Assembly: GCA_028284935.1 (NCBI GenBank)
Contig: JANQQQ010000038.1
Location: 1 to 64,000 of the forward strand
Direction: 5' to 3'
DNA length: 64,000 nt
Source of the DNA: Croceivirga sp.
GTDB lineage: Bacteria; Bacteroidota; Bacteroidia; Flavobacteriales; Flavobacteriaceae
A program made the translations under genes and the position numbers. Shown one piece after another: positions 1-64,000 of this stretch. The notes under the pieces were generated by a model that was not told the origin of the DNA, ran no database searches, and saw only the letters and a list, made by a program, of their open reading frames with translations. Each line of letters starts with the position of its first letter. The stretch's first letter is position 1.

Positions 1-11
1 AGATGTTTCAT
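1..11 (-). CDS. start of an off-window gene (first 3 codons only)
   Basis: On the reverse strand an ATG at 11-9 opens a frame reading Met-Lys-His before the window edge. It lies about 28 bases downstream of the predicted start point of a strong leftward promoter, which is the main reason to believe it. Product cannot be told from three codons. Confidence 0.4.
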
Positions 12-45
12 GTTCAAAATTTTAAGTTTAAGTGTTTATCAGCTG

Positions 46-75
46 CAAATGTAAGTTGTTAAGAACTATTAACAA
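46..75 (-). promoter_or_regulatory. leftward Bacteroidota-type promoter
   Basis: On the reverse strand TTG (75-73) is followed after 19 bases by TACATTTG (53-46), matching the -33 TTG / -7 TAnnTTTG consensus of Bacteroidota. It would drive the gene that starts at base 11, and it lies downstream of kbl, so that gene is transcribed separately from kbl. Confidence 0.65.
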
Positions 76-125
76 AATCAATCGATTATTTTTTTTTGAC
101 CCCTTTCATGGAGGAATTGTTACCG

Positions 126-1319
126 TTAAACGATTTTTAATGCCTTCCCCACCTTGATAAATGCATTAATTGCTTTGTCTAAATGCCACTCCTCATGAGC
201 CGCCGAAAGCTGTACACGTATCCTTGCTTTTTCCTTGGGAACAACAGGATAGAAAAAGCCAATCACATAGATGCCTTCATCGAGTAGCATATTGGCCATT
301 TTTTGTGAAAGTTTTGCATTGTAAAGCATTACCGGAACTATGGCAGAATCCCCGTCAATGATATCAAAACCAGCCGACTTCATACCTTTTTTAAAGTACT
401 CTGTGTTGTGTTCTAGTTTGTCCCGTAAGGAGGTATCTTTGTCCAACATATCAAATACCTTAATAGAAGCACCAACAATGGCGGGAGCCAGAGAGTTGGA
501 AAAAAGATAAGGTCTTGAGCGTTGTCTCAACATGGCAATGATTTCTTTTTTTCCCGTGGTGTATCCGCCCATGGCGCCACCCAATGCCTTTCCCAGGGTG
601 CCGGTAACAATGTCAATTCTGCCCATTACTTTCTTGGCCTCCAGGGTGCCCCTTCCGGTTGCGCCGATAAAACCGGTGGCATGACATTCATCTATCATGA
701 CCAAGGCATCGTATTTTTCCGCAAGGTCGCAGATCCTATCAAGTGGGGCCAACAAACCATCCATGCTGAATACGCCATCGGTTACAATGATTTTGAATCT
801 GGCACCGTCTTCTGCCGCCTGCTGCAATTTATCTTTCAGGTCTACCATATCGTTGTTCGCATAACGATAGCGCTTAGCCTTGCAAAGGCGAACCCCATCT
901 ATTATGGAGGCATGATTCAAGGCATCTGAGATTATAGCGTCTTCATTCGTGAAAAGCGGTTCAAATACACCTCCGTTAGCGTCAAAGGCAGCAGCATATA
1001 GTATGGTGTCTTCTGTTCCATAAAACTCAGCAATTTTTTGCTCTAACTCTTTGTGGATGTCCTGGGTACCGCAAATAAAACGAACGGAAGACATCCCAAA
1101 GCCATGTGTATCTAAGGTTTCCTTCGCTGCGCGGATCACCTCCGGATGTGATGATAGTCCGAGATAGTTGTTCGCACAGAAATTAATGACCTCTTCTCCT
1201 GTTTCTATTTTAATTACAGCATCTTGAGGAGAAGTGATTACACGTTCTTCTTTATAAAGCCCCTCGTCTTTGATAGATGCTAGCTCTTCTCTAAGGTATT
1301 CCTTAATTTTTCCGTACAT
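126..1319 (-). CDS. kbl: glycine C-acetyltransferase (2-amino-3-ketobutyrate CoA ligase)
   Basis: PLP enzyme of the alpha-oxoamine synthase family: cleaves 2-amino-3-ketobutyrate with CoA to glycine and acetyl-CoA, the second step of threonine breakdown by the dehydrogenase route, in the cytosol. The 397-residue length is the family's usual length. Visible motifs are the substrate-side NYLGL near residue 52, DECHATGF with the conserved Asp and His near 212-219, and the PLP lysine in [10 protein letters not shown] near 240. It lies 3 bases downstream of the helicase gene on the same strand. No threonine dehydrogenase (tdh) is in the window. A related serine palmitoyltransferase or 8-amino-7-oxononanoate synthase is less likely given the overall match. 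Confidence 0.93.
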
Positions 1320-1322
1320 AAA

Positions 1323-4300
1323 TTAGATAAATACTGGTTTGATGTCTTTGGTAATGTAGACTAAAATTCTATTTAAAACAACATATCCCATTCTCTGCAA
1401 TACATATGCATACTTTTCTAACTGCCTTTTATGAGACTCCACAAATTTACCAGTTTTGTAGTCCATAAGTGTTACGCCATTTTTGGAAAATATGAGTCGG
1501 TCGGGACGTAGTACAGAGCCATCTGTATCCAAAAGTTCTATTTCATTTTTAGCGTTGATCTGTAGTCCAAAAAACTGTTTTAATTGGGGATGTTCAATAA
1601 TTGCGATAATTGCTTTTTTATACTGCTGTTGTAAATGAACAGGTATTGGCATAGAAGATACGGTCTCGGAAAATATTCGTTCGATATCTTCCCGGCAATG
1701 GATCCGGGCAAGAATATCATGAAGAATGTTTCCACGTTCAAGAGCCCCCTTTGTATTTGCTTCTCCCGAGCGAAGTGGAGAAGTCGTGACCCCAAGCAGG
1801 TTTTGGGGCTTGGTGGTATAGCCATAAGGGATACTACCACTTTCCGATGCTGTCCTTATAGTAGGGACTGCATCCGGGATGTCTCCAAACGTAAATGTTG
1901 AAGCCAAACTATCCCAAATTCCTAAGTGCTGTAGGTAATCTTCAAAAAACGATCCGTAAGAACTGCTTTTTTTGTTAGAGGTATAAACAAACAACCCTAA
2001 AACTGCCCGCGTTAATGCCACATAAAGTACGTTAATGTCATCAAGTTCTGAGGCACGAGTCTCATTGAAATAGATGTGTTGAGAAGCTTCGGAAAAGAAC
2101 TCAAGTTCTTTGGAAGCATTTAGCAGCAAATGATCAAATCCTGGAAAATCCATGTCGTTGACCGGAATCCAAAGCACCTTCGTTTTCAGAGGGTCATTGA
2201 TTTTAGTATCCGCGAAGGGAAAAAGCACAAATTTAAATTCTAATCCTTTGGCCTTGTGAACGGTCATAACCGTTACGGCATTCAGATTGTCGGGCATGGA
2301 AATGGCCAAAGCATCTTTTTTTAGTTCCCAATACCTTAGAAAATCATAAATGGTTCCACCAATCTTTTGATCAAGTTCAATAACCTGGTCCATAAAGTAG
2401 GTAACATATGCATTGGAATGTGGAGCCAGGTCAAAGCATGCAATCGCTCTTTCTAAAATATCAAGAGTACTTAGCGTCCCCAATACGTAAATATCAAAAC
2501 CGTATTGCGTTGCTAAGAAATGTGGCAGCTCGTCAAGGTGTTGCACGATCCTATCGTGTTTATTGTCGGCATTTTTCAACAAGTATTCGAGTATCTCATA
2601 CCGGGAGGCCCGTTCTTCCGGACTATCCATAAACTGTAGTAATGCTACAAGAAAGGAGACCTCCCGGCTATTTTTTAGTAATAGACCCTCTGAAGAAATT
2701 ACCGGAATAGCATTATTTGTCAGGTGATTGGCAAGCAGTACCCCCTGATTATTTTTACGCACTAATATGGTAACATCCCTGTAGGCGAAGCCTTTAGCAG
2801 TTAACACTTCTATGGTTTTTACCACTTTAGTTAAGTAAAAATCCGTGTCTGAGTCGTATCCTTCTTCTAAAAACGAGATTTCAACGTAGCCCCCCTTTTT
2901 CTGAGCTGTCTTTTGATTGCTGGTAGCTTCATATAACTTTTTGTAAGCAGGGTTAGCAAATTTTGAGGCAATGTGGCTGAAAAAACCATTGTTGAAACAT
3001 ATTATTTCGTCATAACTTCTCCAGTTGGTATGTAAAAAGTGTAAGGAAGGAGTAATAGAAAACGGATTAACCAAACCCTCACAAAGTTGCAGCAGTTGCT
3101 CAGGATTTCCACCACGCCACCTGTAGATGGCCTGTTTCACATCACCAACAAGGAACAATGATCCAGGATCTCCCTTTTGATTTTCTCCTTCCAAAGCATT
3201 CGCTATTAGTGGAATGAGATTTTGCCACTGCAAAACGGATGTGTCTTGAAACTCATCTATATAATAGTGGCGATATCTTTCCCCCAACCTTTCGTAGATA
3301 TACGGCGCAGGTTGATTTCGGATTTCATTGGAAATTAACTTGTTAAATTCAGAAATGTGAAGGATTTCCTTGTCACTTTGCGTTTTTTTTAGCGCCTTGG
3401 AAATTTCGTTAAGCACCGTTAGGGGTAGCACATTGTTGTAGGCATTTTTGTAGAATCGATACTGGTAAACCCCCTTCTTGATACTCAGATATATCTGGAG
3501 AAGTTCTGCGCTTAATGCCGTTGTTGACTTAAGTACACTTTTCTTTACAATGGAATTTCGAGTAAGATTTTCTTCAATTTGGTTTTGGTAAAGCTTTCTG
3601 GGGTCTGTTTCTCCCTCAGCGATCTTTCTGAAATGATTTGGAAGGGTCAACCGCGGAAAGTCTTCAAGAGAAAACCCCATTCGCTCTATGGTAGCTAAGG
3701 CTTGTTGTGCACTATGGCTCACATGGGTTTGTACGGCGGTCATTTTTTTCTTAATGCTAGACTTTAACTCTGAAAAACGCAAGATTTCCTTTTTTTCCAG
3801 TTGTTGTAAACGGAGATAGTGTGTTTCATCAAAAAGGAGCCTTCCTGTTTTTTTGAGGTCATAAGAAATATCCCAGCTCTTTTCTGAATCAACTTTCTCT
3901 AACGCATAGTTGACAAGAATTCTGGTAATTTGTGGGTCATGGCCCACCCGGGAAAGGAGTTCACCAACAGCTTCATCCAGTAATAAGTCGGTGTCCAGTT
4001 CTACTTCAAAGTGCTGAGAGATCTTAAGGTCTTTTGCAAAGGCACGTATAATTTTATGAGTGAATTTATCTATGGTAAGGATTTCAAAAAAAGTATAATT
4101 GTGTAAAACGCCTTTTAAGGTTTCCCCTGCTCTTTGTCGCAATAGTGATGGTTCCAATTGAAGTTCATCGGAAATTTCCTTGAACATAGTGCGGTTCCCT
4201 GTGGGAACTTCTGCTTTTGAAAAAGCATAAAGGGTAGACAGAATGCGCTCCTTCATTTCGGCCACTGCTTTGTTAGTAAAGGTAATTGCCAAAAGCTGTC

Positions 4301-4415
4301 TGAATGTCTGCACACCGGGAGCAGAGAGTATGCGTTTTAAATAGGCTTTGGTAATTTGATAAGTCTTTCCTGACCCTGCAGAAGCGTTGAATATGTTAAA
4401 CCCCGTATTTACCAC
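1323..4415 (-). CDS. UvrD/AddA-like helicase with C-terminal nuclease domain
   Basis: Large (1030 aa) superfamily 1A ATP-dependent helicase, probably the AddA/RecB-like subunit of a recombination-repair helicase-nuclease. Walker A is NASAGSGKT at residues 10-18; YIDEFQDTS (Walker B, about 388) and GDVKQAIYRWRG (motif III, about 425) follow, then VMTVHKAKGLEFKFV (motif V, about 735) and LYVALTRA (motif VI). The last 100 residues carry a PD-(D/E)XK-type nuclease core with LMDYKTGK near 990. Start is a GTG at 4415: no in-frame ATG exists upstream before a stop and Walker A sits at the very N-terminus as usual. The expected AddB-like nuclease partner is not in this window. Likely cotranscribed with kbl (3-base gap). 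Confidence 0.88.
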   Translation of the reverse strand: MVNTGFNIFNASAGSGKTYQITKAYLKRILSAPGVQTFRQLLAITFTNKAVAEMKERILSTLYAFSKAEVPTGNRTMFKEISDELQLEPSLLRQRAGETLKGVLHNYTFFEILTIDKFTHKIIRAFAKDLKISQHFEVELDTDLLLDEAVGELLSRVGHDPQITRILVNYALEKVDSEKSWDISYDLKKTGRLLFDETHYLRLQQLEKKEILRFSELKSSIKKKMTAVQTHVSHSAQQALATIERMGFSLEDFPRLTLPNHFRKIAEGETDPRKLYQNQIEENLTRNSIVKKSVLKSTTALSAELLQIYLSIKKGVYQYRFYKNAYNNVLPLTVLNEISKALKKTQSDKEILHISEFNKLISNEIRNQPAPYIYERLGERYRHYYIDEFQDTSVLQWQNLIPLIANALEGENQKGDPGSLFLVGDVKQAIYRWRGGNPEQLLQLCEGLVNPFSITPSLHFLHTNWRSYDEIICFNNGFFSHIASKFANPAYKKLYEATSNQKTAQKKGGYVEISFLEEGYDSDTDFYLTKVVKTIEVLTAKGFAYRDVTILVRKNNQGVLLANHLTNNAIPVISSEGLLLKNSREVSFLVALLQFMDSPEERASRYEILEYLLKNADNKHDRIVQHLDELPHFLATQYGFDIYVLGTLSTLDILERAIACFDLAPHSNAYVTYFMDQVIELDQKIGGTIYDFLRYWELKKDALAISMPDNLNAVTVMTVHKAKGLEFKFVLFPFADTKINDPLKTKVLWIPVNDMDFPGFDHLLLNASKELEFFSEASQHIYFNETRASELDDINVLYVALTRAVLGLFVYTSNKKSSSYGSFFEDYLQHLGIWDSLASTFTFGDIPDAVPTIRTASESGSIPYGYTTKPQNLLGVTTSPLRSGEANTKGALERGNILHDILARIHCREDIERIFSETVSSMPIPVHLQQQYKKAIIAIIEHPQLKQFFGLQINAKNEIELLDTDGSVLRPDRLIFSKNGVTLMDYKTGKFVESHKRQLEKYAYVLQRMGYVVLNRILVYITKDIKPVFI

Positions 4416-4493
4416 TTCTTGTTTTGGTGTAAGGTGAAAAATATTACCATCCTGTTAACAGTCAATATTAATGATTAGTTTGGGAAGAAACAG

Positions 4494-4501
4494 TATTTTT
4501 G
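4494..4501 (+). promoter_or_regulatory. -7 box upstream of sodA
   Basis: TATTTTTG fits TAnnTTTG and lies 35 bases before the sodA ATG. No TTG is found at the usual 18-20 base distance, so only the -7 half is supported. Confidence 0.45.
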
Positions 4502-4535
4502 ATAAACGAAAAAATAACTAAAAAACTAAAAAGAA

Positions 4536-5144
4536 ATGGCTTTTGAACTACCAAATTTGCCCTATGCATATGATGCACTCGAGCCTCATATAGATGCTCG
4601 TACCATGGAGATACATCACACCAAACACCACAACGGATACACCACAAAACTCAATGGAGCCGTTGCGGGAACTGATCTGGAGAGTAAAGATATTGAAGGG
4701 ATCCTATCAGGATTAGATATGAGTAATACTGCGGTTCGAAATAATGGCGGAGGTTTTTACAACCACAATTTGTTTTGGGAGGTAATGTCTCCCGATGGAG
4801 GTGGGGCCCCAAAGGGACAACTTGCTACTGCAATTGATGATGTATTTGGGTCATTAGATGGATTTAAAGAACAATTTAGCGCTGCTGCGGGAAGCCGATT
4901 TGGATCTGGCTGGGCATGGTTATGTGTTCAAGCCGGTGGTAAACTAGAAATCTGTTCCACACCAAATCAGGATAACCCAATAATGCCGGGAGTTGGGTGT
5001 GAAGGATGGCCTATTTTAGGACTGGACGTTTGGGAACACGCCTATTACCTTAACTATCAAAATAGAAGACCAGATTACATTTCTGCTTTTTTTAATGTGA
5101 TTAATTGGGATAAAGTTGAAGAAAATTACGCGGCAAAAATGTAG
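4536..5144 (+). CDS. sodA: superoxide dismutase, Fe/Mn type
   Basis: Converts superoxide to hydrogen peroxide and oxygen; 202 residues, normal length for a cytosolic Fe/Mn enzyme with no signal peptide. The four metal ligands are visible: His in [12 protein letters not shown] near residue 27, His in NHNLFWE near 79, and Asp and His in [12 protein letters not shown] near 163-167. The motif after the last ligands ([16 protein letters not shown]) is also typical. Metal preference (Fe, Mn or cambialistic) cannot be decided from sequence here. Monocistronic: it has its own upstream -7 box and a strong terminator just after the stop. Confidence 0.95.
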
Positions 5145-5166
5145 CGTAGAACGCAAAGGAAATGGT

Positions 5167-5197
5167 AAAAAAGTGCGGAATTTTTCCGCACTTTTTT
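5167..5197 (+). terminator. terminator of sodA
   Basis: AAAAAAGTGCGG and CCGCACTTTTTT are perfect 12-base inverted arms around a 7-base loop, 22 bases after the sodA stop, ending in a T run. Confidence 0.85.
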
Positions 5198-5227
5198 GTT
5201 TTTAGGCGTTAGGTGTTGGACCAATAG

Positions 5228-5297
5228 AAAAGGGCAGGAAAGCTCCTGCCCTTTTCGTCCCAAATCTTACCATAAACTTAACCTACTTATGCTATGG
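5228..5297 (-). repeat. hairpin plus 39-base conserved element, copy 1
   Basis: A 12-base stem (AAAAGGGCAGGA 5228-5239, TCCTGCCCTTTT 5244-5255) is followed by a 39-base element at 5259-5297 that starts CCCAAATCTTACC and ends TTATGCTATGG. Copies 2 and 3 share the 39-mer almost base for base (only A/G at its 16th base differs here), while the hairpin stems are unrelated in sequence. Read on the reverse strand, TAGTTTTG (5305-5298), a perfect -7 box, directly precedes the element and the hairpin follows it like a terminator, so a small leftward RNA is one reading. No protein is encoded in 5198-5802. Confidence 0.85.
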
Positions 5298-5411
5298 CAA
5301 AACTAAATTACTGGTATTGTGGGAAATAACAAAGAAAATTTAAGAATTTTTTGATGGTTGGGCTTCCTTCAAAAACGAATTTTTTAACATAATTCATTGG
5401 GATTCAAACAT

Positions 5412-5481
5412 AAAGAAGGCGGATGTTAGTCCGCCTTCTTTCCCCAAATCTTACCATGAACTTAACCTACTTATGCTATGG
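5412..5481 (-). repeat. hairpin plus 39-base conserved element, copy 2
   Basis: Stem AAAGAAGGCGGA (5412-5423) pairs with TCCGCCTTCTTT (5430-5441); the 39-base element follows at 5443-5481, identical to copy 3. On the reverse strand TACATTTG (5494-5487), a perfect TAnnTTTG, lies just before the element, so a transcript of about 70 bases ending in the hairpin is possible. Distance to copy 1 is 184 bases. Confidence 0.85.
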
Positions 5482-5630
5482 TTCTTCAAATGTAGGTCAA
5501 GGCTCCTTCAGGGGGAAAGCTTTTTAGATAAACGTCCCTTAATTTGGTTGAAATGCCACTTGGGAAACAAAGGACTATAAAAGATTAAGAAAAGGAGTAC
5601 ATCGCCTGAAGCCATAGGTTGTACCCAATA

Positions 5631-5700
5631 AAAAAGGTGGAGAAGTCTCCACCTTTTTTGCCCCAAATCTTACCATGAACTTAACCTACTTATGCTATGG
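5631..5700 (-). repeat. hairpin plus 39-base conserved element, copy 3
   Basis: Stem AAAAAGGTGGAGA (5631-5643) pairs with TCTCCACCTTTTTT (5646-5659); element at 5662-5700, identical to copy 2 and 219 bases from it. The reverse-strand -7 candidate here is imperfect (TAGTTATTG). The hairpins in all three copies are flanked by A and T runs and could terminate RNA in either direction. Confidence 0.85.
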
Positions 5701-5802
5701 CAATAACTAATTTAGATTCCTGACAGGGTAGTTTATTAAAAAGACGGTGAAGGGTCATTTTTGTCGATGAAATACCTGTTTTGGATGACTAAGTGTAAAA
5801 AA

Positions 5803-7701
5803 TCAATAGGCCCGTTCATTTTTACCTTCATAGAAATTAATGAAAGCACGATTAACCACCCGGTTGCCACCTGGCGTTGGGTAATTACCGGTAAAATACC
5901 AATCCCCTAGATTTTGTGGACATGCTTGATGCAAGTTCTCAATGGTTTGATAGATAATCTGAACTTTGGCATTGATATCTTTTGGACTTAGTAGTTCAGC
6001 AATTTTTTGTGAAATTTCCTTGGCGGTAAAGGGAGCGTAAAGTTTTTGAACATGGTTCACCACATTTTTATCCTTAACCTCTACCTGTTCCTTACATTTT
6101 TGATAAATGTCCTCAATTATATGGGTTGTACCACGGTCTTCGTGTAGTGACAGAGCTGCCCTAAAAGCCACGAAATCTTCCAATTTGGCCATGTCAATTC
6201 CATAACAGTCGGGATAGCGTATTTGGGGAGCTGATGAAACCACAACTATTTTCTTGGGATGCAACCGATCGAGCATTCGAAGGATACTTTTCTTCAAGGT
6301 GGTTCCCCTAACAATGCTATCATCAATAATGACGAGGTTATCGGTTGGTTTTACTGAACCATATGAAATATCATACACGTGTGTGACCAAATCATCTCGA
6401 CTACTGTCCTGAGTAATAAACGTTCGTAGTTTAGCATCCTTGATGGCCACTTTTTCAATTCTTGGCCTTACATCCAATATGGTGTGCAATTCTTCTTTTG
6501 TGATGTTTCCACCCAGTTTAAGGATTTGTTCTTCTTTTTTCCTGTTCAAATAGTTTTGCGCTTCTTTTATCATTCCAAGAAAAGACGTTTCTGCTGTGTT
6601 TGGGATATAGGAGAAAACGGTATTGGCCAAATCATCTTCAATGGCCTTTAAAATTTCTGGAAACACCAATTTTCCAAGGAGTTTCCTTTCTTGGTAGATT
6701 TCTTTGTCGCTTCCCCTGGAGAAGTAAATACGTTCAAAGGAACATGCCTTACGTTCTCTTGGTTCCAGTACTTCTTCAACGGTCACCTTGCCATTTTTTT
6801 TGACGATTATGGCATGTCCCGGCTTCAATTCCTTAACATCATCGTATTGTACATTGAAGACAGTTTGGATAGCAGGTCGTTCAGAGGCAACTACGACGAT
6901 TTCATCATCTTGGTAATGATAGCACGGTCGAATGCCTGATGGATCACGCAACATGAAAGCATCACCATGCCCCATCATACCGCCCATGGTATAGCCCCCA
7001 TCCCAGTTCTTGGAGGATTTTCTCAAGATTTTGCCAATGTTCAGCCGTTCCGCGATGTGGGGAGAGGCTTCCCTTTTGTTGAAGCCTTCCTTTTTAATTT
7101 CTTTATAAAGCTTGGCAACGGCATCATCCAAAAAATGTCCGATTTTTTCCATCACCGTAATGGTATCCGCCATTTCTTTAGGATGCTGACCTAGATCAAC
7201 CAGATTGCCAAATAGTTCGTCAACATTGGTCATATTGAAATTCCCAGCAACAATAAGGTTTCGATGCATCCAATTGTTTTGCCGCAAAAAAGGATGAACA
7301 CTTTCAATACTGTTTTTCCCAAAAGTTCCATATCGGACATGGCCCAAGAGCAATTCACCGATGTACGGAATATCTCTTTTTTGAAGGGCTACATCATCCC
7401 AATATCTGGGGTTTTCCGCGATCGTGGAATTAATACGATCGTTTATCTGTTTGAAAATATCTTGAATAGGTTGCTGGGCCGAAGACCTTACACGACTTAT
7501 ATAACGCTCTCCAGGGGCCATGTCCAGTTTAATACTTGCAAAACCAGCACCATCTTGACCTCGGTTGTGCTGTTTTTCCATCATGAGGTACATTTTGTTT
7601 ACCCCGTAGAAAGCGGTACCATATTTATCTTTATAGTATTCTAAGGGCTTCAACAATCTGATGAGTGAAATACCGCACTCATGCTTAATAGGGTCGCTCA
7701 T
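5803..7701 (-). CDS. purF: amidophosphoribosyltransferase, long Bacteroidota form
   Basis: First committed step of purine synthesis: transfers the glutamine amide nitrogen to PRPP to give phosphoribosylamine. The glutaminase nucleophile is Cys9 (HECGI), implying removal of a short N-terminal propeptide. The N-terminal half has the class II amidotransferase pattern (NRGQDGAGF about 47, LGHVRYGT about 119, SERPAI), and the phosphoribosyltransferase PRPP loop is VIIDDSIVRGTTL near residue 480. At 632 residues it is over 100 longer than E. coli PurF, as in related Bacteroidota; extra segments lie around residues 80-110 and 370-420 and at the C-terminus. It has its own leader: the terminator of the upstream kinase gene sits 12-33 bases before its ATG. 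Confidence 0.93.
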   Translation of the reverse strand: MSDPIKHECGISLIRLLKPLEYYKDKYGTAFYGVNKMYLMMEKQHNRGQDGAGFASIKLDMAPGERYISRVRSSAQQPIQDIFKQINDRINSTIAENPRYWDDVALQKRDIPYIGELLLGHVRYGTFGKNSIESVHPFLRQNNWMHRNLIVAGNFNMTNVDELFGNLVDLGQHPKEMADTITVMEKIGHFLDDAVAKLYKEIKKEGFNKREASPHIAERLNIGKILRKSSKNWDGGYTMGGMMGHGDAFMLRDPSGIRPCYHYQDDEIVVVASERPAIQTVFNVQYDDVKELKPGHAIIVKKNGKVTVEEVLEPRERKACSFERIYFSRGSDKEIYQERKLLGKLVFPEILKAIEDDLANTVFSYIPNTAETSFLGMIKEAQNYLNRKKEEQILKLGGNITKEELHTILDVRPRIEKVAIKDAKLRTFITQDSSRDDLVTHVYDISYGSVKPTDNLVIIDDSIVRGTTLKKSILRMLDRLHPKKIVVVSSAPQIRYPDCYGIDMAKLEDFVAFRAALSLHEDRGTTHIIEDIYQKCKEQVEVKDKNVVNHVQKLYAPFTAKEISQKIAELLSPKDINAKVQIIYQTIENLHQACPQNLGDWYFTGNYPTPGGNRVVNRAFINFYEGKNERAY

Positions 7702-7712
7702 GCTATAAACAT

Positions 7713-7734
7713 AAAAAGCCCTGAATATCAGGGC
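7713..7734 (-). terminator. terminator of the PfkB kinase gene
   Basis: On the reverse strand GCCCTG-ATATT-CAGGGC is followed by TTTTT, 5 bases after the kinase stop and 12 bases before the purF ATG. Because the space to purF is so short, partial read-through into purF is likely. Confidence 0.75.
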
Positions 7735-7738
7735 GTGG

Positions 7739-8665
7739 TTATTCGAGTTCTATATTGAATTGTGTCAGCTGTTTGAACTGATCCAATCTCTGTTGTACTT
7801 CCCGTGGATGCAAATCCAACATGCGTTCCGTCCCAAATTGCTCCACACAGAATGAAGCTAAATTTGACCCATGGATTACTGCATTTTTCAAATTTTCAAA
7901 CGAGATGTTCTTGGTGCTTGCCAAATATCCGGAAAACCCACCGGCAAAAGTGTCCCCTGCACCGGTAGGATCAAAGACCTCTTCCAACGGTAAGGCAGGG
8001 GCAAAAAATATGCTTTTATCATGAAAGAGGAGGGCGCCATGCTCCCCTTTTTTTATCACCACATACTTGGGTCCCAATTCTTGAATTTTGGCAGCTGCTT
8101 TTACCAAGGAATATTCATTGGTCAACTGCCTTGCCTCCTCATCATTCAGTGTAATGACATCAATTCTTTTCAAAACCGCCAAAAGCTCCTCCAAGGAATG
8201 GTCCAACCAATAATTCATGGTATCCAAAATAGTGAGCTTTGGTCGTAATTCCATTTGATTGATTACACTCATTTGTATGTCCGGGTGTAAATTACCTAGC
8301 ATCACCACATCCGAATCCCTAAAATCATTTGGAACCTTTGGATCAAAATCGGCAAGGGTGTTCAATTCTGTGACTAAGGTGTCCCTTGTATTTAAATCGT
8401 TATGGTATTTACCGCTCCAAAAGAAGGTTTTTCCTCCTTTAACAATTTCAACTCCTGATAGGTCAATATTTCTTGAAGTGAGCAAATCGAGATATTCTTG
8501 GTTGAAATCATCACCTACGACGGAAACAATCGACGATTTTACATTGAACTGAGAAGCTGCTAAACCTATAAAAGTAGCTGCGCCACCCAAAATTTTATCC
8601 GTTTTTCCAAAAGGGGATTCAATGGCATCAAAGGCAAGGGTGCCTACGATCAATAATTTGCCCAT
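7739..8665 (-). CDS. PfkB-family carbohydrate/nucleoside kinase
   Basis: Ribokinase-fold kinase of 308 residues. The family signatures are the N-terminal ILGGAATFIGLAA (about 25-37) and the C-terminal FDPTGAGDTFAGGFSG (about 217-232) with the catalytic Asp in GAGD. Its substrate is not determined; such proteins next to purF in flavobacteria are usually annotated only as sugar kinase, and adenosine or ribose are both reasonable guesses. It sits immediately upstream of purF on the same strand, which weakly suggests a link to purine or ribose metabolism. Confidence 0.85.
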   Translation of the reverse strand: MGKLLIVGTLAFDAIESPFGKTDKILGGAATFIGLAASQFNVKSSIVSVVGDDFNQEYLDLLTSRNIDLSGVEIVKGGKTFFWSGKYHNDLNTRDTLVTELNTLADFDPKVPNDFRDSDVVMLGNLHPDIQMSVINQMELRPKLTILDTMNYWLDHSLEELLAVLKRIDVITLNDEEARQLTNEYSLVKAAAKIQELGPKYVVIKKGEHGALLFHDKSIFFAPALPLEEVFDPTGAGDTFAGGFSGYLASTKNISFENLKNAVIHGSNLASFCVEQFGTERMLDLHPREVQQRLDQFKQLTQFNIELE

Positions 8666-8681
8666 TCATTGAATTTTGCTG

Positions 8682-8689
8682 CAAATATA
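8682..8689 (-). promoter_or_regulatory. -7 box upstream of the PfkB kinase gene
   Basis: Reverse strand TATATTTG fits TAnnTTTG exactly and is 16 bases from the ATG, giving a leader of about 10 bases. A -33 TTG at standard spacing is not seen. Confidence 0.5.
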
Positions 8690-8778
8690 CTTTTATTTAA
8701 GGACTAACAGGAGATTGTTAAAGGACCTTCTCAAAGTCAAGGGAAACGGGTTTTTAAAACAGCATATCACTTCATTTT

Positions 8779-9480
8779 TCATAGAATTTGCTTTAAAAAG
8801 CCCTCTTTGTAGGCCCGACCAATGGGCAACCGCTGTCCTCCCACTAGAAGCACTTGGTTGCCCACGAGCTTATCGATGTTTCTGAGGTTAATGATGTGTG
8901 ATTTATGGATGCGACAGAATCTGTCCTCAGGGAGGGTTTGCAACCAATAGCGCAATGGCTCACTGCTCACATGTTTTTTCTTGTCCGTTATGATTTCTGT
9001 ATAGTCTGAATCTGAAGTAATGTGGCATATGTCATCTATCACCACTTTAATATGCTCATAACCTGATTTGATATAGATTTCCGTTTTGGAAGGTGTGCTA
9101 TCCGTATTTTGGTGACCGATATTTACCACTCCCCGTCTTTCCGATACTTTGTTTACTGCCCTTGCGAAACGCTGAAAGGAAAAAGGCTTCAATAGGTAAT
9201 CCACAACATTCAACTCGTAGCTTTCCAAAGCATACTCTGAAAAAGCTGTGGTCAAAATGATGTTTGGGGGATTGGGTATGGTCCTCAAAAAATCGATACC
9301 CGAAAGTTTAGGTAAGTGGATATCCAAAAAAATGAGATCTACCGGTTCCTTTTTTAAAAAGGTCATGGCCTGAATGGTATCGGTAAAAGTGCCCTTAAGA
9401 CCCAAAAACCCAATATCCTCAATATACTTTTTAAGGATACGCTGTGCAGGCGGTTGGTCTTCTATAATAATGCAGGTCAT
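8779..9480 (-). CDS. LytTR-family response regulator
   Basis: Two-domain regulator of 233 residues. Receiver domain 1-120 has the acidic pocket ED near 7-8, phospho-acceptor Asp in LIFLDIHLP near 53 and switch Lys in DYLLKPFSF near 104. The LytTR DNA-binding domain occupies about 135-233 (SDYTEI, FCRIHKSHIINL, LPIGRAYK). The gene overlaps the upstream sensor kinase gene by 4 bases, so the two form a coupled two-component pair. Targets are unknown; no sugar or peptidase gene next door gives a clue. Confidence 0.92.
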   Translation of the reverse strand: MTCIIIEDQPPAQRILKKYIEDIGFLGLKGTFTDTIQAMTFLKKEPVDLIFLDIHLPKLSGIDFLRTIPNPPNIILTTAFSEYALESYELNVVDYLLKPFSFQRFARAVNKVSERRGVVNIGHQNTDSTPSKTEIYIKSGYEHIKVVIDDICHITSDSDYTEIITDKKKHVSSEPLRYWLQTLPEDRFCRIHKSHIINLRNIDKLVGNQVLLVGGQRLPIGRAYKEGFLKQIL

Positions 9481-10487
9481 GAAGCATCCATTTTTTCCAG
9501 TTCCAATGATAGGGATACTTGATATTTATTTTGATCTTCCTGAATTTGAAGATGATGTTTGCCCGGATAGATCAGTTGTAATCTTTTTTGTACGTTTTTA
9601 AGTCCAATCCCATTGGCAACGGTATCTAGTCCATGGGCGTACCCATAGTTGTTAGCGCAATTAAAAAGCAAAATGTTTCCCTTCATTTGGATTTCTATGG
9701 TAATCTTAATGTTCTCGGTTTGCCACGATTGACTATGTTTAAAAGCATTTTCGATAAACACGATTAAGATCAACGGAGCAATCTTATATCCTTTGTTAAT
9801 GCCCTGTGCATCGAACACCACAGCTCCCCTATTTTCAATCTGCATGTTGCTTAATTTGATAAAATTGTTCAACTGTTCCACTTCTTTTTCCAGAGACACA
9901 AACTTTTCCTTGCATTCATAGAGCATATAACGCAGTAGGCCACTCAGTTCCAAAATAATTTCCGGGGTTTTGTGGGAACCTTCAAGTGCATGGGAATATA
10001 GGTTGTTAAGGTTGTTGAACAAAAAATGGGGATTGATCTGTGACCTTAAAAATTGAAGTTCGCTTTCCTGGACCGTACTTTTTAAAACGTCTATCTGCTG
10101 TTGCTTCTGCAAGGCATCCCATCCAAATTTAAAACCACAGAGAATAGTAATGATTGGCAGTACATCCAAGAGGGAATAAAATACTCCTGGAAATCCTTTT
10201 GCCCTTTTTGTTCCAGCAAAGAAAATCTGTTCCAATACCAACTCTTCCAGTAAGATGACTACAGTAATGACCACAATCACATAACCAAAAAAAGCCCAGT
10301 ACTTTTTATGGTATAAAAACTGGGGCATAAGCCAATAGCCTATGACGGCGGCAGCCAATATATAGGTCAAAAAAAAGGCCACCTGATACCACTGAAATCC
10401 TGGGGATTCACTGTCAAAGGAATAGAAAAGGAAAACCAGGACCAGAAGCACCAGTTGAAAAACAAGTTCTCTTTTTGAAATGGACAT
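9477..10487 (-). CDS. LytS-like membrane sensor histidine kinase
   Basis: Sensor kinase of 336 residues with four predicted membrane helices in residues 8-130, then a short coiled linker and a His_kinase domain. The phosphorylated His is in SQINPHFLFNNLNNLY near 151-166; the ATPase part includes IENAFKHS near 244 and GIGLKNVQKRL near 293. No periplasmic or PAS sensor domain, so the signal is likely sensed in the membrane. Overlaps the LytTR regulator gene by 4 bases (ATGA type). Confidence 0.92.
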   Translation of the reverse strand: MSISKRELVFQLVLLVLVFLFYSFDSESPGFQWYQVAFFLTYILAAAVIGYWLMPQFLYHKKYWAFFGYVIVVITVVILLEELVLEQIFFAGTKRAKGFPGVFYSLLDVLPIITILCGFKFGWDALQKQQQIDVLKSTVQESELQFLRSQINPHFLFNNLNNLYSHALEGSHKTPEIILELSGLLRYMLYECKEKFVSLEKEVEQLNNFIKLSNMQIENRGAVVFDAQGINKGYKIAPLILIVFIENAFKHSQSWQTENIKITIEIQMKGNILLFNCANNYGYAHGLDTVANGIGLKNVQKRLQLIYPGKHHLQIQEDQNKYQVSLSLELEKMDAS

Positions 10488-10640
10488 GGTTTAGAAATCT
10501 CCAGGATAAAAGTACTTTCTACAAGGTAGCAAAAGAAAAAATATGCTGCCAACAACCATTTTATGGCCCTGAACCACAGGAATAGGCGATTTTAGTAAAG
10601 GAAAGGCCATGCAGTGCACCGGAACCCCAGGAATATAGTG

Positions 10641-11276
10641 CTATTTGCGGCCAAAATCGGCTGGGATTTCTCCCCATGCCTTGGTTTCCCACTTAACAAT
10701 GGGGGTATTGTAGCGATTGCTTTTTAGCCATTTTTCCGCACGTTCTATGAGCTCAAAAATGGACTGGTTCTTTTTATTCTTTTCCAGTTTGGTGTTGCAC
10801 TTCTTTTTTCGGACCCAGCCCATCGCTGTTCGTGAATCGGAGTAGATGACCCTATCGCTATTTTTCTGTTTAAGAAAAGCCAAACCATGTACAATGGCCA
10901 AAAATTCGCCGATATTATTGGTTCCGTCCTCAAAAGGGCCCTGTTTGAAGAGTACCTTTTTTGTTTTGGTGTCCACCCCTTGATATTCCATTTTTCCCGG
11001 ATTTCCACTGGAAGCCGCATCTACAGCTATGGAGTGATGGTTGGGTTCACCATATTTTAACTTCTCCTCTGGGCTTAATTCTGTATTGCCTTTCTTTTTC
11101 CCCTTATAATCGGAATAATTGCCGTTGAACGCATTTTTTGCTTCTTGAAATGTTGAAAACGATTTGTATTCGGCATTTTTAACACCTTTAATTTGGGCCT
11201 GACAATCATCCCAGGATTCATAAATACCAGGTTTTTTTCCTTTCCAAACTACATAGTATTTAGATTTCTTAGCCAT
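10641..11276 (-). CDS. rnhA: ribonuclease HI with viroplasmin-like N-terminal domain
   Basis: Degrades the RNA strand of RNA-DNA hybrids. Residues 1-50 form the caulimovirus viroplasmin domain (KYYVVWKGKKPGIYESWDDC), which binds hybrid in related enzymes; the RNase H fold covers about 75-211. Catalytic acidic residues can be placed at VDAASSGNPG (Asp), NNIGEFLA (Glu) and IYSDSRTA (Asp). The open frame extends further upstream, but I start at ATG 11276 because the viroplasmin motif begins right there ([11 protein letters not shown]); this start overlaps the end of purN by 8 bases, suggesting coupled translation. Confidence 0.9.
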   Translation of the reverse strand: MAKKSKYYVVWKGKKPGIYESWDDCQAQIKGVKNAEYKSFSTFQEAKNAFNGNYSDYKGKKKGNTELSPEEKLKYGEPNHHSIAVDAASSGNPGKMEYQGVDTKTKKVLFKQGPFEDGTNNIGEFLAIVHGLAFLKQKNSDRVIYSDSRTAMGWVRKKKCNTKLEKNKKNQSIFELIERAEKWLKSNRYNTPIVKWETKAWGEIPADFGRK

Positions 11277-11841
11277 TGTGGAGCAACAGTTTTTCAATAA
11301 CCTTTGGGAAGTGTTCATATTCCAGAGCATGGACTTTTTTGGCAATGGCCTTCGGAGAATCTCCAGGATTTAACCTTACCTTTTCTTGTCGTATTATGGT
11401 ACCCTCATCATAACGTTCATTAACGTAATGGATGGTAATGCCTGTTTCTTTTTCCCCATTAGTTTTAACGGCCTCATGTACCGCTTCGCCATACATTCCC
11501 TTCCCTCCGTATTTTGGTAAGAGCGCGGGATGGATATTTATGATTCGGTTGGGAAAGGCCGTCACAAAGCGTTCCGGAATTTTCCAAAGAAAGCCCGCCA
11601 GAACAATTAGGGCCGGGTTTAGGGATTGCAGAAGCTTTAGTACCACCTTCGAATTCATAAACGCATTGCGGTTAAAATATAGTGCTGGAACTCCCAATCG
11701 TTTGCACCTTTCCAAAACCGGGGCATTTGACTTATTCGTCAGAACACAGGACACGCTTATAGCCTTATGTCCCTCAAAATATTTAATGATGTTCTCCACA
11801 TTGGAACCTGAACCCGAAGCCAATAAGACAATTTCCTTCAT
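11269..11841 (-). CDS. purN: phosphoribosylglycinamide formyltransferase
   Basis: Purine biosynthesis: formylates glycinamide ribonucleotide from 10-formyl-tetrahydrofolate. 190 residues, standard length. Visible are the substrate-binding [11 protein letters not shown] near the N-terminus (8-18), [15 protein letters not shown] near 101-115 (active-site Asn-Ile-His), and [18 protein letters not shown] near 135-150 with the catalytic Asp. Start is ATG 11841; the frame opens slightly upstream at a TTG. Coupled to the downstream rnhA gene by overlap. Confidence 0.93.
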
Positions 11842-11943
11842 TTTTGGACTTTTTGTCAAAGGACAAAAGTAATGGGATGCCCCTTAAGACCGTAATTTAC
11901 AGCACATTTTATCGACAAATGGTGTATTTAATCCAAAGTTTTT

Positions 11944-11951
11944 TATTTTTG
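11944..11951 (+). promoter_or_regulatory. -7 box of the acpP promoter
   Basis: TATTTTTG, 31 bases before the acpP ATG, fits TAnnTTTG. It faces away from purN, so the 140-base gap between purN and acpP is a divergent promoter region. No clear -33 TTG. Confidence 0.5.
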
Positions 11952-11981
11952 CCCACGTTTAAATTTAAAAACCAATACACT

Positions 11982-12215
11982 ATGTCAGACATTGCATCAA
12001 GAGTAAAGGCCATTATCGTTGATAAATTGGGTGTTGATGAAAATGAAGTAGTAGCCGAGGCGAGTTTTACCAACGATTTGGGTGCTGATTCTTTAGATAC
12101 TGTTGAATTGATTATGGAGTTCGAAAAAGAATTTGATATTCAGATTCCGGATGACCAAGCTGAGAATATCGCAACAGTAGGTCAGGCTATAAGCTATATA
12201 GAAGAAGCAAAATAA
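11982..12215 (+). CDS. acpP: acyl carrier protein
   Basis: Carries growing acyl chains on a phosphopantetheine arm in fatty acid synthesis. 77 residues, acidic, four-helix. The modified Ser is in [12 protein letters not shown] near residue 37. The open frame extends upstream, but ATG 11982 gives the canonical [12 protein letters not shown] start and follows the A-rich leader. It stands directly before fabF, the usual order, with a hairpin terminator between them. Confidence 0.96.
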
Positions 12216-12242
12216 GCTAATGATATTTTATTAAACTGTTTA

Positions 12243-12286
12243 ATTATCCATGTGGTAAATCAATATCACATGGATAATTTTTTTTA
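12243..12286 (+). terminator. intercistronic terminator between acpP and fabF
   Basis: ATTATCCATGTG (12243-12254) and CACATGGATAAT (12267-12278) are a perfect 12-base inverted repeat followed by a T run. It ends 24 bases before the fabF ATG, so it probably sets a high acpP to fabF transcript ratio by partial termination. Confidence 0.8.
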
Positions 12287-12309
12287 ATTTCAGGCTAAAT
12301 AGTGGTTCT

Positions 12310-13560
12310 ATGCAATTAAAACGAGTCGTGGTTACCGGATTAGGTGCGCTAACCCCAATTGGTAACACTCTTGAAGCCTATTGGGATGGACTCAAGAATG
12401 GAAAGAGTGGTGCTGCACCCATTACCTATTTCGATACCGAAAAATTTAAGACGAAATTTGCTTGTGAGCTCAAAGGATATAATCCACAAGACTATTTTGA
12501 TAGAAAAGAGGCTAGAAAATTAGACCGTTTTGCGCAGTATGCCCTGGTATCATCGGACGAAGCCATTGCGGACGCTGGACTCGATTTGGAAAAGGTGGAT
12601 AAATTCCGGGTTGGCGTTGTTTGGGGGGCAGGAATTGGCGGGTTGGAGACTTTTCAAGATGAGGTCATTGGGTATGCCAATGGAGATGGTACCCCTAGGT
12701 TCAATCCATTCTTTATTCCTAAGATGATTGCTGATATTGCCCCAGGGAACATTTCCATAAAGCATGGGTTTATGGGACCTAACTATACCACCGTTTCAGC
12801 ATGTGCGTCTTCCGCAAATGCAATGATAGATGCTCTAAATTATATTAGATTGGGACATTGCGATGTTGTGGTAACCGGTGGTAGTGAGGCCGCCGTTACG
12901 ATTGCTGGCATGGGTGGTTTCAACGCCATGCATGCACTATCTACCCGCAATGATAGTCCTGAAAGTGCTTCTAGGCCATTTGATGCCACTAGGGATGGGT
13001 TTGTTCTTGGGGAAGGGGCTGGAGCCCTTATTTTGGAAGATTATGACCATGCTATGGCCAGGGGAGCCAAGATTTATGCAGAAGTCTTGGGTGGCGGACT
13101 GTCCAGTGATGCCCATCATATGACCGCGCCCCATCCTGAAGGGATTGGAGTGGTCAGGGTAATGGAAAATTGTCTAAGGAACGCTGGACTTCAACCAAGT
13201 GATGTGGATGCCATTAATACCCATGGTACATCCACACCATTGGGTGATGTTGCGGAATTAAAAGCGATTTCCAAAGTTTTTGGCGAACATGCCCCGAGCA
13301 TCAATGTCAATTCTACCAAGTCAATGACTGGGCATTTATTGGGTGCGGCGGGAGCCATAGAAGCAATTGCCTCTATTTTGGCTATGAGGCATAATCTTGT
13401 ACCACCAACGATCAATCATTCCGTTGTGGACGAAACTATTGATCCCAGTTTTAATTTAACTTTGAACAAGGCACAAGAGCGTGAGGTGAATGTTGCCATG
13501 AGCAATACCTTTGGGTTTGGTGGTCATAATGCTTGTGTTCTTTTCAAAAAAATCAGCTAG
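12310..13560 (+). CDS. fabF: 3-oxoacyl-ACP synthase II
   Basis: Condensing enzyme that elongates acyl-ACP with malonyl-ACP. 416 residues. The Cys-His-His triad is visible: Cys in VSACASSANAM near 163, His in NTHGTSTPLGD near 304 and His in KSMTGHLLGAAG near 341; the intervening TGGSEA and GEGAGAL motifs are typical. Forms the conserved acpP-fabF-rnc block; rnc starts 11 bases after the stop. Confidence 0.96.
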   Translation: MQLKRVVVTGLGALTPIGNTLEAYWDGLKNGKSGAAPITYFDTEKFKTKFACELKGYNPQDYFDRKEARKLDRFAQYALVSSDEAIADAGLDLEKVDKFRVGVVWGAGIGGLETFQDEVIGYANGDGTPRFNPFFIPKMIADIAPGNISIKHGFMGPNYTTVSACASSANAMIDALNYIRLGHCDVVVTGGSEAAVTIAGMGGFNAMHALSTRNDSPESASRPFDATRDGFVLGEGAGALILEDYDHAMARGAKIYAEVLGGGLSSDAHHMTAPHPEGIGVVRVMENCLRNAGLQPSDVDAINTHGTSTPLGDVAELKAISKVFGEHAPSINVNSTKSMTGHLLGAAGAIEAIASILAMRHNLVPPTINHSVVDETIDPSFNLTLNKAQEREVNVAMSNTFGFGGHNACVLFKKIS

Positions 13561-13571
13561 TAGATTTTAGA

Positions 13572-14309
13572 ATGAAGTTGACGCCCAAAATATTCAATTC
13601 CCATCCCAAAGCGGATGGGGATTTTTTTTTGGGGATTAAAGGAATCTTGGGATTTAAACCCAAAAGTTTGGACATTTATAAAAAGGCTTTTCTTCATCGG
13701 TCCATGAATAAAAGGGACAACAATGGAAATCCTTTGAATTATGAGCGGTTGGAATTTTTGGGAGATTCCATGCTTGGCACCATTATTTCAAAACACCTCT
13801 ACAACATGGTACCTGAAGGCGATGAAGGTTATTTGACCAAAATGCGATCCAAGATTGTCAGCAGAAAACACCTCAACGAACTCGGTAAGGATCTAAATCT
13901 ACTGGACTTTGTGGAGAGTAGGATTCCAAAGTCACATTTTGGGGACAATATTTATGGCAATGTTTTTGAGGCACTGGTCGGCGCCATATATTTAGATAAA
14001 GGCTATGCAGCTTGTGAGAAGTTCATTAATGAACGTGTTATTGAACCATACGTTGATATTGAACAATTGGAAGGAAAGGTCATCAGTTACAAAAGTCTCT
14101 TGATAGAATGGTGTCAAAAACAAAAAAAAGACTTTCATTACGAGGTGTACGAGGATACGGGAAATGACGAATTAAGACATTTTGCCGTAAAGCTGTCCAT
14201 TGATGAAAAGATTCTGGCTAAGGCAAGGGCCACATCAAAAAAAAAGGCAGAGGAGAAGGCCTCTAAGAGAGCTTATTATGCACTACAAGATAAAATTCAG
14301 CCTACCTGA
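13572..14309 (+). CDS. rnc: ribonuclease III
   Basis: Double-strand-specific endoribonuclease for rRNA processing and RNA turnover. 245 residues from ATG 13572 (the frame also opens 39 bases upstream inside fabF, which I reject). RNase III domain at 20-150 with the signature NYERLEFLGDSMLG near 58-71 holding catalytic Glu/Asp, and NVFEALVGAIYLDKG near 129 with the second acidic pair. A double-stranded RNA-binding domain follows at about 173-240. Directly after fabF, likely same transcript. Confidence 0.95.
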   Translation: MKLTPKIFNSHPKADGDFFLGIKGILGFKPKSLDIYKKAFLHRSMNKRDNNGNPLNYERLEFLGDSMLGTIISKHLYNMVPEGDEGYLTKMRSKIVSRKHLNELGKDLNLLDFVESRIPKSHFGDNIYGNVFEALVGAIYLDKGYAACEKFINERVIEPYVDIEQLEGKVISYKSLLIEWCQKQKKDFHYEVYEDTGNDELRHFAVKLSIDEKILAKARATSKKKAEEKASKRAYYALQDKIQPT

Positions 14310-14422
14310 CCTTTAAGAAAAAGTAAACTCAAACGTTTTCGTAATTCCCAAAACATCAGATGTCCATCAAGGACTAGGCGGGTTTGGCTAATAGCCCTAT
14401 ATTTACAATTCGCTAAACTTTG

Positions 14423-14884
14423 ATGGCTACAGTACACAGGATATCTGAAGAATTGTTTGTGGATTCTTTTGATCTTATCGCGTTGCACAGTAATATGGAG
14501 TGTTATGCATTAGCATATCATATCAATAAGGTGTTCCAGATATTATTGGTCAGGGCAAAGAAAGATTTGGAAATAAGCACTTTGTCCTATCCCATATTTG
14601 AATATAATGATGAGGTCAATGATGAGGATTGGTATTTGGTTAAGAATGTGGTGCAGCAGGAAGAAAATGACGAAAACCAAGGGCTTTTCGGAAACAGTAC
14701 AACCGTAAAACTGAGCTATCTTTTGGCAGAAAGGAAGGAAGTCAATTACTTACTCAAATTGTATCCGGAAAATTCTGTGGAAATTAAAAAAAGAGTTCAG
14801 GCCATTCGCACAATACCTAAGGTTAGTATGGCCTATCAACTCAATATTGATCAATTAAAGTCAAAAAGAAACCTAATATTTTAA
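14423..14884 (+). CDS. IPExxxVDY family protein (unknown function)
   Basis: 153-residue protein with no signal peptide or membrane helix. The C-terminal stretch IPKVSMAYQLN matches the IPExxxVDY pattern that names this Bacteroidota family, here with Lys in place of Glu and Ala-Tyr in place of Val-Asp-Tyr. Its place between rnc and pyk is the family's usual place. The stop overlaps the pyk start by one base (TAATG), so pyk translation is probably coupled to it. Function unknown. Start at ATG 14423. Confidence 0.8.
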   Translation: MATVHRISEELFVDSFDLIALHSNMECYALAYHINKVFQILLVRAKKDLEISTLSYPIFEYNDEVNDEDWYLVKNVVQQEENDENQGLFGNSTTVKLSYLLAERKEVNYLLKLYPENSVEIKKRVQAIRTIPKVSMAYQLNIDQLKSKRNLIF

Positions 14885-16329
14885 TGATGCCTTCCAAGAA
14901 AAAAACAAAGATCGTTGCCACATTAGGTCCTGCAACCAATAAAAAAGAGGTTTTGCGGAATATGATGAACGCTGGGGTAGATGTGTTTCGAATCAATTTT
15001 TCCCATGCCAATTATGAGGATGTCAAGGAACGTATTGAGCTTATTAGGGAATTGAATGAAGAATTGGACCACCATACAGCAATCCTTGCGGATTTGCAAG
15101 GCCCTAAGTTGCGGGTTGGTGTCATGGGAGGTGAAGTTGTCGTAGCTCCGGGGGATGAAATCCTTTTTGTAACGGGAGATCCCTTTGAGGGAAATACGGA
15201 ACGGGTATATATGAATTATGCCAACTTTCCACAAGACGTAAAACCAGGGGAGCTTATTTTACTGGATGATGGAAAGCTCATATTTGAAGTTTTACATACC
15301 GATGGCGAGAAAGAAGTAAAAGCAAAAGTCGTTCAAGGGGGGCCCCTTAAGTCCAAAAAGGGGGTCAACCTGCCCAATACCAACATTTCTTTGCCAGCAT
15401 TAACGGAAAAGGATGTTAAGGATGCCGTTTTCGCCATACAGCAAGAGGTTGACTGGATTGCACTGTCTTTCGTACGTTTTAGTCAAGATTTAATCGATCT
15501 TCAAAACCTAATCAAGGAACACTCTGAACATAAGATTCCGATTGTTGCAAAGATTGAAAAGCCAGAAGCAGTTGAGAACATTGACAAAATTGTCGCCTAT
15601 TGCGATGGATTAATGGTCGCAAGGGGAGACTTGGGCGTTGAAGTTCCTGCACAAGAAGTGCCATTGATTCAAAAGCAATTGGTGCTTCGGGCCAAAAAGG
15701 CCAGGATTCCCGTAATTATTGCTACTCAAATGATGGAAAGTATGATTACGAGCCTTACGCCTACTCGTGCGGAGGTAAATGATGTTGCCAATTCAGTAAT
15801 GGATGGTGCAGATGCCGTCATGCTTTCAGGAGAAACTTCGGTTGGGAATTATCCGGTACAGGTTATTGAAAAAATGACCAGTATTCTAAAAAGTGTAGAA
15901 AGTTCCAATTTGATCACCGTTCCACAAAACCCCCCTCATATAAGGACCAAACGATATATTACCAAATCAGTGTGTTACCATGCTGCTTTGATGGCCAATG
16001 AAATCCAAGCCAAGGCTATATCCACCCTTACCAATAGTGGTTATACGGCTTTTCAAATTTCGGCATGGCGCCCCAGCGCCCATATATTGGTGTTTACTTC
16101 GAACAAACGAATCTTAAATCAATTGAATTTACTTTGGGGTGTGAAGGCCTTTTACTACGATCGTTACGTGTCAACCGATGAAACCATAGAGGATGTGAAT
16201 CAAATAGCTTGTAAGAAAGGGTTTTTAGATGTGGGCGATATGCTCATCAGCCTAGCTGCAATGCCAATTAAAGATAAGGGGATGGTCAATACCCTAAGGG
16301 TAACTGAAATAGAATCGTGTAATTTTTAG
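14884..16329 (+). CDS. pyk: pyruvate kinase
   Basis: Last step of glycolysis, phosphoenolpyruvate plus ADP to pyruvate plus ATP. 481 residues. Visible: N-terminal KIVATLGPAT, FRINFSHA near 36, ILADLQGPKLRVG near 67, catalytic IVAKIEKPEAVENID near 218-232, MVARGDLGVEVP near 240 and the metal/substrate loop VIIATQMMESM. C-terminal allosteric-type domain present. Two adjacent ATG codons (14884, 14887) are possible starts. Its stop overlaps the stop of the opposing PAS gene by 4 bases, so no terminator separates them. Confidence 0.96.
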   Translation: MMPSKKKTKIVATLGPATNKKEVLRNMMNAGVDVFRINFSHANYEDVKERIELIRELNEELDHHTAILADLQGPKLRVGVMGGEVVVAPGDEILFVTGDPFEGNTERVYMNYANFPQDVKPGELILLDDGKLIFEVLHTDGEKEVKAKVVQGGPLKSKKGVNLPNTNISLPALTEKDVKDAVFAIQQEVDWIALSFVRFSQDLIDLQNLIKEHSEHKIPIVAKIEKPEAVENIDKIVAYCDGLMVARGDLGVEVPAQEVPLIQKQLVLRAKKARIPVIIATQMMESMITSLTPTRAEVNDVANSVMDGADAVMLSGETSVGNYPVQVIEKMTSILKSVESSNLITVPQNPPHIRTKRYITKSVCYHAALMANEIQAKAISTLTNSGYTAFQISAWRPSAHILVFTSNKRILNQLNLLWGVKAFYYDRYVSTDETIEDVNQIACKKGFLDVGDMLISLAAMPIKDKGMVNTLRVTEIESCNF

Positions 16330-16847
16330 GCTACTTCCCGCTCGAATGCTATAAAATTCACCACTTTGCCTTTACTATCCTTGACGGGAAGACCTTTTAT
16401 CCAACAATTGTAAGTAGATCCATCTTTTCTATAGTTGAGTACTATAGCTTCAAAAGGCTTTTGTTCTTTGATGGCATTTCTAATATCAAGGGCTGTTTTC
16501 TTGCACGTCTTCTCTCCTTGAAACATTTTAGGTTTTTTCCCCACAATTTCTTCTGGGTGATAACCGTTCATTTCAAATATGCCATCCGAAGCATGGACGA
16601 TATTTAGTTCTGTGTCGGTTACGACTACAATGTGTTCGTTTTCAAGAATTTCTTTCTCAAAAAAAGAATAATCTGCCCATTTTTCCGCAATAGCTATGGC
16701 CCTTAAGTGCTTAATCTCATCAAAACCTTTACAGAGTGCATCAAATTTAGACGAGAACAGGTCCCATGAACTTAATGGAAGGCTATTCAATTCTTGCTTC
16801 GCATAGAAATTCCTAGCCGCAATATCATATTCTTTGGTCTCTTTCAC
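16326..16847 (-). CDS. single PAS-domain protein
   Basis: 173-residue cytosolic protein. Residues 1-70 are helical and unrecognised; 70-173 form a PAS domain of the PAS_9/PAC type (VVTDTELNIVHASDGIFEMNG, then YNCWIKGLPVKDSKG and a final strand FIAFERE). No kinase, GGDEF or DNA-binding output domain is attached, so it is a stand-alone sensor or adaptor. No LOV-type NCRFLQ motif: the equivalent is GEKTCKKT, so flavin photochemistry is not predicted. Convergent with pyk with overlapping stops. Confidence 0.75.
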   Translation of the reverse strand: MKETKEYDIAARNFYAKQELNSLPLSSWDLFSSKFDALCKGFDEIKHLRAIAIAEKWADYSFFEKEILENEHIVVVTDTELNIVHASDGIFEMNGYHPEEIVGKKPKMFQGEKTCKKTALDIRNAIKEQKPFEAIVLNYRKDGSTYNCWIKGLPVKDSKGKVVNFIAFEREVA

Positions 16848-17011
16848 GAAGCAATACTAGGAAAACCAGTTACTTAAATAAAATTTATAACATCAATTAA
16901 CACTTATGTCGAAGGCTCTAAGCCCTAATAGTTGTATAGAGCAGTGTAAGACTAAACAAAAAAAGGGACTAATTTGTTGGTTTTTAACCTTTCAAACCTT
17001 AGAAAATTACT

Positions 17012-17860
17012 ATGAAGAGGGAATTTCATGACCCTACATTGGGAGCGTTGTTTGGGCTTACGAATGACATCAAAAGTGATTTGGGCCATTTTTCAGATAC
17101 TGCAAGTACCATTAAATTTCTTTGGAACAGAAACAAGGAATCGGTTGTATTAAAAGTGGATGATTTTGCCTTGCGTTTGGAACCAAATCAATTGGTGACC
17201 GTGACCTATCTTCAGCATGTTTCGTATGAAGATGCTCAGCTTCCCCTGACCGCCTTTCTTTTCAATAGGGAGTTTTATTGTATATCCGATCATGATAGCG
17301 AAGTATCCTGCAATGGCATTTTGTTTTTTGGCACCCAAGACTTACCCATAATTACCGTACCCCAAGAGCAACGCAATAGATTTGCTTTGCTTTATGAAGT
17401 ATTTGTGGAAGAATTCTCAACTCCAGATAAAATTCAAGGGTCTATGCTTCAAATGCTTTTAAAGCGATTGATTATTATGAGTACAAGATTGGCCAAAGAC
17501 CAACTGGTCACAAAAGAGTTGAACAATGACCAAATAGAGATTATCCGCAAGTTCAATTTTTTAGTGGATTTGCATTATAGGACCAAAAGAAAAGTAAGTG
17601 ACTATGCCGAATTGTTGTTCAAATCCCCAAAGACCCTTTCCAATCTCTTTTCCATTTACAATCAAAAAACCCCACAACAGATTATTCTGGACCGGCTAGC
17701 CCTAGAGGCCAAACGCCTTATTCATTTTACAGATAAACAAAACCAAGAAATTGCATTTGAGCTGGGCTTTAATGACCCTGCCCATTTTAGTCGTTTTTTT
17801 AAAAAAATGACGGCGATGACCCCTTCTGAATACCGAGAAAATCTTGCCATTAGCACCTAA
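17012..17860 (+). CDS. AraC-family transcriptional regulator
   Basis: 282 residues: N-terminal cupin-like ligand or dimer region (1-150) and a C-terminal AraC DNA-binding domain (about 185-280) with two helix-turn-helices; YAELLFKSPKTLSNLFSIYN and IAFELGFNDPAHFSRFFKKM mark them. It is followed on the same strand by a short ORF, an AhpD-like gene and a cupredoxin-like gene; a 90-base gap with a -7-like CATCTTTG (17919-17926) separates it from them, so it may control that operon, but this is only inferred from position. Confidence 0.9.
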   Translation: MKREFHDPTLGALFGLTNDIKSDLGHFSDTASTIKFLWNRNKESVVLKVDDFALRLEPNQLVTVTYLQHVSYEDAQLPLTAFLFNREFYCISDHDSEVSCNGILFFGTQDLPIITVPQEQRNRFALLYEVFVEEFSTPDKIQGSMLQMLLKRLIIMSTRLAKDQLVTKELNNDQIEIIRKFNFLVDLHYRTKRKVSDYAELLFKSPKTLSNLFSIYNQKTPQQIILDRLALEAKRLIHFTDKQNQEIAFELGFNDPAHFSRFFKKMTAMTPSEYRENLAIST

Positions 17861-17949
17861 GGGAAATTTTGGCAAGTCTTCGGGAAATTCCTCCTAACAT
17901 CCCCGCTTAATCCAAGCGCATCTTTGTGCGGTAATTAAAACAAAGAAAA

Positions 17950-18108
17950 ATGGATGCAACACAAAAATCACTTTTTAATCTCATCGAGATATTTAGGGGT
18001 AAAAGAATCCTCTCAGTGCCAACCGCTATCACCAAAGATCATTGTGATAAAAGGCGCCATCATGATTTTTACTGTGATGCAGAAAAACCCTTTGTAACAA
18101 ATTTTTAA
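17950..18108 (+). CDS. small His/Cys-rich ORF (52 aa), unknown
   Basis: A 52-codon frame opening at ATG 17950 and closing at TAA 18108, 28 bases before the AhpD-like gene. The middle holds a dense cluster of possible metal ligands, HCDKRRHHDFYCD at residues 31-43 (three His, two Cys, three Asp in 13 residues). No signal peptide. It follows an A-rich leader like other starts here. I do not recognise a family. It could be a real small protein, or a leader ORF; lack of homologue evidence keeps confidence moderate. Confidence 0.5.
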   Translation: MDATQKSLFNLIEIFRGKRILSVPTAITKDHCDKRRHHDFYCDAEKPFVTNF

Positions 18109-18136
18109 TCATAACAATAATTTAAAAACTAGTAAA

Positions 18137-18685
18137 ATGAGCACATTTAATGTACCTAAAAGAGAAGAAGTAAGTAGTACCAACCAAGCCATTTTTGATA
18201 ATTTGGAAAAAGCCGTTGGTTTTGTGCCAAATCTGTTTGCCACCTACGCCCATTCAGAAAATGCACTAGGTAATTACCTTGCACTCTCAGGGGCAAAAAC
18301 TTCCTTGAACGCAAAACAAAAAGAAGTAGTGAATTTGGCCGTGAGCCAGGTAAATGATTGTATCTATTGTTTATCCGCACATACTGCCATTGGAAAAATG
18401 AATGGATTTTCTGAGGACCAAATCCTTGAACTTAGAGCTGGGAGAGCTTCATTTGACAATAAGTTGGATGCCTTGGCAAGGTTAGCAAGAAATATCACTC
18501 AAAATCGTGGAGCCACCAACGCCGATGTTCTTGATAATTTCTTCAATGCAGGTTGGACCAAAGAAAACCTGATTGATACCATAGTATTGGTAGGAGACAA
18601 GACCATATCCAACTATTTGCACAGAACAACGGATGTGCCAGTTGATTTTCCAGTAGCACAACCTTTAGAAGCTGTTGAAGCATAA
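18137..18685 (+). CDS. carboxymuconolactone decarboxylase / AhpD-like family protein
   Basis: 182-residue all-helical protein of the AhpD-like superfamily. The redox motif is NDCIYCLSAHTAIG near 74-87: CxxC followed by the conserved His three residues on, the alkylhydroperoxidase arrangement. This suggests peroxidase or thiol-redox activity rather than lactone decarboxylation. In a run with the small His/Cys ORF before (28-base gap) and the cupredoxin-like gene after (28-base gap); likely one transcript involved in oxidative or metal stress, by inference. Confidence 0.85.
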   Translation: MSTFNVPKREEVSSTNQAIFDNLEKAVGFVPNLFATYAHSENALGNYLALSGAKTSLNAKQKEVVNLAVSQVNDCIYCLSAHTAIGKMNGFSEDQILELRAGRASFDNKLDALARLARNITQNRGATNADVLDNFFNAGWTKENLIDTIVLVGDKTISNYLHRTTDVPVDFPVAQPLEAVEA

Positions 18686-18713
18686 TTTGTTAAAATAGAT
18701 AAATAGTAAAGTC

Positions 18714-19103
18714 ATGAAAAAAGTAGTAGCATTATTAGTATTGGCCTTAGGTCTGGCATTTCAAAGCAATGCACAAGATAAAATGATGTCCAAAGATGTT
18801 AAGACCATTAAATTGGAGCAAACTCCTGGGGAGTTTACCCAGAAAACGGTAACAGTACCTGCTGGCACCTATATTTTTGAAGTAGTCAATAATGGGATTG
18901 ACCATAACGTAGGGTTCGTATTGGTTGAAAAAGGAAAGGACGTGAGCAAGCCAGAAAATCATATTCAGACGGCCTATGTTACTTCACCTGTAGGGACCAA
19001 TGAAACCCAAACCTCAAAACCTACGGTTTTGGCCAAGGGGGAATACGTATATTTCTGCCCGTTGAACCCAACGTCTAAGGATAATACCTTGATAGTGAAA
19101 TAG
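18714..19103 (+). CDS. secreted cupredoxin-like protein
   Basis: 129 residues with a Sec signal peptide (1-20, cut after SNA) and a single cupredoxin-fold domain. Of the type I copper ligands the first His (GIDHNVGF near 63) and the Cys (YVYFCPLNPTSKD near 116) are present, but no His or Met follows the Cys at the usual distance, so the copper site is incomplete. The CPLNPT loop is seen in other flavobacterial members, so this is a family trait rather than damage. Periplasmic, last gene of the AhpD-like run; a good terminator follows. Confidence 0.8.
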   Translation: MKKVVALLVLALGLAFQSNAQDKMMSKDVKTIKLEQTPGEFTQKTVTVPAGTYIFEVVNNGIDHNVGFVLVEKGKDVSKPENHIQTAYVTSPVGTNETQTSKPTVLAKGEYVYFCPLNPTSKDNTLIVK

Positions 19104-19122
19104 CAGAGGTTTTGATTATGGG

Positions 19123-19156
19123 AAAACCCGGCCAGTACACTTGTGGTCGGGTTTTT
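19123..19156. terminator. bidirectional terminator between cupredoxin-like gene and tetR
   Basis: AAAACCCGGCCA (19123-19134) pairs with TGGTCGGGTTTT (19144-19155) with one G-T pair, flanked by A and T runs. It serves the rightward gene; its right edge touches the stop codon of the opposing TetR gene. Confidence 0.8.
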
Positions 19157-19736
19157 ATTGCTTAAACCTGGCTTCTGAAAACAAGGAAGGCGCAATGCTT
19201 TTGGCCAGATGAATGGGCCAATCGTTTTGGTGCAAATGACTTTCTGTAATGGCACTTTCAAACAGTAGGTAAAGGGCACCCGATATTTTTTCAATTTCAG
19301 CCTTTGAAACATGGGCGATATTATCTCCCACCAGATCACCCAAAAACAATAGCAATTCCTTTTTCTGCTTTTGAATGACCCCATGTATTTTTTTATCTTT
19401 TGGACTCAATTCGCCTAAGGTCTTCTGAGCCCAACATCCATAAAACCCATCCCTTCTGTATAGGGTTCTTAGAAAATCAAAAATGGCCAATAGTTGGTTT
19501 TTTCCAAGTGATTTTGATCGTACATAAGGCGTCAATTGTTCCATAAAATTTTTATGTCTTGACTCCAAATAGGCAATACAGATGGCTTCCTTGGATTTAA
19601 AATGATGGTAAAGCGTGGCCTTTGCAATCCCCGTTTTTTCTATGATTTCGTTGATTCCAGTGGAATTGTAGCCATTTTTGTAAAACAACAGGTCAGCTGT
19701 TTCCAGAATCTGATCTTTCATATTGGTCTTTTGCAT
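19155..19736 (-). CDS. TetR-family transcriptional regulator
   Basis: 193 residues with the TetR helix-turn-helix at about 5-55 (GINEIIEKTGIAKATLYHHFKSKEAI). The rest is the ligand and dimer domain, TetR_C-like. The frame opens further upstream but I start at ATG 19736; ATG 19721 five codons on is also possible because the -7 box TACCTTTG (19747-19740) would make 19736 nearly leaderless. A palindrome lies just upstream, so it probably represses itself. Target unclear; the divergent gene at 19906 encodes a small export-like membrane protein and is the best candidate. Confidence 0.88.
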   Translation of the reverse strand: MQKTNMKDQILETADLLFYKNGYNSTGINEIIEKTGIAKATLYHHFKSKEAICIAYLESRHKNFMEQLTPYVRSKSLGKNQLLAIFDFLRTLYRRDGFYGCWAQKTLGELSPKDKKIHGVIQKQKKELLLFLGDLVGDNIAHVSKAEIEKISGALYLLFESAITESHLHQNDWPIHLAKSIAPSLFSEARFKQ

Positions 19737-19739
19737 ATT

Positions 19740-19762
19740 CAAAGGTAAAAAAAGACCGGTCT
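19740..19762 (-). promoter_or_regulatory. promoter and likely TetR operator
   Basis: Reverse-strand -7 box TACCTTTG (19747-19740) and, 5 bases upstream, the 10-base palindrome AGACCGGTCT (19753-19762) continued by GTCTA. Such GC-centred AGACnnGTCT palindromes are common operators of TetR repressors; position over the promoter suits repression. Confidence 0.55.
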
Positions 19763-19905
19763 GTCTATATGTCCATAGGACAAAAGTTTTCTTTTGAACT
19801 ATCAACATCTTATAGATTCAATGTTGATTGAAATTTTAATCAAATTTTAGCGTTTTGAATCCAATAAAATTGCGGTTTCAAGAGTAGTTTAGCAAAAAAT
19901 TGCCG

Positions 19906-20358
19906 ATGATTGTTGACCTCATCACTTCCATATTGTGGAGCCTTTCGCCTTTTGGGGAATCCAAGGTGGGGATTCCCTATGGCATATCACAAGGGGTTAA
20001 TAGCTATCTTATATTCATCACCTGTTTTTTGGCCAATGTATTGGTATTTCCTATCATGATGTTCTTCCTGGAAAATATCAATAATCGATTGATTTCATGG
20101 CGACCCTACAAAAGGGTAGCGGTATGGGTGGGCCAACGTGCAAAATCAGGAACGGGCAAGAAAATCAATCGTTTTGGGTTTTTAGGTTTGGCGCTCTTCG
20201 TGATGCTTCCAGTTCCTGGTACCGGGGTCTATGCAGGCAGTATTGCCGCTTATTTGTTTCAAATAGAACGCAAAAAGGCTTTTGTTGCCAATGCCATAGG
20301 CATCTTTTTTTCTTCCCTTATCATTTGGGCATTGTCCATATCCGTAGTCGCTATCTGA
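19906..20358 (+). CDS. small multi-drug export family membrane protein
   Basis: 150-residue integral membrane protein with about four helices, of the small multi-drug export family (PF06695) by pattern: SPFGESKVGIPYGI near 15-28, FLGLALFVMLPVPGTGVYAGSIAAY near 90-113 and a hydrophobic C-terminal helix. The name of the family is historical; transport activity is not proven here. Start at ATG 19906, two codons after a TTG that also opens the frame. Divergent from tetR. Its stop abuts the stop of the opposing Gfo/Idh gene. Confidence 0.8.
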   Translation: MIVDLITSILWSLSPFGESKVGIPYGISQGVNSYLIFITCFLANVLVFPIMMFFLENINNRLISWRPYKRVAVWVGQRAKSGTGKKINRFGFLGLALFVMLPVPGTGVYAGSIAAYLFQIERKKAFVANAIGIFFSSLIIWALSISVVAI

Positions 20359-21762
20359 TTATACGGTTTTCATTAAAACAGGGTTCCATTCCACAGGCTG
20401 CTTTTTATAATAGCTCTCATTGGCCAATATTGCGGCACCTGCAGCTCGAAGTCCAAAGGTGGGGTCTTGTATTACGTTACCTTTCTCTCGAATAGCTGTG
20501 AAGAAATTATAAAAATGATCGTGGTGGGAACCTTTGTAATCCCTTGGTGATTCCCAGGTGGTCGTTCCCGTTTTTAAAGCTGATTTTCTGGTTTTCTCTC
20601 TGGGATGTACATGGTTGTTCCTGATTTGTTCTTGTGTGGCCTCAGTAAACGCAACCATCGAATAATCTCCAGGGGCCATATTTAATTTGGAGCGTTTGAC
20701 TGTTACCGAATTCCAACCTATTTCCAATTCACCTTCGGTTCCAATGAGTTTAAACCCAGAACCACCTCCTGACCCGGCGATGAAGTTGACTCTAAAAACG
20801 GCATTGAATGCAGCATGGGTCTTGGTCTTTGGAAAATCGTAAAGGGTTATGCTTACATCGGGCACATCCCTACCATCCTTCCAGTAACGCAATCCCCCCG
20901 TTGCGAGTGCACTTGTGGGCCCCATGGAATCAATCATATAATGTAAAGACGAAAAAGCATGTACAAATAAATCGCCTGCGACGCCCGTACCATAATCCTT
21001 ATAATTTCGCCATCTAAAGAATCGCTTGGCATCATACGGCACTTTTGGCGCATTACCGAGAAACGTGTCGAAGTCAACGGTATCCGGATTCTGATCCGGT
21101 GGAATTGGATATTGCCAAGCACCTTCAGCTGAGTAACGGTCGTTGTAAAAATCAAGCATCACCAATTCACCAATGGCACCGTCCTCATATAATTGTTTGC
21201 CTTTTTCATTGACCAATGAGGACATTCCCTGACTTCCTATTTGGCAAATTTTACCACTTGATTTTTGGGTGGCAATGATTTCTTGGCCTTCCTCCCACTT
21301 TTGGACCATTGGTTTTTCACAGTATACGTGTTTCCCTGCGTTAAGGGCGGCGATGGTAATTTTTTGGTGCCAATGGTCGGGGGTCGCTACTATGACAGCA
21401 TCAATATCTGGTCGTTCCAAGAGTTCCCTATAATCCCTTGTTGTAAATAGGGTATCTCCCCAAAGCTCTTTGGCCCTGTCCAATCGGCCTTGGTACAGAT
21501 CACAGGCGGCCACTACCTTTACGCCATCGACAGATAGAGCGGCGCGGGTATCATAAATGCCTTGAATTCCCGAACCAATAAGACCTAGGTTGATTTGGTC
21601 ATTGGCCAAAAAGGAAGCCTGATATTCACGTGGCGCCAAAAACAAACGCTCCCCTTGGGAAGCTGAAATTAGGTAGGGTGAGGCACTTACCGCTGCAGAC
21701 GCCATGGAGGCTTTTTTTATAAAAGACCGTCTTGAGCTTCTTGAACTTTTCTTGGAATTCAT
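20359..21762 (-). CDS. Tat-exported Gfo/Idh/MocA-family oxidoreductase
   Basis: 467 residues. N-terminus has a twin-arginine signal (SRRSFIKKASMASAAV, 11-26), so the folded protein is exported with its cofactor. NAD(P)-binding Rossmann domain: LGLIGSGIQGIYDTR near 58-72; catalytic motif AGKHVYCEKPM near 142-152 with the EKP Lys; C-terminal substrate domain from about 190 (GFKLIGTEGELEIGW near 350). Substrate probably a sugar or cyclitol. No sugar-degradation cluster surrounds it. Confidence 0.88.
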   Translation of the reverse strand: MNSKKSSRSSRRSFIKKASMASAAVSASPYLISASQGERLFLAPREYQASFLANDQINLGLIGSGIQGIYDTRAALSVDGVKVVAACDLYQGRLDRAKELWGDTLFTTRDYRELLERPDIDAVIVATPDHWHQKITIAALNAGKHVYCEKPMVQKWEEGQEIIATQKSSGKICQIGSQGMSSLVNEKGKQLYEDGAIGELVMLDFYNDRYSAEGAWQYPIPPDQNPDTVDFDTFLGNAPKVPYDAKRFFRWRNYKDYGTGVAGDLFVHAFSSLHYMIDSMGPTSALATGGLRYWKDGRDVPDVSITLYDFPKTKTHAAFNAVFRVNFIAGSGGGSGFKLIGTEGELEIGWNSVTVKRSKLNMAPGDYSMVAFTEATQEQIRNNHVHPREKTRKSALKTGTTTWESPRDYKGSHHDHFYNFFTAIREKGNVIQDPTFGLRAAGAAILANESYYKKQPVEWNPVLMKTV

Positions 21763-21880
21763 TTTTAAAGAGATGATGGTGAACCCTGAAGTTAAACTAT
21801 TTTCTCAAAAGTTGAAAAGACTGCGAATGTCACTTTTTAACGATGGGAGACAACTTCATTTTTAAGAGTGGCCTCATTTT

Positions 21881-21903
21881 AATTGATACATCAATTATAT
21901 TTG
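21881..21903 (+). promoter_or_regulatory. marR promoter with overlapping palindromic operator
   Basis: AATTGAT-AC-ATCAATT (21881-21896) is a perfect 7-base inverted repeat, running straight into the perfect -7 box TATATTTG (21896-21903). This arrangement, 17 bases before the marR ATG, is that of an autoregulated MarR operator. Confidence 0.65.
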
Positions 21904-21919
21904 CATCAAATAAACAATC

Positions 21920-22354
21920 ATGAATTTAAAAGCGCCTACGGATATTGTTATTTATACCATTGAAGAAGCCATTAAATCGTACAGGAAATTTGCCCAGAAA
22001 AATATCCGGAAAGTTGAAGGCAATATCACCGTGGATCAAGCACTTCTTCTCATCCTGCTAAAAAATAGTCCGGAGTTGTCTCAGGGAGAAATGGCAGAAA
22101 TCCTATTCAAGGACTACGCCTCCATTACTAGAATGATAGAACTAATGGTTAAAAAAAAATATTTGACCCGAAATGAAAGTCAGGAGGACCGAAGAAGAAA
22201 ACAACTAATACTGTCCAATGAGGGAGAGAAGACGTTAAAAAGACTTTTCCCAATTATTGAATCCAATAGGAATCAAGCCTTGAGGGGTTTAAGTGCATCA
22301 GAATTAGCGCAATTGGATTCCATATTGAAAAAAATAATCATCAACTGTAAGTAA
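21920..22354 (+). CDS. MarR-family transcriptional regulator
   Basis: 144 residues, winged helix: LSQGEMAEILFKDYASITRMIELM (54-77) is the recognition region and NESQEDRRRKQLILSNEG the wing. No Cys near the N-terminus, so not an OhrR-type thiol sensor. Six bases before the serine hydrolase gene on the same strand: same operon, likely controlling it and itself through the palindrome at 21881-21896. Confidence 0.9.
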   Translation: MNLKAPTDIVIYTIEEAIKSYRKFAQKNIRKVEGNITVDQALLLILLKNSPELSQGEMAEILFKDYASITRMIELMVKKKYLTRNESQEDRRRKQLILSNEGEKTLKRLFPIIESNRNQALRGLSASELAQLDSILKKIIINCK

Positions 22355-22360
22355 AAGAAC

Positions 22361-23356
22361 ATGAAAAAATATTGTCTAGTCATTCTTACTATTTCAGCGT
22401 TGGCGAGCTGCAAAAAAGAAGCTGAGAAAAAACCACTTCCCATAAATGAGGCCAAAATTGAAAAAATAAGGGGTTTTTTGAAGGAGAGGGCTTCAAAGGA
22501 CAGCTTGCATGGCGTGGTATTGATTGGCAAAAATGACAAAATCCTCTTACATGAAGCATATGGCTATGTTGACTTGGACTCCATTGAAGAACATACGCTC
22601 AATACGCAAATAGGTCAGGCCTCATTGGGAAAAATGTTTACGGCAATTTCCATAATGCAACTTGTAGCAGAAGGTAAGATTGACATGGATGATTTGGCAA
22701 GCAAATATTTAGATGACATTGAAACCGCAGCCATTAGGGACAGTGTGAAAATTAAACATTTATTATCCCATACAAGTGGGATGGGAAGTTATTGGAAGGA
22801 GTTGCGAGCAACGGAAGAAATCGTAGGAGATGAATTGGACTTTATTTATTCCTTGGTCAAGAACGATACCTTACATTCACCTGTTGGAAAAGCCTTTGTT
22901 TACAGCAATTCAGGATTTATTCTACTTGGGAGAATAGTCGAAAAAGTTACTGGGATGAAATATGCGGATTACGTTAGTAGAAATGTCTTTGAAAGAAGCG
23001 GAATGACAAATTCCGAAATAATGGCATCCGCTGGGGGCGGCAAAGGAACGGCCGAGGATTTATGGAGATTTGGACAAGCACTAAAAACAGGAAAACTCTT
23101 AGCTGAAAACAGATTGGCAATAATGACTAAAAAGCAGTCGGATGTAGGTTATGGCTATGGTTTTATGTTAAATGAAAAAGGAAACATTAAGTCATTCGGT
23201 CATAATGGCGGTTTTTGGGACGGTGATAAATTGGGAAATGCGGCTTATTTCTTCATTCTCGACAATGGATATACCATTGTCTCATTGTCGAATAGGAATC
23301 CGGATATAGGAGGAATAGGTGAAAAGCTAAATGAATTCTTAGTTTCGAGGAAGTAA
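22361..23356 (+). CDS. serine hydrolase lipoprotein (beta-lactamase / penicillin-binding family)
   Basis: 331 residues, lipoprotein signal ending LASC at residues 14-17. Class C beta-lactamase fold (Beta-lactamase family PF00144): SxxK is QASLGKMF near 87-94, YxN is YSNSGFIL near 182, and HNGG near 285 stands for the KTG-type motif. More likely an esterase or D-aminopeptidase than a true beta-lactamase, as for most proteins of this group. Forms an operon with the upstream marR. Anchored to a membrane facing the periplasm or surface. Confidence 0.88.
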   Translation: MKKYCLVILTISALASCKKEAEKKPLPINEAKIEKIRGFLKERASKDSLHGVVLIGKNDKILLHEAYGYVDLDSIEEHTLNTQIGQASLGKMFTAISIMQLVAEGKIDMDDLASKYLDDIETAAIRDSVKIKHLLSHTSGMGSYWKELRATEEIVGDELDFIYSLVKNDTLHSPVGKAFVYSNSGFILLGRIVEKVTGMKYADYVSRNVFERSGMTNSEIMASAGGGKGTAEDLWRFGQALKTGKLLAENRLAIMTKKQSDVGYGYGFMLNEKGNIKSFGHNGGFWDGDKLGNAAYFFILDNGYTIVSLSNRNPDIGGIGEKLNEFLVSRK

Positions 23357-23481
23357 ACCAATATTCCCGCACTTTTAGGTTGCCTAAGGATACCACAATT
23401 TTAATTTTTATAGTAAAGGCAGCATTGTATTAATGAAGAAGAACGTTAATGCGATCTTTTTGTGATTATAGTTGGATGGAC

Positions 23482-24588
23482 TTAAAAATCAAACTTCAAC
23501 TGCACAGAGACTGTTTCTTCTTGATCGGATTTTGCGATCTTTTTCTTTTCCGTGTTGAGGTTGGCCAACGAGATACCCAACAGGCGTACTGAATTTTGCA
23601 TGGAACTTTGATACAGCAGTTCCTTTGCGGTTTCCAATATCAAGTCTTTTTCTGAAATGAAATAGGGCAGGGTCTTGCTACGGGTTTGAAGGGTAAAATC
23701 ACTGTATTTGATTTTAAGTGTAATGGTCTTGCCGGCGATTTTCGACTTTTTTAGACGTCGCTCCAGTTCTTCTGCGATATTACCCAAACGTTCCAACATA
23801 AAGATTTCACTGCTTAGGTTCTCTCGAAAAGTGCGTTCCGCCCCCACTGATTTTGGAATGCGTTCCGGTTTCACCTCGCTTAAGTGAATGCCACGTACAA
23901 CGTGGTAATAGTAACTTCCACTTTTGCCAAAATGATCATCCAAGAACTCCTGTGTTTTCTCTTTAAGGTCCCTGCCTGTAAAAATGCCCAGTTTGTACAT
24001 TCTTTGGGCGGTCACCTTTCCAACTCCGTAAAATTTACGAATATCCAAATCTTCCAAAAATTGTAAAACCTCCTCGGGATTGACCGTTTTTTGTCCATTT
24101 GGCTTATTATAATCACTGGCAACTTTCGCAATAAATTTGTTGATTGAGATTCCTGCGGATGCTGTTAGACCTGTTTTATCACGTATTTTTTGACGAATCT
24201 CCTTGGCAATCATGGTAGCGGAAGGGTTCCCTTTCTTGTTTTCCGTGACATCCAGATAGGCTTCGTCCAAAGAAAGGGGTTCCACCAAATCCGTATACTC
24301 AAAGAAGACGTGCCGAACTTGTTGGGAAACCTCCTTATATCTATCGAACCTTGGTTTTACAAAGATGAGTTCCGGGCAGTTTTTTTGAGCCAAATATCCG
24401 CTCATGGCACTTCTTACCCCAAATTTTCGTGCTTCATAGCTGGCCGCCGAAACAACGCCCCGTTTTGAACCTCCCCCCACAGCCACGGGCTTCCCTTTTA
24501 GTTCAGGATTATCGTGCTGTTCCACGGAAGCATAAAACGCATCCATGTCCACGTGAATAATTTTTCGAAGGGGAAAATCAAAGTCCAT
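23482..24588 (-). CDS. dinB: DNA polymerase IV (Y family)
   Basis: Error-prone translesion polymerase of 368 residues. Catalytic carboxylates are in HVDMDAFYASVEQ near 12-24 and PLSLDEAYLDVT near 104-115; GVGKVTAQRMYKLGI near 180 is the helix-hairpin-helix, and the little-finger domain occupies about 235-345. The last residues VQLKFDF form a plausible beta-clamp-binding tail. Start at ATG 24588, two codons inside a frame opened by TTG. No LexA-type box recognised. Confidence 0.94.
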   Translation of the reverse strand: MDFDFPLRKIIHVDMDAFYASVEQHDNPELKGKPVAVGGGSKRGVVSAASYEARKFGVRSAMSGYLAQKNCPELIFVKPRFDRYKEVSQQVRHVFFEYTDLVEPLSLDEAYLDVTENKKGNPSATMIAKEIRQKIRDKTGLTASAGISINKFIAKVASDYNKPNGQKTVNPEEVLQFLEDLDIRKFYGVGKVTAQRMYKLGIFTGRDLKEKTQEFLDDHFGKSGSYYYHVVRGIHLSEVKPERIPKSVGAERTFRENLSSEIFMLERLGNIAEELERRLKKSKIAGKTITLKIKYSDFTLQTRSKTLPYFISEKDLILETAKELLYQSSMQNSVRLLGISLANLNTEKKKIAKSDQEETVSVQLKFDF

Positions 24589-24615
24589 ATTCAAAATTAG
24601 GGTATATTTAAATGA

Positions 24616-25293
24616 GTGAAGAACCGAGAAAAGACGGCAATTGTTTTGGGAGCCACAGGATTAGTAGGAGGAATACTTCTTGAAATGCTCCTAATGGACA
24701 AACGTTATGATAAGGTGGTGGTGTTTTCCAGGAAGGCTTTGGACAAGTCACACGCTAAACTAAAAATCCATATTGGTGATTTATTTCAATTGGAGTCCTT
24801 TGAGCAAGACTTTAAAGGTGACGAAGTTTATTGTTGTGTTGGGAGCACCCAAGCTAAAACCCCTGACTTGAACATTTATAGACAGGTTGATTTTGGAATT
24901 CCAGTAGCTGCCTCGAAGCTTTGCGTCAAAAATGGAATCAATACCATGATTGTAGTTTCAGCTTTGGGAGCAAATCCAAGGAGTGGTCTATTTTATAATC
25001 GTATCAAAGGAGAGATGGAACGTGCGGTTTTGGGATTTAAGTTAGACAAAACCCATATCGTACAACCTGCGCTCATAGGGGGCAACAGAAAAGAAGAACG
25101 ACCTGGAGAGTCGTTTTTTAAAAGGGTAATGGCAACAGTGGACATGCTGATGGTGGGTCCACTCCAAAAATATAGAATGATTGAAGCTGCATGTATTGCC
25201 AAAGCAATGCTTTGGTTAGCCAACCATCCTTTTGAAAAGGTACGAATACCATCAGATGAGTTAAGAAAATTATGTGGTGATGCAGCATCTTGA
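24616..25293 (+). CDS. NAD(P)-binding Rossmann protein, atypical SDR (Tat-interacting/HTATIP2-like)
   Basis: 225 residues. N-terminal nucleotide motif VLGATGLVGGILLEMLL (9-25) and conserved VVSALGANPRSGLFYNRIKGEMERAV with the YxxxK-like pair near 130-140. This pattern is that of the oxidoreductase HTATIP2/YtfG-like group of atypical short-chain dehydrogenases; substrate unknown. The only available start in frame is GTG 24616, directly after an in-frame TGA. First gene of a tight four-gene run; overlaps the CYTH gene by 14 bases. Confidence 0.78.
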   Translation: MKNREKTAIVLGATGLVGGILLEMLLMDKRYDKVVVFSRKALDKSHAKLKIHIGDLFQLESFEQDFKGDEVYCCVGSTQAKTPDLNIYRQVDFGIPVAASKLCVKNGINTMIVVSALGANPRSGLFYNRIKGEMERAVLGFKLDKTHIVQPALIGGNRKEERPGESFFKRVMATVDMLMVGPLQKYRMIEAACIAKAMLWLANHPFEKVRIPSDELRKLCGDAAS

Positions 25294-25759
25294 AGTTGAA
25301 CGCAAGTTTTTGGTGAGATCGGATGGTTATAGGGACGATGCGGTCACCGAGATCCGAATAGTTCAAGGTTTTTTAAATACCCATCCTGAGCGCACGGTCC
25401 GGGTACGGCTAAAGGGAGACAAGGGTTTTTTGACCGTCAAGGGAAAGGGGAACGACACGGGCACCACCCGATTTGAATGGGAAACTGAACTTAGCCTTGC
25501 CGAAGCGACCAACCTCATTGACCTTTGCGAACCTATTATTCTGGAAAAAATACGGTTTGAGGTGCCTTTTGGCAAACATACTTATGAAGTGGATGAGTTC
25601 CTTGGGGAAAACAAAGGGTTGGTGGTTGCAGAACTCGAGTTGGAACATGAAGACGAACGTTTTAAAAAACCGGATTGGTTGGGCCCAGAGATTACGGGAG
25701 AGACAAGATATTACAATTCACAATTAAGTATAATACCTTTTAACCAATGGAACGATTAA
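25280..25759 (+). CDS. CYTH-domain protein (adenylate cyclase / thiamine triphosphatase-like)
   Basis: 159 residues forming one CYTH domain, which hydrolyses triphosphates in a tunnel of charged residues. The N-terminal EVERKFLV motif at 6-13 gives the ExExK signature; alternating charged strands follow (RTVRVRLKGDKGFLTVKGK, FEWETEL, EVDEFLGE, AELELE). Such short bacterial forms are usually inorganic triphosphatases. ATG 25280 chosen over two GTG codons just upstream. Overlaps both neighbours, so translationally coupled. Confidence 0.88.
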   Translation: MQHLEVERKFLVRSDGYRDDAVTEIRIVQGFLNTHPERTVRVRLKGDKGFLTVKGKGNDTGTTRFEWETELSLAEATNLIDLCEPIILEKIRFEVPFGKHTYEVDEFLGENKGLVVAELELEHEDERFKKPDWLGPEITGETRYYNSQLSIIPFNQWND

Positions 25760-26238
25760 ACCTGATTTTGTTCTTGGGTGCCTTGGCTTTTTTTGGGTGC
25801 AAAGAAGTAGGACAACCTGAAGTGCCGATCAAGGGGGATACGCCAAAAAAAAGTATGGCAGAGCTTAGACAAGACCTTATTGAAAATGGCTTCGAGATTT
25901 TTGACTATGTTGATGAAAAGACCAAGGATACGGTCATCATGCAGCAGTATTTTATTGCCTTTTTAAAGCGTGGTCCGGAACGTTCACAGGACAAAGCTAC
26001 TGCGGATAGTCTTCAGGCCTTACATATGGCACATTTAGGGAGGATGTATGAAGCAGGGTATGCCGATATTTCCGGTCCGTTTGGGGATGATGGTGATATT
26101 CGGGGGATTACTATTTACAACGTACCTACCTTACAAATGGCCGATAGTTTGGCCAATATGGATCCTGCGGTAAAAGCAGGTCGTTTAGAGATTGAAATCC
26201 ACCCTTGGTGGGCAGCAAAGGGGTTTCCACTGCGCTAG
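25747..26238 (+). CDS. lipoprotein with YCII-like domain
   Basis: 163 residues. Lipoprotein signal at 1-18 (LAFFGC). The mature part carries a YCII-related domain (MQQYFIAFLKRGPERSQD near 59-76, HLGRMYEAGYADISGPFGDDGDIRG near 96-120, and a final EIEIHPWW). YCII domains resemble ferredoxin-like dimeric alpha-beta barrels; catalytic His-Asp pair may be His96/Asp113-115. A membrane-anchored form is typical of flavobacteria. Overlaps the CYTH gene by 13 bases. Confidence 0.8.
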   Translation: MERLNLILFLGALAFFGCKEVGQPEVPIKGDTPKKSMAELRQDLIENGFEIFDYVDEKTKDTVIMQQYFIAFLKRGPERSQDKATADSLQALHMAHLGRMYEAGYADISGPFGDDGDIRGITIYNVPTLQMADSLANMDPAVKAGRLEIEIHPWWAAKGFPLR

Positions 26239-26248
26239 AATCGTTGTT

Positions 26249-26914
26249 ATGAGGACGACAAAGGGCATATGGTTACTGAATTCCTTTATCCTACTATGTG
26301 CTGCCATCGCCATTTTCATGGATCACCAAAAGAGTTCTTGGTTTTTGGTATTCAAACCCCTTACCACAATTCTGGTCATTCTTGTTCCGCTTATGTCAAA
26401 GACCACGGATAAGGTCTTTCAAAGATGGATGATTATAGCCCTTGGTTTTTGCCTTTTGGGAGATATCCTCTTACTGAAACCGGACTTTTTTGTTTATGGA
26501 TTGGGAGCTTTTCTTATTGCCCATCTTATTTTTGCCAAAGGATTTATGGAAGCACAAGGATTTCAGAAAAACCCCATAGTTTTAGTGGTTTTGCTACTTA
26601 TTGGCGTTGGGCTCTATTTTTGGCTGTACCCAGATTTGGGAGCACTCAAGTACCCTGTTGCAGCATACGTATTGGTTATTCTTTTTATGGTTTGGCAGGC
26701 CATTGGACTGTATTTTAAAATAAAGAAAACAACTTTTGCCTTAATTGCTTCAGGAGCCTTGTTTTTCATGTTTTCTGATAGTATGATTGCCGTAAACAAG
26801 TTTAAGATGGCATTTAAATTTTCCGGTGTTGTGATATTATCGACCTATTGGTTGGCCATTGTTCTTATTGCAAATTCGGTCCATACATTGGAAAAGACCC
26901 AATCAAAACAGTAA
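26249..26914 (+). CDS. lysoplasmalogenase (YhhN/TMEM86 family)
   Basis: 221-residue integral membrane protein with eight or so hydrophobic helices; the YhhN family motifs LLGDILLL near 68 and FMFSDSMIAVNKF near 174-186 contain the conserved acidic residues. Family members cleave the vinyl ether bond of lysoplasmalogen. Start at ATG 26249 just after the stop of the YCII gene; the frame also opens upstream inside that gene. Last gene of the four-gene run. Confidence 0.85.
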   Translation: MRTTKGIWLLNSFILLCAAIAIFMDHQKSSWFLVFKPLTTILVILVPLMSKTTDKVFQRWMIIALGFCLLGDILLLKPDFFVYGLGAFLIAHLIFAKGFMEAQGFQKNPIVLVVLLLIGVGLYFWLYPDLGALKYPVAAYVLVILFMVWQAIGLYFKIKKTTFALIASGALFFMFSDSMIAVNKFKMAFKFSGVVILSTYWLAIVLIANSVHTLEKTQSKQ

Positions 26915-26924
26915 TGCCAACTGC

Positions 26925-27683
26925 TTATTCATCTCTCAATTCAGAGGCGATTAAGGCGATTAACCCATTAATGGCATTATCCAGTTCTTCCCTATAATCG
27001 ATAACATCTTGCGTGAAATCAAGTTTCATACCCAATAGGTTTCGAACTCTTTGATTGCTCAATATCTTGGAATAATCATTCGGATTTTCATTACTTACAT
27101 TAATTTCTGGAATGTTTGATTTGACCAATAGCAAAAAATTAATGTCTTTTTCAAAAACGTCATCTATTCGAATTTGATGTACGCTCAGTCTATCCTCAAG
27201 TGCATCGTTCAATTTTTTTAATCTATACTCGAAATCTGTGAAACTTTCATTGATTTCTTTGTTCCTAATTAAGCTGAGTTTGTTGGTGTTCTTTAGGTTG
27301 AAGTACGAGTTTACAACGGGTAAATTGCTTTGCAAATCCCAAACGGCTTGTTTGAACAGGGCATCTGAAAGATCATTTTGGCCAAAAACCCCTTTTTTGG
27401 AATCAATACCAAGAATATCAATGAGAAGCTGTTTTAATTCTTTTTCCTGAGCGATTAAAGACTCGGATTGTTGGCCGGCCAGAGTCAAATTCTCATAAAG
27501 ATTTTCTAAGATTTCCTTTTCCTCAATGGCCGCTTTTCGCCGTTCATTCCAATTGTTTATCTGTAAGGCAATCAAAATACCGATGACCACCAATACGATT
27601 TCGCCAATGGCATACAACAAGTATTTCGAGAATCGGTTCTGTTGAAGTAGTTTTTGACGTATTCGACGGAAAAATTTGATCAT
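26925..27683 (-). CDS. DUF6090 family membrane-anchored protein
   Basis: 252 residues of unknown function. N-terminal basic FFRRIRQKLL, one transmembrane helix at about 22-44 with the family-typical IGEIVLVVIGILIALQINNWNE, then a helical extracytoplasmic domain with coiled-coil tendency (55-100, 150-180). Tandem with a second member directly upstream; in the frame-corrected reading the upstream stop overlaps this ATG by 4 bases. These proteins occur in runs of paralogues in Flavobacteriaceae. Role unknown. Confidence 0.85.
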   Translation of the reverse strand: MIKFFRRIRQKLLQQNRFSKYLLYAIGEIVLVVIGILIALQINNWNERRKAAIEEKEILENLYENLTLAGQQSESLIAQEKELKQLLIDILGIDSKKGVFGQNDLSDALFKQAVWDLQSNLPVVNSYFNLKNTNKLSLIRNKEINESFTDFEYRLKKLNDALEDRLSVHQIRIDDVFEKDINFLLLVKSNIPEINVSNENPNDYSKILSNQRVRNLLGMKLDFTQDVIDYREELDNAINGLIALIASELRDE

Positions 27684-27699
27684 TGATTTAAATCTTGTT

Positions 27700-28467
27700 C
27701 TATAAGGTCCAAAATTTCAACAATTCTATTTCGTAAGCTAAAGGACTGACTTTTAGCAAGGTTGGCAAAGGTGGCGCACTGGGCAATATGGTTTTCAAAT
27801 TGAATTTCATCCAATACATCGGAAAGATTGATTTCATTTTGGTGTCCCCCAAATTAAATTCCGTTTCTATGTTTTTATCCAAATGGAATGATTGAAGAAT
27901 ATTGTCTTTCCAATATTGATTGACAATATTTCTATACATTCCTTTTTGTAACAACAGAGGCATGTAGTTGTTATTTCTGTAATGTAGCCAGACTTGTTCT
28001 TCTTCGGTAACTTGAATAGTTTCACTTGTCCACAGCGAAAGTTTTTCTTTTAATTCAGTACTTCGAATCAATTGAATTCGTCCAGAACTATTGATATCGT
28101 TAACAATAGGGTCAAAGGTTGGCGATAGCACAGTATACCCTAAATTTTTTAAGATGCTGTCGTTATTTCTTTTTGCCGGATGATCCACATAATCCAGTAG
28201 CTTGAAAGAGGCCTTGATCATATCATTTCTCAAAGTAATTTTTTGGTCCAATTGTTCAAGATTGCTTTGAAATTCCGATTGCAATTGCAGCAACAGCTCC
28301 TGTTCTTTTGTAGCATCTTTTCGGTTTTCATTCCAGTTATTGATTTGAAGGGCAATGAGGATACCGATAACCACCAGAACAATTTCCCCAATGGCGTATT
28401 TGAGGTATTGGCCCGTTTTTTGTTCAGAAAGGAGATTTTGACGAATGCGTCGAAAGAATTTAATCAT
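27700..28467 (-). CDS. DUF6090 family protein, C-terminus frameshifted
   Basis: Paralogue of the next gene: same basic N-terminus and IGEIVLVVIGILIALQINNW helix (about 23-42). The frame as it stands ends at 27700 with an odd proline-rich tail. At the C5 run 27846-27850 (G5 in the mRNA) a switch of frame gives a clean helical tail of 56 codons (starting GHQNEINLSDVLDEIQ, ending LIEQDLNQ) and a stop at 27682-27680 that overlaps the next gene's ATG by 4 bases, exactly as expected for this family. So one G appears to be missing here: a real frameshift mutation, slippage site or sequencing error. Confidence 0.8.
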   Translation of the reverse strand: MIKFFRRIRQNLLSEQKTGQYLKYAIGEIVLVVIGILIALQINNWNENRKDATKEQELLLQLQSEFQSNLEQLDQKITLRNDMIKASFKLLDYVDHPAKRNNDSILKNLGYTVLSPTFDPIVNDINSSGRIQLIRSTELKEKLSLWTSETIQVTEEEQVWLHYRNNNYMPLLLQKGMYRNIVNQYWKDNILQSFHLDKNIETEFNLGDTKMKSIFPMYWMKFNLKTILPSAPPLPTLLKVSPLAYEIELLKFWTL

Positions 28468-28535
28468 TAAAAGGTTGGTTAACTGTTAGGAAGTTAACAA
28501 AAAATGATGATCGTATATGTGTAAAAAACAAAGGG

Positions 28536-29663
28536 TTATACCCTTTCAGTGGATGCAACTTCCATTTGGGTATCCGAAAGATGGAGTTTCGACACCTTTT
28601 TTGATAGTAATCTAATCAATGGAAATACTGCGCCAAGTAATGAGAGCATCAGGCCAACCATGAAAATGTTTACTGGGGAACTCAGGATGGTCCCACTATT
28701 CAGAACTCCTAAAATCAAGGTTGTTGAAAGCGGGAAGGAAAGCGCCAAAATAGCAACCGCATAGTCGCTATCAAACGTTTTTGATTTTTTCCCCAGCTCT
28801 AAACCATCAACCAATGAAATATGGGCAAAGGGCCAAAAACTACAAGCGCTTAATCCAAAGGAAAGCATAAGTAGCATGCTATTTTGAAGTTGAAGCCCAA
28901 AAATGGAAACGAATATGGCAGTAAGAAAGAAAACCAAGCCGGCACGTATCAACAACAAGGATAAGATTTGTAAAAATTGCTTCTTCTTAATTTTCACCGC
29001 TAGCCCAATAAACAACAATACTAAGGGGGTCATCATGAGGCTGAGCTTTGAAAGTGTATTTGAAATAACAAAGGGCAAGGATTGCATGTTTAAACCTAAA
29101 ACCAGTAAGATTAAGGCTAAGCCGATAAAGAGGTTGACAGGTTCCGTCACCAAGGTTTTCAGCAATGAAACCAACTTTGCTTTACCGCCCGTACGATTTT
29201 CTTGGTTTCTGGAATAAAACCAATGCATGGCAACAAGATATAGGCCAATAAGCACAAAAACTTTGTTTCCCAAATCGGCCATGGCTGCTCTGGCCAAATA
29301 GTCCTCTCCCAAAAACTCCAGAACAAATGGAAAGCAAGATAGTCCAGGAGCCAAGGAGGGAATCAAAAGTCGAGCGGTTCGATACGAAGTAGTGTTTTTC
29401 TTAACACCAATGATTGGTAGCAAAAAAGGCGAAACTGCGAAAAGGAGCACGTTAAAAAGCACTGCCATTAGTGGCAATACCAAAAGATTTGCTTTCACTT
29501 TGATTCCCAACAAGGCAATGAAGATGGTCGCCGGAAGCGCAAGATTTAGAATGATTTTTTTGATTCCATTGATTTCCTGCGGAGATTTGAATTTGACCTT
29601 CAAAAGCATCCCAAGAAAAATAAAAACCAAGAAAACCAATGTTTTTTCGAAGCCCAATTCCAT
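28536..29663 (-). CDS. AEC-family transporter (auxin efflux carrier-like)
   Basis: 375-residue permease with about ten transmembrane helices, AEC family (PF03547). Related carriers export or import malate, other carboxylates or amino acids. Four bases downstream of the Tat-exported aminotransferase gene, so cotranscribed; this suggests the permease moves a substrate or product of that enzyme, an inference. Confidence 0.82.
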   Translation of the reverse strand: MELGFEKTLVFLVFIFLGMLLKVKFKSPQEINGIKKIILNLALPATIFIALLGIKVKANLLVLPLMAVLFNVLLFAVSPFLLPIIGVKKNTTSYRTARLLIPSLAPGLSCFPFVLEFLGEDYLARAAMADLGNKVFVLIGLYLVAMHWFYSRNQENRTGGKAKLVSLLKTLVTEPVNLFIGLALILLVLGLNMQSLPFVISNTLSKLSLMMTPLVLLFIGLAVKIKKKQFLQILSLLLIRAGLVFFLTAIFVSIFGLQLQNSMLLMLSFGLSACSFWPFAHISLVDGLELGKKSKTFDSDYAVAILALSFPLSTTLILGVLNSGTILSSPVNIFMVGLMLSLLGAVFPLIRLLSKKVSKLHLSDTQMEVASTERV

Positions 29664-29667
29664 AGAA

Positions 29668-30861
29668 CTATACCAATACTTTGGTAATGGCTTCCGTAAA
29701 AAGTTTCATTTCATCAAGTGTGCCCATACTTACCCTACACCACTTTTTCCCCATAAATTCAAATGCCCTGACACCTACTTTTTGCTCGGTCATTTGATTT
29801 AAAAAGGCTTTCCCTTCCATTTCAATGGGGAATATCATAAAACTTGTATGCGAGGGAACGGGTTCAAAGCCCAAATTCGTAAGGGCATCGAAGGTATATT
29901 TTCTTGCTTCCGCATTGAGCTTTCTAGAGGAATCTAAAAACGCTACATCGTCCATAGCTGCCATAGCCGCAAAAACCGAGGGATAACTAATGCCCATGCC
30001 AGCCCGTGTAATACGTTGTAGTCTGTCCAGAGTAGCTTCTTGGGCAACGGCATACCCTACACGAAGACCGGCCATACCATGGATTTTGGAAAATGTTCTG
30101 GCAATGATCACATCTTTGCCCTCGTTGATCAATGAGACCATGCTGTGTTTGGCCCCTTCCTCCAAAAACCACAAATAGGCTTCGTCTACAAATACGGGTA
30201 CTTTTTCGGAAACCCTCGAGCAGAAGTCCAACAGCTTTTTGCTATCGGTTATGGTGCCTGTAGGATTGTTGGGGTTGCAGATGTACACCAACTTGGTATT
30301 TTCATCAATAGCGGCTTCCATAGCTTCCAAATCATGGGACCAGTTGTCCTTTAGGGGTACGGGCTTCCATGTTCCGCCTACAGCTTCTGCTACCCGAATC
30401 AACGACATGTATGCCGGGTCTGCAGAAACCACGTTACCTCCGTTCATAAACAATACCATGGCTGTTTTCTCCAAAAGATCCGAAGAGCCAGGTCCCATCA
30501 TAATATTTTTGGAGGTAACACCCTCGAAATCTGCAATTTTGTCCACAAGTTGGAATAATTCCTTCCATGCATAACGGTTTCCTCCGGCTGCCGCCTTTTT
30601 TAGGGCGTCCAATCCCATGGGTGAAGGGCCGTAGGGATTTTCATTGGCATTGAGTTTGGCTTCCAAAACAGGGAATTCCCTTACATCTTCAGGGAGAAAC
30701 TCTTTAAAAAATGGACTATAAACAGCATTTCCCTCCATATCCAGTTCTAAGGGTAAGGAGGGGTTTTTGGAAAATCCCAAATAAGGAGTGGCCATCAAGC
30801 CGCCAGCGGTAAGCGCAGAAGTTTTTAGCCAATTTCTGCGGTTGATTTTGGTTGGATTCAC
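29668..30861 (-). CDS. Tat-exported PLP-dependent aminotransferase (HisC-like)
   Basis: 397 residues. Twin-arginine type N-terminus NRRNWLKTSALTAGG (8-22) followed by a class I/II aminotransferase fold close to histidinol-phosphate aminotransferase: NANENPYGPS near 68-77, NPNNPTG near 195-201, DEAYLWF near 224, and the PLP-binding Lys in TFSKIHGMAGLRVGYA near 254. Export of a PLP aminotransferase is unusual, but this Tat-bearing form recurs in Bacteroidota. No histidine biosynthesis genes are near, so a hisC role is unlikely. Confidence 0.85.
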   Translation of the reverse strand: MNPTKINRRNWLKTSALTAGGLMATPYLGFSKNPSLPLELDMEGNAVYSPFFKEFLPEDVREFPVLEAKLNANENPYGPSPMGLDALKKAAAGGNRYAWKELFQLVDKIADFEGVTSKNIMMGPGSSDLLEKTAMVLFMNGGNVVSADPAYMSLIRVAEAVGGTWKPVPLKDNWSHDLEAMEAAIDENTKLVYICNPNNPTGTITDSKKLLDFCSRVSEKVPVFVDEAYLWFLEEGAKHSMVSLINEGKDVIIARTFSKIHGMAGLRVGYAVAQEATLDRLQRITRAGMGISYPSVFAAMAAMDDVAFLDSSRKLNAEARKYTFDALTNLGFEPVPSHTSFMIFPIEMEGKAFLNQMTEQKVGVRAFEFMGKKWCRVSMGTLDEMKLFTEAITKVLV

Positions 30862-31018
30862 GGTATGGAAATTTTAGTGTTAGCAATACCCCAAGTTACA
30901 GGGAGCCTTTTGTAAATCCTATGGTAAAACCATAAAAATCAATGGGTTGAAATCTGGAAATCGTAATTAGACCCCATCGTAATTATTAGATTCAAAAAAT
31001 TAAACAGAACTAAAGCAC

Positions 31019-31414
31019 CTATTTGGCCAGGATACCGTCCATTTCAAGAAGTGGTATGGGTACAGTATTTTGCTCATTTACACTGTTCTTTTCAAAGAGA
31101 AACCGTTTTTCAAACAGCTTATTTTCGGCATAGAAAGTCACGAAGAATTCGTTGGTCAATCGCAACACTTCCTCTTGCACCATTTCAATTTTTTCAAATC
31201 CCTTTGATGGAATATTCCCAAAGGCATACCGCAAAATGGAAGTTTTCTTCTCCCCATCAAAACCTTTTGAAACAATGAGCACCATATCTATGGGTGTTGA
31301 CCTATTATTTATGATATAGGCGTTCCAGTCCTTGTTCAGGAACTCTTTGTTCCATTCACGAACCAAAGCAATATGTACATCTTTTGCAATGGGAATTTCA
31401 ATATCCTTTTTCAC
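31019..31414 (-). CDS. conserved hypothetical protein next to pheS
   Basis: 131 residues, cytosolic, mixed alpha-beta, no recognised motif. Contains several aromatic-rich strands (FFVTFYAENKLFEKRFLF) and ends in a hydrophobic tail LLEMDGILAK. Eight bases downstream of pheS on the same strand, so in its operon. Function unknown. Confidence 0.75.
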   Translation of the reverse strand: MKKDIEIPIAKDVHIALVREWNKEFLNKDWNAYIINNRSTPIDMVLIVSKGFDGEKKTSILRYAFGNIPSKGFEKIEMVQEEVLRLTNEFFVTFYAENKLFEKRFLFEKNSVNEQNTVPIPLLEMDGILAK

Positions 31415-31422
31415 GAGAGGTA

Positions 31423-32442
31423 TTAAAGGGCGGATTTAAACTGCTCCAAAAAGCGAACATCATTTTCGCTAAGTAGACGAATGTCCGGGATTTGATACAA
31501 CAGCATTGTTATACGATCAATACCAACCCCAAAGGCAAATCCGGAATATTGATCAGGGTCAATTTTGCAATTGGAAAGTACATTTGGATCCACCATGCCA
31601 CAACCCCCAATTTCCAACCAACCCGTGCCCTTTGTAATTCTTCGATCGATTTCATTTTCCAAGCCCCAATAGACGTCAACTTCAGCGCTGGGTTCCGTAA
31701 ATGGGAAGTAGGATGGCCGCAATCGAATTTTTGATTTACCGAACATTTCTGAAGTGAAGTACTGCAGTGTTTGCTTTAGGTCAGCAAAGGAGACATCCTT
31801 ATCAACGTACAATCCCTCCACTTGATGGAAAAAGCAATGAGATCGTGCCGAAATAGCCTCGTTGCGATACACGCGTCCGGGAGAAATGGTCCGTATAGGG
31901 GGAGTATTTTCTTCCATATACCTTATCTGAACCGAAGAGGTATGTGTACGTAAAAGAATATCCGGATTGGTCTGCACAAAAAAGGTATCCTGCATATCCC
32001 TGGCCGGATGGTATTCTGGCAAGTTCAATGCTGTAAAATTATGCCAGTCATCCTCAATTTCCGGCCCTTCCGAAACGTTGAAACCAATTCTGGAAAAAAT
32101 ATCAATAATCTGGTTTTTTACAATACTGATGGGGTGTCTAGCGCCCAAGGAAATAGGGTCTCCCGGTTTTGTAAGATCTCCATATTTTCCTTCGGATATG
32201 GTAGTGGATTCGAGTGCTACCTTTAGGTCATTGACTTTTTCGGTAGCGGTGGTCTTTAGTTGATTGATAACCTGCCCGTACTCTTTTTTTTGTTCGTTGG
32301 GTACACTTTTGAAGGCTGCAAAGAATTCATTAAGTAGCCCTTTTTTCCCCAAGTATTTGATACGGAAATTTTCAATTTCGTCCCGTGAAGTTGAAGAAAA
32401 CTGCTCTACCTGAGCGATATGTTGTTTAAGGATTTCAATCAT
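31423..32442 (-). CDS. pheS: phenylalanyl-tRNA synthetase alpha subunit
   Basis: Charges tRNA-Phe together with PheT, which is not in the window. 339 residues: N-terminal coiled coil (1-95), then the class II catalytic core with motif 2 around LLRTHTSSVQIRYME (about 168) and motif 3 in AFGVGIDRITMLLYQIPDIR (about 302-321). The GCGMVDPNVL stretch near 280 lines the active site. Promoter with a perfect -7 box just upstream. Confidence 0.95.
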   Translation of the reverse strand: MIEILKQHIAQVEQFSSTSRDEIENFRIKYLGKKGLLNEFFAAFKSVPNEQKKEYGQVINQLKTTATEKVNDLKVALESTTISEGKYGDLTKPGDPISLGARHPISIVKNQIIDIFSRIGFNVSEGPEIEDDWHNFTALNLPEYHPARDMQDTFFVQTNPDILLRTHTSSVQIRYMEENTPPIRTISPGRVYRNEAISARSHCFFHQVEGLYVDKDVSFADLKQTLQYFTSEMFGKSKIRLRPSYFPFTEPSAEVDVYWGLENEIDRRITKGTGWLEIGGCGMVDPNVLSNCKIDPDQYSGFAFGVGIDRITMLLYQIPDIRLLSENDVRFLEQFKSAL

Positions 32443-32464
32443 AACTGGGCACTTTCTAAGTTGG

Positions 32465-32472
32465 CAAATGTA
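32465..32472 (-). promoter_or_regulatory. -7 box of the pheS promoter
   Basis: Reverse-strand TACATTTG, 22 bases from the pheS ATG; exact TAnnTTTG. -33 TTG not found at 18-20 bases. Confidence 0.5.
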
Positions 32473-32634
32473 AGAATTTGTGCAGGAAGATAATCGTTTT
32501 AGGTGCTCTAGGCTATTAGATTTACAATGACCTAATCACCCCTATGCTAAAGACGGGGGATTCTTTCAATATAAATGCAAAGGGATAGGTTCTCCTTGGA
32601 TTTTGCCTCTGGTACAATTGGAGGAATTGCACTT

Positions 32635-34218
32635 TTAATTTGTTTTAGGCTTTGATCTAAAAAAGGTAATGTAACTATTAGGGTTTTCAATGGTTCCCCT
32701 TTCCGAAATTAATTTAGTGCGAATGTTACGTTCTTGGGCTTTGGGTATAAAGTCCTCTAATATTTCAATGATATCATTATCCAAATACCGTGTTTTTTTA
32801 ACATCCAATTCAAGGTAGGAATCCTCCGGAATACTGTCCAGTTCTTTTAAAATGGCGCCCTTATTGAAAAAGGTCACTTCTTCAGCGAAAGTCATTTTAA
32901 TGACATCAACTTTGCCCTCGTGGTTTTCTTCTATATGAAGGAAATGTGAGTTTTGATAGCTTTTGATCAATATCACTACAATACCCACGGCCAATCCCAT
33001 GCCAATCCCAATGAGCAGGTCAGTGAATACTATGCCAAGCACCGTTACGGTGAATGGAATAAACTGTTTCCACCCCAATTTATACATCTTTTTAAAGAGG
33101 GCAGGTTTGGCTAATTTATATCCTACCAAAAACAAGACCGCAGCCAAAACGGATAGGGGAATCATGTTCAACAATCGTGGAATAAGGATTACCGAAATCA
33201 AAAGAAAGAAACCATGGATAATGGCAGATGCCTTGGTCTGCCCACCCGATTGCACATTGGCAGAACTTCTAACAATAACCTGCGTTATGGGCAGTCCACC
33301 AATGAAACCAGAAATCATATTACCGGTTCCCTGTGCCAAAAGCTCCCTATTGGTCGGCGTTACCCTTTTGTGGGGATCTAATTTATCGGTGGCCTCCACA
33401 CAAAGGAGGGTTTCCAGACTTGCTACAAGGGCAACCGTAAATGCAGTAACCCATATTTCTGGATTTCCTATTACTCCAAAATTTGGAAAACTGAATTGAC
33501 CAAAAAAGGATGTTGCATCCTCAGGAATAGGAACGCTGACCAAATTTTCAACCGGTATGCCCAAGGTCTCATTGTTTTTGGTAAATACATAAAAGATAAT
33601 TCCAACCACTACAGCAACAAGAGGTCCTTGGATCAACTCAAAAATTTTCCCTCTCTTTTTTAAAACTACCTCCCATAGTATCAAAATACCAAGGGCCACC
33701 AATGCAATGATAGTTGAGCCCGGACTAATAAAATTTATGGCATTTATGATTTCTGAAAAGGTATTTTCCCCATCAACTTGGAAGAAGGCAAAATCCCCTT
33801 CTGGATCGGAATCATAACCGAAAAAATGCGGTATTTGTTTTAAGATAATAATGATTCCAATTCCGGTTAACATTCCTTTAATCACCGAAGAAGGAAAATA
33901 GTATCCAATAATACCCGCCTTTAAAACACCAAAAATGATTTGTATAATTCCCCCTAAAACAACAGCCACCAAGAAGTTCTGATAACCTCCCAGAGCCCCA
34001 ATAGCCGTTAATACAATGGCCGCCAGCCCCGCCGCTGGACCGCTGACCCCTATTTGCGATCCACTGAGCGATCCAACTACAATACCCCCAATAATACCAG
34101 CAATTAGGCCAGAAAACAATGGTGCCCCACTGGCTAATGCAATACCCAAACACAGTGGAAGAGCCACAAAGAATACTACAATACTGGCAGGAAGGTCTTT
34201 TTTTAAATTCTTGAACAT
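32635..34218 (-). CDS. SulP-family anion transporter with STAS domain
   Basis: 527 residues. Membrane domain of the SulP/SLC26 type (about 1-415; LPLCLGIALASGAPLFSGL near 20, GVSGPAAGLAAIVLTAIG near 57, FIGGLPITQVIVRSSAN near 300) followed by a cytoplasmic STAS domain (about 430-520; ELDVKKTRYLDNDIIEIL). Bacterial members carry sulfate, bicarbonate or dicarboxylates; the substrate is not clear here and no carbonic anhydrase gene is adjacent. A second SulP gene begins at 62594. Preceded by a 160-base leader region with a -7 box. Confidence 0.9.
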   Translation of the reverse strand: MFKNLKKDLPASIVVFFVALPLCLGIALASGAPLFSGLIAGIIGGIVVGSLSGSQIGVSGPAAGLAAIVLTAIGALGGYQNFLVAVVLGGIIQIIFGVLKAGIIGYYFPSSVIKGMLTGIGIIIILKQIPHFFGYDSDPEGDFAFFQVDGENTFSEIINAINFISPGSTIIALVALGILILWEVVLKKRGKIFELIQGPLVAVVVGIIFYVFTKNNETLGIPVENLVSVPIPEDATSFFGQFSFPNFGVIGNPEIWVTAFTVALVASLETLLCVEATDKLDPHKRVTPTNRELLAQGTGNMISGFIGGLPITQVIVRSSANVQSGGQTKASAIIHGFFLLISVILIPRLLNMIPLSVLAAVLFLVGYKLAKPALFKKMYKLGWKQFIPFTVTVLGIVFTDLLIGIGMGLAVGIVVILIKSYQNSHFLHIEENHEGKVDVIKMTFAEEVTFFNKGAILKELDSIPEDSYLELDVKKTRYLDNDIIEILEDFIPKAQERNIRTKLISERGTIENPNSYITFFRSKPKTN

Positions 34219-34341
34219 TATTAGGTTGTTTTTGGCCTTCGGTTGTTGTGAAGACTGTTTAGATATTTTTTTGAACTAGGAATTTAAGAAGAATTCCTAT
34301 TAGGATTGACATAAAAGTTTCAACCCATCGAGCAATCAAAA

Positions 34342-34349
34342 CAAATATA
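34342..34349 (-). promoter_or_regulatory. -7 box upstream of the first SulP gene
   Basis: Reverse-strand TATATTTG, exact TAnnTTTG, about 124 bases before the SulP ATG and just after the BatE stop. It implies a leader of about 118 bases. -33 not clear. Confidence 0.45.
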
Positions 34350-34381
34350 ACAGTAATACTATCAAGTCTTTGTTAATTGTT

Positions 34382-35146
34382 TTAAAAATCCTTTAACAAT
34401 TTAAGACTTTCTGAAGGCATCCAACCGGTTTGCCCATCAGCTATTTTAATTTTACTCCAATCTTCAAGGGATTCAAGCACATTTACTTTTGTGCCCTCAT
34501 GAAGGGCAAATACTTTTTCACTACGTTCATTAGGTTCAGAGGTGATGACTACCTCGCGTTCAAAAATAATGGCTGGGTTTTTTGAGTTTTGATCCCGGTT
34601 TCCCACATATCCTATAACCACTGAGAAAATGGATACGAAAAGGGCAGTGTTTGCTGCAATAAAGGCGATTCTTTTGTACGTAGCCGAATACAGGACGTAA
34701 TACGTGATGAAGCCTAAGACAAAGAGCAATATCATGGCCACGGCCAAATACCCCCATTGATCGGGCGTTAACGCTAGAACCACAGCATCATGTAGTCTTG
34801 TCATTGCGGTTTTCGGCATTTTGTCTATGGCATCCAGTCGCATATTTTGAGCAAAGCCCAGGTTGTTTTTAATTTCTTGATCATTAGGTTCCAGCAGTAG
34901 TGCTTTTTCATAATAGTAAATGCTTGGGCCAATTTCATCCAACTTGTAATGACAGTTTCCAAGGTTAAAGTACAGCTCAGCAGAATGTTTGCCATTCTCT
35001 AGAATATCATTGTAGAGATTAATGGCTTTTTGGTATTCACCCTCGTTGTAGGCTTCTGTTGCCTTTTGGAACAACACTTCACTTTGGCCAAGGCCTTTGA
35101 ATCCAAGTAACAGGCATACTATGACAAAAATTTTGGTTATGCTCAT
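34382..35146 (-). CDS. batE: BatE: TPR and SH3-domain membrane protein
   Basis: 254 residues: signal peptide (1-20), two to three TPR repeats (about 25-110; AYNEGEYQKAINLYNDIL, AELYFNLGNCHYKLDEIGPSIYYYEKAL), two membrane helices (about 135-185), and a bacterial SH3 domain at the C-terminus (about 205-250; GTKVNVLESLEDWSKIKIADG). Last gene of the moxR-bat cluster, overlapping batD by 4 bases. The Bat proteins are thought to form an envelope complex used in aerotolerance or stress; mechanism is open. Confidence 0.85.
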   Translation of the reverse strand: MSITKIFVIVCLLLGFKGLGQSEVLFQKATEAYNEGEYQKAINLYNDILENGKHSAELYFNLGNCHYKLDEIGPSIYYYEKALLLEPNDQEIKNNLGFAQNMRLDAIDKMPKTAMTRLHDAVVLALTPDQWGYLAVAMILLFVLGFITYYVLYSATYKRIAFIAANTALFVSIFSVVIGYVGNRDQNSKNPAIIFEREVVITSEPNERSEKVFALHEGTKVNVLESLEDWSKIKIADGQTGWMPSESLKLLKDF

Positions 35147-36927
35147 AGTTGTTTGTCCATTTGGGAGATTACATCACCCGCTTTTTGATAGTCTTCATTC
35201 ATTTGTACTTGGGTTATTGGGCTGTAACGAGCCATCTCGCAGCTTTTCAAAAGGTCAATAAAAAGGGATATTGTTGATTCATCCACATTCTTTTTATTGA
35301 GCAACCCAATGATTTTTTCCTTGCTGAATTCCGAAGTTTCAATTTTGAGTTTTGCCTTGAGATAGTTATGCAGTGCCCTTTCCAAAGCCACATAAAATCC
35401 ATCGGGATTGTTTAACTGTTTTTTTGCCGCAGACAGGTACTTTCTGGCTAACCTATTGGCCATTTTTAATCGGTTTCCTTCCACATCTGCGTCACTCTCC
35501 TGCTTCTTTTTTCTTACAAACAGCACTAGGGGAATGAATGCCAAAGGCGCAAATAACCACCAATAAAATTTTTGGGAACCAAAAAAATGTTTCGAGCTTA
35601 TGGAAACCAAATCGGACTGTGTTTTAATAAAATGAAACTGTCTGCCCGTGGGAACCGTAATTTTTTGCGTACCTACGGGTCCAGAAGTACCCCCCGTATT
35701 GTCTGTTGGACCTTCCATCACGTTGATCGTAATTTCATCTGAGCTAAGGGTTTGATAGGATTTTGACTTTGGATCAAAATAACTAAATGAAATACTGGGA
35801 ATAGGATAACGGCCCCTAAATGAGGGAACAATGGTGTAGTTATTGGCTACTTTTCCTTGCATTCCAGCTATTGTTGTTCTTACATTTTCATCAAACTCGG
35901 GTTCGTATACTTCCAAAGCACTGGGAAGTTCTGGTTCGGGCAGCTGAAAAAGCTTTAAGTTGCCCTTGCCACTAACTTCTACCTTGGCCTGTAACGATTC
36001 CGTGGCGTTGAGACTTGTTTTGCTCGTGGTCACCTTAAAATCAAATTGACCGACCGCCCCTCCAAATCCAAGAGGTTTGCCCTCCTCCGGTAAGGGACGG
36101 ACATTCAAGGTACGTTTGCCGGCAGAGACGGTCTTGTTGGCTTGCTGATAGATTCTACTTCCAAAAAAGTCCCTTCTATTGGTCGGGACATCAACATATA
36201 ACTCCAATGACAAGGGCTCAATGTCCAACTTGCCGGCCTTTTGCGGATACAGCACCACTCGTTTTAAAATGACACTTCGGTAGGGTTTGCCATTATAGTC
36301 CTCATTAACGGTATTGTATTTGGTTACTGGAATATCTTGACTCCAGAAGTTGTTGTATTTAGGACTGTCCAAGGGCCTAAAATTGGTTACAGAAATATTG
36401 GAGCTTATGTACAGTTTATAGACGACTGTGACCGCCTCATTTAGATAGGGACTACCTTTTGAGACTTGGGCAACCAAATGTAAACTCTCATCGGCTACAT
36501 CGTCTGCGGTCTTTGGGGCATTTGGGTTATCGACAGCAGCGGTAATTTGCACTTTCCTAGGTAAGGTCTTATAGGTTTCCCCATCAATTTCAATGGTTGC
36601 CTGACCAATGGTAAAGTTTCCTTGGGCGGTCGGTTTCAGGATATAGGAGTACGATTTAGAAAAACTACGTTTTCCATTGATCCAAGAAGAAGATATAGAT
36701 TGCGAGGGTCCCATGACGACACGGAACCCGTCAAATGTGGGTGGATTGAAATTATCCCCGTCCTTGTTCATGGCAAATTCTACCCGAAGCCTTTCATTGA
36801 TGCCCAGTTTTTCTTTGCTCAACTTCATTTCAAAGGTGACCGCGTCATCTTCTTGACCAAAAGAGGTGGGGGAACCCAATAAAAGTCCCATAACACAAAA
36901 AATGGATGTCAACCTTGCGAGCCTCAC
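35143..36927 (-). CDS. batD: BatD family protein
   Basis: 594 residues. Cleaved signal (1-24), large periplasmic region of repeated immunoglobulin-like beta domains (about 28-430), one membrane helix around 445-465 (WWLFAPLAFIPLVLFV) and a helical cytoplasmic tail. Matches the BatD/oxygen tolerance family. Its ATG overlaps the batC stop by one base and its stop overlaps batE by 4 bases, so all are translated from one message. Confidence 0.88.
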   Translation of the reverse strand: MRLARLTSIFCVMGLLLGSPTSFGQEDDAVTFEMKLSKEKLGINERLRVEFAMNKDGDNFNPPTFDGFRVVMGPSQSISSSWINGKRSFSKSYSYILKPTAQGNFTIGQATIEIDGETYKTLPRKVQITAAVDNPNAPKTADDVADESLHLVAQVSKGSPYLNEAVTVVYKLYISSNISVTNFRPLDSPKYNNFWSQDIPVTKYNTVNEDYNGKPYRSVILKRVVLYPQKAGKLDIEPLSLELYVDVPTNRRDFFGSRIYQQANKTVSAGKRTLNVRPLPEEGKPLGFGGAVGQFDFKVTTSKTSLNATESLQAKVEVSGKGNLKLFQLPEPELPSALEVYEPEFDENVRTTIAGMQGKVANNYTIVPSFRGRYPIPSISFSYFDPKSKSYQTLSSDEITINVMEGPTDNTGGTSGPVGTQKITVPTGRQFHFIKTQSDLVSISSKHFFGSQKFYWWLFAPLAFIPLVLFVRKKKQESDADVEGNRLKMANRLARKYLSAAKKQLNNPDGFYVALERALHNYLKAKLKIETSEFSKEKIIGLLNKKNVDESTISLFIDLLKSCEMARYSPITQVQMNEDYQKAGDVISQMDKQL

Positions 36928-37817
36928 TACCAGTCTTTTTCGTTTTTGATTTTTTTACCTTTTACTTTTTTGGCATCAATTTTCTCTTGGACCTTCTTTT
37001 CTTCGTTTTGCATGGCCTCTAACAAATTCTGAATCTGTTGTTTGGATAGTTGATTGGGTCTTGGCCTGGGCTTCTTCTCTGGTTCCTCCCCTTGGTTGGG
37101 CTGTTTTTTTTGTTCCTGTTTTTCCTCTCCGTCACCTTTTTTGTTATCCTCTGGCTTTTGTTCCCCTTTATCACCCTCGTCTCCCTGGTCCTTGTTTTGG
37201 TCGTCTTTTTGATCGCCTTCCTTGTCCTTATTTTGGTCCCCTTCGTTATTTTGATCTTGATTCTGTTCTTTGTTATCCTTGTTCTGGTCGTTATTTTTAT
37301 CGTCCTTGTTCTGGTCGTTATTCTGGTTATTTTGGTCCTTTTTAAGCATTTCCTTGGCGAGCGCTAGATTATATCTCGTCTCATCGTCATTAGGGTTGCT
37401 TCTTAAGGCTTGTTTATAGGCTTCAACGGCTTTTTCATATTCCTTATTTTGCATGAACACATTCCCCATATTATGGAAGGCCTTGTGTTTGGTGGGTTTT
37501 TCCTCAGCCTTTTCACCGGCTTCCTTAAATCTGGCGAAAGCCTCGGCAAAACTTTCCCTGTTGTAATAGGCCCTACCTAAATTATAGGGGGCTGCCGTGT
37601 TTTCATCGCTCTTTGATATGGCCCTGCGGTAATCCGCTTCTGCTTGGATAAAGTCGTTTTGAACCAATTCTTGATTGGCTTCATAGGTAATATTGGTGGA
37701 CTCATTGAGGTCCTTTTTTGATTCTGACTCCTTATCCGTCCCTTCTTGTCCTGAAACCGTGACAAAGAAGCACAAGAGTAGGATCCAAAAAATAGGTTTA
37801 TGCATCTTCATGTTCAT
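36927..37817 (-). CDS. batC: BatC: TPR protein with charged low-complexity tail
   Basis: 296 residues: signal peptide (ending VSGQ), TPR repeats from about 45 to 160 (YNLGRAYYNRESFAEAFARFKEAG, AFHNMGNVFMQNKEYEKAVEAYKQAL), then about 90 residues made almost only of Asp, Glu, Lys, Asn, Gln (175-265), and a short conserved C-terminal helix (LSKQQIQNLLEAMQNEEKKVQ). Three in-frame ATG codons (37817, 37811, 37805) are all possible starts; all overlap the batB end. Periplasmic or membrane-linked scaffold by family. Confidence 0.82.
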   Translation of the reverse strand: MNMKMHKPIFWILLLCFFVTVSGQEGTDKESESKKDLNESTNITYEANQELVQNDFIQAEADYRRAISKSDENTAAPYNLGRAYYNRESFAEAFARFKEAGEKAEEKPTKHKAFHNMGNVFMQNKEYEKAVEAYKQALRSNPNDDETRYNLALAKEMLKKDQNNQNNDQNKDDKNNDQNKDNKEQNQDQNNEGDQNKDKEGDQKDDQNKDQGDEGDKGEQKPEDNKKGDGEEKQEQKKQPNQGEEPEKKPRPRPNQLSKQQIQNLLEAMQNEEKKVQEKIDAKKVKGKKIKNEKDW

Positions 37818-38844
37818 TAAACAAGTTCAACTTTTTTAACCATTTGGTTTTTCTATCAAGAATGAAAATGTCCAAAAATAGAAAGAAGGCCCCTAAGCCC
37901 AAAAACCACTGAAATTGGTCCTTATATTCAGCAAACTGTTTGGCCTCAAATTCCTTTTTATCCATTTTTTCCAATTCTTCCTTTATGTAGTTCACCGAAT
38001 CTTCCGTGTTGGAACCATTGATATAGGCACCCCCCCCCACTTGGGCAATTTCGGTTAGGACAGGCTCGTTTAAACGACTTATCACAACCTCTCCCTCTTG
38101 ATTTTTTTTAAGGCTCTCCACCACACCATTTCTTTTTATGGGGATGGGAGCACCTTTTGATTTGCCCACACCAATAGTATACACTCTGATTCCTTGATTG
38201 ACCGCTTTTTCCAAAGCCTCCAACGTATTCCCTTCTGAATGGTCCTCCCCATCGGAAACGATGAAGAGCACCCGATTGGTCTGTTCTGCATCATCGTAAT
38301 AGGTGGATGCCAAATCGATTGCCGAATTGATCGCTGTTCCTTGCGAAGACATCATTTCCGTGTTCATACTTTGTAGGAACATTTTGGCGGCGCCATAATC
38401 CGTTGTAATGGGCAACTGTGGGAAAGCCTGACCTGCATAGGCGATAATCCCTATTCTGTCACTAGCCAGTTGATTGATGATTTCAGAGACCAATCGTTTT
38501 GACTTTTCCAATCTATTGGGGGCAATATCTTCAGCCAACATACTTTTGGAAACATCCACGGCAAAAACAATGTCCACCCCTTCCCGCTTTACGGTTTCCA
38601 ACTTGGTACCAATTTTTGGATTGACCAACGCGATAACCAAAAAAGTGATGCCCATTAAAAAAACCACCAGTTTTAAAGTTGCCTTGAACCTTGATTTTTC
38701 CGGAGCTAGTTTTTTTAGCATCCGAATATTTGCAAATTCCCGTTGCTTACTCTTTTTCCAAACTTGGAGCAGTAGAAAGAGCAATACCAAAACAGGTAGT
38801 ATCCCTAGCAGGTAGAAATATAATTTTTCATCAAACTGCACCAT
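37798..38844 (-). CDS. batB: BatB: von Willebrand factor A-domain membrane protein
   Basis: 348 residues. Membrane helices at about 8-25 and 55-75 and a third at about 310-330; the VWA domain (about 88-290) has an intact MIDAS, VFAVDVSKSMLAEDI near 91-105 (DxSxS), with the following Thr in PITTDYG and Asp in IVSDGEDHSEG. Paralogue of batA next to it. VWA plus MoxR ATPase pairs act as metal-dependent assembly or chaperone systems in other bacteria. Confidence 0.9.
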   Translation of the reverse strand: MVQFDEKLYFYLLGILPVLVLLFLLLQVWKKSKQREFANIRMLKKLAPEKSRFKATLKLVVFLMGITFLVIALVNPKIGTKLETVKREGVDIVFAVDVSKSMLAEDIAPNRLEKSKRLVSEIINQLASDRIGIIAYAGQAFPQLPITTDYGAAKMFLQSMNTEMMSSQGTAINSAIDLASTYYDDAEQTNRVLFIVSDGEDHSEGNTLEALEKAVNQGIRVYTIGVGKSKGAPIPIKRNGVVESLKKNQEGEVVISRLNEPVLTEIAQVGGGAYINGSNTEDSVNYIKEELEKMDKKEFEAKQFAEYKDQFQWFLGLGAFFLFLDIFILDRKTKWLKKLNLFNEHEDA

Positions 38845-38848
38845 GATA

Positions 38849-39847
38849 CTAGATGAAACTTTTAAATAGCGTGTTTCTTAATCCCCATTCCATTAATAAC
38901 AATATTCCGGCCAAAAAAACCCAAGACCTAAATTTCTCTTCGTATTTGTAATACTTAAATTCTTCAATCTCCGTTTTTTCCAGCTTATTGATTTCGTTGT
39001 AGATCTCCTCCAATTTTTCATTATCCGTGGCCCGGAAATACTCTCCCCCAGTGACTTCAGCGATTTCCTGCAATAATTTTTCATCTATTTCCACTTGTCG
39101 CATTCCATATTGGAAAGAACCATCCCTTTTGTAGGCGATGGGAGTGAGGGCGTTACCATTGGTACCCAAACCTATGGTATACGTTTTAATGTCGTACTCA
39201 ACCGCCAAATCAGCTGCAGTTTGGGGCTCAATAAATCCCGAGTTGTTTACCCCATCCGTCAACAAAATAATCACCTTACTAATGGCTTTGCTTTCCTTTA
39301 ACCGATTTACCGAAGTAGCCAGACCCATTCCAATGGCGGTACCATCTTCCAATTGACCATAAACAATATCCTTAAGGGACCTCAATACAATACCCTTATC
39401 ACTGGTAATAGGCGTTTTAGTATAACTTTCTCCGGCGTAGGCGACCAATCCAATACGGTCATTGGGCCTTTTTTTGATAAAATCAGCGGCAACCTCTTTA
39501 AGCGCAGACAATCTATTTGGTTTTAGATCCCTGGCGAGCATACTTGAGGAAACATCAATGGCCATAACAATATCGATTCCTTTTGTGGTCTTGGTACGTG
39601 TGGAAATATCTTCAATTTGAGGTCTGGCCAGTGCCGTTATTACCGAAGCCAACGCCAATAATCGTAAAACAAACAGCATGGGTCTAAGTTTGGTCAACCA
39701 ACTTGAGGTTGAAAATGCCTTTGAAGTGGAGAGTTTTACCGAAGCCATCTGTTCCCTACGAGTCAAAAAGAACCAAAGAATAGCAAGTGGCAGCACCAAT
39801 AACAGCCAAAAGAATTCCGGGTTTGCAAATTGAACATTGTCTAACAT
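38849..39847 (-). CDS. batA: BatA: von Willebrand factor A-domain membrane protein
   Basis: 332 residues with the same plan as batB: helices at about 12-28, 58-76 and 305-325, VWA between, MIDAS IVMAIDVSSSMLARD near 93-107 and DGVNNSG near 198. Starts one base inside the stop of the upstream BatD-like gene and ends 4 bases before batB. BATA N-terminal domain type. Confidence 0.9.
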   Translation of the reverse strand: MLDNVQFANPEFFWLLLVLPLAILWFFLTRREQMASVKLSTSKAFSTSSWLTKLRPMLFVLRLLALASVITALARPQIEDISTRTKTTKGIDIVMAIDVSSSMLARDLKPNRLSALKEVAADFIKKRPNDRIGLVAYAGESYTKTPITSDKGIVLRSLKDIVYGQLEDGTAIGMGLATSVNRLKESKAISKVIILLTDGVNNSGFIEPQTAADLAVEYDIKTYTIGLGTNGNALTPIAYKRDGSFQYGMRQVEIDEKLLQEIAEVTGGEYFRATDNEKLEEIYNEINKLEKTEIEEFKYYKYEEKFRSWVFLAGILLLMEWGLRNTLFKSFI

Positions 39848-41505
39848 TAGGCTTGCGTTTTTACATCTATGGATGCGGTAATGCGTTGTACTATACGTTC
39901 CGCATAGGTATCACCATCCATCCATGTCAATATGATTTGTTGTTGAAAACCGGTCCCTCCAAAAAGGAAAACAGCATATTTTGTTCGTATGCTTTTGTTG
40001 GACTCGGGAGCTTTCATTTGATAGGACCCATAGGTCTTTAAACCTTGAACCCCACTTTTGGTATAGGCCTCTTCATTTTTTGCTATTAAATTTTTCGCTC
40101 CCTTGCTTTCCAAGGAGCGCAATACTTCTTCAACGGATTTTTCGAAATCTACAGGTTTACCATTGGAAAAGGTCGTGGCCGAAACGGAAGCAGTAAACAT
40201 TCCGTCGTAATTTGTGATACCGAAGAGTTGGGCGCTTTGGATACTGTCCGCTGGATTGAATTCACCCAATTCTTTTCTTTTCAATACTTCTGGGGTTTCT
40301 ATATCAATAGGCGGATATCCGTAGGAACTGCTCACCCATTCCCCCTCCAACAAGCGCTTTGTAGGATGCCTAAGTACGGTATCTTTTACCTCTTGAACAC
40401 CTAAAATGGCAGTGGAGGTGCCAATTCCCAGGATAATGAGTCCAGCGAGCACGGCTGCAGCTGTCCAGATACGCTTTCTTTTGCGTTTACGTTCAAGCTC
40501 AGCCAGATATTCCTCGTTTTGCAGTAGTTCTTCTTCAACGGGCTCTGGTAATGCCTCTTTGGTTTTGATCACAACGAATTCCACCGACTTTCTGTCGTCT
40601 TCGGCAATGGAAACCGCTGGTTTCGACTTGGCAAACTTCACTAAATCGGCAGTCTGCAGTACTTTCTTGAATTGGTTCAGGGTGTCATCTTCCAACTTTA
40701 GCTCACCAGCATCCTTCAAAAGCTCCAAGCGCCCGATCAACTGATCCGTGGTACTTTCCATCGCCGAGATGTGCACTTCTTCTTCCAAATAGGCGCGTAC
40801 AATATGGGTCAATTCTGAATAATACTTTTTGTACTCATCTTGGATAAGGTAGCGGGAATTTTCCAGTTCCTTCAGTTGCAATAGTGCTCTGTCATAGGGT
40901 GGAAGTAATGCTACCTTTTCCTCTTCCGTAAGGGGTTTGGGTCGAAAGAAAAACCAATAGAGTACCCCCCCAATAATCAACAACCCCAATAAAATGCCAA
41001 TGAGCCATTTCCATACTTTGGCATAGCTACGGTCCACCTTGACCAGAGGTTTTATGTCGTAGAGTTTTTGTTTCGTGGTATCCACAACGACATCGGCCAC
41101 AGCTATTTGGAATGAGTCGGTCAAAAAAGGTTCTTCGTTGATAGCAATACGTTGTTGGGGGATAACATAGCTTCCACTATCAAACTGTGTAAGCGCATAG
41201 ATACGCTGAAGGGTAATACGGTCTTTATTCTTGGTGGTATCCACCGTGAGGGCTTCCACCATCTCCAAGGGGGAAAAGGTTTGGTCCTCTGGGAAATAGA
41301 CCAGATTTAAGGAATCCGTTTCCACCGTGATTTTGTATTGTATCTGTTCCCCAATTTTGATTTGGGCGGTATCGATTTCTGCTTTTACGGATGACGTTTT
41401 TTGAGATTGAATGACCGAAGGGCAAAAAAGCAAAAAAATGAGGGTCCCCAACAAAAAAGCGGAAGACCTAATTTTAACCTTTAAACCTGAACCCACTGTG
41501 ACCAT
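39847..41505 (-). CDS. large BatD-like membrane protein of the bat cluster
   Basis: 552 residues. Signal peptide (1-34), a periplasmic immunoglobulin-like domain resembling the BatD N-terminus (38-150: AEIDTAQIKIGEQIQYKITV), first membrane helix around 165-187 (WLIGILLGLLIIGGVLYWFFF region), helical cytoplasmic part (190-345), a second membrane helix near 348-370 and an extra extracytoplasmic C-terminal domain of about 180 residues which I do not recognise. ATG 41505 (a GTG is 3 bases upstream) overlaps the DUF58 stop by one base. Position and first half match the protein usually placed between DUF58 and BatA; the second half looks like an addition. Confidence 0.75.
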   Translation of the reverse strand: MVTVGSGLKVKIRSSAFLLGTLIFLLFCPSVIQSQKTSSVKAEIDTAQIKIGEQIQYKITVETDSLNLVYFPEDQTFSPLEMVEALTVDTTKNKDRITLQRIYALTQFDSGSYVIPQQRIAINEEPFLTDSFQIAVADVVVDTTKQKLYDIKPLVKVDRSYAKVWKWLIGILLGLLIIGGVLYWFFFRPKPLTEEEKVALLPPYDRALLQLKELENSRYLIQDEYKKYYSELTHIVRAYLEEEVHISAMESTTDQLIGRLELLKDAGELKLEDDTLNQFKKVLQTADLVKFAKSKPAVSIAEDDRKSVEFVVIKTKEALPEPVEEELLQNEEYLAELERKRKRKRIWTAAAVLAGLIILGIGTSTAILGVQEVKDTVLRHPTKRLLEGEWVSSSYGYPPIDIETPEVLKRKELGEFNPADSIQSAQLFGITNYDGMFTASVSATTFSNGKPVDFEKSVEEVLRSLESKGAKNLIAKNEEAYTKSGVQGLKTYGSYQMKAPESNKSIRTKYAVFLFGGTGFQQQIILTWMDGDTYAERIVQRITASIDVKTQA

Positions 41506-42371
41506 CACCCCCTTCTTTTAAAATATCCAAGTAACTTTTTCACATAACTTTCATCCACTCGACAACTGATAATACCACTGCCCGACTTTGTGAAAGCATT
41601 GTTGAAATAATCAACACATTCCATGTGATATCGCCAATAGTTGTGCCGTACGTGACCTGAACTTGTATTGACCAATCGTATACTCCCGTCTTCAGCATCT
41701 TGAACCTGAATGACTCCCAAATTGGGAATGTATTCCTCTTTTTCATCGTACACCCTAATGCCTGTTACATCATGTTTGTTTCCAACAATTCGTAGGGTGT
41801 CCGCGTAGTCCTCTGCGATAAAATCCGATAGTACAAAAACAATCGCTTTCTTTTTCATCACATTAGTAAGGAACTTCAATGCTTCCGCAATATCAGTTTT
41901 GTTACTTTTTGGTTTAAACTCCAACAATTCCCTAATAATCCTAAGTATGTGGCTTTTCCCTTTTTTGGGAGGAATAAAAAGTTCCACTTCATCAGAGAAT
42001 AAAATGAGCCCCACCTTGTCGTTGTTCTGTAGCGCGGAAAAGGCCAAGGTTGCTGAAATTTCAGTGACCACTTCTTTTTTGAATTGATTGGCGGTACCAA
42101 AAAGTTCTGAACCACTTACATCTACCATAAGCATCATGGTCAACTCCCTTTCCTCCTCAAACACCTTTACATAAGGTTCATTATAACGTGCCGTTACGTT
42201 CCAATCTATAGACCTTACATCATCCCCAAATTGGTATTGCCTAACCTCACTAAAGGTCATGCCGCGCCCTTTAAAGGTAGAATGATATTCCCCGCCAAAA
42301 AGATGGTCGGACAACCGTCTCGTCTTGATTTCTATTTTGCGTACTTTCTTTAAAAGCTCTTTTGTATCCAT
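41505..42371 (-). CDS. DUF58 domain protein of the moxR cluster
   Basis: 288 residues, cytosolic. N-terminal [30 protein letters not shown] region (about 33-63) is the DUF58 signature, followed by a VWA-like fold with [12 protein letters not shown] near 86-97, a DxSxS MIDAS. Central member of MoxR-DUF58-VWA systems, thought to work with the MoxR ATPase. The gap to moxR (72 bases) shows no terminator. Confidence 0.9.
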   Translation of the reverse strand: [288 protein letters not shown]

Positions 42372-42443
42372 TTCGGTTCAAGGGTTACCGCTCGAGGTCA
42401 AAAACGTGTTAGGTCCAACCCACAAGCATGAAACAATGAGCTA

Positions 42444-43445
42444 CTAGGGCACTTCTACCTGGTTGACAATTTTGTTTATGATTTCCTCAGAAGTTATGTT
42501 TTCAGCCTCCGCTTCATAGGTGATGCCAATTCTATGACGTAGTACATCATGCACAACAGCCCTAACATCCTCGGGAATTACATACCCGCGCTGTTTGATA
42601 AATGCATAACACTTTGATGCCATTGCCAAATTGATACTACCCCTAGGAGAAGCCCCAAAACTTATAAGCGGTTTAAGGTTCTCCAGATTGTACTTTTCTG
42701 GATAGCGGGTGGCAAAAATTAAATCAAGGATGTACTTCTCAATTTTTTCATCCATGTAGACTTCGCGTACCGCTTTCTGGGCACTCAAAATTTGCTTGAG
42801 ACTGACTACAGGTTTTATAGGTTCCATTCCACCGTTAAGGTTGAGACGAATAATCAGTTGCTCCTCGGTCAATTTTGGATAATCAATGACCGTTTTTAAC
42901 ATAAAGCGGTCCACCTGAGCTTCGGGCAAAGGATAGGTACCTTCCTGTTCGACCGGGTTTTGTGTGGCCATTACCAAAAAAGGCTTGTCAAGAATAAAGG
43001 TTTCGTCACCAATGGTCACCTGTTTTTCCTGCATGGCCTCTAAAAGGGCGGACTGTACTTTTGCCGGGGCACGGTTAATTTCGTCAGCCAAAACGAAGTT
43101 GGCAAATATGGGCCCCTTTTTTATTGAAAAATCGTTTTCCTTTATGTTGTAAATAAGCGTACCGATAACATCAGCTGGGAGAAGATCGGGAGTAAATTGG
43201 ATCCTGCTAAAACTTCCCTTAACCGCTTTTGAAAGGGTATTAATGGCCAATGTCTTTGCCAATCCTGGCACCCCCTCCAACAAAATATGGCCTTGACCCA
43301 AAAGGCCAATTAAAAGACGTTCCACCATATGCCTTTGGCCAACGATGGCCTTATCCATCTCTTGTTTGAGCAACCCGATAAAGGCACTTTCCTGTGCTAT
43401 CTTTTCATTTACCGCTGCAATATCAATCGTAGTATTTTCCTCCAT
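42444..43445 (-). CDS. MoxR-family AAA+ ATPase
   Basis: 333 residues. Walker A is LLEGVPGLAKTLAINTL near 55-71, Walker B FVLADEINRAPAKVQSALLEAMQE near 116-139, sensor 1 MATQNPVEQEGTYPLPEAQ near 158-176, and the C-terminal lid domain from 220. First gene of the bat operon. Predicted role: ATP-driven chaperone acting on the VWA proteins; substrate unknown. Confidence 0.94.
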   Translation of the reverse strand: MEENTTIDIAAVNEKIAQESAFIGLLKQEMDKAIVGQRHMVERLLIGLLGQGHILLEGVPGLAKTLAINTLSKAVKGSFSRIQFTPDLLPADVIGTLIYNIKENDFSIKKGPIFANFVLADEINRAPAKVQSALLEAMQEKQVTIGDETFILDKPFLVMATQNPVEQEGTYPLPEAQVDRFMLKTVIDYPKLTEEQLIIRLNLNGGMEPIKPVVSLKQILSAQKAVREVYMDEKIEKYILDLIFATRYPEKYNLENLKPLISFGASPRGSINLAMASKCYAFIKQRGYVIPEDVRAVVHDVLRHRIGITYEAEAENITSEEIINKIVNQVEVP

Positions 43446-43588
43446 AAAGAATTGATTGTCAGGTCTGATTTATATAGAGGTGCAAAATGAAAATTTATTT
43501 AAAATCGCCCTGTTAATTATTGGTTAAAAAAACTTGGGAACCCTAAGTTTTATGACCCTTTTAAGGGATTTATATTTATTTTCACAGC

Positions 43589-44461
43589 ATGTCAAAATCG
43601 AAGGATTATTCAAGAGTCATAGCAGGAACAATGACTTGGGGAAGATGGGGTAAGCAGCTTACCAAATCGGAAATGACAAAACTGATGAACCAATGTGTCG
43701 AAATGGGCATAACTACCTTTGATCATGCCGATATTTATGGGGGCTATGAAAATGAAACTGATTTTGGCGCAGCATTTTTAGAAAGCGGTATCCCAAGAAA
43801 ACGTATTCAATTGATCAGCAAGTGCGGAATACAAATGACCCAAGGGCGGAACCATCAAGTAAAGCACTATCAATATGATGCGAAGTATATTGTGTGGTCT
43901 GCAGAACAATCGCTCAATAAACTAAAGACGGAATACTTGGACCTATTTTTGTTGCATCGACCAAGTCCTTTAATGGTTCCTGATGAAGTAGCCAAGGCCG
44001 TTGAAAAGCTAAAAAGGGATGGAAAAGTCAAACAGTTTGGGGTTTCCAATTTTACTCCTTCCCAAATAGCTCTTTTGGAAACCGAGGTTGAAATCGAGGG
44101 CAATCAAGTGGAATATTCCCTGACCCATGTGGACCCTATGAATGATGGTACTTTTGATGATTGTATATCCCATAGCCGAATGGCGATGGCATGGAGTCCA
44201 CTTGGCAGTTTTTTTAGGGATGAAGATGAACAAAAGCAACGGATTTCCAAGGCTTTGAAAGGACTCGTTGAGAAATACAACGCCGATGAAAGTCAGTTGC
44301 TTTTGGCGTTTATCCTAAAGCATCCAGTTGCGGTTCATCCGGTGGTGGGCACCACAAATAAGGATAGATTGGCTGCTTCACTAAAAGCAGCACATTTGGA
44401 TATGGAACTCCAAGATTGGTTTGTACTACTGGAAGCCTCCCAGGGTAGGGAAGTCCCATAA
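43589..44461 (+). CDS. aldo/keto reductase
   Basis: 290 residues of the AKR fold, YdhF-like. Catalytic Tyr in FDHADIYGGYENETDFG near 41-57, Lys in LISKCGIQ near 76, and the NADPH-binding end VVGTTNKDRLAASLKAAHLDM. Substrate unknown. Five codons before the SDR gene on the same strand; probably cotranscribed with it and the AlbA_2 gene. Confidence 0.88.
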   Translation: MSKSKDYSRVIAGTMTWGRWGKQLTKSEMTKLMNQCVEMGITTFDHADIYGGYENETDFGAAFLESGIPRKRIQLISKCGIQMTQGRNHQVKHYQYDAKYIVWSAEQSLNKLKTEYLDLFLLHRPSPLMVPDEVAKAVEKLKRDGKVKQFGVSNFTPSQIALLETEVEIEGNQVEYSLTHVDPMNDGTFDDCISHSRMAMAWSPLGSFFRDEDEQKQRISKALKGLVEKYNADESQLLLAFILKHPVAVHPVVGTTNKDRLAASLKAAHLDMELQDWFVLLEASQGREVP

Positions 44462-44472
44462 ATATTGTGACT

Positions 44473-45228
44473 ATGGAAAAAATTGCATTGATTACAGGTG
44501 CTACCAGTGGTATTGGAAAAGCTACGGCCGAATTGTTCGCAAAAGAAGGCTTTAAATTGGTTTTGTGTGGACGAAGGCAGCACCGTTTGGATCAGTTGAA
44601 AGACGCGCTATCGGCAGTCACAGAACTTGTAACCTTAAACTTTGATGTCAGAAATAGAAAGGATGTTTTAAATGCCATTAGCGCTTTACCGAAAGCATTT
44701 TCCCAAATAGATATTTTAATCAACAACGCTGGTAATGCCCATGGGTTGGATACCATACAGGACGGAAGCATGGATGACTGGGATGCTATGCTGGATATTA
44801 ATGTCAAAGGCCTGTTGTATGTTTCCAAATCCATAATACCTGGCATGATAGCCCGAAAATCCGGGCATATTATCAATGTGGGTTCATTGGCCGGAAAAGA
44901 AGTGTATCCTAAAGGTAATGTGTACTGTGCAAGTAAACATGCCGTGGACGCCATCAACCAAGGGATGCGCAAAGACTTGAATGCATATGGGATTCGTGTT
45001 GGGGCCATTAATCCTGGATTGGTGGAAACCGAGTTCAGTGATGTCCGCTTTAAAGGGGACAGGGAGCGTGCAAGAACAGTATATCAAGGTTATGAAGCAT
45101 TGAGGGCAGAAGACATTGCCGAAATTATCCTTTTTGTGGTAACACGACCATACCACGTTAACATTGCCGATCTTTTGGTATTACCAACGGCACAAGCCAG
45201 TTCAACAATTCTGAGGAAGGAATCATGA
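44473..45228 (+). CDS. short-chain dehydrogenase/reductase (YdfG-like)
   Basis: 251 residues, classical SDR. Cofactor loop ITGATSGIGKATAEL (7-21), NNAGNAHG near 85, catalytic Ser in VGSLAGKE near 137 and YCASKHAVDAINQG with Tyr and Lys near 151-155. Close in pattern to serine/3-hydroxy acid dehydrogenases of the YdfG type. ATG 44473 chosen over a GTG two codons upstream. Stop overlaps the AlbA_2 gene by 4 bases. Confidence 0.9.
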   Translation: MEKIALITGATSGIGKATAELFAKEGFKLVLCGRRQHRLDQLKDALSAVTELVTLNFDVRNRKDVLNAISALPKAFSQIDILINNAGNAHGLDTIQDGSMDDWDAMLDINVKGLLYVSKSIIPGMIARKSGHIINVGSLAGKEVYPKGNVYCASKHAVDAINQGMRKDLNAYGIRVGAINPGLVETEFSDVRFKGDRERARTVYQGYEALRAEDIAEIILFVVTRPYHVNIADLLVLPTAQASSTILRKES

Positions 45229-46361
45229 TTAATAAGCGCTTGCTTGTTAAAAACCTCCTGGCACATAATGACGAAAATAGTTTTTATGACAAAAAGCGTT
45301 TTATTTCCATTGGCGAAAAGGAAGGAAAGGCCAAATTCCTAAAACACGTTTGCGCACTTGCCAATAGTAACCCAAAGAACAATTCATTTATAGTGGTTGG
45401 CGTAGAGGACGAGGACAATAAAATTGTTGGGGTAGATTTCTTTGATGATAGCAAGATACAGAACTTGGTAAATGCCTATTTGAATAACCCTCCGATAATC
45501 TCTTATGAAAACATTCCTTTTCCGCATCTTTCTGAGGGGAAGGTTGTGGGCTTGGTGACCATTAAATCAACTGGTAAAGTTTGTTCCCTTCGTAAGAACA
45601 TTTGGAAGTATTACGGTGGAGCCGTTTTCTTTCGTGAGGGAAGCATTAGCCTTCCCAAGGTATTTGATATTGAATTAGTGGATATTAATTCAGAAAAGGT
45701 CACCACCATTGAGCAGCATGCCCGAAATAATATTGAACTTACCTTGGATGGGGTCATCGATTTTATCAACAATCGACATGCCGACCTCACCAGTGACTAT
45801 AAGGTTTTTAAAGAGCAGTTTGTGGTGTGTTGGGCAGGACACAAAAAAAAAGTCAAGGACAATACGTATTATTCAAGGGTGGATATTGAATTGATAAACG
45901 AGCAAGTAAAATTGTTCTATTCGACACTGGATGAGGTGTCCATTCACTACGATGATGCAATCTTTAGCATCCTTGAATATGTACAATTGGGTTTAGGGAA
46001 AGAGCAGAAATACTACCCATTGGAAGAAGTTTCAATTGTGTTTATGGACAATGGGAGTTACCGCATTGATAGTGAACTTGTTTTTGATCCACCACAATTT
46101 GACAGGAAAGCACTATTTCATATCTATAATAGTAATAATGCGCTGGTTCGAAAAATAGAAAACAACATTAGATTGACTCCTGCAGAAAAAACAGATTTGC
46201 ACTATCTTCCCGATTCTTACCTTATCTGCTATTTGAATGGTTTTGAAGAAGCCAAGGAGCAGATGGAACATGCGAGCCCTATCTTAAAGCAATGGGACAG
46301 GAAAGTGCATCAATCCCTTAAACTGGCCCAACGCATTCTTAGAAAGGTGCGCTATAATTAA
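45225..46361 (+). CDS. AlbA_2 / Schlafen-like putative DNA-binding protein
   Basis: 378 residues. N-terminal AlbA_2 domain (about 15-145) recognised by FLKHVCALANSNPKNNSFIVVGVEDEDNKIVGV-type core (short parts visible: VCALANSNP, IVVGVED, YYGGAVFFREGS). The remaining 230 residues are not recognised and lack an obvious helicase or HTH. AlbA_2 proteins are often regulators or defence-related, but nothing around this gene looks like a defence island; it is coupled to a dehydrogenase gene by a 4-base overlap. Its stop overlaps the stop of the facing GH13 gene. Confidence 0.78.
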   Translation: MINKRLLVKNLLAHNDENSFYDKKRFISIGEKEGKAKFLKHVCALANSNPKNNSFIVVGVEDEDNKIVGVDFFDDSKIQNLVNAYLNNPPIISYENIPFPHLSEGKVVGLVTIKSTGKVCSLRKNIWKYYGGAVFFREGSISLPKVFDIELVDINSEKVTTIEQHARNNIELTLDGVIDFINNRHADLTSDYKVFKEQFVVCWAGHKKKVKDNTYYSRVDIELINEQVKLFYSTLDEVSIHYDDAIFSILEYVQLGLGKEQKYYPLEEVSIVFMDNGSYRIDSELVFDPPQFDRKALFHIYNSNNALVRKIENNIRLTPAEKTDLHYLPDSYLICYLNGFEEAKEQMEHASPILKQWDRKVHQSLKLAQRILRKVRYN

Positions 46362-48289
46362 TCTATTTTCTTAAGCCAGAATAATTGGTAAGGGGCTATA
46401 ATCAGGTTACCCTTTTGAAGGGACCTCCTTTTATCGGATACCAAATCATGGGCCATATTGGATTTACTGTACCCCAGTTGTTTTATCAATAGGGCATCCA
46501 ATGGGTGGGGCCTTTCATCAAAATTGGCAATGACCAGGATTCCCCTATTATGCCCATCAGGACGTTCAAAAACAAAGAGATGGGGGTTCCTTGAGTGATG
46601 GACCACTAAATTATTGGTGTCTTTGAAAGCTAAGGTTTTCCTACGTGTAGCAATAAGTTTCCGTAGTCTATTAAAAACGATTCCTTGGACATTGTTCCTG
46701 TCTTGCAGTGGGTCTGTCAAATCCCAATTTCTTTCAGTTCGGTTTACCCAACGATTGTCCTCCTTTTTGTCCTCCTCCTCCAGAAAGGAGTAATCGTTCA
46801 AAGTCCCAATTTCATCACCCGCATAAATCATGGGAATGCCACCGTAAGAAAGTACAATTCCATGGAGCATTACGATCTTATCAACAGCTTTTTTTGCCAA
46901 GTCCTTGTCCTGATTCTCCATTGCCTTTTCCAATCCGAGTAAAGAGGCCGCACTTCCCGAAATTCTACCATCCCCGGTTTTGGGATTGTACATGAACATC
47001 AACCCCTTTGCCGGGGACCAATCCAGATGTTGACAATAATAATCCAATAAAAACTGGCGGTGTGCCTTTGGGTTCCAACCTAGTTCTTGGATGAACCGAT
47101 CGCTTAATCCCAGCCCAATATCATCATGGCATCTAATATAGTTGATCCAAGTAGCGGGTAAAGGCTTCATTGGCATATTGAACAAGCTCTTGTAAAGCAA
47201 ACCGGTTTTTTTTGTGGCAATGGAGTTCCATAAAAGGGCCATCAAGGATGCATTGTACGCTACCTCACATTCATTCCCCGTCCTATTTCCCTCTCCAAAA
47301 TACTTAATGATTTCGTCCGGGGCCACAATAGCCTCAGCCAATAGAATGGAACCTGGAGCCACTACTTGAAGACAAAGGCGGAATAAAGTAACTAATACAT
47401 GGGCCTCTGGTAAGTTCTGAGACGTGGTATTCATCTTTTTCCAGAGAAAAGCAAGCGCGTCCAAGCGAATTACATCTGCCCCCATATTGGACAAGGCAAC
47501 GATATTCTCCAACATCTCAAGGAAAACCTCGGGATTTCTGTAGTTTAAATCCCATTGATACGAATTAAAGACGGTCATAACCCACTTGCCCATTTCTGGG
47601 GTATAGGTAAAATTACCAGGTGCGGTCTCTGGGAAAACTTCTGGTAAGCTTCTTTCAAAGGCATCGGGGGTAGCGCGGTCAGCGTAGGTGTAATAATATT
47701 TCTGGTATTTGGAATTCCCTTCTTTTGCGGCCATTGCCCATTCATGTTCATCAGAGGTATGATTGGCCACAAAATCCAACATCAAATACATCTTTCTTGA
47801 GCGCAGTTCCTTTGTCAAAAGTTCCAAGTCTTTCCTGGTACCGTATTTGGAATCTATCTCAGTATGGCTGTTCACGGCATATCCCCCATCGTTTTCATTC
47901 TTCGGCCTAGTGGTAATAGGCATTAAATGCAGAAAATTGACCCCTAATTCTTCAAAATAGTCCAACTTGTCATATAGACCCTTCAAATTTTTACTGAAAA
48001 GGTCAACGTACAACTGCATCCCCACAATTTCATTGGATTTATACCAATCCACATGATCTACCCTTATCAGGTCTTGTTCCTTTAGAAAATTTGGTCGAGC
48101 GGAAAATAATTTTGACAGTTTATGAACCAATTTTTGGAACTGTTCCAAGTGCAGATCCTCAGGATAAAGTGAAAAGAAAAGATTCTGTATCAATCCTAAG
48201 TTGGTATAGAGGCGTATACCAAACTGATCTTCCTTACTTTTGATTCCGTCATTGGCAACCAATAGATGATGCAGTTGTGCTTGGTTCAT
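46358..48289 (-). CDS. amylosucrase-like GH13 glycosidase
   Basis: 643-residue enzyme of glycoside hydrolase family 13. Conserved regions: DFVANHTSDEHEWA (I, about 157), GADVIRLDALAFLWK with the nucleophile Asp (II, about 268), ILLAEAIVAPDE with the acid Glu (III, about 317) and NYIRCHDDIGLG (IV, about 390). The HDDIG form of region IV and the N-terminal helical domain point to amylosucrase, which turns sucrose into an alpha-1,4-glucan and releases fructose, rather than trehalose synthase. Cytosolic, no signal. One base separates it from the fructokinase gene, which fits a sucrose-use operon. Confidence 0.85.
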   Translation of the reverse strand: MNQAQLHHLLVANDGIKSKEDQFGIRLYTNLGLIQNLFFSLYPEDLHLEQFQKLVHKLSKLFSARPNFLKEQDLIRVDHVDWYKSNEIVGMQLYVDLFSKNLKGLYDKLDYFEELGVNFLHLMPITTRPKNENDGGYAVNSHTEIDSKYGTRKDLELLTKELRSRKMYLMLDFVANHTSDEHEWAMAAKEGNSKYQKYYYTYADRATPDAFERSLPEVFPETAPGNFTYTPEMGKWVMTVFNSYQWDLNYRNPEVFLEMLENIVALSNMGADVIRLDALAFLWKKMNTTSQNLPEAHVLVTLFRLCLQVVAPGSILLAEAIVAPDEIIKYFGEGNRTGNECEVAYNASLMALLWNSIATKKTGLLYKSLFNMPMKPLPATWINYIRCHDDIGLGLSDRFIQELGWNPKAHRQFLLDYYCQHLDWSPAKGLMFMYNPKTGDGRISGSAASLLGLEKAMENQDKDLAKKAVDKIVMLHGIVLSYGGIPMIYAGDEIGTLNDYSFLEEEDKKEDNRWVNRTERNWDLTDPLQDRNNVQGIVFNRLRKLIATRRKTLAFKDTNNLVVHHSRNPHLFVFERPDGHNRGILVIANFDERPHPLDALLIKQLGYSKSNMAHDLVSDKRRSLQKGNLIIAPYQLFWLKKID

Positions 48290-48290
48290 T

Positions 48291-49235
48291 CTAGGAATCC
48301 AACTGATTTAATGTGGGAAGGGAAACAATTGCCCCGTATTGGGTAGTGGTCAATGCTCCCGCTTTATTCGCCTTTTTAACCATTGCCGTCAAAAGCGTTT
48401 TATCATCGAAAATTGCATTGAAATTATTCAATTCCGAAATTTGAAAAAGGAGGCATCCAATAAAGGCATCGCCGGCTCCGGTTGTGTCCACCGGAGAAAC
48501 TTTTATGCTGGGGACCAGTTTAGTCCATCCTTCCATGCTTATATATGTCCCTTCCTTGCCTAAGGTAACTACTATGATTGTCGCTCCTATTTCGTGCAGG
48601 TTTACACAGGCCTCTTCCACAGTTTCTTTGCCCGAAAGCAATAGGGCTTCTTCCAGACTGAACTTGCATAGATGGGATTTCTCTACATAAGGAAGACATT
48701 TTTTTATAAAGCTCGACTCGTTTTCCTTCCAAAGGTCTCCCCTAAAGTTAGGGTCAAAGCTAATGAATGATTCCTGGGTCAACGCATCAAAGAGGTAGTG
48801 GTTGTAGGCTTCCTCCAAAGCACCTCCCAAAAGCGCGGTTGCTGCTCCAAAGTGAATCAAGCTTTTATTGAAGTGCTTTTTTATTGAAGTGTCATATTTC
48901 AGTTCTTTATCAGCACCCCTACTAAAAACAAAGTCACGTTCACCATCATCGGCCAATGAGACAAAAGCAAGCGTCGTAAATGTTTTCGAACGTTGGGCCA
49001 TGGAAATATCCACACTTTCATCCTTAAGTACCTTAAGCAAAAAGGTGCCAAAAGGATCTTTTCCCACGCAGCCTATAAAATGACTTTTCCCACCTAGTTT
49101 AGAGATGGCACAAGCCACATTTGCTGGAGCTCCACCCGCCTTTTTTGTAAAATCGTTGGCCCTGGTCAAATCACTTCCTTGATTCTCCGCAACAAAATCA
49201 ATTAATAACTCGCCAATACAGAAGACCTTCGTCAT
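48291..49235 (-). CDS. fructokinase, PfkB family
   Basis: 314 residues, ribokinase fold: IGELLIDFV near the N-terminus, KKAGGAPANVACAISKLGG near 31-49 and VDTTGAGDAFIGCLLF near 249-264 with the catalytic Asp. Pattern is that of fructokinases; the neighbour gene releases fructose from sucrose, supporting this. Product fructose 6-phosphate would enter glycolysis. No transporter for sucrose is visible in the window. Confidence 0.88.
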   Translation of the reverse strand: MTKVFCIGELLIDFVAENQGSDLTRANDFTKKAGGAPANVACAISKLGGKSHFIGCVGKDPFGTFLLKVLKDESVDISMAQRSKTFTTLAFVSLADDGERDFVFSRGADKELKYDTSIKKHFNKSLIHFGAATALLGGALEEAYNHYLFDALTQESFISFDPNFRGDLWKENESSFIKKCLPYVEKSHLCKFSLEEALLLSGKETVEEACVNLHEIGATIIVVTLGKEGTYISMEGWTKLVPSIKVSPVDTTGAGDAFIGCLLFQISELNNFNAIFDDKTLLTAMVKKANKAGALTTTQYGAIVSLPTLNQLDS

Positions 49236-49259
49236 ATGCTATTGAGAATAATTACGGGG

Positions 49260-49288
49260 GAAAGGTACAGAAATTAACAGTAAAACAA
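49260..49288 (-). promoter_or_regulatory. promoter of the fructokinase-amylosucrase operon
   Basis: Reverse strand TTG (49288-49286), 18 bases, TACCTTTC (49267-49260): the -7 differs from TAnnTTTG only at the last base. 24 bases before the fructokinase ATG. Confidence 0.5.
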
Positions 49289-49359
49289 GTAGCCTAAAAA
49301 CTTTACCTTATTTTATTTTAGAAAATCTTGAGAGTTTTTATTATTGCGAAAAATTTTAC

Positions 49360-50085
49360 ATGCGCAAACTTGTAATTGGAGATGTCCATTCAGGCTTAAA
49401 GGCCTTGGAACAACTGTTTGGAAGGGCAAAAGTGACCAAAGATGACCACCTGATTTTTTTGGGGGATTATGTGGACTCATGGAGCGATGCTTTTGAAACG
49501 GTCGAATTTCTAATTACTTTGGGCAACACCCATCATTGTACTTTTATCAGGGGCAATCATGATGAACTTTGTCGGGAATGGATGTTAACGGGACAGGAAA
49601 AGCCGCAATGGCTGGCCCATGGGGGCAGGGCCACAAGGGATTCCTATGCAAGGGTTGGAAAAGAAAGATGGGAAGCACATTTGGAGTTTTATAGGAACCT
49701 TGAGAATACGTTCTTGGATTATGAAAATCGTCTGTTCCTTCATGCAGGATTTACCAATTTAAAGGGAATTGACTACGAATATTTTGAACAGCTGTTCTAT
49801 TGGGACAGAACACTTTGGGAGTTGGCCAAATCCTTAAGTCCAGATTTGAGTCTTGAAAATCCCAATTATCCCGAAAGACTTAAACATTACAAAGAAATTT
49901 TCATAGGGCATACCCCTTTGTCGAAAACAGGACATGCAGAACCAACGAACCATGCCAATGTTTGGAACGTGGATACGGGAGCAGCGTTTAAAGGACCATT
50001 GACCATGATGGATGTTGAAACAAAAGAGTATTGGCAAAGCGATCCTGTCCATACGTTTTACCCCAATGAAAATGGAAGAAATTAA
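49360..50085 (+). CDS. PPP-family metallophosphatase
   Basis: 241 residues. Metal-binding motifs of the serine/threonine phosphatase / symmetrical diadenosine tetraphosphatase type: GDVHSG (7-12), GDYVDSW (35-41), RGNHDE (66-71) and C-terminal IGHTPLSKTG near 184 with NVDTGA. Target may be a phosphoprotein or a nucleotide; sequence alone does not decide. Divergent from the fructokinase gene. Confidence 0.88.
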   Translation: MRKLVIGDVHSGLKALEQLFGRAKVTKDDHLIFLGDYVDSWSDAFETVEFLITLGNTHHCTFIRGNHDELCREWMLTGQEKPQWLAHGGRATRDSYARVGKERWEAHLEFYRNLENTFLDYENRLFLHAGFTNLKGIDYEYFEQLFYWDRTLWELAKSLSPDLSLENPNYPERLKHYKEIFIGHTPLSKTGHAEPTNHANVWNVDTGAAFKGPLTMMDVETKEYWQSDPVHTFYPNENGRN

Positions 50086-50131
50086 AGGACCAGCATTTGC
50101 TGACCCTTTTTGATTTAGAAGATATGGAAAA

Positions 50132-50680
50132 TTAGAATTTTCCTGCTTTATGCTCATCTTGCCATTTGACCAACTCCTTCCATTTTCCTTCATAGGCCAT
50201 TTTACCTTGCATAGGCCAAGAAGAAGGGTCGTGAATGCGGTAACGCTTCCCTCCTGAGTTCAACACTTCTTGACATTTATCCACGGTAGCCTCAGAAAGG
50301 GTTTCCCATGTTTTGATGTCAAAATTATGGAATAGTCCTTCTATTTTTGGACCGATACCCTCGACTATTTTAAGGTCATCTTGCTTGATGCGTTTTCCAA
50401 ATGCTGCTTTTGCTGCGCCAGCATCAAATACGGTTCGAGTTCCAGAAGAGACCAATGGGGAGACCGGTGTGGTAATCTTTGGTGCTGAAGCAGTCGCTAA
50501 TTTTGTATGGCACACCTCTAAATCCGCCTTTAATTTGGTGTTTTCATCTTCCAATGCTTTTAGTTGAGAAGAACTACCAATTACTTCTCGTCTTCCTTTA
50601 CCCCAGAGATACCCCAAAAGGGCACAAATAACGCCGACCAAAAGGGGAATCAACCAGCTCCAGACAGTATCAAGATTCAT
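50132..50680 (-). CDS. membrane-anchored coiled-coil protein with HhH-like C-terminus
   Basis: 182 residues: one membrane helix at about 8-26 (LIPLLVGVICALLGYLWG), a coiled coil (40-65), a Ser/Thr/Pro linker, then a helix-hairpin-helix-like domain (DDLKIVEGIGPKIEGLFHNF near 99-118) of the kind also seen in ribosomal protein or flap-endonuclease-like add-ons. Function unknown; C-terminal domain probably cytoplasmic and could bind nucleic acid or protein. Confidence 0.75.
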   Translation of the reverse strand: MNLDTVWSWLIPLLVGVICALLGYLWGKGRREVIGSSSQLKALEDENTKLKADLEVCHTKLATASAPKITTPVSPLVSSGTRTVFDAGAAKAAFGKRIKQDDLKIVEGIGPKIEGLFHNFDIKTWETLSEATVDKCQEVLNSGGKRYRIHDPSSWPMQGKMAYEGKWKELVKWQDEHKAGKF

Positions 50681-51043
50681 TTCTTTAAAGTTTTATATCC
50701 ATTGTTCATTTTATGGCAATTTCCATACACCGGTTTCTCGACCTGTCATGTTCCCTAGCGTTAAAATCAATTGACAATCATTACAGGGGAGTGAAGTAAA
50801 GTAAGATTCCTATCAGGAGGGTAACAATAATCCCCTTGAGATAGAATAGGTCTCGTGTTACGTTAATTGGTATTGGTGTTCAAGACAACAAATTATTAAA
50901 AAAGATTGGAAAATGTTAATTTTTCGTAAGGAAAGTGTTAAACCACAATACAATAACAACTGAATGACACTTTTTACTCGTAACTAGACAATAGCAAGAA
51001 AAAACACTTTTCCTACCAATTATACAGTATTCCTTGCAGAAGA

Positions 51044-51219
51044 TAATTTTGAACAAGGAATACCCATAAAATTATAGGAAATTTATAGTATCAAAATAAA
51101 TAAATGCCCTATTTCTCCCGACAAGGTTCCGGCATTGAAATAGGGTTTACAATAGTTAAGTTTGAGTTAGTTAAGTTGGTTTAAGACCGTTGCACTTTTC
51201 GGGGGGCAGCGGTTTTTTT
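51044..51219 (+). ncRNA. candidate structured RNA / double terminator in a 609-base gap
   Basis: Between the HhH gene and the dehydrogenase gene (50681-51289) no protein is seen. The + strand has a -7 box TAATTTTG (51044-51051), a 9-base stem CCCTATTTC (51107-51115) with GAAATAGGG (51137-51145), an ACTTAA-rich linker (51146-51186), and a terminator CCGTTGC (51187-51193) / GCAGCGG (51206-51212) with seven T. The linker shares TTAAGTT and TAAGA spacing with the reverse strand of the 39-base repeats near 5.2-5.7 kb. May be a small RNA, or only terminators; 50681-51040 shows nothing else. Confidence 0.4.
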
Positions 51220-51289
51220 ATAAATAGAACTTATGTTCTTGTACCCTCTTACAATCAATAAGTGTCAAAGGAACCAAAGGATTGCACCA

Positions 51290-52843
51290 TTATAGGTCGA
51301 ATTTGATACCTTGGGCAAGTGGCAGTTGATCCGTATAGTTAATAGTGTTGGTTTGCCGCCTCATATACACTTTCCAAGCATCGGAACCACTTTCCCTGCC
51401 ACCTCCTGTTTCTTTTTCGCCACCAAAAGCCCCACCAATTTCCGCACCGGAAGTGCCAATGTTGACGTTGGCGATACCACAATCGCTTCCTGCCGCAGAA
51501 AGAAAACGTTCCGCTTCCTTAAGATTATTGGTCATAATAGCAGAGGATAGTCCTTGTACCACATCATTTTGTTGGGAAATGGCGTTTTCTACCTCACCTG
51601 AATATTTTAGAAGATATAAAATTGGGGCAAAGGTTTCCTCTTGTACGATTTCAAAGGAGTTTTTGGCTTCCACTATGGCCGGCTTTACGTAACATCCACT
51701 TTCATATCCTTCCCCGCTTAGAACGCCACCTTGCACCAACACATGTCCTCCCTGGTACTCGGCTTGTTGTAACGCTTTTTCGTAAAGCGTTACCGCATCG
51801 GTATCGATTAAGGGCCCTACATGATTGTTCTCGTCCAAGGGATTTCCAATCTTTAATTGTTGGTAGGCGTCAACCAAGGCATTTTTTACGGTATCATAAA
51901 TGGATTCGTGAACGATTAATCGCCTCGTGGAGGTGCAGCGTTGCCCGGCAGTTCCAACGGCTCCGAAAACGGCACCAATAACGGTCATTTTAACATCAGC
52001 ATCCGGGGTGACTATGATGGCATTGTTTCCGCCAAGTTCCAAAAGCGATTTCCCTAACCTTGCCGCCACAGTCTGAGCTACAACTTTACCCATACGTATG
52101 GAGCCAGTTGCGGAAACCAAAGGAATTCTTTTGTCATGGGTCATGAATTCCCCAACATGATAATCCCCATTGATCAAACAGGAAATCCCTTCAGGGAGAT
52201 TGTTCTTTTTTAGTACTTCTGCCATAATGTTTTGACAAGCAATACCACAGAGAGGTGTTTTTTCCGAGGGCTTCCAAACACAGACATCACCACAAACCCA
52301 TGCCAAGGCTGTATTCCATGCCCATACGGCCACGGGAAAATTGAATGCGGAGATAACCCCTACAATTCCAAGCGGGTGGTACTGTTCATACATGCGATGT
52401 CCAGGACGCTCAGAATGCATGGTAAGGCCATGTAATTGACGGGAAAGGCCAACGGCAAAATCGCAAATGTCAATCATTTCTTGAACTTCGCCCAAGCCCT
52501 CTTGATAGGATTTGCCCATTTCATAGGAAACCAATTTGCCCAGAGGTTCTTTGAACTCTCGCAGTTTTTCGCCGAACTGGCGAACCATTTCCCCACGCTG
52601 CGGAGCAGGAGTTGACCGCCATTTTTTAAATGCAGAAGCGGCCGCGTTGATGACTTTTTCATAGTCTTCTTTCGAGGTAGCAATTACTTTTCCTATCAAA
52701 GAACCATCCACAGGAGAATAAGATGCAATGGCTTCTCCAGAACCAAAGTTCTCAATACCTGTTGAAGTACCGTGATTGATTTCTTTTATGCCAAGGGTTT
52801 TTAACGTTTCGTGAACGCCGAAAACAGCCGCTGTTTCTGCCAT
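51290..52843 (-). CDS. amaB: ALDH7-type aldehyde dehydrogenase (aminoadipate-semialdehyde dehydrogenase-like)
   Basis: 517 residues. NAD-dependent dehydrogenase of the antiquitin group (ALDH7), which oxidises alpha-aminoadipic semialdehyde / piperideine-6-carboxylate in lysine breakdown. N-terminus GIENFGSGEAIASYSPVDG, glutamate LELGGNNAIIV near 268, catalytic Cys in GQRCTSTRRL near 301, and EEIGGAFGGEKETGGGRESG-type C-terminal loop (seen as GAEIGGAFGGEKETGGG) are typical. Three genes on, 3-hydroxyanthranilate dioxygenase suggests an amino-acid catabolic area; a role in tryptophan breakdown cannot be excluded. A 24-base palindrome overlies its promoter. Confidence 0.85.
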   Translation of the reverse strand: MAETAAVFGVHETLKTLGIKEINHGTSTGIENFGSGEAIASYSPVDGSLIGKVIATSKEDYEKVINAAASAFKKWRSTPAPQRGEMVRQFGEKLREFKEPLGKLVSYEMGKSYQEGLGEVQEMIDICDFAVGLSRQLHGLTMHSERPGHRMYEQYHPLGIVGVISAFNFPVAVWAWNTALAWVCGDVCVWKPSEKTPLCGIACQNIMAEVLKKNNLPEGISCLINGDYHVGEFMTHDKRIPLVSATGSIRMGKVVAQTVAARLGKSLLELGGNNAIIVTPDADVKMTVIGAVFGAVGTAGQRCTSTRRLIVHESIYDTVKNALVDAYQQLKIGNPLDENNHVGPLIDTDAVTLYEKALQQAEYQGGHVLVQGGVLSGEGYESGCYVKPAIVEAKNSFEIVQEETFAPILYLLKYSGEVENAISQQNDVVQGLSSAIMTNNLKEAERFLSAAGSDCGIANVNIGTSGAEIGGAFGGEKETGGGRESGSDAWKVYMRRQTNTINYTDQLPLAQGIKFDL

Positions 52844-52861
52844 TTATAACTATTTAAAGGG

Positions 52862-52887
52862 GTTTTGTTGAAATTGCAACAAAACTA
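52862..52887 (-). promoter_or_regulatory. promoter with perfect palindromic operator before the ALDH7 gene
   Basis: GTTTTGTTG (52862-52870), six bases, CAACAAAAC (52877-52885): a perfect 9-base inverted repeat. The right arm overlaps the reverse-strand -7 box TAGTTTTG (52887-52880), 37 bases before the ATG. A dimeric regulator binding here would block transcription. Confidence 0.6.
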
Positions 52888-52911
52888 CAAAGATTCACAG
52901 TCTTTGCCTTG

Positions 52912-53274
52912 TCAGGAGAGTAAAAAAGCAAGTATTCCTAGAAGGGCAGGTACTCCTTGGATATAGAATATCTTTTTTGAGACGCTAATGGCACCATAAA
53001 TTCCAGCAACGGCCACACAACCCAAAAAGAACACTGCTATGTTCATGGACCAATCAAGATCTTTGATAAGAAGGGACCAAATTAATCCGGCACTGAGAAA
53101 ACCATTGTATAATCCTTGATTGGCCGCCATGGATTTAGTAGGTTCAAAAAGATCTTTAGGGAAATTCCTAAATACTTTTGGGGCCCTAGTGGTCCAGGCA
53201 AACATTTCCAACCAAAGAAAATATAGGTGAAGTAATGCTACAAAGGCTACGATACATTTGGCGACTAAAATCAT
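52912..53274 (-). CDS. DUF1304 family membrane protein
   Basis: 120 residues with four transmembrane helices; MILVAKCIVAFVALLHLYFLWLEMFAW and AANQGLYNGFLSAGLIW-type segments (short parts: HLYFLWLEMF, NQGLYNGFL) mark the DUF1304 family. Function unknown. Start overlaps the dioxygenase stop by 4 bases. Confidence 0.85.
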   Translation of the reverse strand: MILVAKCIVAFVALLHLYFLWLEMFAWTTRAPKVFRNFPKDLFEPTKSMAANQGLYNGFLSAGLIWSLLIKDLDWSMNIAVFFLGCVAVAGIYGAISVSKKIFYIQGVPALLGILAFLLS

Positions 53275-53810
53275 CCTTTTGCTATAAATCGTTCATCTAT
53301 TGGCATTACCGTGCCACAATTGTCACAGGTTCTGAGTTCTTTTGAACCATAAAAGTGCTTAAAATGGCCTAAGAAATCCTTTTCAATATCATGTAGGGTG
53401 AAATAGGCTTCATAAAGTTTGTGGTTACAGTTATCACAGAACCAAAGGAGTCCATCATCCACTTTCATATGGCTCCGTTTTCGTTCAATCACCAAACCAA
53501 TGGAACCCTCGTGACGTACCGGAGAATGTGGAACTTTGGCTGGATGTAGGTACATATCCCCAGGACCAAGCTCCATGGTCTTTTTTTGTCCTTCTTCTTG
53601 AATGTGTACTTCAATAGTGCCCTCCAGTTGATAAAAAAGTTCTTCTGTTTCATTATAATGATAATCCTTTCTGGCGTTCGGCCCCGCGACGACCATTACA
53701 ATATAGTCGCCGGCATCTTTATAAAGATTTTTGTTGCCAACAGGAGGTTTTAGCGTTTCCTTGTTCTCCGCTAACCATTTATTAAGATTAAAAGGGGGCT
53801 GTATTGCCAT
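53271..53810 (-). CDS. nbaC: 3-hydroxyanthranilate 3,4-dioxygenase
   Basis: 179 residues, cupin. Opens the ring of 3-hydroxyanthranilate in the kynurenine route of tryptophan breakdown or NAD synthesis. Fe ligands lie in NARKDYHYNETEELFYQLEG (His, Glu near 46-57) and DMYLHPAKVPHSP (His near 95). The C-terminus holds a rubredoxin-like second metal site, two CxxC pairs (CDNC near 123 and CDNC near 160), as in bacterial enzymes. ATG 53810 is used; the frame opens 8 codons earlier. Other kynurenine genes are not in the window. Confidence 0.92.
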   Translation of the reverse strand: MAIQPPFNLNKWLAENKETLKPPVGNKNLYKDAGDYIVMVVAGPNARKDYHYNETEELFYQLEGTIEVHIQEEGQKKTMELGPGDMYLHPAKVPHSPVRHEGSIGLVIERKRSHMKVDDGLLWFCDNCNHKLYEAYFTLHDIEKDFLGHFKHFYGSKELRTCDNCGTVMPIDERFIAKG

Positions 53811-53853
53811 GTACTCTTTTTCGGAAAGGTACAAAACCTATATAAATAGAAAT

Positions 53854-53883
53854 AAAAAGCCCTGCAAATCAGCAGGGCTTTTT
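53854..53883 (-). terminator. terminator after the CAP-domain gene
   Basis: AAAAAGCCCTGC (53854-53865) and GCAGGGCTTTTT (53872-53883), perfect 12-base stem, 6-base loop. Lies between the CAP-gene stop (53939) and the dioxygenase start. Confidence 0.85.
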
Positions 53884-53938
53884 AAAACCATCAAAACACT
53901 TAATTAAAACACTTAATATAAAAATCGAATCTAATTTT

Positions 53939-54436
53939 TTATTTTCTGAAGAAAATCTGTGTATAATACGGATTACCTTCGGTATCGTTCATTATGCTCA
54001 AAGTAGTATGGGTAAAGTCGCCTTCAATTGTATTCTTATGGGATGAACTATTCAACCATCCCTCAAGGGCGTTCTCTACTTGTGGATAGTCCTTGGCAAC
54101 GTTCTCGGCAACAAAATTGGCAGAAGTGATTTCTGAAATCGTGGATGCTCTGGCCTCAAAATTATCATGGCTTAACGCTCCTTGTGAAATCATATACTCG
54201 TTGTGCTCAGAAGCATACTTATACGCCTCAGCACTAAATTCCAACTCATTTAATCCTTGTGATGTACGGTAATTGTTGACAATATCAATTAATTCCTGTT
54301 CTTGTACAGATAGTTCAACGACTACTTTCGAGGTGGTCCCATTTTCAAATAATTCCTGATCTTCCGAAACCGATGTTGTGGAACAAGAAGTCAGCAGAAT
54401 TGCAAAAATGACAATCAAGCTATAACGGGGGAACAT
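53939..54436 (-). CDS. CAP/SCP-domain lipoprotein
   Basis: 165 residues. Lipoprotein signal ending LLTSC (residue 18), then a CAP domain (about 48-163): ELIDIVNNYRTSQGLNEL, SHDNFEARA (ligand His near 98), ENVAKDYPQ and GWLNSSSHKNTIEGDF (His near 138), with the Glu between. Secreted SCP-like proteins of bacteria are of unclear function. Exposed at the envelope. Confidence 0.88.
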   Translation of the reverse strand: MFPRYSLIVIFAILLTSCSTTSVSEDQELFENGTTSKVVVELSVQEQELIDIVNNYRTSQGLNELEFSAEAYKYASEHNEYMISQGALSHDNFEARASTISEITSANFVAENVAKDYPQVENALEGWLNSSSHKNTIEGDFTHTTLSIMNDTEGNPYYTQIFFRK

Positions 54437-54439
54437 TCT

Positions 54440-54507
54440 TTTCTACTTTAATGTGATTAGTGTTAATTCTTACAGGGCTAAAGTAGAAATGAAATGTGCG
54501 GGACCAA
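54440..54507 (-). promoter_or_regulatory. promoter with 11-base inverted repeat in front of the CAP gene
   Basis: Reverse strand TTG (54507-54505), 19 bases, TACTTTAG (54485-54478; one change from TAnnTTTG). TTTCTACTTTA (54440-54450) and TAAAGTAGAAA (54479-54489) are a perfect 11-base inverted repeat with a 28-base gap; one arm covers the -7 box and the other ends 3 bases before the ATG. Rest of 54437-54725 shows no gene. Confidence 0.5.
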
Positions 54508-54725
54508 GAAATTCTCTTTAATCGCACCTGTTTTTTCGGTCATCTGCAAAATACTATTGAATAAGGGCTTATCGATAAAATACAGATATAATTTCATCGA
54601 ATAAATCAAACATTTCATGTGACTTTTCACTGCTTATCGAGACTGCACTACCATTAATCGATGGAAAGAAAAATTGGAACGGGATGAAGTACACAAATGT
54701 GTCGGTATATGGGATTTAGAGCGTG

Positions 54726-55232
54726 TTATTTAGGTTCAACGGAATCAGTATTGTTTCTGAAAACGGTATTGAAAACAAACGCCCCGATATCACGCACAGG
54801 TTGATAAAGAATGGACTCTTTTTTGGTTTCCTCATTAATAAAGTTGAGGGAAGCAGTGGCCTTTTCAAAGAATACAAGTAGAGCCCCCAATATGATGGCC
54901 ACTTTAAGCGCACCAAAAATCCCTCCCGCAATTTTATTCAGAAGGCCGAGCATTGCGAAATCAGCAATTTTTGTGAGCAGTTTTCCTGCAAAGTGCACCA
55001 GTAGTACGATTGCTATGAATGTAATTATAAAAGAAGTGATTTTAATGTAGCGGGGGTTCCAATCCATATTTTGGGAAAGATAATCCGCAGCGATATAAGA
55101 GAAATGAATAGAACCGAAGATGCCTGCTATCAAGGCTACCAGAGAAGCGAGTTCCACAAAAAGTCCGTTGGTCAGTCCTTTGTATAGACCCCATACTAGA
55201 AGAATACCCAACACAATATCCAAAAAATTCAT
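54726..55232 (-). CDS. CvpA family membrane protein
   Basis: 168 residues, four transmembrane helices and a short C-terminal tail. MNFLDIVLGILLVWGLYKG and FGALKVAIILGALLVFFEKA-type segments (short parts: DIVLGILLVWG, LKVAIILGALLVF) fit CvpA/colicin V production family. Usually an envelope-homeostasis protein. Same strand as the CAP gene but separated by 289 bases with its promoter. Confidence 0.88.
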   Translation of the reverse strand: MNFLDIVLGILLVWGLYKGLTNGLFVELASLVALIAGIFGSIHFSYIAADYLSQNMDWNPRYIKITSFIITFIAIVLLVHFAGKLLTKIADFAMLGLLNKIAGGIFGALKVAIILGALLVFFEKATASLNFINEETKKESILYQPVRDIGAFVFNTVFRNNTDSVEPK

Positions 55233-55324
55233 GGTAGTGTTTTGAGCAAATATAAACTATTGGACAAAGTTCAATGTTTAAAAAACCTATGAGGGATTAA
55301 TAAAGCGGCTTGGCCAGTTTCTTT

Positions 55325-55519
55325 CTATTCTTTCTCGTTTAAATCTGGGGCTACTTGAACTCCTCTGATTAGATATAATACAACTAAGATAAAACTCATC
55401 CCAATACCAAAAATGAAGACTGCCCAGAAAGGAAAACCTAGAAATAGAAGCAGGGAACAGAAGGAGACGATAGCGAAAAGAATAAGATAGTTTCCATTGA
55501 TGATTGCTTTGCCTTGCAT
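55325..55519 (-). CDS. small two-helix membrane protein
   Basis: 64 residues from ATG 55519 (frame opens 17 codons earlier but those residues are atypical). Two hydrophobic helices (about 10-27 and 30-48), acidic tail PDLNEKE. Not assignable to a named family with confidence. Confidence 0.65.
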   Translation of the reverse strand: MQGKAIINGNYLILFAIVSFCSLLLFLGFPFWAVFIFGIGMSFILVVLYLIRGVQVAPDLNEKE

Positions 55520-55679
55520 AATTATGATGTATAATGAAGAACAGTACAAAGTTAAATAATTGATATTCAATTATTTATTAAAATTGGGTTTATGTGTATT
55601 TGGTATCAATATCGGTATCGATGGTCTTTTTCAAAGGATTTTTAACGATAAGCAACCAGGCATCCCTACCTTTGTCCAC

Positions 55680-56036
55680 ATGGCCAGGGACACCTTACTC
55701 AAGCAACGTTGGGAGCATTTGGTAGCGAAGCTATCTGCTCAATTTTCCGATGGAGACCCATTGGATTTGGAAGGAATTATTTATTTGGTGGGTGTACAAG
55801 AATTAGGGCAACTCCATCGAAATTTTAAAAAAGATGAGAAAGTAAATCTAATGCATATCGCCATCTGTAAACTATTGGAACCCTATGGGTTTTATGAATT
55901 TGATTTTTTTGACAAGGAAGGTTGGCCGCATTATATTGTGAGGGAAAATCTCCCTCCCCTGAAATCTGGGGAACAAAGTGTGTTGATGAAGGAGGCATTG
56001 GTAAATTACTTTTTAGAAAAGGAATACATCGTTTAA
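55680..56036 (+). CDS. conserved hypothetical protein (118 aa)
   Basis: Soluble, helical protein; MARDTLLKQRWEHLVAKLSA start, GDPLDLEGIIYLVGVQELG near 25-43 and HIAICKLLEPYGFYEF near 60-75. I start at ATG 55680: the frame extends upstream to a TTG at 55560 but with a weakly coding stretch. A perfect -7 box TACCTTTG (55667-55674) lies 6 bases upstream, which would make the message nearly leaderless. Stop overlaps the next gene by one base (TAATG). Function unknown. Confidence 0.7.
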   Translation: MARDTLLKQRWEHLVAKLSAQFSDGDPLDLEGIIYLVGVQELGQLHRNFKKDEKVNLMHIAICKLLEPYGFYEFDFFDKEGWPHYIVRENLPPLKSGEQSVLMKEALVNYFLEKEYIV

Positions 56037-56347
56037 TGGAATTACAAACACCCTATTATGCGGTAATTTTTACAAATACCCGTACTGAAGGAGATTTTGG
56101 TTATGCTAAAATGGCAGAAAAAATGGAGCAATTGGCACAGGGACAACCGGGTTATTTAGGATTTGAGAGCGCACGTTCAGGATTGGGGATTGCAGTAAGT
56201 TATTGGGAAAGTCTTGAAGCCATTACTGGGTGGAAGGCCCATATGGAACATCAACTTGCCCAGGAAAAAGGGAAAGCCCAATGGTACAGTTGGTATAAAG
56301 TTCGCATCTGCAGGGTAGAACGTGAATACGAGTTCAGTACTTCCTAA
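56036..56347 (+). CDS. antibiotic biosynthesis monooxygenase (ABM)-like protein
   Basis: 103 residues, ferredoxin-like dimeric alpha-beta barrel. YYAVIFTNTRTEGDFGY start, LAQGQPGYLGFESARSGLGIAVSYWESLEAITGWKAH (short parts: GYLGFES, SYWESLEAI, GWKAHMEH) are the ABM-type signature, and YKVRICRVEREYEF end is typical of the YqjZ/HmoB-like group. Could bind haem or act as an oxygenase; unproven. Translationally coupled to the 118-residue protein. Confidence 0.82.
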   Translation: MELQTPYYAVIFTNTRTEGDFGYAKMAEKMEQLAQGQPGYLGFESARSGLGIAVSYWESLEAITGWKAHMEHQLAQEKGKAQWYSWYKVRICRVEREYEFSTS

Positions 56348-56414
56348 ATGGCTCCCTATTTCTTTGAAATGGTACTTTAATCCTCTAATTTTAAAGCTCA
56401 AAAATTGCTGTACC

Positions 56415-58088
56415 ATGAAGGAGCTTATCCGCTTTTCCAATTTGGATAGAACCAAGACCATTAAAGAATTATCTGAAGTAGCATTTGACCTCGTTGTGAT
56501 TGGAGGAGGAATTACCGGGGGGGGAATAGCTTTGGACGCAGCTTCCAGGGGACTTAAGGTGGCCCTTTTGGAAAAGGGGGACTTTGCCTCAGGAACCAGC
56601 AGTAAGTCCACCAAGCTTATCCATGGGGGGCTTCGTTATTTAAAACAGTTCGATTTTTGGTTGGTAAAAGAAGTGGGTTCGGAGCGTGCCATTGTACATA
56701 GGTTGGCGCCCCATTTGGTATTGCCCGAAAAGATGTTGTTGCCCCTTATCGAGGGGGGATCATATGGAAAATGGCTCACCAGTATAGGACTGAAGGTTTA
56801 CGATATTTTAGCCCAAGTATCGGGTGATGATAAACGGCAAATGTTAGACAAAAAACAGGCCTTGAAATTGGAGCCGTTGTTACCCAAAAAAATATTGAAC
56901 GGTGCCGGTTATTATGCCGAATATAGAACCGATGATGCTCGATTGACCATTGAAAACATTAAAACCAGTTTGAAATATGGGGCTGTGGCGTTGAACTATG
57001 CTGAAGTAAAAGACTTTATCTATAAGGAAAACCAAGTCGCTGGCGTTGTCGCAGTAGATTCGCAGCTGGGAGAACAGTTCACCATCAAATCCAAGTATGT
57101 AATCAGTGCTGCCGGGCCTTGGGTTGACGAACTCCGTTCCATCAATCATTCCAAAAAAGGGAAACGCCTACATTTAACTAAAGGCGTACACTTGGTATTC
57201 CCATTTGAAAAGCTTCCCGTTAAGCAATCTGTATATTTTGACATTCCTGACGGGCGCATGATGTTTGCCATTCCAAGGGGTAAAATCACCTATGTGGGTA
57301 CCACTGATACCAATTACAACTTGGATAAGGATGACATTCGTACCGATTTGGCCGATGCCATTTATTTAATATCCGCAGTAAATAATATGTTTCCTGATAT
57401 TGAACTGGAAATGGACGATATCATTTCCTCTTGGGCTGGGGTTCGACCATTGATTCACGAAGAAGGAAAATCCGCTTCAGAACTTTCCCGTAAGGATGAA
57501 ATATTTACATCAGACACAGGTCTTATTAGCATTGCTGGAGGTAAATTGACGGGATACCGTAAAATGGCAGAGCGGGTGGTGGACCGTATTGTAAAAAAAA
57601 TGGAGGAAGAATACCAAACCAAGGTTAAGGAATGCCATACGGATGAAATCCCACTCTGCGGAAATGGTTTTAAGAAGTTCAAGCATGTTAAAAAGTATAT
57701 CGATGAAATCCATGTGAGGATAAAGGCAGATGGTTTCTCTGCCTATGATGCTTGGTATCTTGTAACCACCTACGGAAAACAGACCGAACAAATTCTAGAG
57801 GCATACAAAGGCTATAAAAACAAAGAGGCTTCCTTAGGTATGATTCGCGCTGAGCTCAAATTTGGTATGGAGCATGAAATGGTCGCCAATCCCATGGACT
57901 TCTTTATCCGTAGAACAGGACGTCTGTATTTTGATATAGATAGTGTTAGGGCATATTTAAAACCTATTCTGGACGATTTGCAAAAAGCATTTGGATATGA
58001 TGAGGCCCAACAACTGGCTTTCCAAGAAAAAATAATGGAAGAGTTGGAACTACACTCCAATTTTTCATTGGAACGCCGAGAGGTTTAA
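56415..58088 (+). CDS. glpD: glycerol-3-phosphate dehydrogenase, FAD-dependent
   Basis: 557 residues. Oxidises glycerol 3-phosphate to dihydroxyacetone phosphate at the inner face of the membrane, feeding electrons to quinone. FAD-binding VVIGGGITGGG (27-37), GTSSKSTKLIHGGLRYL near 65-82, GTTDTNY near 297 and ISIAGGKLTGYRKMAERV near 378-395, then a C-terminal helical domain. ATG 56415 is chosen; the frame opens 31 codons upstream. No glpK or glpF nearby. Its stop overlaps that of gpsA, the reverse-direction enzyme, by 4 bases. Confidence 0.95.
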   Translation: MKELIRFSNLDRTKTIKELSEVAFDLVVIGGGITGGGIALDAASRGLKVALLEKGDFASGTSSKSTKLIHGGLRYLKQFDFWLVKEVGSERAIVHRLAPHLVLPEKMLLPLIEGGSYGKWLTSIGLKVYDILAQVSGDDKRQMLDKKQALKLEPLLPKKILNGAGYYAEYRTDDARLTIENIKTSLKYGAVALNYAEVKDFIYKENQVAGVVAVDSQLGEQFTIKSKYVISAAGPWVDELRSINHSKKGKRLHLTKGVHLVFPFEKLPVKQSVYFDIPDGRMMFAIPRGKITYVGTTDTNYNLDKDDIRTDLADAIYLISAVNNMFPDIELEMDDIISSWAGVRPLIHEEGKSASELSRKDEIFTSDTGLISIAGGKLTGYRKMAERVVDRIVKKMEEEYQTKVKECHTDEIPLCGNGFKKFKHVKKYIDEIHVRIKADGFSAYDAWYLVTTYGKQTEQILEAYKGYKNKEASLGMIRAELKFGMEHEMVANPMDFFIRRTGRLYFDIDSVRAYLKPILDDLQKAFGYDEAQQLAFQEKIMEELELHSNFSLERREV

Positions 58089-59074
58089 TCCAATTTTTCG
58101 GTAAGCCTTTTGAATGTCTTTTTGGGATTTTTGTTTTCATAGAGAATGCTGTAGACCGCATTGATAATTGGGGTTTTTGTTTTTTTTTCCAATTTTTCCA
58201 TCAAGAGACGGGCACTTTTCGCAGCATAATATCCTTCCGCCACCATGTTCATTTCCATCATGGCACTTTTTACCGTATACCCCTTGCCGACCATGTTCCC
58301 AAACATACGGTTTCTACTAAAAGTGGAATATCCCGTAACCAATAGATCCCCCAAATACGCAGAATTATTGATATTCCGCTTCATCTTGTGGACTTTATCA
58401 ATAAAGCGCTTCATTTCACGAATGGCATTGCTCATGAGGACGCTTTGAAAGTTATCACCGTATCCTAGGCCGTGGGCAATTCCGGCAGCAATGGCATAAA
58501 TGTTCTTCAACATGGCTGCGTATTCCGTGCCAACAATGTCATCCGATATTTTAATTCTGATATAATGACTTTTTAAGTGCTGGGCCAAAAAGGTCGCTTT
58601 TTCTTCATCGGAACAGGCTAGTGTAAGATAGGATAGTCGTTCCAGCGCAACTTCCTCGGCATGGCAAGGACCGGTCACCACCCCAATATGGGAATAAGGA
58701 ATGTTGTATTTAAAATGAAAGTGTTCCCCAACAATTTTTCCTGTTGTTGGAACTATTCCCTTAATGGCCGAGAAAATGATTTTTCCATTCAGGGGATGGG
58801 TCAATTTATCCAGTTCTTGTTCCAAAAACGCAGAGGGGATAACGAACAAGAGGAAGTCACAAGCCTCCGCAGCTTCATTAATATTGTTGGTCAGTTTTAA
58901 ATAGGCGTTGTTTAGTTGCACCGAGCTAAGGTAATTGGGATTTTGCCCCTCCTTCTTAATATGCTCTATAGCATGAACACTACGCATGTACCAATGGACT
59001 TCATCCAAGTTTTCGGTCAACATCTTTACCAAAGCCGTGGCCCAACTACCCCCTCCTAAAACCGCTATCTTCAA
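58085..59074 (-). CDS. gpsA: glycerol-3-phosphate dehydrogenase, NAD(P)+
   Basis: 329 residues. Makes glycerol 3-phosphate from dihydroxyacetone phosphate for phospholipid synthesis. Rossmann loop AVLGGGSWATALVKML (4-19), LLFVIPSAFLEQEL near 74, SAIKGIVPTTGKIVGE near 107-122 with the catalytic Lys-Gly, VVTGPCHAEEVA near 139, and LKNIYAIAAGIAHGLG near 190-205 with the catalytic Lys. Convergent with glpD, the two enzymes running opposite reactions. Confidence 0.94.
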   Translation of the reverse strand: MKIAVLGGGSWATALVKMLTENLDEVHWYMRSVHAIEHIKKEGQNPNYLSSVQLNNAYLKLTNNINEAAEACDFLLFVIPSAFLEQELDKLTHPLNGKIIFSAIKGIVPTTGKIVGEHFHFKYNIPYSHIGVVTGPCHAEEVALERLSYLTLACSDEEKATFLAQHLKSHYIRIKISDDIVGTEYAAMLKNIYAIAAGIAHGLGYGDNFQSVLMSNAIREMKRFIDKVHKMKRNINNSAYLGDLLVTGYSTFSRNRMFGNMVGKGYTVKSAMMEMNMVAEGYYAAKSARLLMEKLEKKTKTPIINAVYSILYENKNPKKTFKRLTEKLD

Positions 59075-59102
59075 CCTAAGAATGTTGTTAAAATTACAAT
59101 CC

Positions 59103-59110
59103 CAAAAATA
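59103..59110 (-). promoter_or_regulatory. -7 box of the gpsA promoter
   Basis: Reverse-strand TATTTTTG, exact TAnnTTTG, 28 bases from the gpsA ATG. -33 element weak. Confidence 0.45.
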
Positions 59111-59212
59111 GGATAAATGGAAATTTAACCATTAAAATTTGATTATCAATATGTTATGATTTTTGGCATGATGCTTGGTCTTCTATGGTAGAAACCATTA
59201 AACCCAGCACGT

Positions 59213-60130
59213 ATGAAAGCTAAAAAACTACTTCTCGGATTATTGGCAATAGGCCTCCTGACCAGTTCATGTTATACAGAGGTCATTTTAGAAGACGAAA
59301 TTATCGTTGAATCCGCGCTTAATACCGATCAGGCCCTGCAGTCTTATGATTTATGGTATGTGGATATCAATGCTACTAGGGGAAATGGCGAAATCCCATT
59401 CTTACAGCGTGCGTTCACCTTATCCTTTGCGGATGGGGTTGTATTTGCCAACAACAATATTGTGGGCATTGGAAAAACGGGCAATGGGTTGGGAATTGAT
59501 GTAGGTAGCTATGGAACCTTTAATGGGGTGGTGGATATTGACCATGATATCGACGGCGCATGGACGTTCGAAGTTTTTGCCATGAACAACAGTACCTTGG
59601 AATTGTATAATAGAAGAACAAACACCTCTTACTTTTTGGATGGATACCAAAGAAGAAACTTTGATTATGACAGACTCTTTTATGAAAATATACAGTATCT
59701 GTTACAGGAGTTTGATGCTTGGGAAAAAACCTTTACCAGCGAATTGGGAGCGATAAATGATTTTGATGATGAAAACTTCTTGCGATTTTTTGGAGACAAT
59801 GCGGGTTTTTTTCAGTCATCAGTTGATGTGCCGGGTACACGAATTCCCGGTTTGCAGTGGGATTATGAAGGAAATTACGAAGTGTTTGACACCAATGATG
59901 AAACATTGAAAACTTTAACACTGGATTATGACTTCTTGGGCAATGATTACTTCGAGCTGTACGTTATTGACGATAGTACGGTTGAACTCTACCATGTAGC
60001 CAGTGAGACCGTATATGAGCTTACGGGAAGGGGATTTGTGCAATTCCTTAAGTCCAAAGAGGGCTCAGGAAAAAAGCGTACAAAGTCAACAAATAGAAAG
60101 ATGAATGTTGAGCGTAAACGAAAAATGTAA
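59213..60130 (+). CDS. flavobacterial lipoprotein of unknown function
   Basis: 305 residues. Lipoprotein signal ending LLTSSC (residue 20) then CYTEVILEDE. The body repeats beta-rich segments (LQSYDLWYVDINATRGNGE near 42-60, TNTSYFLDGYQRRNF), with a short internal similarity between an N-terminal and a C-terminal half (STLELYNRRTNTSYFLDG versus STVELYHVASETVYELTG). Proteins of this kind are often labelled nicotinic acid mononucleotide adenyltransferase in flavobacterial genomes; nothing in the sequence (no HxGH motif) supports that. C-terminus ends in a strongly basic tail. Probably envelope-anchored. Confidence 0.75.
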   Translation: MKAKKLLLGLLAIGLLTSSCYTEVILEDEIIVESALNTDQALQSYDLWYVDINATRGNGEIPFLQRAFTLSFADGVVFANNNIVGIGKTGNGLGIDVGSYGTFNGVVDIDHDIDGAWTFEVFAMNNSTLELYNRRTNTSYFLDGYQRRNFDYDRLFYENIQYLLQEFDAWEKTFTSELGAINDFDDENFLRFFGDNAGFFQSSVDVPGTRIPGLQWDYEGNYEVFDTNDETLKTLTLDYDFLGNDYFELYVIDDSTVELYHVASETVYELTGRGFVQFLKSKEGSGKKRTKSTNRKMNVERKRKM

Positions 60131-60191
60131 GGTATAGCAATAGTCTTCGACTATAGTAATAAGTTTTTTGGTTGGTTATTTAGTTAGGAAT

Positions 60192-60226
60192 CGCCCTGTT
60201 GCCATCTCGCACAGGGCGGTTCTTTT
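60192..60226 (+). terminator. terminator after the lipoprotein gene
   Basis: CGCCCTGT (60192-60199) and ACAGGGCG (60211-60218) around an 11-base loop, followed by a T-rich stretch. Confidence 0.75.
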
Positions 60227-60230
60227 TAGT

Positions 60231-60390
60231 GAGATAGCAAATCTTCGATTTGCGTGATCGAACTAACCCTGAGCGAAGCCGAAGGGTCTTTTCAATGGGT
60301 TACAAAAGCTTATCTACAAATCTTCGATTTGTGTTATCCAATTAACCCCCGAGCTGACAAACTTAGCTCGTCGAAGTGTCCTTATATTAT
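60231..60390. repeat. cluster of REP-like palindromes
   Basis: Two copies of a small palindrome, GCAAATC-TTC-GATTTGC (60237-60253) and ACAAATC-TTC-GATTTGT (60316-60332), 79 bases apart, each followed by a related sequence (AACTAACCCTGAGC and AATTAACCCCCGAGC). ACCCTGAGCGAAGCCGAAGGGT (60266-60287) and the CGAGCT/AGCTCG stem with TCGAAGTG (60350-60378) resemble the CTGAGCGAAGTCGAAGG palindromes scattered over many Bacteroidota genomes. Non-coding, 60131-60422 holds no gene. Confidence 0.7.
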
Positions 60391-60422
60391 GTCATAAGTG
60401 AGTATAACCATTCATTAATGGT

Positions 60423-61268
60423 CTAATTTCCCATCCTTTTTTTGAAATCCGTTGGATTTTCCCCAGTTACCTTCTTGAACACCCTGGTAAAATAAGAAAG
60501 ACTTTCAAAACCTGATTCATGGAAGGTTTCGGAGATGTTTTTGCCTGATAGCAGCAAACGCTTGGCTTGGGTAATTCGATATTGGTTCAGAAAATTTGTA
60601 AACGTGGTACCCGACACTTTTTTAAAATATCTACAGAAAGCTTCATTACCAAGGTTCAATAAACTTGCAGCATCTGGAACTCCTATTTTTCTCTGGTAGT
60701 TGGAACTGATATATTCGTATACCTTTTGAAGCCGTAATTGTTTACTTTTTAATCGATCGGAAAGCACAGGTTTTTCATGAAGTAATTGGTATTCATCACT
60801 CTCCGCCAGCAGTTTGAGAATTTGGAAGACCTCAAGAAGCTGTTCAAACTGTGTCATTTTGTACAAACGTTTCATTCTATTCCCAATCTCAATCTTGGTG
60901 TCCCCATAAAATGCTATGCCGCACTGCGCATTCTCCAATAAGCTGGGCACCTTTGGCAATTCTGGCAGTTGCTTTAAAACCGTGGTACAGAAGTCAACAT
61001 TAAAATGTAGCACTTCTTTCAGATAGGTGGTCTTAATGCCGTAATCAAAATTTAAATGCGGAACATATGAACCGATGAATACCAAATCACTGTCGGAGAA
61101 AGTGGAAATATGTTCCCCAACATGTCGGGTACCATTCGCCCCTTCAATATACACCAGTTCATACTCAGGATGAAAATGCCAAAAGAAGAGATCGCTCAAC
61201 TTGGGATCGTGCAATAACCTAATGGAGCTTTTTTTATGGGGTTTAATATTTTCTAATTGAACCTTCAT
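60423..61268 (-). CDS. AraC-family transcriptional regulator
   Basis: 281 residues: N-terminal cupin (FFWHFHPEYELVYIEG near 26-41, HVGEH, GSYVPHLNF) and C-terminal AraC domain (about 185-281) with GVPDAASLLNLGNEAFCRYF and ISETFHESGFESLSYFTRVFKK. ATG 61268 starts the usual MKVQLENI; the frame opens 12 codons earlier. Divergent from the phytanoyl-CoA dioxygenase gene, with paired direct repeats in between that are likely its binding sites. Confidence 0.9.
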   Translation of the reverse strand: MKVQLENIKPHKKSSIRLLHDPKLSDLFFWHFHPEYELVYIEGANGTRHVGEHISTFSDSDLVFIGSYVPHLNFDYGIKTTYLKEVLHFNVDFCTTVLKQLPELPKVPSLLENAQCGIAFYGDTKIEIGNRMKRLYKMTQFEQLLEVFQILKLLAESDEYQLLHEKPVLSDRLKSKQLRLQKVYEYISSNYQRKIGVPDAASLLNLGNEAFCRYFKKVSGTTFTNFLNQYRITQAKRLLLSGKNISETFHESGFESLSYFTRVFKKVTGENPTDFKKRMGN

Positions 61269-61311
61269 TTGAATTAAAATAGCAAAAAAATGCCCATAAA
61301 TCATTTAAAAA

Positions 61312-61378
61312 GTCAAAATAATGAAAATTTTGGTCAAAATACTACTTGAATGAGAGATAGGATGCCAATAGTTTTGAC
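61312..61378 (+). promoter_or_regulatory. AraC binding half-sites and promoter of the dioxygenase gene
   Basis: GTCAAAATA occurs twice as direct repeats (61312-61320, 61333-61341), exactly 21 bases apart, and once inverted as TAGTTTTGAC (61369-61378). The promoter is TTG (61346-61348), 20 bases, TAGTTTTG (61369-61376), 26 bases before the ATG at 61402. Two half-sites on one face of the helix next to the -33 element is the classic AraC activator layout. Confidence 0.65.
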
Positions 61379-61401
61379 CTATAATTTTAAAACAAAATGG
61401 T

Positions 61402-62373
61402 ATGAAGCAAGATGTTAGTTTAGAAATGGCGAACAAAGCCCATGAGGAAATCCCTGGTAACCCTTCAACAGCTACCAGTAGCACAAAAAAATTAAGTGAT
61501 AGAAGCAATGGCCAACCCTTACGGGTATTGTCGGAAGAAGATTGGAAATTCTGGATACATAATGGTTATATCGTTATCAAAAACGCCATCCCAAGGGAAC
61601 AGGCGCAAGCGACTGCGGATTTTTTATGGGAATTCGATGAAAAAAGCCCAAATGACCCAGCAACTTGGTATGCCCCAGCTAGGGCCGAAATGAAAATGAA
61701 AGAGTTGACGGGAACGGGAATGGTAGAGGTGTACAACCACCAACATTTGTGGAACAACCGTCAGACCCAAAGGGTATATGATGCTTTTGTGGATATTTGG
61801 GGGACTGAGAGATTATGGGTGACCATAGACCGGGCGAACTTGAATTTTCCTCAACGACCAGGTGAGAACAAAAAAGGGTTTATTCATTGGGACTATGATC
61901 CTGAGACCAAACCACAAAATGTACAAGGTGTTTTGGCATTAGCGGACCAAACCGATGAGCATATGGGTGGATTTCAGTGTATTCCTTGGTTGTATCGAAA
62001 TTATGATACTTGGAAACTCACACAACCTGAAGACCGCGATCATTTTCAGCCAGATGTTACTGGCTTGGAAGATCGAATAGTCAAGGTAAAAATGGAAGCA
62101 GGAGACCTATTGATTTTCAACAGCACCCAACCCCATGGGATTCGTCCCAACAAATCTGGTGATAAAGTAAGAATTGCCCAATACATTTCCATGATACCAG
62201 CGGAAGAGGATAATCAAGAAATGAGGGATTGGCGCATACATTCATGGAAGAACCGAGTAGCTCCTGAAGGCTACGCCTTCCCTGGCGACCCTAGAAACTG
62301 GGAGCGTGATAAGTACGATACTGCCCAACTAAGTGAGCTTGGGGAGAAGTTGCTCGGCCTTAAGGATTGGTAG
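61402..62373 (+). CDS. phytanoyl-CoA dioxygenase family protein
   Basis: 323 residues. Fe(II)/2-oxoglutarate-dependent oxygenase of the PhyH family. Metal triad: His and Asp in KKGFIHWDYDPE near 158-165 and His in STQPHGIRPNKSGDK near 239, with Arg in the same motif for 2-oxoglutarate. No CoA-ligase partner is near, so substrate unknown; the gene seems inducible by the divergent AraC protein. In many flavobacteria such an oxygenase goes with a dehydrogenase; here only a decayed SDR remnant follows. Confidence 0.88.
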   Translation: MKQDVSLEMANKAHEEIPGNPSTATSSTKKLSDRSNGQPLRVLSEEDWKFWIHNGYIVIKNAIPREQAQATADFLWEFDEKSPNDPATWYAPARAEMKMKELTGTGMVEVYNHQHLWNNRQTQRVYDAFVDIWGTERLWVTIDRANLNFPQRPGENKKGFIHWDYDPETKPQNVQGVLALADQTDEHMGGFQCIPWLYRNYDTWKLTQPEDRDHFQPDVTGLEDRIVKVKMEAGDLLIFNSTQPHGIRPNKSGDKVRIAQYISMIPAEEDNQEMRDWRIHSWKNRVAPEGYAFPGDPRNWERDKYDTAQLSELGEKLLGLKDW

Positions 62374-62382
62374 GCCCAATCG

Positions 62383-62442
62383 ATGAACTTATAACTAAAG
62401 AATAAGGTGGCCCTGGTAACAGGTTCCACCTTTGGCATTTAA
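62383..62442 (+). pseudogene. remnant of a short-chain dehydrogenase gene (N-terminus only)
   Basis: Ten bases after the dioxygenase stop, ATG 62383 reads Met-Asn-Leu-stop-Leu-Lys, then NKVALVTGSTFGI and a second stop (62440-62442). NKVALVTGSTxGIG is the N-terminal cofactor loop of classical SDR enzymes. Nothing of the remaining 230 or so residues follows; the rest of 62443-62560 has no coding pattern. So a dehydrogenase gene once cotranscribed with the oxygenase was lost by an internal deletion plus a nonsense change. Confidence 0.7.
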
Positions 62443-62565
62443 TGGACTATCTCCAAAGGGTTATTTTAAATAGGGCGTCATGGTGATTTTCCATGGGCGT
62501 TAACGACAAATATTGGAAATAGGTCGAAATTTACCGCTAATAGTCTTTAACTAATTGAATAGTAC

Positions 62566-62573
62566 TATTTTTG
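62566..62573 (+). promoter_or_regulatory. -7 box of the second SulP gene
   Basis: TATTTTTG, exact TAnnTTTG, 20 bases before the ATG at 62594. A TTG at 62555-62557 is too close to be -33. Confidence 0.45.
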
Positions 62574-62593
62574 CCGGCTTCAAAGCGAAAGCC

Positions 62594-64000
62594 ATGCGCA
62601 AATACCTCAACTTATTCGATTTTAAACAAAAAGTAGATTATAAGACCGAGATTTTATCGGGATTGACTGTAGCACTGGCTTTGGTTCCAGAAGCCATTGC
62701 TTTTGCCCTAATTCCTGGATTTTCTCCATTGACAGGCCTCTATGCCGCATTTGTCCTGGCCTTGGTAACTGCTATCTTAGGGGGTCGCCCTGGAATGATA
62801 TCCGGCGCAACAGGTGCAGTAGCTGTTGTTTTTGTTGGGTTGATTTTGGAGTTGAAAAATACGTTTCCGGGAATTGAACCTACCACCATATTGAATTATG
62901 TTTTTGCAACGGTAATTATTGCAGGGCTCCTCCAGATTCTTGCGGGTTTATTACGATTGGGGAAGTTCATACGCTTGGTTCCGCATCCAGTGATGTTTGG
63001 ATTTGTCAATGGGTTGGCCATTATTATTTTTATGGCGCAATTCCCTAATTTTTATGATCAAACCTCCAGGGCGTTGCTCACGGGAGCCCCTTTATATACG
63101 ATGTTGGGCCTCACGCTCTTGACCATGCTCATTATTTGGGGCTTCCCAAAATTGACCAAAGCCATTCCCTCTTCCTTATTGGCCATTGTTGTAGTTTCAG
63201 CCCTGGTTTTAGGATTTGGAATTGACACCCTCACCGTGGCGGATATTATGCCTGAAGGGGAAAGTATACAAGGTGGATTTCCCCCATTGTCAATTCCCCA
63301 ACTGCCTTTTACCTGGGAGACCTTTAGGATTATCATTCCCTATGCCGGTATCGTTGCCGGTGTTGGACTTATAGAGAGTTTGTTGACCTTGAATATCATA
63401 GATGAAATAACGGAAACCCGAGGAAGGGGAAACAAAGAATGTGTAGCACAGGGGACAGCCAATATTCTATCCGGATTTTTATCTGGAATGGGCGGTTGTG
63501 CTATGATTGGGCAAAGTTTGATCAACACTTCTTCTGGGGCAAGGGCCCGTCTGTCTGGAATTACCGCCGCAATAATGCTCCTGGTATTTATTATGTTCGG
63601 CAGTAGTTTGATTGAACGGCTGCCTATGGCTGCCTTGGTGGGGTTGATGTTTATGGTGGCTTTGGGGACTTTTGAATGGGCCAGCTTCAAAACCTTCCGG
63701 AAAATGCCCAATTCAGATGTTATTGTTATGGTTCTGGTGACTTTGATTACGGCCATTACCCACAATTTGGCTATCGCTGTGCTACTGGGGGTCATTATTT
63801 CGGCCTTGGCCTATTCGTGGGAAAATGCGAAACGTATTCGGGCACGGAAACATATCGATGACAATGGTATTAAGCACTATGAAATCTACGGTCCGCTGTT
63901 CTTTGGATCAACCACCTTGTTTGGAGAAAAGTTTGATGTGCAAAAAGATCCTGTAGAAGTCATCATCGACTTTAAGGAGAGTAGGGTAGCGGATATGTCG
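62594..64000 (+). CDS. second SulP-family anion transporter (3' end outside window)
   Basis: 469 codons are in the window with no stop. SulP membrane domain with VALALVPEAIAFALIPGFSPLTGLYAAF (short parts: LVPEAIAFALIPG, SPLTGLYAAF) near 26-53, ISGATGAVAVVF near 70 and GMGGCAMIGQSLIN near 296, and the start of a C-terminal STAS domain (VEVIIDFKESRVADMS) at the very edge, including the conserved Ser of ADMS. Differs from the SulP gene at 32635, so a second, not duplicated, transporter. Substrate unknown. Confidence 0.9.
   Translation, partial: MRKYLNLFDFKQKVDYKTEILSGLTVALALVPEAIAFALIPGFSPLTGLYAAFVLALVTAILGGRPGMISGATGAVAVVFVGLILELKNTFPGIEPTTILNYVFATVIIAGLLQILAGLLRLGKFIRLVPHPVMFGFVNGLAIIIFMAQFPNFYDQTSRALLTGAPLYTMLGLTLLTMLIIWGFPKLTKAIPSSLLAIVVVSALVLGFGIDTLTVADIMPEGESIQGGFPPLSIPQLPFTWETFRIIIPYAGIVAGVGLIESLLTLNIIDEITETRGRGNKECVAQGTANILSGFLSGMGGCAMIGQSLINTSSGARARLSGITAAIMLLVFIMFGSSLIERLPMAALVGLMFMVALGTFEWASFKTFRKMPNSDVIVMVLVTLITAITHNLAIAVLLGVIISALAYSWENAKRIRARKHIDDNGIKHYEIYGPLFFGSTTLFGEKFDVQKDPVEVIIDFKESRVADMS

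Follow-up and report, generated by a model that had tools for sequence, protein, structure and literature searches.

Tandem units beside sodA and purF in Flavobacteriaceae: probable regulatory RNAs of an uncatalogued family

Introduction

The FopS small RNAs (sRNAs) of Bacteroides pair at susC-type start codons and block translation, according to PMC11697453. In flavobacteria, the Rfp RNAs are conserved sRNAs, one of which (Rfp18 of Flavobacterium psychrophilum) affects protease mRNAs and is said in PMC9723704 to pair through its third stem-loop. Another flavobacterial RNA, Flavo-1 (RF01705), has a length similar to that of the RNA described here. On the side of transcriptional control, a LytTR-type operator consists of two repeats of 9–11 nt with 11–13 nt between them, and both this layout and the YpdB word used below are taken from PMC4847170.

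Here we analyse a tandem array in a stretch of 64,000 nucleotides from Croceivirga sp. (contig JANQQQ010000038.1, positions 1–64,000; hereafter, the window). Judged from sequence, its units look like an uncatalogued regulatory RNA family. No Rfam model reaches its gathering score within the window, and Flavo-1, which a sequence-only reading of this DNA had suggested as the family to test, is excluded: it has no match there and is found in only one of 15 related loci (L166), more than 1 kb from the unit.

Results

Three leftward units and their neighbours

The window contains three copies of a 39-base element (5259–5297, 5443–5481 and 5662–5700) that differ by a single A/G, as the sequence-only reading had claimed, whereas no chance matches are expected (window shuffled 100 times). 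The further proposal that each copy belongs to a leftward small-RNA unit, made of promoter, conserved RNA of about 40 nt and terminator, is borne out in outline by the sequence. On the minus strand, unit 3 (5630–5700) comes first in reading direction, with its conserved 5′ region at 5661–5700 and its terminator hairpin at 5630–5659; it is followed by unit 2 (5412–5481; conserved region 5442–5481, hairpin 5412–5441) and by unit 1 (5228–5297; hairpin 5227–5256), which comes last and carries a UUUAUGG ... GGGACG variant. On one side lies a superoxide dismutase gene (sodA; 4536–5144, plus strand) with a terminator hairpin of its own (5167–5197), and on the other, on the sRNA strand, a purF-like amidophosphoribosyltransferase gene (5803–7701, minus strand; family matches below curated cut-offs).

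Between a superoxide dismutase gene and purF is also the usual location of the tandem units elsewhere: both genes are present in 20 of the 32 array loci fetched, purF alone in 6, sodA alone in 3 (some lie at a contig end or are rearranged so that each side has a copy) and neither in 3. The units lie on the purF strand in all 26 loci that have purF. A RecB-like helicase gene beside sodA (1323–4415, minus strand) shares only 35–62% identity with its counterparts in the fetched loci, compared with about 70–90% for purF. Four copies are located away from sodA and purF (one each in L061 and L067, two in L062) and all have element and terminator; the −7 promoter box described below is kept in L061 and L067, whereas both L062 copies (5967–6036 and 14591–14660, minus strand) lack a TAnnTTnG box at the usual place. 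Contig C23 of the window's own genome (G000; 5.3 kb, L005:1–4000) starts with a fourth copy, 98 nt of it identical to unit 1, adjoining a second, divergent superoxide dismutase gene (82.5%) and RecB-like gene (49%); this could reflect a true duplication or exchange at the unit, or the contig could be a stray one.

Conservation, terminators and the 5′ fold

Across 62 distinct units from the window and its relatives, no variation is seen in 35 of the 39 columns of the element, in a set that was found with at most three mismatches in a 21-base word and is hence pre-selected for likeness. The core AGUAGGUUAAGUUYAUGGUARAUUUGGG is best kept in divergent members and the first bases of the element least. 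An A/AA indel in GGTA(A)GATTT separates two subfamilies and would disrupt a reading frame, so the units are probably non-coding.

To the left of the elements on the plus strand, the stems GGGCAGGA, GAAGGCGGA and GGTGGAG form perfect inverted repeats with T-runs. A terminator is present in all 62 aligned units, and the folding z-scores of the window's units are −3.6, −4.4 and −3.3. The sequence-only reading had held that the stems are kept by covariation-like replacement, and in part they appear to be: 67 cells show two-sided compensatory change, against 20.4 in shuffles and 5–22 in slid controls (counts inflated by the relatedness of the sequences), but the number of stem pairs with two-sided change (7, compared with 5.4) does not clearly exceed that of shuffles, 44 of 500 of which are as high. 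The 40-nt element alone folds no better than its shuffles, with −4.1 kcal/mol (z −0.10; 82 of 200 shuffles as good). Folding predicts pairing between its CCAT and ATGG ends, whose pairs almost never vary, so that covariation is uninformative on this hairpin; some divergent members (for example, L271) do not have it.

Distribution

A covariance model was built from the 62 units; the R1 scores of the window's units, all three in the training set, are 97.1 bits (unit 3), 91.8 bits (unit 2) and 89.7 bits (unit 1). In a family sample of 249 genomes that includes some used for training and the window's own, the model matched 208 genomes and 198 of 235 genera at E ≤ 0.01, with 1 to 7 matches per genome, and 201 genomes at E ≤ 1e-6. 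Among the seven weaker cases, the G231 locus retains part of the core (TTCATGGTAAAAATTTGGGG), and the loci of G020, G035 and G260 contain no core within two errors. A search for the 21-base word (at most three mismatches) was positive in 28 genomes out of 60, among them that of the window; one positive outside the family (L032) sits in unrelated sequence. In an order-wide sample, 29 out-of-family genomes gave matches at E ≤ 0.05, none above 36.1 bits, and the 17 family genomes with a match each had a best score of at least 66.5 bits. In a phylum-wide sample of 296 genomes, matches at 1e-4 came from 26, each a member of the window's family. An exact-pattern scan of named genomes gave at least 117 stretches; the 80 matches listed come from Flavobacteriaceae genera (Maribacter, Zobellia, Muricauda/Flagellimonas, Winogradskyella, Aquimarina, Flavobacterium and others) and, for the rest of these 80, from unclassified Flavobacteriaceae, Flavobacteriia, Bacteroidetes or Bacteroidota, from which we take the sampled family to be Flavobacteriaceae. 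The unit was found neither in G033 (one contig, 99% complete) nor in the same-genus genome G005, nor among viral contigs and phage and plasmid records.

The homologous copies that the earlier reading had asked for are thus present in related genomes by both word and covariance-model searches. This is a near-ubiquitous Flavobacteriaceae family, without an Rfam entry at threshold, and we are highly confident that it is a family of sRNAs. The RNA is not named in the titles, opening lines of abstracts and passages of papers that the literature search covered, so a prior description elsewhere is possible.

Promoter boxes and upstream half-sites

A TAnnTTnG box starts at −15 to −12 in 331 of 397 distinct units (those with enough upstream DNA, many of them from related species), compared with 3.4 in shuffles. 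By these position statistics, the −7 boxes on the minus strand of the window are TAAATTAG at −14 for unit 3 (5707–5714), an exact TACATTTG at −13 for unit 2 (5487–5494) and TAATTTAG at −13 for unit 1 (5303–5310). Exact TAnnTTTG boxes had been reported directly before two copies; the one at copy 2 stands, but the TAGTTTTG that touches copy 1 sits at −8, off the position of −13 that is conserved over the 397 units. Shuffles give a TTTG at −33 in 19 cases, compared with 32 of 270 real units. Given a −7 box at a fixed distance, the 5′ end of the RNA would be expected at about the CCAU of the element.

Further upstream, the promoter profile of the units other than the copy-1 type (250 non-redundant promoters) shows GC.TTT.A.C twice, 20 bp apart, the half-sites lying some 61 and 41 bases upstream of the −7 box. 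In the window, such direct half-sites, again 20 bp apart, precede unit 3 (GGTATTTCATC and GACCCTTCACC; 5746–5776, minus strand) and unit 2 (GCATTTCAACC and GACGTTTATCT; 5526–5556, minus strand), with scores of 24.2 and 33.6, respectively, in a promoter matrix trained without this genome (26.9 and 34.4 when its locus L124 is included). A matrix scan of 468 kb of this genome gave one further site (L298, also 24.2), which by our reading of the sequence precedes a GntR-like gene. As an independent measure, pairs of the Escherichia coli YpdB word occur at a period of 20 in 154 of 332 units and at a period of 21 in 66 of 332 (shuffles, about 8–9; two control words, 4–9). Counting either period, 172 of the 332 units carry a pair, compared with 13.5 for shuffles. 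At the threshold used, roughly half of the promoters that are not of copy-1 type lack the half-site pair. Activation of many copies by a LytTR-type regulator seems to us somewhat more probable than not.

Unit 1 is preceded instead by a block GTTATTTCCCACAATACCAGTAATTTAG (5303–5330, minus strand) that is conserved in copy-1-type units and unlike the upstream DNA of other units. This type of upstream region (CCAGTA-type) is found in 65 of 397 units and is very conserved; given this block of its own, unit 1 probably has a regulator other than that of units 2 and 3. The block includes a near-palindrome around AATACCAGTA.

A LytTR response regulator and a histidine kinase are encoded 3 kb from the array (8779–10487, minus strand). 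As a general partner of the array this pair was rejected: apart from the window, L046, L071 and L072 are the only three among 32 fetched loci in which it neighbours the array, so that it is a candidate regulator at most. In L061, a distant relative (36%) lies about 9 kb off.

Candidate pairing at start codons

Three CAU words of the RNA were compared with 382 gene starts of this genome. At true starts, complementarity reaches further than in shuffles for the UUCAUGG word alone (3 of 200 shuffles as high); for the other two, 115 and 173 of 200 shuffles are as high. At internal ATGs, the UUCAUGG word gives a weaker signal (25 of 200). Most of the seed signal is due to UUCAU facing AUGAA, a common start (20 of 500 shuffles as high), and on the upstream side of the start codon significance is not reached (74 of 500). 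Duplex energies for 152 starts show a mild excess at the start region (rank 10; 1 of 60 shuffles as strong), and for 382 starts, 3 of 30 shuffle means are as low; this excess can largely be traced to the frequent AUGAA start. In 11 genomes of the same genus, 33 exact-type sites lie outside the array, compared with 23 for the reversed pattern, with no clear excess. Of these 33, 31 were read and 11 are at the start of an open reading frame (ORF) of at least 60 amino acids; the remaining two, both in L302, are both at ORF starts.

Six SusC genes lie over the cut-off, of which five starts were scored, L076 having no start in range. Two are strong (L075, 0 of 200 shuffles as good; L078, 2 of 200) and three are not (L073, 21; L074, 49; L077, 25). 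Among 28 starts in loci of TonB-receptor type, several of them uncertain, at most 4 of 200 shuffles are as good in five (L075, L078, L086, L099 and L101). The strongest duplex of the 382 starts is that of a lipoprotein-like gene (L304, minus strand, base 565), where the promoter-matrix match is modest (15.8).

The best target lead is a candidate, tagaturonate reductase in a pectin locus, for whose starts (L371–L373) a duplex of −31 to −34 kcal/mol is predicted (0 of 300 shuffles as good), the gene having been picked after a pattern search and the three orthologues (G002, G004 and G007, same genus) being closely related. Its neighbours in G002 are glucuronate isomerase, a LacI-type regulator, a TonB-dependent receptor and a GH28-type pectinase. 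On the RNA side, the duplex would involve AUUUGG, UCAUGGUAA and AGUAGGU, interrupted by one mismatch and a short unpaired segment; the search pattern did not include AGUAGGU pairing, for which words of this kind are present at 7 of 471 starts. On energy alone the lead is weak, as a Gumbel fit to 470 starts gives about 20–40 equally good starts expected in 4,500. We consider a trans-acting sRNA that pairs near start codons to be the most likely form of action suggested by the sequences, and rate the start-codon pairing itself as a claim with the case for and against in balance.

Discussion

Our preferred explanation, which we hold by a narrow preponderance, is an array of paralogous trans-acting sRNAs of about 70–75 nt each, transcribed leftward, driven by regulators and blocking start codons. 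In such a scheme, the housekeeping sigma factor would start each RNA at about CCAU through the −7 box and an intrinsic terminator would end it, with a LytTR-type response regulator activating units 2 and 3 and another regulator acting on unit 1. The RNA would pair through UUCAUGGU(A)RAUUU, with help from AGUAGGU, with the start-codon regions of mRNAs, and this pairing would stop ribosome entry in the way demonstrated for Bacteroides FopS. Having several copies would supply dose and separate inputs.

Nearly every base of about 40 nt is fixed, which exceeds the need of one pairing seed, so a protein-binding RNA also fits. We therefore weighed a multicopy decoy RNA, for which CsrB-like logic is a model: the region of about 40 nt would titrate an RNA-binding protein, and the resemblance to anti-start sequence would be incidental. 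The 35 of 39 invariant columns (62 units), the several tandem copies and the weak evidence for mRNA targets speak for this possibility, but a conserved stem-loop is unsupported (z −0.10; L271), the sole CAU with a signal is the start-codon word, and the two partners looked for (RRM_1 and Hfq proteins) were not found in the genome (for RRM_1 of RbpB type, none at E ≤ 0.001, with a positive Bacteroides ihuae control); we consider the decoy rather unlikely. It is highly improbable, in our judgement, that the 39-mer is instead a DNA element (that is, a protein-binding or recombination site by the bidirectional terminators of convergent genes) and the RNA functionless. The identical 98-nt copy at the start of C23, beside a divergent sodA and recB-like pair, suggests exchange at the unit, and two dispersed copies (L062) have no usual −7 box; yet the anatomy is strand-specific, with the −7 box in 331 of 397 units and the terminator in 62 of 62, and the copies away from the usual site keep the terminator in 4 of 4 cases and the −7 box in 2 of 4.

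A third alternative, that the units are a flavobacterial branch of FopS (RF04319) by common descent, draws on a shared layout and on the pairing of FopS at susC start codons (PMC11697453). FopS/GibS and this RNA are both short RNAs behind a TAnnTTTG box with a conserved 5′ part, an intrinsic terminator, many paralogues and UUCAUGGUA..AGAUUU in common, and an unstructured 5′ stretch followed by an intrinsic terminator, as in FopS, is what the units have (the terminator is clear and the 5′ part folds weakly). The comparison with the FopS R1/R1′ seed gives 15 shared letters with a 2-nt gap. However, shuffles match this similarity in 149 of 20,000 cases and antisense start regions in 7 of 451 (in the other subfamily, 626 and 13, respectively), so the shared word does not go beyond what chance gives an anti-start-codon sequence. 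Membership was rejected on the model score of 20.4 bits (111-base search) against a cut-off of 56; the window's units are not among the six whole-genome matches of the FopS model at E ≤ 10, and the phylum sample, under stricter filters, gave 3 of 296 genomes at 1e-4, two above the cut-off and none in the window's family. The shared word also begins at base 22 here, after a 21-nt leader, and near the 5′ end in FopS; copies are mostly tandem at one place here and mostly dispersed in FopS; and an RRM_1 protein, as stated, was not found in the genome. Common descent with FopS thus seems to us very doubtful. In a different family of the order, the FopS model matched L352:1501–1569 (G053, 43.9 bits); this match was discarded as antisense of an ORF start by our reading of the sequence, and it illustrates that start regions can be picked up by models of this type.

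Algal polysaccharides have major degraders in the flavobacteria, of whose post-transcriptional control little is known. A speculative extension of start-codon blocking by these sRNAs, which as a whole we find possible but not probable, is that they are a core RNA of the Flavobacteriaceae, in which LytTR-driven tandem sRNAs tune carbohydrate (polysaccharide utilization locus (PUL), uronate) and envelope genes, independently of FopS and without RRM or Hfq proteins. A near letter-for-letter RNA in 198 of 235 sampled genera, often in several copies and with a conserved operator, offers a handle on a possible family-wide regulon. If the RNA works as FopS does, families of start-codon-blocking RNAs arose at least twice in the Bacteroidota or are older than thought.

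Among the other known systems, Rfp18 as described would differ from this RNA, which has at most two stem-loops; another Rfp RNA could be this family. The half-sites are a candidate LytTR-type operator, for which a period of 20–21 would correspond to a 9-mer with an 11–12-nt spacer or a 10-mer with one of 10–11 nt. Regulatory RNAs behind LytTR-type repeat operators exist in AgrA–RNAIII and VirR–VR-RNA, which belong to other phyla and have RNA sequences other than those of the family described here.
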